Virus record (IMG/VR): IMGVR_UViG_3300034355_000927
Coordinates: 1 to 29,910 of that record
Strand: one strand, 5' to 3'
From: a virus
DNA: 29,910 nucleotides
This document shows positions 1 to 29,910 of this stretch, in pieces. The position numbers and the translations under genes are program-made. Positions within the stretch are counted from its first letter, which is position 1. Every line of letters begins with the position of its first letter. The notes beneath the pieces were generated by a model. That model saw nothing but the letters and a program-made list of their open reading frames with translations. It ran no database searches and was not told the DNA's origin.

Positions 1-1259
1 CCGACGACCAGCAGATTGTCCGCTTCGGTGGAGGAAAGGCAGAGAGCCGTCCCAAGCCTCCCCCCACTGGAAACCGCCTCGGAAAGCCCAAGCCTCCCAC
101 CTCTGGCATTGGCCGTACCGTGGCTGGTGGAGCTATTGGCGGGATTGCGGGCGGCGTAGTTGGCGAGGCGGGCGGGCAGGAAGACCTGACCGGCAAGATC
201 ACCGCGACAGAGCAGACCATTGCCGATCTCAAGAAGGCAATGGCCGACCTGGATAAGATCACCGACCCCTTTGAGAAGCAGCGGTTCTTGAAAGCTCAGG
301 GCTACTATGCCGGCAAGATCGACGGCAGCATCATGGGCAAGACAACCGAAGGCATGGAACGCTGGAAGGCCAAGAAAGAGGCCGAACTGGAGAAGGCAGA
401 AGCCGAGCGCAAGGATCTCGTGCGGCGTGACGCTTTGCAGAGCAACCGGCCCGATCCGCTTATGATGGCATTGCGTGAGTACGGCCCTGCGGTGCTTGGC
501 ATCGGCGCTCTGTTTGGCATGAAGTACATGCGTGGAGGGGCGGCGAAAGCCTCGATCCAGACAGCAGAAGCGGCGTCCAACAAACTCAACAAGCTGATTA
601 CCAAAGGTCCGGTAACTGGCGCTCTCAACAAGAGAGACGAGAACAGGTTCTCTAACCTCAACAAGCTCTGGCAAAAAGGCGGGGCGAGCAAGGACGAGCT
701 ACCGTTCAAACAGGACAGCGTTGGTAACTACAAGCCGAACGCCAAGGCGAAACTCCCTGAAGAACTGTTTGCCGATAGCGGTGTCTGGCAGACCGTCACC
801 AAGTACGTGAAGGGCAAGGACGTGGCCATCATTCTAGGCGGTGGCCTGGATGTCGCCATCGCTCAGCCATTCATCGACAAGGCCAACGAGAACCTGACCA
901 AAGCCGAAGCTGCATGGAACGACACCCCCAGCGATGAAACGGCCAAGGCGCTGGAAGATGCCAAGAACGAAGTTGCGGCCTACACCCTCTTGCAGCGTAT
1001 CGGCATGGGCGTGGCTGCTGGGCGCATCCTCGGAACGTTTGGCGGCGCATACGCCAAGCCCATGCCGAACATTCCGGGTGCGGCTTCAGAGCAGGCAAAG
1101 CTGAAGCAGTTCATTGCTGGCAGGAAGCCCCCGCCAAAGCCGCGCACTCCTCGGCGTCCCCCGCCTCCGCAGCCAACCCCGGCAGGTCCGACAACCGGCC
1201 TTGGAGGGCCGACGCAGCTACCGCTTCCCCTTAAAGGCGGCGGCAAGAAGAAGCCCTGA
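1..1259 (+). CDS. Putative internal virion/ejection protein, 5'-partial
   Basis: The reading frame is open from the window edge (codons begin at base 3), so the GTG at 120 is probably internal and the gene starts upstream. Counting from 120, residues 55-90 resemble a peptidoglycan-binding type 1 repeat (LKAQGYYAGKIDG then a KT..GM helix). Residues around 120-140, 225-250 and 290-310 are Gly/Ala-rich hydrophobic segments that could cross or insert into membranes. The C-terminus is a Pro/Lys-rich tail (RKPPPKPRTPRRPPPP). Size, repeated hydrophobic segments and position before the tail-fibre gene fit an internal virion or DNA-ejection protein, but this is inference; no family is firmly recognised. 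The same AQG-Y-G-DG-KT motif recurs in the membrane protein at 4575-5819. The 3' end overlaps a convergent small gene by 42 nt. Confidence 0.6.
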   Translation, partial: DDQQIVRFGGGKAESRPKPPPTGNRLGKPKPPTSGIGRTVAGGAIGGIAGGVVGEAGGQEDLTGKITATEQTIADLKKAMADLDKITDPFEKQRFLKAQGYYAGKIDGSIMGKTTEGMERWKAKKEAELEKAEAERKDLVRRDALQSNRPDPLMMALREYGPAVLGIGALFGMKYMRGGAAKASIQTAEAASNKLNKLITKGPVTGALNKRDENRFSNLNKLWQKGGASKDELPFKQDSVGNYKPNAKAKLPEELFADSGVWQTVTKYVKGKDVAIILGGGLDVAIAQPFIDKANENLTKAEAAWNDTPSDETAKALEDAKNEVAAYTLLQRIGMGVAAGRILGTFGGAYAKPMPNIPGAASEQAKLKQFIAGRKPPPKPRTPRRPPPPQPTPAGPTTGLGGPTQLPLPLKGGGKKKP

Positions 1260-1406
1260 CGACAGGCCAAGCGCACTGAGCAACAGGGCGCCATAAGCGA
1301 CGGTCGGGTTCACATAGTTCTGGCCTGAGAAAATCTCAAAGAGGCTCATGATGGCAACCGCCTGCATGAGCGTAATGAACGCCTCGCCTCTGAGTATTCT
1401 GAGCAT
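1218..1406 (-). CDS. Small two-helix membrane protein
   Basis: This is a 62-residue protein with two predicted membrane segments, about residues 10-27 and 36-56, and a basic end (FKGKR). An AGGAG ribosome-binding site lies about 9 nt upstream of the ATG at 1406, which supports real translation. It is convergent with, and overlaps by 42 nt, the preceding + strand gene. It lies on the opposite strand to the surrounding late genes, together with the HNH gene at 1487-2044, like a small inserted cargo unit. Size and topology would fit a holin-like protein, but nothing sequence-specific proves that; the main lysis cassette lies elsewhere at 7336-9442. Confidence 0.6.
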   Translation of the reverse strand: MLRILRGEAFITLMQAVAIMSLFEIFSGQNYVNPTVAYGALLLSALGLSSGLLLAAAFKGKR

Positions 1407-1486
1407 CTGCTGCGTCTCCTAACCGGGCGCAGACCTTAACATATTCGTTAACGCGCGCCAGATTCCGCGCACGGCAAGGGAAGAGA

Positions 1487-2044
1487 CTAAACCCGCCGAC
1501 AGAGGCGGCAGTTACGCCACCCCTCCTTCGTCCAGTAGGTGCTTTCTTCGGTGAATGGATGTCCGTTGGAGCAATGCGTTTTGGCAAGTCGTTTTGCACC
1601 GGACGCCTTGCCACCTAGTGCAAGACCTTCGTGGAAGACGTGCCGATCTGGCGTGACCACATCAGCAAACGGCATACCCTTTGCCGCGCGTGAAACGATG
1701 GTGTCTGTCTTGAGACCGTACTTCTCGGCCAACTCAATTGCGCGATACTGCTGACCTTCAATGGTCACATACACCGCGCGCCTCTGGTTGCGCTGTTGTT
1801 CTTTTCGAGTGGCCCATCGACAATTGTTGGGCTCGTAGTTCCCATCGTTGTTAATGCGGTCAAGGGTCATCCCAGGCGGACGGGGCAGCATATCAGCCTC
1901 GAAATTTTTGTAGACCAGCCATCTCTCGCAAACGGAAATCCCTCGCCCGCCATAGTCTTTGTACTGGCGATTATTGGGATTCCGACAGCGCCCAAGCATG
2001 TCGTTCCAAGCATGAAAGAGCGGCGGCGGATTTGTGTACGGCAT
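1487..2044 (-). CDS. HNH homing endonuclease-like protein
   Basis: The 185-residue product has the layout of a phage free-standing HNH endonuclease. Residues about 10-70 contain W..M..RC.N, YGGRGI.VC.RW and then LDRI.N.G.Y.P.NCRWAT..EQ..N, the core of the HNH/AP2-associated phage nuclease family. The middle (about 90-130) looks like a helix-turn-helix DNA-binding segment. The C-terminus carries CSNGHP...NCRLC, a second zinc-ribbon-like motif. The ATG at 2044 is preferred over the TTG at 2047 because GGAG lies 7 nt upstream. It runs against the surrounding late genes and its start lies 65 nt from the start of the tail-fibre-like gene, a typical placement for a mobile nuclease gene. Role: nicking or cutting DNA to promote its own spread, or DNA processing; family known, function here inferred. 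Confidence 0.85.
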   Translation of the reverse strand: MPYTNPPPLFHAWNDMLGRCRNPNNRQYKDYGGRGISVCERWLVYKNFEADMLPRPPGMTLDRINNDGNYEPNNCRWATRKEQQRNQRRAVYVTIEGQQYRAIELAEKYGLKTDTIVSRAAKGMPFADVVTPDRHVFHEGLALGGKASGAKRLAKTHCSNGHPFTEESTYWTKEGWRNCRLCRRV

Positions 2045-2108
2045 CAACAGCTCCGAGGCTTTCGCACACTATAGCGGAATGCACGGTAATCGCAATGGAG
2101 TACTTCCT

Positions 2109-2966
2109 ATGCCCAGAGACGGCGGAGGGGTGTATAGCTACCCAAGCAGCGGCGCCGCAGTCAGCGGGGCCACGATCAGCAGCACCGCTTACAACACATT
2201 CAGAGCGGACCTTCTGACCGACCTCAACGCAGCCCGCCCTATCTCGGCAGGTGGTACGGGAGCGACGACGGCGGCAACTGCAAGGACCGCGCTGGGAGTG
2301 CAGGCCAGCGATGCGCTGCTTACCGCGATTGCCGCCCTCACGACCTCAGCCGATCGCTTCCTGAAGTTCACAGGCACGGACACGGTTGCGGTGTTTGACC
2401 TGTTCGGCACGGCAAACACGTTCACGGCGACGCAGACGGCTGGACGTTGGGCTGTAGACACCACCGCATACTTCGACCTCAACAGCGGGAACCCGGTCCT
2501 TGCATTTGATGCAACCGACTTCTTCCTGTTCACCAGATCGTCCAGCCTGCTCAGCTATGGCGTCGGCGGCATCACGCCTTGGCAAATCCTTTCGACCGGC
2601 GAGATCGTCGGCTACGATGTCGGCCCCACGCAGACCACGGCGCTTGGCTTTCGCGGCACCATCCTAAACACGCAGAACGCCGACTATACGTTCGTCCTCG
2701 GAGACAGCGCAAAGACGATCTATCATACCAGTGCATCGACGCACACCTACACCATCCCCGCCAATGCCTCTGTCGCCTATCCAATCGGGACGATCATCCA
2801 GATCGAGAACGAGAACGGCGGCGGCAACGTCACCCTGGCGATTACGTCCGATACGCTGCGCTGGGATGCATCGACCGGATCGAGGACCATTGCCGCCAAT
2901 GGCAGCGCGTCGATCAAGAAAGTCGCCAGCACGACATGGCGGCTGGTCGGGGTCGGCATCACATGA
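2109..2966 (+). CDS. Tail-fibre-like protein
   Basis: The start at ATG 2109 (MPRDGGGVYS) is chosen because GGAG lies 8 nt upstream at 2097-2100 and this opening is typical for phage fibre proteins; the frame is open back to 2034 but that would enter the HNH gene. Residues about 20-65 contain an isst.YN..R.Dl..dLN..RPI segment followed by GGTGATTAATARTALG, a motif repeated across phage tail-fibre and receptor-binding proteins. The remaining sequence is beta-rich (Thr, Ser, Gly) and ends with a TILNTQNADYTFVLGD...SIKKVASTTWRLVG block seen at the C-termini of phage fibre proteins. It is 285 residues. It probably forms part of the distal tail that contacts the host surface. The stop overlaps the next ATG (ATGA). 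Confidence 0.75.
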   Translation: MPRDGGGVYSYPSSGAAVSGATISSTAYNTFRADLLTDLNAARPISAGGTGATTAATARTALGVQASDALLTAIAALTTSADRFLKFTGTDTVAVFDLFGTANTFTATQTAGRWAVDTTAYFDLNSGNPVLAFDATDFFLFTRSSSLLSYGVGGITPWQILSTGEIVGYDVGPTQTTALGFRGTILNTQNADYTFVLGDSAKTIYHTSASTHTYTIPANASVAYPIGTIIQIENENGGGNVTLAITSDTLRWDASTGSRTIAANGSASIKKVASTTWRLVGVGIT

Positions 2967-3397
2967 GCGGCGCGCTTCTGGCTCATGCAGCAGTGATGGG
3001 TGGTCCCCGCATTACGCTGGAGCCGACCTATACAGTCACAGACATCACGGTTTCACCGACAGATGCAAGCGCTCAATTCCAGCTTCAAAGCGATGGCGAC
3101 GTTGCGCGGATCACGGTCACGACAGGCGGCGGCGGTACGGTTGATGTAGGCGACTGGATCACGCCCATATCTGCTGCTGGCGCAAACTACGAGGTTCGCG
3201 CAACCGTCAACAGCGGGTCACTGACCAGCGGGACAACTGGATCATGGCTTGCGCTCAGCTCGACGCAAACGTGGACGTTGACACAGACGACAGTTGCATC
3301 TTCCGCATGTGAATTGTTGATCGAAATCAGGAACACATCAACGACGATTGTGATGGATTCCTCGACGGTCACGCTTCAAGCCGAAAAATCCCTCTGA
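2963..3397 (+). CDS. Beta-rich phage structural protein, hypothetical
   Basis: A 144-residue protein starting at ATG 2963, which overlaps the stop of the tail-fibre-like gene by 4 nt, so the two are translationally coupled. The sequence is dominated by alternating Thr/Ser/Val/Ile stretches (TVTDITVSPTDASAQFQL, TITT-like and SGTTGSWLAL segments), suggesting one or two Ig-like beta-sandwich domains. No Cys-rich, membrane or enzymatic motif is seen. Coupling to the fibre gene suggests a fibre-associated or baseplate-associated virion protein. The family is not recognised. Confidence 0.65.
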   Translation: MSGALLAHAAVMGGPRITLEPTYTVTDITVSPTDASAQFQLQSDGDVARITVTTGGGGTVDVGDWITPISAAGANYEVRATVNSGSLTSGTTGSWLALSSTQTWTLTQTTVASSACELLIEIRNTSTTIVMDSSTVTLQAEKSL

Positions 3398-3410
3398 GGT
3401 GGATCGTCAG

Positions 3411-4103
3411 ATGAACATTGAATCCGAGATCGAAGCGATTATGGGCGATGCCGGTTGGGCAACGTCAGTGTCCCGTCATGGCGAGCCACTTCCCTTTGCG
3501 CGCCTTGAGGGAGCGTACTGGATCGTCAATGGCAGGCCGAACGGCGTCGATGATCATGTCGGGGTTGCTGGACCCGGCGCGGAATATCACGATCCGGTTG
3601 CGCTGGCCTATGCGCTTGTCGATCGCGCCAAGAGCCTCCAGCGTGCGCAGGCGGCGCTTGTTGCAACTGCGGCGCTTTCCGTCGTTGCGCCTGTCGTCGT
3701 CGAGCCCGTTATCGTGGAGCCTGTCGAAGCGATTGCAGAGCCCGTCCCCACGGTTGACCTCGCAGCCGAGAACGAAGCCCTGCGTCGGCGCATTGCAGAA
3801 CTTGAGGCAATGGAAGCCCCGCTGCTTCCCGCCCCTGATGCGCTGATGTCGGACTATGGGCCTGTCGGTGAGGGCTATGATGACGTAACCGGCGACATGC
3901 TTCTCGATGCTTTCGAGCAGGACGAGGCGGAAGCCGTGGCGGTCATCCAGGTTCTGTCAGCGACACGCCAGCGTCACTTGAGTGAGCAACTGAACGTCGA
4001 GAAGGCGCGGCTGCGTCGAGAACACATGCTGACGGATCAGGCCAATCCGCGTGAGGCATCGATCGACCGTCTGCTTGGGCTGCTGACGCGACGCGGTGAT
4101 TGA
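3411..4103 (+). CDS. Hypothetical acidic protein with VEP repeats and coiled coil
   Basis: The ATG at 3411 is preferred, with a GAGGTGG Shine-Dalgarno 8 nt upstream (3396-3402); an in-frame GTG at 3399 would sit inside that site. The 230-residue product has an N-terminal globular part with a YWIVNGRPNGVDDH segment, a central Ala/Val/Pro region with short repeats (VEPVIVEPVEAIAEPV), a short coiled coil (AAENEALRRRIAELEAME) and an acidic helical C-terminus. No transmembrane segment is clear. It stands first in the row of genes leading to the membrane protein, Hsp70 and endolysin. The family is not recognised; a virion-associated or lysis-timing role would be a guess. Confidence 0.65.
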   Translation: MNIESEIEAIMGDAGWATSVSRHGEPLPFARLEGAYWIVNGRPNGVDDHVGVAGPGAEYHDPVALAYALVDRAKSLQRAQAALVATAALSVVAPVVVEPVIVEPVEAIAEPVPTVDLAAENEALRRRIAELEAMEAPLLPAPDALMSDYGPVGEGYDDVTGDMLLDAFEQDEAEAVAVIQVLSATRQRHLSEQLNVEKARLRREHMLTDQANPREASIDRLLGLLTRRGD

Positions 4104-4126
4104 GGGACTGAGCTACGGGGCGGGCA

Positions 4127-4555
4127 ATGACCGAGATACTTCACCGCGAGATCGCAGAGATCGAGCGGCAGCGCGATGCGTTTGCGCGCCTTGATCGCAT
4201 TGGCAACGCCGAGCGCGATCTGGCGGTCTTGAGAACGCGGTTCGAGGCGGCGTTCGACACGTTCCTCAAAGAGCTTGAGCGATCGGTTTCGGGCGAAGAC
4301 CTGAAAGAGTTGAAGCGTGAATGGGAGATGGCATTGCGTGACGCAATGAACGGCGTTTCTGACTTGGTGAAAACGGCAAACGATGCGCAGTCAGCGGCCA
4401 TAATCAGCCGTGTCGAGATGATGCTTCTGCATCAGCACGAGCGCGCTGCGGAGGAAAGCAAGCGCACACGGCAGGAGTTCATCCGCTACGTGGTCGGCTT
4501 CGCGCTGACCATCCTGAGCGCGCTGCTGATCTTCTGGATCACAGAACGCGCTTAG
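4127..4555 (+). CDS. Coiled-coil protein with C-terminal membrane anchor
   Basis: A 142-residue, highly charged helical protein. Residues 1-115 are almost entirely heptad-like Glu/Arg/Leu/Ala sequence (REIAEIERQRDAFARL and later LHQHERAAEESKR), predicting a long coiled coil. Residues about 120-138 (VVGFALTILSALLIFWI) form one membrane helix followed by a very short TERA end, giving a tail-anchored topology with the coiled coil probably in the cytoplasm. It lies directly upstream of the polytopic membrane protein and could be its partner. It resembles spanin or holin-regulator architecture only in outline; the family is not recognised. Confidence 0.7.
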   Translation: MTEILHREIAEIERQRDAFARLDRIGNAERDLAVLRTRFEAAFDTFLKELERSVSGEDLKELKREWEMALRDAMNGVSDLVKTANDAQSAAIISRVEMMLLHQHERAAEESKRTRQEFIRYVVGFALTILSALLIFWITERA

Positions 4556-4574
4556 CGCAACACAGGGGCAGGGC

Positions 4575-5819
4575 ATGGGCAAGTTTCTGGACACTTTCCT
4601 CGAATTTAAGAACGAGGCAGACGCGACCCGCAAGGGCGCGTTGCTGGCCGTCATCATCATCACGTTTGGCCTCGCCTCTCTGAGTGTCACTGGCGTCGTC
4701 GCAACTGCCCACTGGTCGTGGCTTTCTGCGCTGCCAATCATCGCGCTGGTTTTCGCGGTCCTCGGCGCTGAACTGCTCGCGACCGTGGCGTTCATCAGGA
4801 TGCTCACGGCATCCACAATGTGGCGCAAAGTGGCGGGCTCTTTCATCTTTCTCGGCTTGGCCGCGATCGGCGTACACAATGCTGAGAATGGGGCGAAGGT
4901 CGTCTGGCCAGAACGGTTCGCTGTCTCATCCAGCAGGCTTGCAGCAGAGGCTGAGCTTGCCGGCGAGGAAGCGGCAACACTGGCGACGGCGCAGGAAGCA
5001 GCCATCGGCGGGACCGGCGCAGAGCTTGAGCGTGTCAGGACGCAGATTGCAGAGCTTCGCACCGAACAGACCGTCATGGCGAGCATGTCCCCCGAGGGCA
5101 TCAGCAAGGCTCAAAGCCTCCTGCTTGCCCAAGGGCTATACTTCGGCAGCGTGGACGGCATCCGGCAGGACAAAACGGAAAGCGCCATGCGTGCGCGGGG
5201 CGAAGCTATCCAAGGCGAACTGGCAACGCTCAGGGCGCGTGAGGATGGCCTCATGGCGGGGCAGGCGAGCCCCGTACAGCAGGCCAACACCGACAAGCGG
5301 CTCCTACAGATCGAGAACGCTGATAAGGCTACTGCGGCGTGGTGGGCGTGGCTGTGGCTGATCATTATGCTGTGCGTTCTGGAAAGCGCTCGCTCGCTGT
5401 CCCTGTGGGCGCTCATCACCGACATCAGCTCAACGGATGCCAAGCGCGACCGGGAGTGGACCGACGAGCTTGCAGCACTGCGACACCAGCAGGAGCGGGC
5501 GCGGATCATTGCGGAGACGAACGCTGCGGTTGCAGCCTACTCAGCCCCGCCTGAGCCTGTAGCTGCCCCGCCTGTAGCGGTTGAGCCTCCCCCGGCCATC
5601 GAACTAGCCCCAGAGCCAGAACCCGCACCAGTGGTCACGCCAGAGCCTGAGCCGATCGTTCTGGTCGAGCCGGTTGAGATGACGGAGCAGGAGCGCCGCT
5701 CACGTCTGGGCGGGCTTGCGGCTCAACATCAGCGCCGGGCCGACAAGACCGAGCGCCTGCTTGTCATCGGGCCGACTTCGACAATTGACACACCCATCAT
5801 GCAGGTGGCCGCAGAATGA
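4575..5819 (+). CDS. Polytopic membrane protein with peptidoglycan-binding-like motif
   Basis: This 414-residue protein has predicted membrane helices at about 21-43, 50-76 and 86-102, a helical Ala/Glu-rich stretch (120-250), a fourth helix at about 255-278 and a Pro/Glu-rich tail (315-372, PEPEPAP-type repeats). Residues 177-216 contain LLAQGLYFGSVDGI...KTESAM, resembling a peptidoglycan-binding type 1 repeat and matching the motif in the first gene of the window. If the N-terminus is cytoplasmic, three helices place residues 103-254, with this motif, in the periplasm and the Pro-rich tail in the cytoplasm (inference). Its stop overlaps the Hsp70 start by 4 nt (ATGA), so the two are co-translated. 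It may be an envelope-sensing or anchoring partner of the lysis machinery. Confidence 0.7.
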   Translation: MGKFLDTFLEFKNEADATRKGALLAVIIITFGLASLSVTGVVATAHWSWLSALPIIALVFAVLGAELLATVAFIRMLTASTMWRKVAGSFIFLGLAAIGVHNAENGAKVVWPERFAVSSSRLAAEAELAGEEAATLATAQEAAIGGTGAELERVRTQIAELRTEQTVMASMSPEGISKAQSLLLAQGLYFGSVDGIRQDKTESAMRARGEAIQGELATLRAREDGLMAGQASPVQQANTDKRLLQIENADKATAAWWAWLWLIIMLCVLESARSLSLWALITDISSTDAKRDREWTDELAALRHQQERARIIAETNAAVAAYSAPPEPVAAPPVAVEPPPAIELAPEPEPAPVVTPEPEPIVLVEPVEMTEQERRSRLGGLAAQHQRRADKTERLLVIGPTSTIDTPIMQVAAE

Positions 5820-7339
5820 AACTCTCTCGCGTGGTCGGAATCGACTTAGGTAGCTCGAACAGCAGCATCGCCTGGTACAACGGGCGCGTGCCAGAAGTCA
5901 TCTCCGTCGATGGCTCGCCGCTCATGCCTTCGGTCGTCACTATCGTCCCCGCTGACGCCGTAGGGCCGGGCGAGAGCCAAATCTTTGTCGGCCTTGACGG
6001 CATCGAAAGCGGCAAGCGTTTCCCCGATTTCTGCTTCAGGCTGGCAAAGCGGAAGCTGGGTGAAATGTGGCACCCGGACGAAGATCAGGGCTACCAGACG
6101 GTAGGCGCTCCCGATGGCACGCTGCACTATCAAGGACCGGACAATCACACCTACAGCCCCGTCGAAATCTGCTCGATGCTCATTGCCAAGCTGCTCGATG
6201 CGGCGACGGCAAAGTGGAAGGGCGAGAAGCCGGATGCGGCGGTGATCTGCGTCCCGGCCACGTTCTCTCCAAGCCAGCGCAAGGCGGTTGAGGAAGCAGG
6301 CCGGATGGCGGGCCTTGCCTATGTCGAGCTGATGGACGAGCCGACCGCGGCAGCGCTCGCATATGGCTACGATTTCAAAAAAGTTCGTCGCATTGCCGTC
6401 CTCGATGTGGGAGGAGGCACAACTGACGTCTCCATAATTCAGACAGGCTCTGGCCTCGTCACTGTGCTTGGCACAGGCGGGTCCAGTATCACGGGCGGGA
6501 GCGATGTGGACGCCATCCTTGGCAGGTACATCGTCAACAAGTGGGCGACGGATCACGAGGGAACGGATCTTGCCGTTGATGACACGGCGATGAGCCTTGT
6601 TCTTCAGGAAGCGGAGGACGTGAAAAAGCGCCTCTCGCGCAAGGTCAAGTCGGAGTTCCGCATCAAGGATTTCGACCGAAGCCCAGGCGGGACGGACCTC
6701 CACATGGACTACATTGTCGATCGTCCGTTGCTGGAACATCTCTCGCAGGACTTGCTTAAGCGGATGCGCGCTGCCTGCCTCGTCGCCATCGCAGAGGCTA
6801 CGCGGAAGGACGCCAATTTCTCAGCTAGGCGTGACTTGAATGACGTGGTCCTCGTCGGTGGTGGATCGAGAATGCCGGCCGTGCAAGCGATGGCGCGCGA
6901 TGTGTTCGGGCAGGAAGCCAAGACCGACATCGACTGCGAGATTGCCGTGGCGCTTGGCGCTGCGATCCGTGCCGCTGTGCTTGAGGGCCGGAAGTCCGAT
7001 CTGACGGTACAGGACATCCTTGCCTACAACGTCGCCATCGAGGTTTACGACAAGGTCGAGGGCGTGGCGTCCGTCATCATCCCCCGTGGCACGCCATATC
7101 CGAGTGAGAAGGAAGCGGCGTTCTTCCTCACCAACCGCGAGCCGGGTCAGGACGTCATGCCTGTACGCATCGTGGCAGGCGACCATGACCGCGCCGCTTC
7201 CTGTGAGCTGCTTCACAGCATCAACGTGCCGCTTGAGCCAAGCGAACCGCGCGCAGCGCGTGTGCCGTTCACGGTCGGCCTCAACAGCCGCGGCGAGGCG
7301 TATGGTCGTGTCGGCGAAATCGAGTGGGGCTCAACGTGA
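5816..7339 (+). CDS. Phage-encoded Hsp70 (DnaK-like) ATPase lacking the lid
   Basis: A 507-residue Hsp70 family protein. The nucleotide-binding domain spans about 1-395: phosphate-1 loop GIDLGSSNSSIAW (8-20), a Lys in FRLAKRKLG near 78 matching the catalytic Lys of DnaK, VPATFSPSQRKAV (146-158), DEPTAAALAYG (174-184), phosphate-2 LDVGGGTTD (196-204) and adenosine motif VLVGGGSRMPAV (345-356). A beta substrate-binding domain follows (about 400-500; AYNVAIEV, IIPRGTPYP). The protein ends where the alpha-helical lid of DnaK (about 638 residues) would begin, and no DnaJ or GrpE gene is visible. Key nucleotide residues are intact, so ATPase activity is likely. It overlaps both its upstream membrane-protein gene and the downstream endolysin by 4 nt, placing it inside the lysis operon. 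Client and role are unknown. Confidence 0.93.
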   Translation: MKLSRVVGIDLGSSNSSIAWYNGRVPEVISVDGSPLMPSVVTIVPADAVGPGESQIFVGLDGIESGKRFPDFCFRLAKRKLGEMWHPDEDQGYQTVGAPDGTLHYQGPDNHTYSPVEICSMLIAKLLDAATAKWKGEKPDAAVICVPATFSPSQRKAVEEAGRMAGLAYVELMDEPTAAALAYGYDFKKVRRIAVLDVGGGTTDVSIIQTGSGLVTVLGTGGSSITGGSDVDAILGRYIVNKWATDHEGTDLAVDDTAMSLVLQEAEDVKKRLSRKVKSEFRIKDFDRSPGGTDLHMDYIVDRPLLEHLSQDLLKRMRAACLVAIAEATRKDANFSARRDLNDVVLVGGGSRMPAVQAMARDVFGQEAKTDIDCEIAVALGAAIRAAVLEGRKSDLTVQDILAYNVAIEVYDKVEGVASVIIPRGTPYPSEKEAAFFLTNREPGQDVMPVRIVAGDHDRAASCELLHSINVPLEPSEPRAARVPFTVGLNSRGEAYGRVGEIEWGST

Positions 7340-8451
7340 ACGATCATCACAGGCTGAACGAGTTCGGCCTAGAACTTCTCACCGAGTACGAGCGGGGGCC
7401 GCAGGACGGTAGCGTTCCGTTGACGCCGGGCGGCGCGGCAATGGAGCCGTACATCTGCCCTGGCGATATGTTGACCATTGGCTATGGTTGCACGAAGTTT
7501 TTCGGCGGCATGGAGGTTCTGCCAACCGACAGGCTCAGCGACGAGGCAAGCGCGCGGGCGCTTCTGGCGGATCAGCTCATTGAGTATGAAGCCGCGGTCA
7601 AGCGTTTAGTGACGGTCCCGCTCAACTCAAACCAGTTCTCAGCGCTCGTCTGCTTCGCCTTTAACTGCGGGATCAACGCCCTCGGCGGTTCAACCCTTCT
7701 CAAGCACGTCAACGCCAATCGCTTCGATGACGCAGCAGACCAGTTTGGAGCGTGGCTCTACTCAACAAGCGGCAAGCATAAGCAAGCGCTGCGGGGCCTG
7801 CTGAGACGCCGCTACAGTGAATCCTGCTTGTGGATGGGCTATTCATGGACCGTCGCCTGCGCTGACGACGCGATCGGCCTCGTGCGTGAACGCCCACCCG
7901 GCAACGTCGGCACAGACCGGGTTCTGAGCAAGACTGCATTCAAGGACGTGCTCGCCGTGGCGCAACGCTACCCGCTCCCCGATGAGCGGCCCGAACTCGT
8001 TCTAACAAAAGCTGAGCCTGCGGTCGTGCCGATCGCAAGCAAGGCGGTCCAGCCGGCGCCGCTGCCCGGCCCAGCGTCGGCTGGCACTGCAATCAAGCCT
8101 TCTGTCGGTGGTTCCTCAGAAGCGGTGTCGGTCAAGCCAACGGTCCCAGCTCCCCAGCCAGTACCTTTGGCTCGACCGGCGCCTGCTTCTGTGGAAGCCG
8201 TCAAGCCGCCCCCGCTTCCGAAGGATGCAGCGCCCGCCGATCTGACCAACCCAAAGGACATGCTTCTCAGCAGGCGCGCATGGGGCCTTGCGGTTACGGC
8301 AGTCGGCACAACTCAATTCGTCCCGCGTGGCGCTTCCGAGTGGCTGAACAACGAGGGCAATCGAGAACTGCTCTCGTGGCTCATCGTCGTTATCGTTGGC
8401 GTGCTTCTCTACCAGTACGGGAAATACAAGGCCAAGAGGCCACTGAAATGA
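7336..8451 (+). CDS. Endolysin, GH24 lysozyme with C-terminal membrane anchor
   Basis: The GTG at 7336 is preferred because it overlaps the Hsp70 stop (GTGA) and has a GAGTGGGG sequence just upstream; GTG 7324 would add four residues. The N-terminal ~165 residues are a glycoside hydrolase 24 lysozyme: Glu in LLTEYERG, then PYICPGDMLTIGYG with Cys and Thr in the spacing of the E-D/C-T triad, and LNSNQFSALVCFAFNCG with R/K..ALRGLLRRR later, typical of this fold. It should cut the glycan backbone of peptidoglycan. A Pro/Ala-rich linker (about 220-300) leads to a C-terminal region with one clear membrane helix (LLSWLIVVIVGVLLYQYG) and a basic tail. The anchor suggests the enzyme is membrane-tethered before release. 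About 371 residues, longer than T4-type enzymes because of linker and anchor. Confidence 0.92.
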   Translation: MNDHHRLNEFGLELLTEYERGPQDGSVPLTPGGAAMEPYICPGDMLTIGYGCTKFFGGMEVLPTDRLSDEASARALLADQLIEYEAAVKRLVTVPLNSNQFSALVCFAFNCGINALGGSTLLKHVNANRFDDAADQFGAWLYSTSGKHKQALRGLLRRRYSESCLWMGYSWTVACADDAIGLVRERPPGNVGTDRVLSKTAFKDVLAVAQRYPLPDERPELVLTKAEPAVVPIASKAVQPAPLPGPASAGTAIKPSVGGSSEAVSVKPTVPAPQPVPLARPAPASVEAVKPPPLPKDAAPADLTNPKDMLLSRRAWGLAVTAVGTTQFVPRGASEWLNNEGNRELLSWLIVVIVGVLLYQYGKYKAKRPLK

Positions 8452-8756
8452 ACCTCGCAGCGATCGGCACTGGTATCTTCGGGTTCCTCAAGCGCATCCC
8501 CGATTGGGTGCTCTGGGCATTGGGCGTGATCATCTTCCTGAAGTTCGTGGACATGCGAGCGGAGCATCGCGGGCGCAAGGAAGAGGGCGCCAAGCGCGAC
8601 AAGGAAGCCGCCGAAGTCGAGCGTGAAGTTGTCACCAACATTCAGGAGAATACCGATGCAGTCATTGCTGAGGCTGACGCTGTGCGCGGCCATACCTCTG
8701 CTGGCGTCCTGCCAGACGGAAGCGCGACCCTCGAAAAGCATCATTATCGCGACTGA
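8448..8756 (+). CDS. Rz-like i-spanin (inner-membrane spanin subunit)
   Basis: The 102-residue product starts at ATG 8448, overlapping the endolysin stop by 4 nt. Residues about 17-34 (PDWVLWALGVIIFLKFVD) form one N-terminal membrane helix, followed by a charged coiled-coil-like periplasmic region (EEGAKRDKEAAEVEREVV). This size, N-in/C-out topology and position directly after the endolysin match i-spanins of two-component systems, which disrupt the outer membrane after peptidoglycan is cut. The second half overlaps a lipoprotein gene in another frame, the Rz/Rz1 arrangement. Sequence similarity to lambda Rz is not obvious; the call rests on architecture and context. Confidence 0.78.
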   Translation: MNLAAIGTGIFGFLKRIPDWVLWALGVIIFLKFVDMRAEHRGRKEEGAKRDKEAAEVEREVVTNIQENTDAVIAEADAVRGHTSAGVLPDGSATLEKHHYRD

Positions 8757-8931
8757 CCGGGCTGTGTGGAAGGAGGCGCTTTGCTCAACCGGCAAGGCGA
8801 TCCTGATCTCGCGCTCCGACATTCTGACGCTGGAAACAGCAGAGCAGATTGGCGACCACAATAACGCGCTCTGGTGCGCTTGTGACCATCTGCGCCCGAC
8901 AACTTTTGACGCTGGCATCTGCCGCGTCTGA
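8656..8931 (+). CDS. Rz1-like o-spanin lipoprotein
   Basis: The ATG at 8656 is chosen because AGGAG (8644-8648) lies 7 nt upstream and the resulting protein opens with a signal sequence MQSLLRLTLCAAIPLLASC: basic n-region, hydrophobic core and lipobox L-A-S-C. The 91-residue product would be a lipoprotein sorted to the outer membrane. It overlaps the i-spanin gene by 101 nt in a different frame and continues past its end. At 91 residues with four or more extra Cys (LCST, WCAC, GICR) it is larger and more Cys-rich than lambda Rz1. Together with 8448-8756 it would form the spanin complex linking inner and outer membranes. Confidence 0.78.
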   Translation: MQSLLRLTLCAAIPLLASCQTEARPSKSIIIATDRAVWKEALCSTGKAILISRSDILTLETAEQIGDHNNALWCACDHLRPTTFDAGICRV

Positions 8932-8980
8932 CCCGCTCAACCCGCTGCCCATTCTGCGCAGCTTTTAGGAGGACGTGCAT

Positions 8981-9220
8981 ATGGGCTTCAAGATTGTTCG
9001 TGAAGACGGGAAGACTGATTGGGCTTCGATCAGGGCCGTGTTCTACTGCGCGCTTGCGACGTGGATTTTGGTTGTTCGGCTGATCGGCGTCGATCCGTTC
9101 GATGACCTGTTCTCGGGAGCCATCACGCTCTCGACCTGGATCGACCTCGTGTGTGTCGTCGGCGGCTATTTGTTCATCTGGCACATCATGTACCCGAACC
9201 GTCCCAAGGTCAGCCTGTAA
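8981..9220 (+). CDS. Small membrane protein, holin candidate
   Basis: The ATG at 8981 has a very strong AGGAGGA Shine-Dalgarno (8967-8973) 7 nt upstream; an in-frame GTG at 8975 is less likely. The 79-residue protein has two predicted membrane helices, about residues 19-37 (IRAVFYCALATWILVVRLI) and 53-72 (TWIDLVCVVGGYLFIWHIM), with a charged N-terminus and a short basic C-terminus. Size, two-helix hairpin and placement just after the spanins make it a reasonable holin or pinholin candidate, though no holin family is recognised. The strong ribosome-binding site suggests high expression. Confidence 0.72.
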   Translation: MGFKIVREDGKTDWASIRAVFYCALATWILVVRLIGVDPFDDLFSGAITLSTWIDLVCVVGGYLFIWHIMYPNRPKVSL

Positions 9221-9223
9221 GCC

Positions 9224-9442
9224 ATGAAGCCTACCCCCGGCGCGCTTGCGATCCTGTCGCTTGTCGTCGCCGGGGCTGTTGGGGCTGGTATCTGGCTCAC
9301 CGGGCTGCACATAGATTGCAGCAGCCGGTGGAAGGACAGCGGCCTCCGCGCGCACTACAGGGACGGGACGTGTCTTGTAGAGGCTGGATCGCGCTGGGTT
9401 CCCGAACGGGCGATCCGCATCCACGTCAAACAACAAAACTAG
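9224..9442 (+). CDS. Small single-helix membrane protein
   Basis: The 72-residue protein begins three bases after the previous stop. Residues about 6-27 (GALAILSLVVAGAVGAGIWL) form one N-terminal membrane helix or uncleaved signal anchor. The rest contains two Cys (DCSS, GTCLV), possibly a disulfide in the periplasm, and many Arg/Trp residues. It is the last gene of the rightward lysis block before the attachment region. Possible roles include holin partner, antiholin or a lysogenic-conversion protein; none can be shown from sequence. Confidence 0.6.
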   Translation: MKPTPGALAILSLVVAGAVGAGIWLTGLHIDCSSRWKDSGLRAHYRDGTCLVEAGSRWVPERAIRIHVKQQN

Positions 9443-9513
9443 CGACAACTGCACATTAGCCCCCACAATCCAGTGGCTCGGGCTGCGTAAGCTATTGTTC
9501 TGCAACGCAGACA

Positions 9514-9559
9514 GACCGGAACCTAAAACCAGTGCGTCTACCAATTCCGCCACACCCGC
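9514..9559 (-). other. Attachment site: 5' half of tRNA-Leu(TAG) gene
   Basis: Read on the minus strand from 9559, the sequence begins GCGGGTGTGG and continues as a tRNA-Leu acceptor 5' strand, D-arm (GCGGAATTGGTAGAC) and anticodon arm with loop TTTAGGT, giving anticodon TAG at 9525-9523. After the anticodon stem there is no T-arm or matching acceptor 3' strand, so the tRNA is incomplete. It sits 100 bp from the end of the integrase gene, the usual place for attP. Phage genes on both sides suggest attP, or the junction of tandem prophages. The exact crossover cannot be placed from this window alone; it should lie at or near the end of the tRNA match, around the anticodon arm. Confidence 0.8.
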
Positions 9560-9580
9560 ATGGTGTTTTCCCGTTCTGAG

Positions 9581-9620
9581 GGGGAATATTGGGGGAACAT
9601 GGGGATTAGCAGGGAATGCG
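9581..9620. repeat. Four 10-bp phased G-rich repeats, putative arm sites
   Basis: Four consecutive decamers, ggggaatatt, gggggaacat, ggggattagc and agggaatgcg, line up on a GGGGA(A/T) start with exactly one helical turn of spacing. They lie between the tRNA-Leu half-site and the integrase gene. Tyrosine integrases and their accessory proteins bind short repeated arm sites flanking the core, so these are candidates. The repeats are imperfect and no binding can be shown from sequence. Confidence 0.4.
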
Positions 9621-9660
9621 GTCCACGCAATAGCCCCCGCAAAAGGTTCAGCGCCTGTTC

Positions 9661-10737
9661 TCATGACGCCTTGTCCTGCTTGGCCGGGGCGGGCTCTGAT
9701 CCGAACAGACCATCCCGCACGTCCTGCTCCGAGGCGTGGGCATAGCGTGCGGTCGTGGCGATGTTCTCGTGGCCTAAGAGACGCTTTGCGCCAGCCAAGC
9801 TGCCCGTGCGCCTGACGTACTGCGTAGCCGCGTGGTGGCGCAGATCGTGGGCAGGGCGGGCGTCATGGATGCCGAGGGCGTCCAGCGTGTCGGCCATGTA
9901 GTGCTGGAAGCTGCTGGGCGAGAGTTCGTGGATTGAGCCCTGATTGTCCTCCCAGAACCAGACATAGCGCAGGCGGGCTTTGGTGGCCCGTCCAGAGCGT
10001 GCGGCGAGGTCGCGCGCCCATGCCTCATTGATCGGGATCGTATGCCAGTCCCCGCCCTTCCGCTTGCGCAGGGAGATGCGGCGCCCGTCCACGTCAAGGC
10101 AGTTCAGCGGGAACCATGCTTCGCGCAAGCGAACCCCGAACGTCGAGATGAAATCGAACACGGCCAGGTGATGCGGGACGCTCGCCAGCCTGGCCCGGAT
10201 GGCTGTCATCTCTGCCGCGGTGAACTCACGAACCCGGCCCTTGGGCTCTGGCAGGCGCAGGGCTGACCAGTCGATTTCCGGCATCCCCTGAACTTTCATC
10301 ACGCGCCTGGCGTAGTTCAGGATGGGCCGCAGGGTATCGATAATGTCCCGGTTAGCGGTCGATGGCGTGGTCAGTCGGCCATTGTGGGTGACTTCGCCGC
10401 GCCGCTTGGACATGGCCTTTTCAACGTCTGGCGTGTCGATCGATCGGGCGGGCAGGGAGAAGTCCAGGCAGCGCCGCAGGATTTCCAGCCGGATTGCGAC
10501 TGTGCCGGCTGATCGCAGGTGCTGGCCCCTAGCCGTCCACCACGCGACCGAGGCGTCCGTCAGAGTGACGGTTCCTTTTGTTTCACCCAAGGTAAGCTGG
10601 TCACGGCGCCGCTCGTATTCGCGTCGTTCAACGATCCGCGCCTTGGGCTTTTCCGTCTGCCGCGTGGTCCCGCGATAACGTTCTCCAGCGATTTCAAATT
10701 CGTAGTGCCAGATACGGCCTCGGCGGGTGAGTGACAC
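9661..10737 (-). CDS. Tyrosine recombinase (phage integrase)
   Basis: The 358-residue protein catalyses site-specific strand exchange between attP and a host tRNA-Leu gene. Catalytic residues are visible: Arg203 in FGVRLREA, His297 and Arg300 in AHDLRHHAA, His323 in LLGHENIATT and the nucleophile Tyr332 in ARYAHA. An N-terminal arm-binding-like region (MSLTRRGRIWHYEFEIAGERYRG type) and a central SAM-like core-binding domain (about 58-150) precede the catalytic domain. The start is GTG 10737 with GAGGA a few bases upstream. Its first 178 nt overlap the HTH gene upstream in another frame. It is the last gene of the leftward operon, next to the attachment site, as is usual. Confidence 0.93.
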   Translation of the reverse strand: MSLTRRGRIWHYEFEIAGERYRGTTRQTEKPKARIVERREYERRRDQLTLGETKGTVTLTDASVAWWTARGQHLRSAGTVAIRLEILRRCLDFSLPARSIDTPDVEKAMSKRRGEVTHNGRLTTPSTANRDIIDTLRPILNYARRVMKVQGMPEIDWSALRLPEPKGRVREFTAAEMTAIRARLASVPHHLAVFDFISTFGVRLREAWFPLNCLDVDGRRISLRKRKGGDWHTIPINEAWARDLAARSGRATKARLRYVWFWEDNQGSIHELSPSSFQHYMADTLDALGIHDARPAHDLRHHAATQYVRRTGSLAGAKRLLGHENIATTARYAHASEQDVRDGLFGSEPAPAKQDKAS

Positions 10738-10907
10738 GGCAGTCCTCGCACATATGCTTCAACGTCTTCCGGACGGAACCTCACGCTGCGCTCGCCCATG
10801 ATAACACGGCGCAGCTTGCCCGATTTCACGAGCTTCCGCACGGTTTTGCGATCCTTGACCTTAAGGATCTGTGCAACCTGTTCAGTGGTGAGCAGGTCCA
10901 GGCTCAC
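10560..10907 (-). CDS. Excisionase-like helix-turn-helix protein
   Basis: The 115-residue protein starts with a MerR/excisionase-type winged helix: LLTTEQVAQILKVKDRKTVRKLVKSGKLRRV...RFRPEDVEAYV (residues 5-53), the HTH_17 pattern. Its C-terminal ~60 residues are basic and overlap the integrase reading frame by 178 nt. Position immediately before the integrase suggests a recombination directionality factor that bends attachment DNA to promote excision; the alternative is a small transcription regulator. The start overlaps the stop of the preceding gene by 4 nt. The HTH assignment is firm, the excisionase role is inferred. Confidence 0.8.
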   Translation of the reverse strand: MSLDLLTTEQVAQILKVKDRKTVRKLVKSGKLRRVIMGERSVRFRPEDVEAYVRGLPCHSPAEAVSGTTNLKSLENVIAGPRGRRKSPRRGSLNDANTSGAVTSLPWVKQKEPSL

Positions 10908-11239
10908 CTCTCCCCCCTCCCCGCTAGTGCTGCTGCGGTTTGGAACGCTGCGACGGGGATGTTGGCGGGTGACAGCGTGCCGTCTCCGTCACCAACAATC
11001 AGGTAGCCTTGCTCGGCTATGTCGGCATCGTCTTTCCAGTATTGCCATTCGTTGCCAAACGGCTTCAGGGCCTCCCGCAGCCTCGCATTCTCCCGCTCCA
11101 GCTCGTCGAGGCGGGCTGCCCGCACTAACCCCCACTCTGCGGTGATCTCGTCGTCCGTCATGGCGACGGTTGAATTGTCGCGGCATTGTGTGAGCGCATA
11201 GCGGAACCAGCCTTTGCGGAGTTCACTCGTCGTGCTCAT
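10904..11239 (-). CDS. Hypothetical phage protein
   Basis: The ATG at 11239 (MSTTSELRKGW) is preferred over a longer opening because AAGGA lies about 9 nt upstream and the upstream extension is low-complexity and overlaps the next gene. The 111-residue product has a short helical stretch (RLDELERENARLREALKPF) predicted as coiled coil, followed by a WQYWKDDADIAEQ segment and a C-terminus rich in Ala. Proteins with this ENARLREAL plus FAEIAD-like layout are frequent in phage early operons but have no known function. Confidence 0.6.
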   Translation of the reverse strand: MSTTSELRKGWFRYALTQCRDNSTVAMTDDEITAEWGLVRAARLDELERENARLREALKPFGNEWQYWKDDADIAEQGYLIVGDGDGTLSPANIPVAAFQTAAALAGRGER

Positions 11240-11252
11240 GGGCGGGGGTCCT

Positions 11253-11573
11253 TCAAAAGTTCGCGCGGTAGAATTGCGCGAGTGCTGCTTCAACATCAGC
11301 GGTCGCAAACTCTCCACCCTCGCCACCGGGGCGACCTATCCAGATGCCCTTCAAAGCAGGCCGCAGCATGTACTGACCTATCCATAGTTCATTGCTCGCG
11401 GGCATCTCTGAGATAGCAGCGCGGGCTATGTCGCGCGCGGCCTCGCGGTTTTCCGTAATTGTGGTATCGTATGTTTCTCTCGGCTCTCGTCCCGTTACCT
11501 GCCCCATCACGACGGGGAAAACTGCCCGTGCGATACGCTCCACTAACGCTATATGTTCTGCCGTGATGCTCAT
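11253..11573 (-). CDS. Hypothetical phage protein
   Basis: A 106-residue protein (MSITAEHIALVERIARAVF). It has an N-terminal amphipathic helix, an REAARDIARAAI segment and a C-terminal DVEAALAQFYRANF, a pattern common in uncharacterised small phage proteins. No catalytic, membrane or metal-binding motif is visible. The start overlaps the stop of the upstream DUF551 gene by 4 nt, so it is part of the leftward operon. Function unknown. Confidence 0.6.
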   Translation of the reverse strand: MSITAEHIALVERIARAVFPVVMGQVTGREPRETYDTTITENREAARDIARAAISEMPASNELWIGQYMLRPALKGIWIGRPGGEGGEFATADVEAALAQFYRANF

Positions 11574-12049
11574 GGGCGGTGGTCCTGTGCTGCTGGTGGG
11601 GCGGGGAGAGGACGCCAGTGAGTTGCAGGCGACACGTCGCGATAGTCTGTGTACGTATCGCCCTGCGTTTCAATGACGGTCATCCCATCCCAGCGGGACA
11701 CCCAATGGCCGCGAACCCACGCAGCGGTAATGGGCTCGTCATGGTACTTGCTCCACAGCACGACCGTGGTCCCATCCTTCGGCGCAGTGTCTATCGGCAT
11801 CCAACCATCGCCAGTTGCGGAGAAATGGTCCCGGCTTTCTTCCACGCCGCCGGGTAGCGCGCAGGCGTCATTGGTGGGCAAGGAGGCACCTGACGCGGAA
11901 GCTTCAAGATACGCGGTGACGGCGGCGCGGGCTTGGTCCAAAGCTGCGCTCTTGTCGGGATTGTCGAGACGATGCCACGGCCCAAGCGCGCTCATATCAA
12001 TCATAGCCCTTGCAGCCGCCTCCAGCGCGCGGGGGTGGGGGTGGATCAT
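11570..12049 (-). CDS. DUF551-containing phage protein
   Basis: The 159-residue protein contains GWMPIDTAPKDGTTVVLW at about 82-99 and PATHWRPLP near 143-151, the hallmark ends of the DUF551 domain found in many phage early genes. The N-terminal part (ALEAAARAMIDM, then AVTAYLEASA) is a second helical segment often fused to DUF551. The biochemical role of DUF551 is unknown. It overlaps both neighbours by 4 nt. Confidence 0.75.
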   Translation of the reverse strand: MIHPHPRALEAAARAMIDMSALGPWHRLDNPDKSAALDQARAAVTAYLEASASGASLPTNDACALPGGVEESRDHFSATGDGWMPIDTAPKDGTTVVLWSKYHDEPITAAWVRGHWVSRWDGMTVIETQGDTYTDYRDVSPATHWRPLPAPPAAQDHRP

Positions 12050-12423
12050 TGCGAGCGCTCCGGGTCAAAGTCCGATCCTGAAACGTGCGTCACGTCCCAA
12101 TACTCATTCATCTTCTCGGCAACCATCATGCACATGCCGAAGGTGTTCGTGGCGATGTCGCGCATCTGGTAGACGATGTGGGCGCTCAACTCGTTCGCCG
12201 TGTTCTGAGCTTCGCGCGACGGGAAGTCCGCAAGCTTGGACTTGATGCGAACCGCAAGCCCGCCGTCAGGCGCTTCCTGCAATTTCACAACCGACCACGT
12301 CGGGAAGTGATAGCGAAACGCCGCACGCTCTTTTGATATGACAGTTATAGCCCCGGCCATGTCGTGCTTCTTCAGCACGCCCATGATCTCAGCTATGCAC
12401 TCACGATGCGACGTCTCGCTCAT
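12046..12423 (-). CDS. Hypothetical phage protein
   Basis: The ATG at 12423 is preferred over the adjacent GTG at 12426 because of the spacing to an AGGGG element upstream. The 125-residue product mixes helices and strands (AFRYHFPTWSVVKLQEA, ELSAHIVYQMRDIATNTFGMCMM) with no recognised motif. It ends in an acidic SGSDFDPERSQ tail. The stop overlaps the next gene start by 4 nt. Function unknown. Confidence 0.6.
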   Translation of the reverse strand: MSETSHRECIAEIMGVLKKHDMAGAITVISKERAAFRYHFPTWSVVKLQEAPDGGLAVRIKSKLADFPSREAQNTANELSAHIVYQMRDIATNTFGMCMMVAEKMNEYWDVTHVSGSDFDPERSQ

Positions 12424-12432
12424 CACAATCCC

Positions 12433-12678
12433 CTAGAGTGGCGGAAGCGAAGCGCGGACAGCAGCGTCCTTCGCCTCAATCAGCTTGTTGAGAGCAATCG
12501 TCCGCTGCGGGCAGCGCGGCGTTGTATCAATGAGCAGCCGCGCCAGATCGCAGAACGGCTTGGACCGCCCTTGCAGGGTCGGGGGCAGGTGGCCGTAGTG
12601 GAAGAACCGCAGCACGTCATCGAGCTTGATTTCTTCTGGGGTAAACTCGGTCGGCGGCGGATGGATTTCGGAGGTCAT
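12433..12678 (-). CDS. Small phage protein of a widespread uncharacterised family
   Basis: The ATG at 12678 has AAAGGA about 7 nt upstream; the longer open frame to 12798 runs into the neighbouring gene. The 81-residue product contains LDDVLRFFHYGHLPPTLQ...PFCDLARLL and ends IEAKDAAVRASL. This FHY.HLPP...AL..LIEAKDAAVRA pattern recurs in small proteins of many actinobacterial and proteobacterial phages. No biochemical function is known to me. It overlaps the upstream gene by 4 nt. Confidence 0.7.
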   Translation of the reverse strand: MTSEIHPPPTEFTPEEIKLDDVLRFFHYGHLPPTLQGRSKPFCDLARLLIDTTPRCPQRTIALNKLIEAKDAAVRASLPPL

Positions 12679-12959
12679 GCTGTTTCCTTTGGTTGTTTCG
12701 GCATCACGCCGTATTCTGCGGTGAACGCCCGCATTTCGGTTTCCGCCGCGAGATACATGGGCGGCTGTGTCGGTCCTTGAACGGACGCATAGACGCATCC
12801 GGTGCGGATGATTTCTGCCAGTTCATCGCCTTCGAACTTCCAGCACGACACAACCGATTGACGGTTGCGGAAGACATGCAGATCACCGCATGTTTCCTCT
12901 TGGCCGGGTGGCGCTTTCAGAACGACATTCGCGCCTTCAAACTTGACGGGGTAAGCCAT
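12675..12959 (-). CDS. Hypothetical phage protein
   Basis: The start is ambiguous between GTG 12962 and ATG 12959 (sequence GTGATGGC), both overlapping the upstream stop; ATG is chosen. The 94-residue product has a beta-rich N-terminus (YPVKFEGANVVLKAPPG), then CGDLHVFRNRQSVVSCWKFEGDEL and a helical end. Three Cys are present but do not form a zinc pattern. The DLHVFRN...SCWK block, which suggests a small beta fold, is common in phage accessory proteins. Function unknown. Confidence 0.6.
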   Translation of the reverse strand: MAYPVKFEGANVVLKAPPGQEETCGDLHVFRNRQSVVSCWKFEGDELAEIIRTGCVYASVQGPTQPPMYLAAETEMRAFTAEYGVMPKQPKETA

Positions 12960-13294
12960 CACGCACCCCCTTCCGCCAGCGCCTGAAGTGCGGCGCGGGC
13001 TTTGCGTTCTTCTGCCGTGTCGTAATGCGCCTTGCTGTCCGGGCCGATCATTTCAGACAGCATCGACGCGCACTCCAGCAGCGCGTCCAGCGAGTTCATC
13101 GCGGCGACGATGGCGGCGGCGTTGGCTTCAAGCTCCGACTGGCTACGCTCGTGATACGCCGGGCCTTTGTTGTCCGCGCAGAAAATGTGCAGCATTGGTA
13201 TGGCTTCTCCGGGGTGGCTTGAGTATTTCCACTCCCCCGCCGTCGCCTTGGCTCGCAACTCTCGCAGGCGCGCGATTGCTTCACTTGCACTCAC
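12959..13294 (-). CDS. Hypothetical phage protein (Ead/Ea22-like layout)
   Basis: The start is GTG 13294, preceded by GAGGAGG about 5 nt upstream and overlapping the stop of the 39-residue gene by 4 nt; the longer open frame to 13465 crosses two other genes. The 111-residue product reads EAIARLRELRAKATAGEWKYSS...NAAAIVAAMNSLDALLECASML...ARAALQALAEGGA. The AT.GEW then D..F/I.AA.N..P/LL layout is typical of Ead/Ea22-like and related phage early proteins. That relationship is inferred from pattern alone. Confidence 0.7.
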   Translation of the reverse strand: MSASEAIARLRELRAKATAGEWKYSSHPGEAIPMLHIFCADNKGPAYHERSQSELEANAAAIVAAMNSLDALLECASMLSEMIGPDSKAHYDTAEERKARAALQALAEGGA

Positions 13295-13410
13295 GGTTTC
13301 CTCCTCACAGGCCAGAGCCACACCACCAGGAACATCACCACGCCCAGCCCCGCCATCGGCGCGGCAAGCATCACGGATTGATAGAGGCGGTCGATCTCGT
13401 CGGGGGTCAT
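13291..13410 (-). CDS. 39-residue single-pass membrane protein
   Basis: A tiny gene from ATG 13410 to a TGA at 13293-13291. The product opens MTPDEIDRLYQSVM, has one hydrophobic helix at about 15-33 (LAAPMAGLGVVMFLVVWLW) and ends PVRRKP. Both ends are coupled: its ATG overlaps the stop of the gene at 13407-13952, and its stop overlaps the GTG of the next gene. Translational coupling on both sides plus a clean membrane helix with positive-inside tail support a real gene. Function unknown. Confidence 0.65.
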   Translation of the reverse strand: MTPDEIDRLYQSVMLAAPMAGLGVVMFLVVWLWPVRRKP

Positions 13411-13952
13411 GGCTTCGGCTCCCCCTTCTGCTGGGGCCGTTTGGCGTTTGCGTATTTCTGGACAAAAGACCGGACAGCCTTTGAATTGTTGATGGCCTGT
13501 GCCTGAGCGATCTCTTTCTGTTTTATCTGGCGTTCACGCTCAAGCAGGCCAACCTTGTGCCCCTGTTTCATCTGTTCGGTGTAATCGCAGTGCGTACATA
13601 ATGCCCGCGTTTCATCATCTTGAGCCGCTTTCAGAGCCTTTGCCGTCCTGTGTTCGTAAGCGCCACAAGAACACCTTACGGCCCATCGTGCGCCCTTGCT
13701 GGCCCTTTGATTTCCCGACTTAACCTCTGCCGACAGCCCTAGAACGGTGAGCCTTCCAACCACTAACCCCGTCAAATCGATGTCGCCTCGATTAACTGGG
13801 CGAAGCTTTGGAGCGCCGTTTTCGGATCGATAGTGCGTGCTATCCTCTTGAATAGACGGAGCCCACTTCTCGCCCTTTTGCGAAACGACACGCGCCGCCG
13901 TGCTATCAATTGGATACAAGGGCGGCAGGTATTCTACTGGCTTAATCGTCAT
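13407..13952 (-). CDS. Zinc-ribbon phage protein, hypothetical
   Basis: The 181-residue product starts at ATG 13952, overlapping the upstream stop by 4 nt. The core is LTGLVVGRLTVLGLS (about 60-74) followed by RWAVRCSCGAYEHRTAKAL and later CTHC, giving a CxC...CxxC zinc-ribbon. The G.L.VLG...W.C.C.CG pattern is seen in phage proteins related to homing-nuclease DNA-binding modules and regulators. The C-terminal third is a long basic helix (LLERERQIKQKEIAQAQ). It probably binds nucleic acid. It lies near the HNH gene at 14062-14523. Confidence 0.65.
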   Translation of the reverse strand: MTIKPVEYLPPLYPIDSTAARVVSQKGEKWAPSIQEDSTHYRSENGAPKLRPVNRGDIDLTGLVVGRLTVLGLSAEVKSGNQRASKGARWAVRCSCGAYEHRTAKALKAAQDDETRALCTHCDYTEQMKQGHKVGLLERERQIKQKEIAQAQAINNSKAVRSFVQKYANAKRPQQKGEPKP

Positions 13953-14065
13953 GGCTTGGGCTCCAGCGCCGCCTCGATAATCTCGGCCTTCGTGGCTCCG
14001 AATTCGGTCATGCCGCCGCCTCTTCCCGCGCCATCCGCCTGAACCTCGCGAGCGTCGGCTGTCAT
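13949..14065 (-). CDS. 38-residue coupled small protein
   Basis: ATG 14065 overlaps the HNH stop (ATGA), and its own stop overlaps the ATG at 13952 in the same way. The product begins MTADAREVQADGAG and ends MTEFGATKAEIIEAALEPKP, the last part predicting a helix. An internal ATG could start a 20-residue version. Double coupling supports translation, but the protein is too short for any functional call. Confidence 0.45.
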   Translation of the reverse strand: MTADAREVQADGAGRGGGMTEFGATKAEIIEAALEPKP

Positions 14066-14523
14066 CGTGCTTCGACCTTTCCACTGATCTTGCGGCGCAG
14101 CGTCTTGGAGAACCCGGCGCTCTGCCAACGTTTCGGATCGCGTCCCTCTGCCATCCGACCGAAGGGGCGGCTCTGTATCTGAGAGCCCTTCTCCTTCCGG
14201 CGCTTGACCTGGCCCGTGTTGCCGCGAAGCCGGTGCATCTTCGCCCGACGCCTCGTCGCTGCGGCTGTCTTGACCGCATGGCACTTGCAGTCACGGCGCG
14301 AGCCGAACGCCTGCCAGTTGCTGAAGTGGTTCGTGCCGCCTTCCCAAAGCTCGATTATGTGGTCGCACTCCCAGCCATAGAGCGGCTTCATCCCGCAGCC
14401 TGCGCACTTGCCAGCCTGCTTGAGACACAGCCGCGCGCGATCCTTGCGGGATAGCTTGCCGCGCGCTTCCGTCTCCGGGTATTCGGGCTTGGCGTCTTTG
14501 CCGAAGGGGAGCGTGTCAGCCAC
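14062..14523 (-). CDS. HNH endonuclease
   Basis: The 153-residue protein has the HNH core CAGCGMKPLYGWECDHIIELWEGG (about 39-62): a CxxC zinc pair, the DH dyad with the catalytic His, then SNWQAF.SRRDCKCHAVKTAAATRRRAK, with the second Cys pair and final His, as in small phage HNH nucleases. The C-terminal half is strongly basic and probably binds DNA. In phages such nucleases act in packaging, recombination or as mobile nucleases; its place inside the early operon favours a role in DNA metabolism. Start is GTG 14523, overlapping the previous gene by 8 nt. Confidence 0.85.
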   Translation of the reverse strand: MADTLPFGKDAKPEYPETEARGKLSRKDRARLCLKQAGKCAGCGMKPLYGWECDHIIELWEGGTNHFSNWQAFGSRRDCKCHAVKTAAATRRRAKMHRLRGNTGQVKRRKEKGSQIQSRPFGRMAEGRDPKRWQSAGFSKTLRRKISGKVEAR

Positions 14524-15019
14524 GCTTCTTCCCCTTCATCATCGCGTCCAGCCGCTCGGCCATCGTTGAGACTTCGGCTGGCTTTTCATCCAGCTTCACC
14601 TTCATGGCCTCGACCGAACGCTCCCGTGCAATGCCTTCAAGCATTCCGAAATGTGAGCGATACGCCGAGAATTGCGCCAGTTCGGACGAGGTCAGATCGT
14701 TTGCGCGTATCCCTTCAAACTTCTTCCGGGCCGATCGCGCCACGCGACGGATTCGGGTATTGGCCTTCACGCCAACGCCTGGAATGTCCTTCGTGGTGAG
14801 CCTCTGATAGCCCGTGGCGAAGACGTTGCCGAACAGGGCTCCGGTCTTCGCTTCCGTCTTCTTCAGCGCACGCTGGAGCAGGTGTGAGCCGCCTGTGACG
14901 GCCTCGCCCACGGACTTGCTGAGCTGCTTGTAGGTGATCGTCTCGCCGGGCGAGAGCGTCTCCAGCGCGTCACAGAGGGCTTCAACCTTGCGGGCGGCTT
15001 CTGCATTTGTCTTGAACAT
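14516..15019 (-). CDS. Hypothetical phage protein, basic, DNA-binding-like
   Basis: The 167-residue product is preceded by GAGGA in the leader at 15020-15094. The N-terminus (AARKVEALCDALETLSPGETITYKQLSKSVG) looks like a small winged helix, and a basic middle (TRIRRVARSARKKFEGI) follows. The C-terminus ends in MMKGKKRG. The pattern suggests a nucleic-acid-binding protein. The family is known to me only as a conserved hypothetical in alphaproteobacterial phages. Confidence 0.65.
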   Translation of the reverse strand: MFKTNAEAARKVEALCDALETLSPGETITYKQLSKSVGEAVTGGSHLLQRALKKTEAKTGALFGNVFATGYQRLTTKDIPGVGVKANTRIRRVARSARKKFEGIRANDLTSSELAQFSAYRSHFGMLEGIARERSVEAMKVKLDEKPAEVSTMAERLDAMMKGKKRG

Positions 15020-15094
15020 CTTTGGTAGTCCTCGCGTTGTGATGTGTTGTGTGGCGCCGTGCGGCGGAGTGCTGCGTTGCGTCGCGTTGCGTGA
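15020..15094 (-). promoter_or_regulatory. Leader with one copy of the C/A-rich repeat box
   Basis: This short gap upstream of the 14516-15019 gene is G/T-rich on the + strand and C/A-rich on the transcribed minus strand. It carries tcgcgttgtg at 15032-15041, matching the box that recurs six times in 15662-16193. On the minus strand the box reads CACAACGCGA and leads straight into the GAGGA ribosome-binding site. The downstream gene 15095-15661 has the same box-to-Shine-Dalgarno layout. Confidence 0.5.
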
Positions 15095-15661
15095 TTATGC
15101 CTCCGACCACTTGATCTTCTCGACATCAAAGCGACCGTAGAAGCCGCCGTTCTGCGGGCGGAACCTGCCGATGCCGATGAAGCGGCCAGCCTCAGAGAGA
15201 ACCTTCTCGAAAACATCCTTGGTGATGGCGTCGTCATAGACGTGGAAGTCTACCGTGACGGTCCAATCATCGACCCGCGGGAAGTAGCGCCAGACCCGCT
15301 TGCCTGATCCGCGCACGCCGTCAGCGTTCGCGTGGATGCGGTCATATTCCAGTTCGTCTTTCTTCTTCCCGACGAAGGCGGGTTCCATCACCAGACAGCC
15401 GCTGGCGAAGTGTTTCGTGTAGGTGGACTTGCCGCGACCGGGGATCTGCATTTGCAGGTATTTTGCGGCTGCATCGAGCGCCATCTTGAAGCTCATGGGC
15501 GGGATGTAGACCTCGCCCTTTTCGTTGAAGTGCGCCTTCTCCCTCCAGGTGCGCTGCTCGTAAGCGTCGGGCGCTTCCTTCTCCAGCTTCTTCGACTCGT
15601 GGGCGCGAGATTGGGAGTAGGGCGAGACAGCGGAGAGGGTGACGGTTGCAATTTTAGGCAT
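15095..15661 (-). CDS. Conserved phage protein with Gly-rich C-terminal loop, unknown
   Basis: The 188-residue product starts at ATG 15661, preceded by AAGGA in CACAACGCAAGGACT. N-terminal IATVTLSAVSPYSQSRAH is a beta strand followed by a polar loop. The middle has IPPMSFKMALDAAAKYL, a helix with a preceding Pro turn, and the C-terminus has GRFIGIGRFRPQNGGFYGRF. A strand, an IPPxSxKxAL helix and a late Gly-rich G-GRFRP-GG-GRF loop vaguely recall RAMP-like RRM folds, but this is only a pattern remark. It lies downstream of the ERF recombinase block and directly after the repeat array. Function unknown. Confidence 0.7.
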   Translation of the reverse strand: MPKIATVTLSAVSPYSQSRAHESKKLEKEAPDAYEQRTWREKAHFNEKGEVYIPPMSFKMALDAAAKYLQMQIPGRGKSTYTKHFASGCLVMEPAFVGKKKDELEYDRIHANADGVRGSGKRVWRYFPRVDDWTVTVDFHVYDDAITKDVFEKVLSEAGRFIGIGRFRPQNGGFYGRFDVEKIKWSEA

Positions 15662-16193
15662 GATTAAAAGTCCTTGCGTTGTGCTGAGGTGCGGAGTGCA
15701 GCGCTGCGACGAGTGACGATGCCGAGCGTGGCGGCGGGTAGAACTGAATTGGGACGTTGCGTTGTGTTGTGGCGAGCCGTGCGGCGACACGCTGCGGCGC
15801 GAAACGAAGCGCGGCGTGAACTGAATTGGGACGTAGCGTTGTGTTGTGCCGTGAAGTGCGGTGCCGTGCCGTGCAGCGATGCGCGGTGACGCGGAGCGAC
15901 ACGTAGAAGCGCGACGGGGTAGAACCAATGGGGACGTTGCGTTGTGTCGTGGCGCGATAAGGAGCGTGATGTAGCGCGGCGCGGCAGCGCGATGCGATAA
16001 TACGAATCTTGTCGTTGCGTTGTGGTGTGTGGAGCGGTGCAGAGTGGCATAGCGCGGCGCTGCGACGAGTAGCGGAGAGAGGTGCGGCGCGGAAAAACTG
16101 GTTCGTTGTGTTGTGACGTGGGGAGCCGCGATGCGCCGTGGTGCCTCGCGAAATGTCGAGACGTGTGGCGTGGTGCAGCGGGGTGGTTCAGTA
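15662..16193. repeat. Intergenic array of degenerate 77-103-bp repeats
   Basis: This 532-nt gap holds no convincing gene. A box ttgcgttgtg (minus strand CACAACGCAA) recurs at 15674, 15757, 15834 (tagcgttgtg), 15937, 16015 and 16102 (degenerate), spaced 83, 77, 103, 78 and 87 bp. At 15757 and 15834 it is preceded by gaactgaattgggacgt; at 15937 by a variant. A second element, gcgctgcgacgagt, occurs at 15701-15714 and 16057-16070. The + strand is strongly G/T-rich, so leftward transcripts would be C/A-rich and poorly structured. The minus strand has long open frames, but their products are monotonous His/Arg/Thr/Ser sequence, so coding is unlikely. Candidate roles: replication iterons, a protein-binding array or a Rho-sensitive RNA leader. 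Confidence 0.7.
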
Positions 16194-16637
16194 TCACGCA
16201 GCCCTCCGACCGTTCAGGATGTCCAGTACCTGCGCTTCCAGATCGCGGCGCCCGACGCCCGGTAAGACGCGCGTGAGGATGACCTCAACGATGCGCTCGT
16301 AGATCTGCTCAAATTCCTGCTGGTCGAGACGGTCGAAGGCGATGCTATCGGGATAGGTGCGAAGCTCGCCCGTCTTCATGTCCTTTGCTTCGTAGGAAAA
16401 CCCGACAGCCATCTTGAGCTGATCGTGCAGCGCCTTGGTGGTCGGCCAGCCTTTCTGGTGAGGGAAGATCGCGTTGACGAGCGCGAAGTATTTGCGGTGG
16501 TGGTCCGAGTTCCGCTTCTGCCATATCTTGCAATCGAACTCTTTCGAGCCATCGATTGCCATGAGTTCGTCCTCACTGAGCTTGTCAGCAGGGACAAGGC
16601 GATTGAGGACGCGGCGGACGCGGATCTCGACGGCCAT
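16194..16637 (-). CDS. DUF1367 family phage protein
   Basis: The 147-residue product carries DHHRKYFALVNAIFPHQ (about 45-61), a KALHDQLKMAVGFS helix, YPDSIAFDRLDQQEFEQIYERI and a C-terminal VLPGVG, the diagnostic layout of DUF1367 (an SISF...MDE.EF...Y pattern). These proteins occur in phage recombination or Nin-type regions; their biochemical function is not established. It overlaps the start region of the upstream DUF1351-like gene by 1 nt. It lies between the ERF recombination block and the repeat array. Confidence 0.8.
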   Translation of the reverse strand: MAVEIRVRRVLNRLVPADKLSEDELMAIDGSKEFDCKIWQKRNSDHHRKYFALVNAIFPHQKGWPTTKALHDQLKMAVGFSYEAKDMKTGELRTYPDSIAFDRLDQQEFEQIYERIVEVILTRVLPGVGRRDLEAQVLDILNGRRAA

Positions 16638-17344
16638 CAGAGCACCCGTTCCTCGACAATCTCGACGCCCGGCAGGACGATGGCTGCGCCCTTCGCATGG
16701 CGGATGTCCGCATCGGCCAGCTTCTGCAACGTGGCGCGAAGCTCGCCGCTGTTGATGTAGTGAGCCGCAAGCGCGCTCCAGTCCGTGACCTTGGCGCTGC
16801 GCTTCGTGCGCAGGCTGGTCGCAGCAAACCCGCCAGCGGCAGAGGATACGCGAGAAGCGGCAAGCGCCTGGCCCTCGGCAATCTTCGCCTCGACGTGCGC
16901 AGCCTTCACGTCCACGGTCGGCGCAGTGGCGGCAAGGAACGGGTCTTCCTCCGGCTCCTCAACAGCCTTGGCGGCAAGGCGTTCGGCTTCCTCCAGCTTG
17001 CGCCGGGCTTCGTCTGCAATGCGCTTGGCCTCGCGTTCGCGGGCGTCCAAGAATGCGGCGAGCTTCTGTTTCAGGCCCTTGATGATCTTGTCGCATTCCT
17101 CGATCAGCGGCTTGTATGCGCCATCGATCTGCCGGCCAGCCTCAAGGTGAGGACGCTTCTTATCGTCGCGCGTGGCGTCGATCTCCTTCGCCAACTTGCC
17201 GCCGTACCCGACATGATCTCTGACGAATTGCGCATTCGCTTCAGTTATCTCCGTGACGGTGTCGGCATCCGCTTTGAAGCGCGCCAGCATCTCCCGATAA
17301 GCTTCGACGTCGTCGGCCTTGTTGTGTCCGATGTTATCGCGCAT
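16637..17344 (-). CDS. DUF1351-like coiled-coil protein of the recombination block
   Basis: ATG 17344 is preferred to TTG 17350 because AGGAG lies 7 nt upstream; the start lies within the ERF gene end. The 235-residue product has a conserved-looking N-terminus (AYREMLARFKADADTV...YGGKLAKEIDATRDDKKRPHLEAGRQIDGAYKPL), then a long charged coiled coil (LDAREREAKRIADEARRKLEEAERL) and a C-terminal domain (SAKVTDWSALAAHYI...LPGVEIVEERV). This matches phage proteins that accompany single-strand annealing recombinases. A role as recombination accessory factor is inferred from context. Confidence 0.7.
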   Translation of the reverse strand: MRDNIGHNKADDVEAYREMLARFKADADTVTEITEANAQFVRDHVGYGGKLAKEIDATRDDKKRPHLEAGRQIDGAYKPLIEECDKIIKGLKQKLAAFLDAREREAKRIADEARRKLEEAERLAAKAVEEPEEDPFLAATAPTVDVKAAHVEAKIAEGQALAASRVSSAAGGFAATSLRTKRSAKVTDWSALAAHYINSGELRATLQKLADADIRHAKGAAIVLPGVEIVEERVL

Positions 17345-18107
17345 CTTCAAGCTCCTGTTCGGCTTCGGCGCTGGCGTGTTCGGCGTATTGCAGGCCCTCC
17401 ATCAGTTCCTGGTAGGACTTGCGGATCTCGGCCTGCCAGTCTTTCGGCTGCAACTTCACGCGCTCGGCGTTCATGCGGCCCCATTCCTTGAGGTCGCGCG
17501 TTGACGTGAGGCGGCGCATTTCCTCGACCATCACGCCATAGTCGCCACGGGCGGCGCCCTTGCTCATGGTCTGGACGGGCGCAGCATCGCGAGAGACTGC
17601 TGCGCCCGTCGCTTGCTGGCTGCTCTGGGGAGAAGCAGAGCGAGCCGCATTGGGTCGGATTTCGTGGTGGTGGGCGTCGGCGTCATTGTCGCCTTCGGTC
17701 GGGATGCAGAACGTCTGCATCGCCATGTACTTATAGGCCGCGCTCATCGCCTTGTTCGTGGCCTTGTCGGCGCTGTCCATTGCCTCGCCGTAGGTCGCCG
17801 CTGTGATGCGCGAGCCATCGACGGAGCAGATGATATCGAACTCGACGTGAACAACCACGTAGAACAGGACGCCGCCATTCTTTGACGCCTGCTCTGTCTT
17901 GTCGCGTGTCAGGACGCGGGGAACGATGATCAGGCGATGCCGCGCAAGGATCGGCGCAAGCGCGTTGTAGACGTCATCGATGCCGCGGAAGTTGTACTTC
18001 TGCATCTCGTTGCGGCGACCCTTCGCGATGCCTTCGCGCCCCACGTCTTCCATCACGGCAGCGATTGCCTGGTAGACGGCGGGCAGGGCCTTCATGTCGT
18101 CAGCCAT
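17334..18107 (-). CDS. ERF-family single-strand DNA annealing protein
   Basis: The 257-residue protein has the ERF core: MQKYNFRGIDDVYNALAPILARHRLIIVP (about 35-64), beta strands (VLFYVVVHVEFDI), and YGEAMDSADKATNKAMSAAYKYMAMQTFCIPTEG.DAD (about 105-142). ERF proteins anneal complementary single strands and promote phage recombination and circularisation. The C-terminal part is variable, Ala/Ser/Gln-rich then helical, as in other members. The ATG at 18107 lies within the end of the 58-residue gene upstream, so translation is coupled. It heads the recombination block of the leftward operon. Confidence 0.9.
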   Translation of the reverse strand: MADDMKALPAVYQAIAAVMEDVGREGIAKGRRNEMQKYNFRGIDDVYNALAPILARHRLIIVPRVLTRDKTEQASKNGGVLFYVVVHVEFDIICSVDGSRITAATYGEAMDSADKATNKAMSAAYKYMAMQTFCIPTEGDNDADAHHHEIRPNAARSASPQSSQQATGAAVSRDAAPVQTMSKGAARGDYGVMVEEMRRLTSTRDLKEWGRMNAERVKLQPKDWQAEIRKSYQELMEGLQYAEHASAEAEQELEDAR

Positions 18108-18276
18108 TGTTCAGTTCCTTCTGATTGTTCGCGCTCTCAATCCGCCTTGCGACTGCTTCGATCTCAGCCGCAGCCTGCTCCATCGCCAGCTCTGTGCGCC
18201 TGAGACGTGCGAAGGCTTCATCGAGAGGACAGACGGGACGGCGAGGGCGGAAGTTGTGGTGGATCACGTTGCTCAC
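18100..18276 (-). CDS. 58-residue helical small protein
   Basis: The GTG at 18276 overlaps the stop of the preceding gene (GTGA), and the stop at 18102-18100 lies inside the start of the ERF gene. The product begins MSNVIHHNFRPRRPVCPLDEAF and continues as a charged helix (ARLRRTELAMEQAAAEIEAVARRIESA), probably coiled coil. Coupling on both ends supports it as a genuine gene. Function unknown. Confidence 0.6.
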   Translation of the reverse strand: MSNVIHHNFRPRRPVCPLDEAFARLRRTELAMEQAAAEIEAVARRIESANNQKELNNG

Positions 18277-18533
18277 CGCGCGTCCTCCATCCGCATCCGA
18301 TCCAGCCGCCGCGCGATGAACATTGCGTGCAGCGGGCGGTCGCGGCGCGTGTCGATGGTGAACTCAGGCGCGTGGTCGCAGGTGCAGCGCGCAAGCTTGT
18401 CCTGTGCGTCCTCAACGTAGGCGTCGATCTTCTGGACCGTCGCCAGCTTGATCGCGGCAAGCTCGCCGGGGAGGCCGAAGTTGCGCTTGATGATGCGCGC
18501 GGTTTCAGCGCGGATTTCTTCTGCGAGGGTCAC
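18273..18533 (-). CDS. Hypothetical small phage protein
   Basis: An 86-residue protein from GTG 18533, overlapping the stop of its upstream neighbour (GTGA). The N-terminal half is helical (LAEEIRAETARIIKRNFGLP); a CTCDH motif near residues 50-54 and a basic end (RRLDRMRMEDAR) follow. The two Cys and one His could bind metal but no complete zinc site is seen. Function unknown. Confidence 0.6.
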   Translation of the reverse strand: MTLAEEIRAETARIIKRNFGLPGELAAIKLATVQKIDAYVEDAQDKLARCTCDHAPEFTIDTRRDRPLHAMFIARRLDRMRMEDAR

Positions 18534-18769
18534 GTGATTTCCTCATTGATTGCGCTAAGCAGGTTCATCGCTGCGTTCGGAATGGGTTCGCCGTAAGCGC
18601 CGTCGCTCACGTCGCTGTAGGGCTCCAGATATTCGGCGCAGGCGACGAGCAGGGCTTCCAGCTTCTTGATGCGGAGGCGTTGCTGGCCGACCTTCTGCGC
18701 CGCATCATCAAGCAGGCTGTGAAGAGTCTCGACGCGGTCTTCTGTGAGGTCGTGCTTGGTGAGGTTCAC
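18530..18769 (-). CDS. Hypothetical small phage protein
   Basis: A 79-residue helical protein from GTG 18769, overlapping the previous stop by 4 nt. It contains VETLHSLLDDAAQKVGQQRLRIKKLEALL, a probable coiled coil, then an acidic turn. No membrane or metal motif is visible. Part of the tightly coupled leftward early operon; function unknown. Confidence 0.6.
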   Translation of the reverse strand: MNLTKHDLTEDRVETLHSLLDDAAQKVGQQRLRIKKLEALLVACAEYLEPYSDVSDGAYGEPIPNAAMNLLSAINEEIT

Positions 18770-18957
18770 GGCTCGCGCTCCTCGGTGACGCCTGTCATGA
18801 AATACTGGCGCTCCAGTTCGCGCAGATCGTCTCGCAGCGAGATGATGTGGTCGATGTCGGCGCTGGTCCCGTGCGCGTGTTCAAGCGCGAGCCGGGCGGC
18901 TTCGATCTCGTGCGCTAGTTCGCGGGCCAAGCGGCGCTGGGGCTTGTAGGCGCTCAT
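18766..18957 (-). CDS. Hypothetical small helical protein
   Basis: A 63-residue protein. ATG 18957 is favoured over GTG 18960 by spacing to GGAG upstream. It is almost entirely charged helix (RELAHEIEAARLALEHAHG, then ISLRDDLRELERQYF), predicting a coiled coil or helical hairpin. It overlaps the next gene by 4 nt. Function unknown. Confidence 0.6.
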   Translation of the reverse strand: MSAYKPQRRLARELAHEIEAARLALEHAHGTSADIDHIISLRDDLRELERQYFMTGVTEEREP

Positions 18958-19316
18958 CACGCGCGCTCCATCATGCGCTCGTCGCGGGCCAGATCGTAGC
19001 GATAGTCTGCCTCGTCAGCCGCACGCTCGGCAGCGTAGGAGCGGTCAAGCTCGGCGCGGGCATCGTCTGCAAGGCGCACCCAGCGCTTGCGGTCTTCGGT
19101 CGATGCGTCGTTCCCGAAGAACTCGTAGCGGGCCGTTGCCGAGAACAAATCCCAAGCCGCTTCGTAAAGCGGGAGGTTGTCCGCGACCTGATCCATAAGG
19201 CCCTCGAACATCTCGCCGTCAGTGCGGGAGGGCAGCTCAAGCGCGGCAAGCGCCTCGCTGGTGCGGCGCGTGAAGGTCAGCGCCATCTGCGTGATTTCGT
19301 CGGCGGAGTAGGTCAT
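18957..19316 (-). CDS. First gene of the leftward early operon, hypothetical
   Basis: ATG 19316 (MTYSADEI) is chosen because GGGAG lies about 8 nt upstream; a longer frame would run through the operator. The 119-residue product is helical and charged (SADEITQMALTFTRRTSEALAAL, then WDLFSATARYEFFGN and RLADDARAELDRSYAAERAADEADYRY). No known motif. As the first gene after the leftward promoter it would be made very early and could be a regulator or host-takeover protein, but that is inference from position. Confidence 0.65.
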   Translation of the reverse strand: MTYSADEITQMALTFTRRTSEALAALELPSRTDGEMFEGLMDQVADNLPLYEAAWDLFSATARYEFFGNDASTEDRKRWVRLADDARAELDRSYAAERAADEADYRYDLARDERMMERA

Positions 19317-19346
19317 CTGGTGGCTCCCAACTGGTGTGAGAGCAAT

Positions 19347-19361
19347 GTGCACTAGGTGCAC
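19347..19361. promoter_or_regulatory. Operator O1 (left), repressor-binding palindrome
   Basis: GTGCACTAGGTGCAC: two GTGCAC hexamers separated by 3 bp. On the minus strand it follows TTGCAA and TCTGAC, the same layout as O4 behind TTGACG on the right side. A repressor bound here would block the leftward promoter. The exact match to O4 (15/15) supports it as an operator. Confidence 0.8.
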
Positions 19362-19367
19362 GTCAGA

Positions 19368-19373
19368 TTGCAA
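19368..19373 (-). promoter_or_regulatory. Candidate -35 of leftward early promoter
   Basis: TTGCAA on the minus strand, 6 nt before operator O1. A -10 element would fall inside or at the end of O1 (CACATT at an 18-nt spacing) and is weak. It would drive the 19316 to 9661 operon. Confidence 0.45.
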
Positions 19374-19382
19374 GACCTATTT

Positions 19383-19397
19383 GTGCACCGGATGCAC
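19383..19397. promoter_or_regulatory. Operator O2 (left, secondary)
   Basis: GTGCACCGGATGCAC keeps the hexamer-N3-hexamer layout with one mismatch in the second hexamer. Its centre is 36 bp from O1. It lies just past the repressor gene's stop, upstream of the leftward promoter, and could support cooperative binding with O1. Confidence 0.65.
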
Positions 19398-19403
19398 TTT
19401 TAT

Positions 19404-19727
19404 TCAAGCGGACTTTTTCGATGTGTTAGTGAGTGCCTGGAGAACGGCCTGCGCTTTGGGCCTGTCTGCGGGTGGGATGCGGTCCCAAATCGTCCAGATT
19501 GCGTCAGGGGCTGTGGGATCGCGCACTAGCAGGTCAGCGGGCTCGCACATCAGCGCATAGGCCGCGGCTTCCAAGAAAGCCTGATGGTAATCCAGTTTCC
19601 CGTTTTCGATCTTGGAAACAATGGTGCGATCAATGCCGATACGGTCGGCAAGCCCTTCTTGGGTGATGCCCCGATGTTTGCGCCATTCCTTAAGGTAAAT
19701 GCGCTGCCGCTCTTTCTTTTTGATCAT
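19404..19727 (-). CDS. XRE-family (CI-like) lysogeny repressor
   Basis: The 107-residue protein contains a helix-turn-helix of the XRE/Cro-CI type: WRKHRGITQEGLADRIGIDRTIVSKIENGKL (about 15-45), with the usual Q..LA...G.......IE.G pattern. The C-terminal half (AAYALMCEPADLL, then PADRPKAQAVLQALT) is too short for a LexA-like self-cleavage domain, so induction would need a route other than RecA-stimulated autocleavage. It is transcribed leftward from between two operator pairs (O3/O4 upstream, O1/O2 downstream), so it can probably repress both early promoters and its own. No strong Shine-Dalgarno precedes its ATG. Confidence 0.88.
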   Translation of the reverse strand: MIKKKERQRIYLKEWRKHRGITQEGLADRIGIDRTIVSKIENGKLDYHQAFLEAAAYALMCEPADLLVRDPTAPDAIWTIWDRIPPADRPKAQAVLQALTNTSKKSA

Positions 19728-19761
19728 GGCGGCATCGTTCGCCCCCGTTCATCCCCGTCTA

Positions 19762-19776
19762 TGGCATGAGGTGCAC
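19762..19776. promoter_or_regulatory. Operator O3 (degenerate)
   Basis: TGGCATGAGGTGCAC retains one full GTGCAC hexamer and a degraded first half. It is centred 44 bp from O4, between the repressor start and the rightward promoter, and could tune repressor autoregulation. Confidence 0.45.
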
Positions 19777-19793
19777 ATTTCTCTCGTGCCCTA

Positions 19794-19820
19794 TTGACGA
19801 CTGACGTGCACTAGGTGCAC
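19794..19820 (+). promoter_or_regulatory. Rightward early promoter -35 with operator O4
   Basis: TTGACG at 19794-19799 is followed after ACTGAC by GTGCACTAGGTGCAC (19806-19820). The leftward side has the mirror arrangement TTGCAA-TCTGAC-operator. The -10 would fall at the operator's end (CACGTT) and is weak. Binding at O4 would block transcription of the Cro-like gene and replication block. Confidence 0.7.
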
Positions 19821-19830
19821 GTTCCGCGTC

Positions 19831-20055
19831 ATGACATTCGCCAAGTGGTTAGAGCTTTCGCATATCGATGACGCCAAAGCGGCGCGCATGTTTCGCCGTG
19901 ACCGCGCACATATTTCAAAGCTGCGCCGGGGCAAGGTTACACCGTCTTACGAGCTGATGCTTGTAATTCGTGACGTATCCGACGGCGCTGTCTCGCTGGA
20001 TAGCTGGGCGCCCGAGGCTTCCCGCGCTTCCCGTAAGGGAAGGGTAGCCGCATGA
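19831..20055 (+). CDS. Cro-like HTH protein (YdaS-type)
   Basis: The 74-residue product opens MTFAKWLELSHIDDAKAARMFRRDRAHISKLRRGKVTPSYELMLVIRDVSDGAV, a compact HTH like the YdaS/Cro family (A..f....s.IS.lrrGk..Ps...m..I...S.G.V). It is the first rightward gene after operator O4 and is divergent from the repressor, the classic Cro position. It probably competes for the same operators and favours lytic growth. The stop overlaps a 38-residue ORF by 4 nt. Confidence 0.85.
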   Translation: MTFAKWLELSHIDDAKAARMFRRDRAHISKLRRGKVTPSYELMLVIRDVSDGAVSLDSWAPEASRASRKGRVAA

Positions 20056-20168
20056 CCCACCCCCATTCCAATTCGCGCTCCACCCCCAACCAGAGCGCGA
20101 ACAGCGACGCCGGATCCAAGCCCCCCGGCACCCACCCGGCGTCGCTGACCCTTCTCCGACCATCCTGA
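20052..20168 (+). CDS. 38-residue ORF over a perfect inverted repeat
   Basis: ATG 20052 overlaps the Cro-like stop (ATGA). The product (MTHPHSNSRSTPNQSANSDAG and on) is Pro/Ser/Thr-rich without structure-forming segments. The DNA contains an 11-bp perfect inverted repeat, so the region may act mainly as RNA or DNA structure. Coding status is uncertain. Confidence 0.35.
   Translation: MTHPHSNSRSTPNQSANSDAGSKPPGTHPASLTLLRPS
20103..20146. repeat. Perfect 11-bp inverted repeat downstream of cro-like gene
   Basis: AGCGACGCCGG (20103-20113) and its exact complement CCGGCGTCGCT (20136-20146) flank a 22-nt loop. No T-run follows. It could be an attenuator, an antitermination signal or a protein-binding site in the rightward early transcript. 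Confidence 0.65.
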
Positions 20169-20178
20169 AACGAACGAA

Positions 20179-20199
20179 CCCGGCGCTGTGAACGCCGGG
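20179..20199 (+). terminator. GC-rich hairpin, possible early terminator
   Basis: CCCGGCG (20179-20185), a 7-nt loop and CGCCGGG (20193-20199) form a perfect 7-bp stem 33 nt after the larger inverted repeat. No U-tract follows, so it would be a weak or factor-dependent terminator, like an attenuation point between cro and replication genes. Bases 20169-20245 hold no convincing gene. Confidence 0.4.
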
Positions 20200-20245
20200 C
20201 TCGCCAAAACTGTCAGCCAATCACTCGCGATGGAACCGCGATCAT

Positions 20246-20317
20246 ATGACCGACCTCAGCATAATCCTCGAAATTGATGACCGTTCCAAGGCGTTTGCTG
20301 CGGGGCGTTTCGCATGA
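20246..20317 (+). CDS. 23-residue candidate leader ORF
   Basis: ATG 20246 to TGA 20317 encodes MTDLSIILEIDDRSKAFAAG followed by RFA, and its stop overlaps the next ATG at 20314 (ATGA). No strong ribosome-binding site is visible. The overlap suggests translational coupling; it may be only a leader peptide. Confidence 0.35.
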   Translation: MTDLSIILEIDDRSKAFAAGRFA

Positions 20318-20523
20318 GCGAGATCATCGAACGCGCCGATGAGCTGAGAGCCATCGCCTCCAAGTGCAAGACCATCAACGATTTTCGGGCCGCAACCGGA
20401 TGGACGATGGAAACGTGCCGACATGCTCGGGACGTTCTGGCCCTGAATCTTCCTGACGCAAAGCTTCAAACCGGCCCAGCAAAAGCAGGGCAGGCCCATC
20501 CCAAGCCGGTGAAGCGCAAATGA
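20314..20523 (+). CDS. Hypothetical small protein with HTH-like start
   Basis: A 69-residue protein. Residues 5-45 (IERADELRAIASKCKTINDFRAATGWTMETCRHARDVL) resemble a small helix-turn-helix, and the C-terminus is Lys/Pro-rich (AKAGQAHPKPVKRK). Its stop overlaps the following ATG by 4 nt. It could be a DNA-binding regulator of the replication block; family not recognised. Confidence 0.6.
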   Translation: MSEIIERADELRAIASKCKTINDFRAATGWTMETCRHARDVLALNLPDAKLQTGPAKAGQAHPKPVKRK

Positions 20524-20852
20524 TCGAGCAGCAAGCCCCTGACGATCTGCCGCTTTTTGCCTTTGGTGGTCGCACCTTCAACGCTGACCTCGACGCAAAG
20601 CGCCTCGGCGCACAGCTCACCCGCGTCATCGCCGCCATGTCCGATGGCCGCTGGCGCACCCTCGCGGAGATCCAGACGCGCATCCAGGCCATGACCGGCA
20701 AGCGCGATCCAGAGGCATCCCTCTCAGCCCGCCTGCGCGACATCCGCAAGCTCTACGGCGAGGAGGCTATGGAAAGCCGCCGCCGCACTGAGGACGGCGT
20801 GGACGGGCTTTGGGAGTACCGCAGCAACGCTGTGCTGGGGGGCGCGGAATGA
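20520..20852 (+). CDS. Putative winged-helix phage protein
   Basis: The 110-residue product contains LTRVIAAMSDGRWRTLAEIQTRI (about 33-55) followed by DPEASLSARLRDIRKLYG and ...DGLWEYR. This W.TL.EI...T...EAS.SARLRDLRK...G pattern is seen in small phage proteins upstream of replication genes and predicts a winged-helix DNA-binding fold. It overlaps the DUF1376 gene start by 4 nt. A role in replication or regulation is inferred from context. Confidence 0.7.
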   Translation: MIEQQAPDDLPLFAFGGRTFNADLDAKRLGAQLTRVIAAMSDGRWRTLAEIQTRIQAMTGKRDPEASLSARLRDIRKLYGEEAMESRRRTEDGVDGLWEYRSNAVLGGAE

Positions 20853-21793
20853 GCCTTCCCTATTACCCCATGTACCCCCGCGACTTCTTCGAAGGCACTC
20901 AGGAAATGAGCCTCGAATTGAAGGGCGCATACATCATGGTTTTGAACCTGATGTACACGCGGGGCGGTCCCGTCAGCGATGAGCCTGGCTTCCTCTCCCG
21001 CTATGTCGGCTGCTCTGTCCGCAAGTGGAAACAGGTCCGCGACGAACTGGTCGCGATGGGGAAACTCCACGTTCAAAGCGGGATGATCTCGAATTCTCGT
21101 GCAGATGAAGTGCTCGAAAAGCAGAGATCATATCAGGATAAACAGGCTGAGAATGGAGCGAAACCTAAGACTTTCAAAGCTGAAGAAAAGCCACCGCTGA
21201 CAGAATCAAAACCAGAACCAAATACAGAAGTAGAAGAAGAGGTTGAGGAGGAGCGCGCGAACGATTTCGAAGCGCTCGAAGCGAAGTGTCAGAAGTGGGC
21301 AAACGGTTCGTTGAACCTGACGCTTCCCAGCGCTCACAGCCTCGATCCGATAATCCGCCTCCTGAAGCCAGCAAGCGGACCGGCCTGCATCGAAGCCGAC
21401 GTGGAGCGCGGCATCACCACGACCGCCGCATGGCTTCACAGCAAAAGGCGGCAGGTAAAATCCCTAGGCTATTTCGAAAAAGCAATCATTGAGGCGCGCG
21501 ACGAGCGTCTTCGCCCAAATCCGGAGGTGTCTGATGTCAACGCCAATTTCGGCGGCGGTGAGCCGCGTCGTCATGGACCCGGCTCTGCCGGCCAATCCGC
21601 AGCGCGATATGCATCCAGCGGTCACGGCGCGCTCAGCGCGGGCCAATCTGGACGCGGCTCTATCGCGGATGCAGCAATTCGGCGTCACTTGCAGCGTCAA
21701 AATGGAAACGGTGTTTCCGGAGGGGATGAACGGGGAAGCGACGTTCCGGCAGAAGGCGACATCGTTGACGGCGACTACCGCCGCGTCGGCTGA
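20849..21793 (+). CDS. DUF1376 (YdaU-like) phage replication protein
   Basis: ATG 20849 overlaps the previous stop by 4 nt. The 314-residue protein begins with DUF1376: YYPMYPRDFFEGTQEMSLELKGAYIMVLNLMYTRGGPVSDEPG, then a winged-helix-like VGCSVRKWKQVRDELVAMGKL. An acidic low-complexity linker (about 100-140, rich in Glu/Lys/Pro) leads to a second domain. DUF1376 proteins are associated with initiation of phage DNA replication. The linker is encoded by DNA far poorer in GC than its surroundings. The last 260 nt overlap the next gene in another frame. Confidence 0.85.
   Translation: MSLPYYPMYPRDFFEGTQEMSLELKGAYIMVLNLMYTRGGPVSDEPGFLSRYVGCSVRKWKQVRDELVAMGKLHVQSGMISNSRADEVLEKQRSYQDKQAENGAKPKTFKAEEKPPLTESKPEPNTEVEEEVEEERANDFEALEAKCQKWANGSLNLTLPSAHSLDPIIRLLKPASGPACIEADVERGITTTAAWLHSKRRQVKSLGYFEKAIIEARDERLRPNPEVSDVNANFGGGEPRRHGPGSAGQSAARYASSGHGALSAGQSGRGSIADAAIRRHLQRQNGNGVSGGDERGSDVPAEGDIVDGDYRRVG
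21121..21240. other. AT-rich segment inside replication gene, candidate origin
   Basis: By direct count 50 of 120 bases are G or C (42%), much lower than the surrounding DNA. It is purine-rich on the + strand and encodes the inter-domain linker of the DUF1376 protein. In lambda the origin lies inside gene O, between domains, so this is a candidate unwinding region. No clear iterons are seen. Confidence 0.35.
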
Positions 21794-22283
21794 CCTCAAG
21801 TCCGCTCTGAGCGTCATTCGTGAAGCCATGTACCCGGCTTCAACGGAACAGCTTGAGGAATGGCTTGCGGCGCTGGCCGTGAAGACTGCGCGTCGGCGCG
21901 AGACAAGCAACGAATCCGAACTGGCGCTGAGCGTCTACACGGCTCACCTACGCGAGTATCCAGGCGATGCGGCGCGAGAAGTGCTGCACGCCTATCGCGG
22001 CACTTGGTTCCCGACATGGGGAGAACTAGCCGACCGCCTCGATGAGTTCGTTGAGCCGCGCCAGATGATCCGCGACCGTCTCATGGACATGATCGACGGC
22101 GGCACGCGCTACAAGGAAAAGGCGCTGCCGCACGATCCTCATGCCGAGCGCCTGAAGCAGCTACGTGACGAACTCGCAGCCGCCGAGCGTGTCGCGGCCA
22201 AGTATCCCGAACTCGCTGACAGCAGCCTGCGCAAGCGGGACGCAATCGCCAAGGAAATCCAACAACTCGAAAAGGGAGCATGA
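21534..22283 (+). CDS. Putative helicase-loader-like replication protein
   Basis: ATG 21534 (MSTPISAAVSR) has a strong GGAGGTG Shine-Dalgarno at 21523-21529. The 249-residue product overlaps the DUF1376 gene by 260 nt in a different frame. Residues about 115-180 (EEWLAALAVKTARRRE...VYTAHLREYPGDAAREVLHAYRGTWFPTWGELADRLDEFVEPR) match phage proteins that follow DUF1376 genes; the W.PTW.EL...LD....PR pattern is typical. The C-terminus is helical (LKQLRDELAAAERVAAKYPEL). Position suggests a replication partner such as a loader; no Walker motif is seen, so it is not a standalone ATPase. Confidence 0.7.
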   Translation: MSTPISAAVSRVVMDPALPANPQRDMHPAVTARSARANLDAALSRMQQFGVTCSVKMETVFPEGMNGEATFRQKATSLTATTAASADLKSALSVIREAMYPASTEQLEEWLAALAVKTARRRETSNESELALSVYTAHLREYPGDAAREVLHAYRGTWFPTWGELADRLDEFVEPRQMIRDRLMDMIDGGTRYKEKALPHDPHAERLKQLRDELAAAERVAAKYPELADSSLRKRDAIAKEIQQLEKGA

Positions 22284-22284
22284 C

Positions 22285-22761
22285 GTGTTTGGGCTGGGAA
22301 CAACAACAACATTCAAAGCGAAGATCCACGAGGTGAAAACCGTCGTGGCTGAGATGCACGGCCTGACGGTGGACGTGCTGGAAGGCGCCTGCCGCAAGCG
22401 GATGTTTTCGGGACCGCGACAGGAAGCCATGAAGCTGGCGCGAGAGCTGACCAACGCAAGCTATCCGCAGATCGCCCGTCACTTCGGGGACCGGGATCAC
22501 ACAACGGTTCTCTATGCGGATCGCAAGGTGTCTCTGCGAGAACCGGAAGACGCCAAGCTGGCTGCACGCCTGAACGAATGCCGCGCACGTATCGCAGAGC
22601 TTGTGTCGCTGCGCATCGGCAAGATGGTGTCCGTGCCTGCGGGCTCGTCCTCGGATTGGACCCCGCCGCCTCCGATGCAGATCGCGAAGCCGAACACAGT
22701 CGTTGCGTCGATTGACGTGCGCGCATGGTACGCGCTCGGCGGTCAACTGGTGGCAGCATGA
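22285..22761 (+). CDS. DnaA domain-IV-like DNA-binding protein
   Basis: GTG 22285 has GGGAG (22274-22278) upstream; the frame extends further 5' but overlaps the previous gene. The 158-residue product contains VVAEMHGLTVDVLEGACRKR...PRQEAMKLARELTNASYPQIARHFGDRDHTTVLYADRKV (about 20-82), the complete signature of the C-terminal DNA-binding domain of DnaA, including FG-RDHTTV. The ATPase domains are absent. DnaA domain IV recognises DnaA boxes, so this protein probably binds similar sites in the phage origin or in host DNA. The C-terminal ~70 residues are variable. It lies directly after the replication genes. Confidence 0.88.
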   Translation: MFGLGTTTTFKAKIHEVKTVVAEMHGLTVDVLEGACRKRMFSGPRQEAMKLARELTNASYPQIARHFGDRDHTTVLYADRKVSLREPEDAKLAARLNECRARIAELVSLRIGKMVSVPAGSSSDWTPPPPMQIAKPNTVVASIDVRAWYALGGQLVAA

Positions 22762-23324
22762 CCCTCTGCACAGGCTCTGGAAGCCTCTCGCAGCACATCT
22801 ACTGCCACGTAGAGAAAAGCTTCGTCCGCACCGGATCGCCAGACGGTATGGAACCCTGCGTCTGGTTTGGCCTTCGCGCCTACGCAGGCCGCGCGTGGGG
22901 TTGCCATGTGCTTCTGGAGAACGGAGCAGTCGTCCGCGACCTCCCGCTCCATGCGCTCGCCCAGCACGATGAGGCTGAGCCGTGGACGCTTGAGCAAAGC
23001 CAGCATTGGGACTGCTACGGCGACCAGTTCTCGCTCGTGCGTTACACCTATCTGAGCGGCCTTGAAGCCCGCGCCAAGTGCGGACCTGCCGAGCATCTAG
23101 GCGAATACCTGTTCACGGCTTGCCCGATGCACGATGGTTTCAGCGCAGAGCCTGAACAGTCGAAAGAGTTCGTATTCCTGGCGCTCCGCAACGGACGCTT
23201 CACGGCACAGCCCACGAACCGCGTCCTGTTCATCGAGCGCAGCTTCACCGACAGCACGGGCTGGCCGGCAGACATCCAGCGCCAGAGCGAAGTCTGGTCA
23301 TGCGAGAGCGAGGAGGCCGCGTAA
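22758..23324 (+). CDS. Hypothetical phage protein
   Basis: ATG 22758 overlaps the DnaA-like stop by 4 nt. The 188-residue product is a mixed alpha/beta protein with many Trp, Cys and aromatic residues (WFGLRAYAGRAWGCHVLLENGAVVRDLP; then WTLEQSQHWDCYGDQF and GEYLFTACPMHDGFS). No family or catalytic motif is recognised. Proteins with LENGAVVRDLPLHAL-type segments recur in alphaproteobacterial phages. Its stop overlaps the start of the next gene by 1 nt. Function unknown. Confidence 0.65.
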   Translation: MTLCTGSGSLSQHIYCHVEKSFVRTGSPDGMEPCVWFGLRAYAGRAWGCHVLLENGAVVRDLPLHALAQHDEAEPWTLEQSQHWDCYGDQFSLVRYTYLSGLEARAKCGPAEHLGEYLFTACPMHDGFSAEPEQSKEFVFLALRNGRFTAQPTNRVLFIERSFTDSTGWPADIQRQSEVWSCESEEAA

Positions 23325-23584
23325 TGTCATCCGTATACTATCCTAAGCCTCGCGGCACCGAACGCTGGACGAACAAGCCCAAGGAACCGAACCAGTTTTG
23401 CAAGAAGGTCAGCTACCGGCACGGCAGCGCTTACGAGTGCTCAGAGCCGACGGAGGGCAAAACCTACTGCCCGTCCTGCGCTCGCAAGCTCCTGACGCTC
23501 ACCGATCGCCAGTCACCAGAGCAGCCCGCGCCCAAGGCATACGCGTGGAGCAACGATCAACTCATTCCGCGAAAGCGGGCGTAG
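23324..23584 (+). CDS. Small zinc-finger-like phage protein
   Basis: ATG 23324 has GAGGAGG at 23310-23316. The 86-residue product has FCKKVSYRHGSAYECSEPTEGKTYCPSCARKLL, giving C...C...CPSC spacing consistent with one zinc site. N- and C-terminal ends are basic and Pro-rich. The GKTYCPSCARKL motif resembles small zinc-ribbon proteins that bind nucleic acid or protein. Function unknown. Confidence 0.65.
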   Translation: MSSVYYPKPRGTERWTNKPKEPNQFCKKVSYRHGSAYECSEPTEGKTYCPSCARKLLTLTDRQSPEQPAPKAYAWSNDQLIPRKRA

Positions 23585-23611
23585 CGTTTCACACAATCAG
23601 AGGGACCACAG

Positions 23612-24370
23612 ATGAGCGTACTGAACGAACTGAAAGAAATGCATGATTGGGCGGTGGTAGAAGCCACTCGCTGCGATGCGTTGGTGCAGCGCTGGATGGG
23701 CGACCGCGACACGTATCTGCGCAGGGCTGAAGACCTCGACCGCGCCATCGCAGCGCTTGAGCCGCAGTACCATGCAAGCGCTTTGAAAGCGGGCGAAGTC
23801 GCGTCTGGTTGGGAAACATACGAACTCGCCCAGCAAGGCGAGGTGAAGACCGTCCTCCTGTCCGACGAGCAGGCTGTCCCATTCGACATGGAACTGAAGG
23901 CCGGTGAGCGTGCTGAGCTAGCGGAGGCAGACGCAGCCGTCGCACTTGAGCAACTCGAAACAGACCACGCCCTACCGCCAAGCGCGGATGATGTGGACGT
24001 GGACGAGCCCGTCGAGTTCATCAGCGACCTCACAGGCGACCCAGCCGTTGAGCCTGAGAGCGGTTTGCACGAGACGCCCGACGACGAAGCCCAACGAGCC
24101 GCAGCCATAGAGCTGACAGCAGACGTGGAGCCAGTCGCGGCAAGCTGGATCGACCAGCAGACTTGCGAGCCGGTTGATCCAACCCTGCGCGCATTTCAAG
24201 ACGACCACATTGTAGAGCCTGAGCCGACCGAGGGATACGCGCCCGTCACCAACCCCGAGGCTGACGCACTCGCCAAGGCGCACGACTATTATAGCCCGGA
24301 GAAGGTCGCAGAGCGCAATCGGTTCAACCCGTGGGGCATCTTCAAGCGCGAGCCGGAGGAAGTCTCATGA
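23612..24370 (+). CDS. Acidic hypothetical phage protein
   Basis: The 252-residue protein has a helical N-terminus (MSVLNELKEMHDWAVVEATR...RAEDLDRAIAALEPQY), then a long region very rich in Glu, Asp, Ala and Pro (for example PPSADDVDVDEPVEFI). It ends in NRFNPWGIFKREPEEVS. The acidic low-complexity stretch could mimic DNA or be an unstructured linker; that is speculation. No motif is recognised. It is coupled to the small membrane protein chain by a 4-nt overlap. Confidence 0.6.
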   Translation: MSVLNELKEMHDWAVVEATRCDALVQRWMGDRDTYLRRAEDLDRAIAALEPQYHASALKAGEVASGWETYELAQQGEVKTVLLSDEQAVPFDMELKAGERAELAEADAAVALEQLETDHALPPSADDVDVDEPVEFISDLTGDPAVEPESGLHETPDDEAQRAAAIELTADVEPVAASWIDQQTCEPVDPTLRAFQDDHIVEPEPTEGYAPVTNPEADALAKAHDYYSPEKVAERNRFNPWGIFKREPEEVS

Positions 24371-24552
24371 AGCGCCTGGTCATCTTCGCCGCGCTGATCG
24401 CAATCGTCTGCACCTTCATGGCCGCGCTGATTAATCCGCACTTCGGGCTGCTGCTGGTCGGCATCGCCATCCTCGGCGTGCTTTGGCGCATGGCAGGCGG
24501 CATCGCGGAGACCAGTGAGGAATACGAGACGGAGGCGCGCGATGTGGATTGA
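24367..24552 (+). CDS. Small two-helix membrane protein (chain member 1)
   Basis: A 61-residue protein with two membrane helices (about 3-22, MKRLVIFAALIAIVCTFMAAL, and 26-45, GLLLVGIAILGVLWRMAG) and an acidic tail (TSEEYETEARDVD). ATG 24367 overlaps the preceding stop by 4 nt. It begins a run of four tiny membrane genes. Function unknown. Confidence 0.6.
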   Translation: MKRLVIFAALIAIVCTFMAALINPHFGLLLVGIAILGVLWRMAGGIAETSEEYETEARDVD

Positions 24553-24643
24553 GCAGGGCTTCTGGATCTGTCTCGTCATGCTGGCGATCTGCCTCGCGCT
24601 CCCCGCGCTCAGCTTCGTCTTCGGATGGGGGCGCAAGCAATGA
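24542..24643 (+). CDS. 33-residue membrane protein (chain member 2)
   Basis: ATG 24542 has GGAGG (24531-24535) 6 nt upstream and overlaps member 1 by 11 nt. The product, MWIEQGFWICLVMLAICLAL then PALSFVFGWGRKQ, is one membrane helix with a basic end. The stop overlaps the next ATG by 4 nt. Confidence 0.6.
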   Translation: MWIEQGFWICLVMLAICLALPALSFVFGWGRKQ

Positions 24644-24747
24644 CCGCCGAACAAATCGCCCTGATCGTGGGCGTCATCGCAGCCCTGCCATTCCTCGGCT
24701 TCATCATCTGGAAGGCGATCCAGCACGGTAGCGGGGGCAACACATGA
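24640..24747 (+). CDS. 35-residue membrane protein (chain member 3)
   Basis: ATG 24640 overlaps the stop of member 2 (ATGA). The product begins MTAEQIALIVGVIAALPFLG and has one membrane helix (about 5-25) and a short polar tail ending HGSGGNT. Its stop overlaps the next ATG. Confidence 0.6.
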   Translation: MTAEQIALIVGVIAALPFLGFIIWKAIQHGSGGNT

Positions 24748-24893
24748 GGATAGCTGGCCTCTCAATCCTCGGCCTCGTGGCGCTGTTTCTGTACGCCCCT
24801 CAAGGCATCAACATCATCCTGTCAGGCTTCGGCATCCTCGCCCTGAGCCTGCTGGCGATCGGATCAATCGGACAAGACAGGGGACGGCGATGA
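24744..24893 (+). CDS. 49-residue membrane protein (chain member 4)
   Basis: ATG 24744 overlaps the stop of member 3. Two hydrophobic segments, MRIAGLSILGLVALFLYAP and INIILSGFGILALSLLAIGS, form a helical hairpin; the end GQDRGRR is basic. The stop overlaps the NusG-like start by 4 nt. Confidence 0.6.
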   Translation: MRIAGLSILGLVALFLYAPQGINIILSGFGILALSLLAIGSIGQDRGRR

Positions 24894-25567
24894 CTGCTCT
24901 TTCAAACAGGCAGCGCAAGATCAGGCGTCAACGAATTGCGCAGCCGATCCAGCATCGATCGATGCCGGAAATCGTGCGCCCGCAGACGCTGGTAACACGC
25001 GCTGTGATCGAACCAGAAAACCTTCGCTGGTTCGCAATGTGCGTCCAGTCTGGCAAAGAGGAGCGCATAGTCCAGGTGATGGACCTGTGCAGCATCCCGG
25101 CAGCAATCCCGACCGTGCCGCGGCACCGGGTCAGGCGCGGCAAGGTGTTCCGTTGGCGCTCACCCGTCGCAGGCGGGCTGGTTATGGTCGGCTTTCCCGG
25201 TACGGCGCAGATCAACTGGCATGAGCTGACCCGGTTTAGCTTGGTTCATGGCTTCGTAAAGCTCAACGGTAGCCCAAGGCAGATCCCGTGGAGCGCGGCT
25301 TACGAAGAGGACGGCAAGGTCAAGCGCGGGGGCGTGGAAACGCTTCTGGCCGATTTGGAGGCCGTCAGGGTCAACGCGGCCAAGTATATCCGCCTGCGTC
25401 CGGCCTATGAACAGGGTGACGTGGTCCGCATCGAGGAAGGCCCCTTTGCCGGCCATCTGGGCAAAGTCGAGCACAGCACGAACCTGGATGTGCGCGTGCT
25501 TCTGACGTTGTTCGGGCGCGCGAACCCGGTCACCATGCCGATCGGCGATGTGGTCAAAGCGGCATAG
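24890..25567 (+). CDS. Phage NusG-like transcription antitermination factor
   Basis: The 225-residue protein has a NusG layout. The NGN-like domain (about 46-135) reads LRWFAMCVQSGKEERIVQVMD, a basic RHRVRRGKVFRWR, GGLVMVGFP and VHGFVKLNGSPRQIP. The KOW domain (about 172-223) reads YEQGDVVRIEEGPFAGHLGKVEH...VLLTLFGRANPVTMPIGDVV. NusG and RfaH bind the RNA polymerase clamp and, in specialised paralogues, suppress pausing or termination. Residues 1-40 are a basic extension not typical of NusG. It is the last gene before a candidate promoter, a structured leader and the late genes, which suggests a late-operon antiterminator. Function inferred; family assignment is strong. Confidence 0.88.
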   Translation: MTALSNRQRKIRRQRIAQPIQHRSMPEIVRPQTLVTRAVIEPENLRWFAMCVQSGKEERIVQVMDLCSIPAAIPTVPRHRVRRGKVFRWRSPVAGGLVMVGFPGTAQINWHELTRFSLVHGFVKLNGSPRQIPWSAAYEEDGKVKRGGVETLLADLEAVRVNAAKYIRLRPAYEQGDVVRIEEGPFAGHLGKVEHSTNLDVRVLLTLFGRANPVTMPIGDVVKAA

Positions 25568-25586
25568 TCGTCCACAACTCAACTGG

Positions 25587-25616
25587 TTGACGAATAGTCC
25601 GACCACGTACACTATC
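25587..25616 (+). promoter_or_regulatory. Candidate late promoter
   Basis: TTGACG (25587-25592), then 17-18 bp, then CACTAT/ACTATC (25610-25616). This is the best promoter-like match seen here and lies just after the NusG-like gene. A transcript would start near 25622 and run through the hairpin leader into the late genes. There is no gene in 25568-25755. Confidence 0.45.
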
Positions 25617-25637
25617 CGCGCGGGGCAGTTGGTAGTA

Positions 25638-25698
25638 TTGGCGCTTGCCCGCCAACCACCCGAATTTCGGAAGGCCGAGCGGCCAGCCCGAAAATTCG
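25638..25698 (+). ncRNA. Structured leader with two hairpins
   Basis: Hairpin 1: TTGGCG (25638-25643), loop cttgcc, CGCCAA (25650-25655). Hairpin 2: CGAATTTCGG (25661-25670) pairs with CCGAAAATTCG (25688-25698) with one bulged A, enclosing an inner stem GGCC-gagc-GGCC (25673-25684). The region before hairpin 1 (GGGCA) can also pair with TGCCC in its loop, giving an alternative fold. It starts about 20 nt after the candidate promoter. Possible roles: antitermination signal like put or nut, a small RNA, or a processing site. Confidence 0.5.
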
Positions 25699-25736
25699 CG
25701 TTTGCGAGATATTGCCCAAAATCACCGCACCAAATC

Positions 25737-25754
25737 GGAGAAGGGGGCTTCTCC
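25737..25754 (+). promoter_or_regulatory. Hairpin covering the ribosome-binding site
   Basis: GGAGAAG (25737-25743), loop GGGG, CTTCTCC (25748-25754): a perfect 7-bp stem ending one base before ATG 25756. The Shine-Dalgarno bases lie inside the stem, so translation should be low unless the stem is opened. Confidence 0.5.
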
Positions 25755-25755
25755 C

Positions 25756-26337
25756 ATGTCCCTATCCTTCGCAGACTTTGCGTGGATCTTGCTGGCCCTG
25801 ACTGCGGCTATCGCGGCAGGGGCCTATTTCTTCTCAAAGAACCGCGTTGAGCCTGTCGGCGTAGTCCGCTCCAACGATTTCACGGACGAGCGGCTAAGGC
25901 AGGCAGCAATCCAGGCCGTCAAAGGCGTGGACGTTTCCAAGATGGGCGCCGAGGAGGCTGAAGCGCATCTTGAGGAACTGGCCCGGCACGCTGTCGCCCG
26001 TGAATACTCAGAGATTTACCCCGGCCTGAAGGTTGAGGTTACCCCAAGCTGGCCCGACGCCAAGTGCGTGATCAGCGGCAATATCGCCTCGATACGCCTA
26101 TGGACCGGACACCGGATTGTGGGCGATCGGGAAGGCATTCGAAGCATCAACGTTGAGGTAAACCGCCAGCCGACCCTAAAGCTGGAAACCCGGCGCCCGC
26201 TCAAGGACGCTTGGGGCGATCTGACCAGCCCGCCGGCCAAGTCCGAACCAGTCGCGCCCCGCCTCAAGGTTGCGCCCCCGCCATCCACAACCCCGCCGCC
26301 CCGCGCTGCACCGCGCAAGGCGACACTGAAGCGGTAG
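25756..26337 (+). CDS. Membrane-anchored hypothetical protein
   Basis: ATG 25756 (MSLSFADFAW) follows the hairpin-sequestered GGAGAAGGGG site. The 193-residue product has one N-terminal membrane helix (about 8-26, FAWILLALTAAIAAGAYFF), a charged helical part (DERLRQAAIQAVKGVDVS...EEAEAHLEELARHAVAREY), a beta-rich segment and a Pro/Arg/Lys-rich end (PPPSTTPPPRAAPRK). The longer open frame to 25645 runs through the leader and is unlikely. Family not recognised. Confidence 0.6.
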   Translation: MSLSFADFAWILLALTAAIAAGAYFFSKNRVEPVGVVRSNDFTDERLRQAAIQAVKGVDVSKMGAEEAEAHLEELARHAVAREYSEIYPGLKVEVTPSWPDAKCVISGNIASIRLWTGHRIVGDREGIRSINVEVNRQPTLKLETRRPLKDAWGDLTSPPAKSEPVAPRLKVAPPPSTTPPPRAAPRKATLKR

Positions 26338-26341
26338 GCCC

Positions 26342-26662
26342 ATGATCAAGCGCCTGAGTTTCAAGAACCCCAACCGGGGGCGGCAACCCCGCGCCAATCC
26401 GTTCCTGAGAGCCTGGCGCGTCACGCGCCGCAAGCGTGTCGCCTATGAGCGAGCGCAGGTCTGCGACACCCTCAAGCACCTGTCCCGCCAGATAGCCCGT
26501 ATGGAGGCTGTAGCCCGCGCGTGGGACGTTCCGATGGAGCCTGTCGGCCCGCTGCCGCGCATCCCTGAGATGCCGACGCAAGACTGGATCGAATTTCGCC
26601 GCGCGATCGGCTCGCTGAAAGACCCCGTGAAGCCCGCGCCGACCGAGCCACAACCAGCGTGA
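26342..26662 (+). CDS. Basic hypothetical phage protein
   Basis: A 106-residue protein. The first 40 residues are very basic (MIKRLSFKNPNRGRQPRANPF, WRVTRRKRVAYER), suggesting nucleic-acid or membrane-surface binding. The middle is helical (LKHLSRQIARMEAVARAWDV) and the end Pro-rich. It is coupled to a 43-residue membrane protein by a 4-nt overlap. No family recognised; no good Shine-Dalgarno is seen. Confidence 0.55.
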   Translation: MIKRLSFKNPNRGRQPRANPFLRAWRVTRRKRVAYERAQVCDTLKHLSRQIARMEAVARAWDVPMEPVGPLPRIPEMPTQDWIEFRRAIGSLKDPVKPAPTEPQPA

Positions 26663-26790
26663 CAGACGAACAGACCATCATAGCCCTGACAGCAGCCTGC
26701 GGAATCCTGGCGCTGCTGTTCCTTCGGGCATCCTTCATAGCAGCAATCCGAGGCGCACGGCTCAAGCGGATGCTTCGCGAGCTGGAATAG
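26659..26790 (+). CDS. 43-residue single-pass membrane protein
   Basis: GTG 26659 overlaps the preceding stop (GTGA). The product opens MTDEQTIIALTAACGILALL, with one membrane helix at about 6-24, and ends in a basic RGARLKRMLRELE helix, consistent with cytoplasmic C-terminus. It is the last gene before the lectin-like structural gene. Function unknown. Confidence 0.55.
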   Translation: MTDEQTIIALTAACGILALLFLRASFIAAIRGARLKRMLRELE

Positions 26791-26808
26791 CTGACAAGTT
26801 CAACAGAC

Positions 26809-26837
26809 GGAGGGCGGTCAGTTTGGCTGACGCCTCC
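26809..26837 (+). terminator. Imperfect hairpin upstream of structural gene
   Basis: GGAGG (26809-26813) and GTCAG (26817-26821) pair with CTGAC (26827-26831) and CCTCC (26833-26837) around a TTTGG loop, with a small asymmetric internal loop. No U-run follows, so it may be a weak terminator or an mRNA-processing structure between early and structural genes. Confidence 0.35.
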
Positions 26838-26866
26838 GCACCCCATTCGAGGCATAGCCCCAAACC

Positions 26867-28006
26867 ATGCCAGCCGTAACAATCGTGGAGAGCGGCGGCG
26901 TCGGTGTTACCCCGGTCGCGTCTAATGGCGTCCTCATGACGCCGGTATACGTCGGCGGCGTCGCGGTAACGATCGCGGCCAATGCAACGCCGGTGGTGTT
27001 CTTGTCCGAAACGGGCGAGAGCCTGCTGGAAACAGCCACGGCCTATCTCGGTGAGATTGAGCCGCTGCATTATTGGGATTTCACCGGCAACCGGGCAGTG
27101 TTTTCCGGCCTCGACGTCGGTGGGGTCACAAGCACCCCAGGCTACACCTTAACGCGCGCTTCTGTCGGAACAGCGGAAACCGTAGCAGGCGAGATTGTCC
27201 AGTTTGCGTCGGGCCAGCTACGCCGCACCGACAAGGGCGTGCTGATCGAGGGCGCACGAACGAACCTGTTCCTCAACAGCGATGTCGGCGTCACCCAAAG
27301 CATCACCGTCGCCGCCGTCGCTCATGTCCTGAGTATGCGTGGCACGGGCACGATAACGTTGACGGGCACATCAACGGCAGGGCCGTTAGTCGGAACAGGC
27401 GCCAACAACACCGTAACGCTGGCATTCACGCCGACCGCTGGAACGCTGACGCTCACAATCGCGGGCTCGTGTACGAACGTGCAGCTTGAAGCGGGCGCAT
27501 TCCGGTCAAGCTGGATACCAACGGCAGGGGCCAGTGTCGCCCGCGCTGCTGACATCCTCACCGTTTCCTCGCCCGGCGTCGTCTTCCCGATGACATTGTG
27601 GGCTGAAATCGAGCGCGCGGTAGATACTGGCGGCATAGAGGTGTTCATCCGCGTGGACGACGCTACGGCAAACGAAGTCGCAGCCGTTACGATCAACGCC
27701 AGCGATCTGACGAACGTCAGCATGACCGCAGGCGGCGTCGTTCAGGGCGCCCCAACGTCTGCAGGCGCGACAGTTGTAAACACGACCTACAAGATGGCGG
27801 GCTCATTCGCCACAAACCGAGTCCAGTCGTGCAGGTCTGGCATTCTTGGCACTGAAGACACACTCGCTACGGCTGCGGCAACCCCGACCGTGCTCCGAAT
27901 TGGGTCGAACGTCACAGGCGCTGGGCAACCCTTCGGATACATCAAACGCGCGGCGATATTCAACACCGCTCTGAGTGACGCAAACCTCCAACTCGTCGCG
28001 CCCTGA
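26867..28006 (+). CDS. Phage structural protein with lectin-like domain
   Basis: The 379-residue product starts with a beta-rich region rich in VxVxPV repeats (VGVTPVASNGVLMTPVYVGGVAV). It continues LHYWDFTGNRAVFSG and TLTRASVGTAE, then GVLIEGARTNLFLNS, QLEAGAFRSSWIPTAGASVARAADI and YIKRAAIFNTALSDANL. The EGARTNL...QLEAG...SYIPT..A.VTRAAD signature marks phage tail or capsid-decoration proteins with a concanavalin-like fold, which likely bind surface glycans. It sits immediately upstream of the terminase genes. Its role as a virion adhesin is inferred. Confidence 0.75.
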   Translation: MPAVTIVESGGVGVTPVASNGVLMTPVYVGGVAVTIAANATPVVFLSETGESLLETATAYLGEIEPLHYWDFTGNRAVFSGLDVGGVTSTPGYTLTRASVGTAETVAGEIVQFASGQLRRTDKGVLIEGARTNLFLNSDVGVTQSITVAAVAHVLSMRGTGTITLTGTSTAGPLVGTGANNTVTLAFTPTAGTLTLTIAGSCTNVQLEAGAFRSSWIPTAGASVARAADILTVSSPGVVFPMTLWAEIERAVDTGGIEVFIRVDDATANEVAAVTINASDLTNVSMTAGGVVQGAPTSAGATVVNTTYKMAGSFATNRVQSCRSGILGTEDTLATAAATPTVLRIGSNVTGAGQPFGYIKRAAIFNTALSDANLQLVAP

Positions 28007-28072
28007 CCAACCAGCATTCCCTAACGTAAACCCATCCCTACTGGCTCAAACCCAGAGAGAAGGAACGACACC

Positions 28073-28099
28073 GTGCCCATCAAAAGTAGATGCACTTAG
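28073..28099 (+). CDS. Possible 8-codon leader peptide ahead of terminase
   Basis: AGGA (28061-28064) lies 8 nt before GTG 28073; the frame reads MPIKSRCT and stops at TAG 28097-28099, directly abutting ATG 28100. The small-terminase ATG has no ribosome-binding site of its own, so it may depend on reinitiation. The gap 28007-28072 holds no other gene. Confidence 0.3.
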   Translation: MPIKSRCT

Positions 28100-28387
28100 A
28101 TGGCAAAGGGCAAGAAGACGGGTGGACGTGTCGCTGGCACGCATAACAAGGCCACACGCGACATCAAGGAGGCGGCACGGGCTCACGGGCCAGCCGCACT
28201 GAAAACGCTCTCCAGCCTCATGCTGAACGCAGCAAGCGAGACGGCCAGAATTGCCGCCGCCAAGGAAATCCTTGATCGCGCATACGGGAAGGCCACGCAG
28301 CCGCTTGGCGAAGATCCGACAATGCCCTTTGTAAGCAAGGAGCAGAGGGATGCCGCTGTCCGAGCCGCCTACTCGGCGGATACCTGA
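28100..28387 (+). CDS. terS: Terminase small subunit-like protein
   Basis: The 95-residue product opens MAKGKKTGGRVAGTHNKATRDIKEAARAHGPAALKTL, a basic Gly/Lys-rich start with a helix-turn-helix-like segment, followed by AARIAAAKEILDRAYGKATQPL. The GGR.aGT.NK...(A)..HG.A....L and A..A.KEILDR.yGK.tQ layout is typical of short terminase-associated proteins in alphaproteobacterial phages. It would recognise the packaging start and cooperate with the large subunit, whose gene overlaps it by 38 nt. Assignment rests on context and layout. Confidence 0.7.
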   Translation: MAKGKKTGGRVAGTHNKATRDIKEAARAHGPAALKTLSSLMLNAASETARIAAAKEILDRAYGKATQPLGEDPTMPFVSKEQRDAAVRAAYSADT

Positions 28388-29840
28388 GCCATCAGCGGAA
28401 GACTATGCGTTCACGCGCCTGCTGTCTTACGCGGCCTACCAATGGCCGAACTATGCAGACGCGCCGCACCACAGGCTGATTGCCCGCAAGCTTGAGGCAG
28501 TCGAACGGGGTGAAATCCGCCGCCTGATGATCTCGATGCCGCCACGCCACGGCAAGTCCATGCTGGCGAGCGAGTTCTTCCCAGCATGGTACATAGGGCG
28601 AAACCCTAACCACTACGTCATCGCAGCTACCTATGCGCAGGAACTGGCCGACGACTTCGGACGCAAGGTCAGGAACCAGATTGCCGATCCGGCTTACAAG
28701 GCGATCTTCCCTGGCGTTGCGCTCAAGGATGATTCAACCAGCGCCAAGCGCTTTCACATCTCGGCGCCGCTCGATGCCTTCGCAACGGGGCAAGACGGGG
28801 CTTACTTCGCTGTAGGTGTCGGCGGTCCACTCACAGGCCGTGGCGCTCACCTGCTTCTGATCGATGATCCGGTGAAGAACCGGGAGGACGCAGACAGCGA
28901 GACAATCCGCAAGAAGACGCGGGAATGGTACACATCGACGGCCTACACCCGCCTGATGAAAGACGGGCGCGTGGTGGTCATCCAGACGCGCTGGCATGAG
29001 GACGACCTGAGCGGTTGGCTATTGGCGGAACACCAGCATGAAGGCTGGGATGTCCTGTCGCTGCCGGCCATCAATGATCAGGGCAATGCGCTCTGGCCGG
29101 AAATGTACCCGGTCGATCGCCTGAACGAGATCAAGCTTGCGGTCGGTCCTAGGGACTGGTCAGCGCTGTATCAGCAACGACCTTCGCCCGAGGAAGGCGA
29201 CTATTTCAAAGCCGAATGGCTTCGGACGGTTCCAGAGCTTCCGCCCCGCGCCACGCTGAAAGTCTACGGCGGATCTGATTACGCGGTCACGGCAAACGGC
29301 GGTGACTACACGGTCCACATCGTTGTCGGCATCGACCCTGAGAGCCGCATCTACCTGCTGGACCTATGGCGAGGGCAGGCTGCATCGGACACATGGGTCG
29401 AGGCATTCTGCGACCTTGTGAAGAAGTGGAAGCCGATAGGCTGGGCTGAAGAGACGGGCCAGATCAAGGCTGGTGTTGGTCCCTTCCTGATGCGGCGGAT
29501 GCTGGAGCGTCAGGCTTACGTCTACCGTGAGACATTCCCGACCCGAGGCGACAAGGCGGTCAGGGCGCAATCCATTCGTGGCCGCATGGCGATGAAGGGC
29601 CTCTACATGGCCGCTGATGCGCCTTGGCGTGCTGACCTGATGAGCGAGCTTCTGAGCTTCCCTGTAGGTGTCCACGACGACCAGGCCGATGCGCTTGGCC
29701 TTGTGGGACAGCTCCTCGACAAGATGGAAGCTGGCTCACCGCTGGTTCCGAATACGCCCAAGCCGATTGGCAAAACGGGCCAAGTCTACCTCCCCGGCGC
29801 TCCTGAGCCTGTGCGCGGAAACAAGAAAGACTGGACCTGA
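28350..29840 (+). CDS. terL: Phage terminase large subunit
   Basis: The 496-residue protein starts at ATG 28350 with AGGAG (28338-28342) 7 nt upstream and overlaps the small subunit by 38 nt. ATPase motifs: Walker A PPRHGKS (64-70), Walker B LLLIDDP (168-174) and TRWHEDD (213-219). The RNase H-like nuclease domain begins near GGSDYA (307-312) with a metal-binding Asp310 and ends with HDDQADAL near 440-450, giving the expected acidic residues. It drives ATP-dependent packaging of DNA into the procapsid and cuts at the genome end. Length is normal for the family and no frameshift is seen. The stop overlaps the next start. Confidence 0.95.
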   Translation: MPLSEPPTRRIPEPSAEDYAFTRLLSYAAYQWPNYADAPHHRLIARKLEAVERGEIRRLMISMPPRHGKSMLASEFFPAWYIGRNPNHYVIAATYAQELADDFGRKVRNQIADPAYKAIFPGVALKDDSTSAKRFHISAPLDAFATGQDGAYFAVGVGGPLTGRGAHLLLIDDPVKNREDADSETIRKKTREWYTSTAYTRLMKDGRVVVIQTRWHEDDLSGWLLAEHQHEGWDVLSLPAINDQGNALWPEMYPVDRLNEIKLAVGPRDWSALYQQRPSPEEGDYFKAEWLRTVPELPPRATLKVYGGSDYAVTANGGDYTVHIVVGIDPESRIYLLDLWRGQAASDTWVEAFCDLVKKWKPIGWAEETGQIKAGVGPFLMRRMLERQAYVYRETFPTRGDKAVRAQSIRGRMAMKGLYMAADAPWRADLMSELLSFPVGVHDDQADALGLVGQLLDKMEAGSPLVPNTPKPIGKTGQVYLPGAPEPVRGNKKDWT

Positions 29841-29910
29841 TGTCGGACGAGGAGGGCGAGGCAACGGGCGGGGGAGACGGCGAAGAGCTACAGCCCGAGT
29901 TCGACCGCGA
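29840..29910 (+). CDS. Start of next virion gene, 3'-partial
   Basis: ATG 29840 shares its A with the terminase stop (TGATG). The visible part is acidic and Gly-rich: MSDEEGEATGGGDGEELQPEF and on. In phage order this is where a portal or head protein would be expected, but too little is visible to name it. Confidence 0.4.
   Translation, partial: MSDEEGEATGGGDGEELQPEFDR

Follow-up and report, generated by a model that had tools for sequence, protein, structure and literature searches.

What might an Hsp70 chaperone do inside the lysis operon of a phage? The question is raised by the open reading frame at 5816-7339 of the window (the whole 29,910-nt stretch of DNA analysed here), a virus record that carries genes for an integrase, an Erf-like annealing protein, tail fibres and a terminase and is therefore a fragment of a temperate tailed phage. 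The terminase (28350-29840) is closest to those of freshwater cyanophages (Pseudanabaena phage Pam1, 50%). The features of the cassette are as follows, with the evidence for each in brackets.

4127-4555 (+): g4127, 142 aa, with one C-terminal TM helix at residues 121-139 (hydropathy).
4575-5819 (+): memP, a membrane protein of 414 aa (hydropathy, a low-confidence AF2 model, alignment).
5529-5669 (+): P/E-rich linker of memP, residues 319-365, left seam of an exchanged block (dN/dS; break in homology between phages).
5670-5816 (+): memP tail, residues 366-414, proposed Hsp70 docking peptide (class match with Hsp70; absent where Hsp70 is absent).
5816-7339 (+): lidless Hsp70, 507 aa, ATG start (Pfam, best solved relative, AF2 model, residue alignment).
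About 5816-6985: nucleotide-binding domain (NBD) of the Hsp70, followed by the interdomain linker with the conserved D400 and by the beta substrate-binding domain (SBD) up to the stop.
7336-8451 (+): GH24 endolysin, 371 aa (Pfam Phage_lysozyme, 3.3e-32; PHROG endolysin; TM segment at residues 344-362).
8035-8260 (+): P/A-rich linker of the lysin, right seam of the exchanged block (homology between the window and locus L027 resumes at 8035).
8448-8756 (+): candidate i-spanin, 102 aa, with one N-terminal TM segment (position, TM segment and overlap with the o-spanin gene; no family match).
8656-8931 (+): o-spanin-like lipoprotein, 91 aa, with a LASC lipobox (PHROG Rz-like spanin, 2e-8).
8975-9220 (+): holin candidate, a small protein with two hydrophobic segments (hydropathy alone).

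Both junctions of the Hsp70 gene are 4-nt overlaps, as a sequence-only reading of this DNA had claimed. The memP stop and the Hsp70 start share ATGA (5816-5819) and the Hsp70 stop and the lysin start share GTGA (7336-7339), the lysin beginning at GTG 7336 instead of at the longer mechanical ORF start at 7324. The lysin is laid out as a catalytic domain (residues 33-162), a P/A-rich linker and a C-terminal TM segment, and most relatives also have the conserved g4127 gene ahead of memP. Three window proteins, encoded at 3399-4103, 4575-5819 and 7336-8451, have conserved parts joined by variable P/E- or P/A-rich linkers. The ORF at 120-1259 has a weak match to an endolysin PHROG (1e-4) and contains a stretch similar to a peptidoglycan-binding-like segment of memP.

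A true Hsp70 is encoded at 5816-7339. The protein matches the Pfam HSP70 family over residues 6-472 (E = 2.6e-82), has bacterial DnaK as its best solved relative (6.5e-68) and gives an AF2 model (pLDDT 84, pTM 0.78) with a complete NBD and, after the interdomain linker, a beta SBD; the best superpositions on full DnaK structures reach TM-scores of 0.76-0.81. The equivalents of E. coli D8, K70, P143, E171, T199 and D201 are all kept in the window protein, and those of D8, K70, E171, T199 and D201 in the actin-like NBD are kept in 16 of 16 representative sequences, which agrees with the earlier claim that all DnaK nucleotide-binding motifs are present. These residues predict that the window protein is an active ATPase. 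The interdomain linker aspartate (D393 equivalent) is kept in Hsp70 classes A, C and D (defined below) and is N or H in class B. The chain stops after the last SBD beta strands and the alpha-helical lid is absent, again as had been read from the sequence. Because the protein ends at the same place in all relatives, the missing lid does not reflect a frameshift or an assembly error; complete copies are lidless across all four classes (486-513 aa). Estimates of dN/dS are about 0.13 for the NBD and 0.17 for the SBD (55 pairs).

To find relatives, memP, the o-spanin and each Hsp70 class served as queries against viral contigs. All relatives are metagenomic fragments, and since the searches used exact peptide patterns, the numbers given are minimum figures and relatives without the Hsp70 are under-represented. 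At least 31 contigs, the window included, carry this Hsp70. A memP-type gene lies directly upstream in all 31, and no related phage was seen with its Hsp70 far from the lysis genes, an arrangement that the sequence-only reading had named as evidence against itself. A GH24 lysin follows in 29 of the 29 contigs that reach far enough; those of L006 and L038 end inside the Hsp70 gene. We set four classes by the sequence identity of the Hsp70s, which to the window protein is 76-97% in class A (the window type), 36-38% in class B, 50-51% in class C and 38-41% in class D. In a tree with a limited outgroup set, the cassette Hsp70s form one clade (support 100/100) apart from DnaK, HscA and HscC and also from the DnaK proteins encoded by Lak and other huge phages. 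The isolated phages of INPHARED gave no memP or cassette match; the Hsp70 records examined there are DnaK-like, and some stand in records with bacterial-looking neighbours. Prophage or cellular relatives were likewise not returned by a memP scan of genome contigs, and an Hsp70 scan of genome contigs returned only an HscA-like protein and MreB, named by sequence reading, which were set aside.

The hydropathy profile of memP has N-terminal TM helices and a further TM segment near residues 254-281, and the protein would thus have a helical part in the periplasm, containing a peptidoglycan-binding-like segment, and a cytosolic portion made of the P/E-rich linker and the conserved tail. Its AF2 model is of low confidence (pLDDT 57) and too poor for a fold search. 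The linker evolves fast (dN/dS about 0.55, compared with 0.09-0.17 elsewhere), and a second, acid-flanked hydrophobic motif, EPIVLVEP, lies within it. The tail, comprising the last 40-50 residues behind this linker, has a dN/dS of 0.16 and consists of a basic stretch followed by the hydrophobic peptide ERLLVIGP (5751-5774). The class of the tail is that of the Hsp70 in every locus: the tail reads ...KTERLLVIGP... with class A, ...KAARNRVLILADR... with class B, ...KAERLIVIPSF... with class C, and ...AYIPVPSLVAR... and kin with class D. DnaK binds heptapeptides with a hydrophobic core and a basic flank, such as NRLLLTG (PMC2717214), and the tail cores (ERLLVIGP, NRVLILAD, ERLIVIPS, AYIVVPSL) look like such peptides. 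By shuffling, hydrophobic clustering in the tail was no greater than its composition would give by chance (p 0.05-0.9), and we did not retain it as a measure of this likeness.

Pairwise distances were correlated across 22 loci. Distances between memP tails followed those between Hsp70 NBDs (r = 0.96) and SBDs (0.93), whereas memP bodies and their own tails were correlated at only 0.22. The lysin catalytic domain was correlated with the Hsp70 at 0.77-0.79 (0.79 for the NBD), and the two ends of the lysin with each other at 0.14. Tail and Hsp70 are strictly co-inherited, co-inheritance with the lysin catalytic domain is weaker but clear, and the three are exchanged as one block.

The exchanges can be seen in individual pairs of phages. 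The sequences of L032 and L035 agree at 94% identity, the memP body included, up to 154 nt before the memP stop; past this break the two differ in the tail, the Hsp70 and the GH24 domain alike, and their homology returns in the lysin linker. The same pattern separates the window from L027 and L022 from L003. L020 and L071 share an upstream flank (96%) and nearly identical tails, Hsp70s and lysins (93%), and their memP bodies are different, with no detectable DNA homology; used as a query, the membrane body of L071 returned only L071 itself. In L118, a body of the L074 type is joined to a class B tail and a class B Hsp70. L111 and L121 have kept the lysin, the spanins and a membrane body resembling that of L071 (about 21% identity), and both the memP tail and the Hsp70 are absent; no Hsp70 occurs anywhere on the 32.6-kb L111 contig, and the L121 contig covers 6.2 kb only. 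The existence of these two relatives indicates that the module is not essential to every such cassette, but in every case seen tail and Hsp70 are either jointly present or jointly absent. The edges of the block (tail, Hsp70 and lysin catalytic domain) fall in the two proline-rich linkers of memP and the lysin, which act as recombination seams between phages.

Class B Hsp70s always occur with one distinctive lysin domain, and class A Hsp70s occur with two lysin domain families and one tail type. In the GH24 alignment, the Hsp70-linked lysins have Cys where the Hsp70-free L111 and L121 have Asp, and in a second lysin family Glu takes the place of the Thr found in the others; we take both to be catalytic positions. 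Endolysins of an E-C-T type are known.

Because the tail travels with the Hsp70 and not with the rest of memP, and is missing where the Hsp70 is missing, it behaves as a docking peptide would, and because the lysin catalytic domain co-travels with the Hsp70, this domain is suggested as the client. We rate at about even the chance that the protein is a dedicated membrane-docked Hsp70 of the phage lysis cassette, docked on the memP tail and acting on the lysin domain. The basic stretch and short hydrophobic peptide of the cytosolic tail would form the docking site, and the Hsp70 would hold them, most likely in its lidless SBD. Its ATPase would then target the catalytic domain of the endolysin, a membrane-tethered protein encoded by the next gene, and keep this domain soluble, inactive or export-ready until lysis, so that the docked chaperone would hold, fold or deliver the lysin at the membrane. 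Docking on the tail is strongly suggested by the genetics, from which we infer a physical contact between the two; the lysin may be the client, and lysis timing or export may be affected as a result. The roles offered by the sequence-only reading thus separate: action on a lysis protein or together with the membrane protein is favoured because the Hsp70 is co-inherited with parts of both neighbours (the tail of memP, the catalytic domain of the lysin), the idea of an envelope sensor formed with memP is weakly supported by a PG_binding_1 match in 6 of 23 memP members (best E 0.032), and for aid to virion assembly we found no support.

A possible but doubtful alternative is that the Hsp70 serves memP only, folding, inserting or gating it as a holin- or antiholin-like protein, and that the lysin domain hitch-hikes in the block. 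Such a role would fit the tighter association of the Hsp70 with the tail than with the lysin, the presence in class A of a single tail type alongside two families of lysin domain, and the joint absence of tail and Hsp70 from phages in which membrane body and lysin persist. It does not account for the constant pairing of class B Hsp70s with one distinctive lysin domain, nor for the position of the lysin catalytic domain inside the block edges in each exchange between classes A and B.

The main alternative to a working partnership is plain linkage, the block being flanked by two linkers prone to recombination. The tail, the Hsp70 and the lysin domain are direct neighbours, and exchange between such linkers would keep them together even if they never touched, so that an ordinary accessory chaperone could move with its neighbours and not work with them; both seams are low-complexity sequence, and HNH-like ORFs in the same gaps mark the region as a mobile hot spot. 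Nevertheless, the tail is under purifying selection next to a linker that is not comparably constrained (dN/dS as given above), it is absent in the Hsp70-free relatives and the Hsp70 never occurs without it, and a neutral passenger should be found elsewhere in these phages too, which was never the case. We therefore consider linkage by itself unlikely. Least probable is a virion or host-takeover role (an assembly chaperone, a structural Hsp70 like closterovirus HSP70h, or superinfection control) with the late-operon position incidental, since the tail-fibre genes upstream and the presence of closterovirus HSP70h among the viral Hsp70s in the fold search are outweighed by co-inheritance with lysin and memP parts, by the lack of any Hsp70 found with structural genes apart from lysis genes, and by the full-length DnaKs of huge phages, for which no lysis link was seen.

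Matches to DnaJ (PF00226) or GrpE (PF01025) are absent from the window and 15 related contigs, which may be fragments, and the earlier statement that no J-domain or GrpE gene is nearby thus extends to 16 contigs. R167 of E. coli DnaK has a role in the J-domain site (PMC7289447). At the positions of the J-domain docking residues R167 and N170, 16 of 16 phage sequences have E/D/K/Y/S and D/H/E, respectively (E and D in the window), whereas HscA and HscC retain R and N. The missing partner genes and the replaced residues together point to a specialised Hsp70 that may not use canonical J-proteins, although host partners are possible. We also considered a reversed salt bridge between the domains (E. 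coli R167-D481) but dropped the idea, as the alignment is unstable at D481 (N or R).

Lysis timing in dsDNA phages is known to be governed by holins, SAR domains and antiholins, and a chaperone ATPase built into the lysis cassette would be a new kind of part. We suggest, tentatively, a new principle of lysis control: docked on a membrane protein, an Hsp70 driven by ATP and independent of J-proteins would keep hold of the endolysin and, at a set time, release it or push it out, with tail, Hsp70 and catalytic domain forming one exchangeable device that is swapped between membrane scaffolds. The matched classes of tail and Hsp70 would also offer ready-made specificity pairs for studying partner choice and release by a lidless, possibly J-independent Hsp70. 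Our literature search brought up no earlier account of a lysis-cassette Hsp70, although this does not prove that there is none.

The closest known logic is that of Ssz1-Zuo1 in the fungal ribosome-associated complex, in which the LP motif of Zuo1 occupies the SBD-beta of the lidless Hsp70 Ssz1 as an inbuilt pseudo-substrate (PMC7083937). The phage Hsp70 likewise lacks a lid; judging from co-inheritance, it may bind a hydrophobic peptide of its partner. Ssz1 does not hydrolyse ATP, however, and its partner is a ribosomal J-protein, whereas the phage Hsp70 keeps all ATPase residues and its candidate partner, a membrane protein, gives no match to a J-domain. The closest lysis role is that of mycobacteriophage Ms6 Gp1, a chaperone-like protein of the lysis cassette that binds the endolysin LysA and aids its delivery (PMC6116114). 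Both would be phage-encoded chaperone-like proteins of a lysis cassette, but Gp1 is not described as an Hsp70 (PMC6116114) and has no membrane docking partner. Phage Hsp70 genes are known from Lak phages, huge phages and moraphages (database search and PMC12619734); unlike the cassette Hsp70, the huge-phage DnaKs in the records examined are full length (621-656 aa) and showed no lysis link, and the Lak phage DnaK has a DnaJ-like gene alongside. With bacterial DnaK, HscA and HscC the phage protein shares the fold, the NBD motifs and, in classes A, C and D, the linker aspartate; it differs from them in the absent lid and, in the window, in the change of R167 and N170 to E and D.

The HNH-type homing endonuclease-like ORFs in the cassettes, recognised by sequence appearance, lie at L007:9524-10207, L017:3639-4442, L032:2945-3511 and L034:1296-2018, in the gap between Hsp70 and lysin in three phages and between memP and Hsp70 in one, and the cassette resembles a hot spot for homing. 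An ORF on the minus strand of the window (1487-2047), near the tail-region genes, is HNH/AP2-like by appearance alone and is of the same general type.
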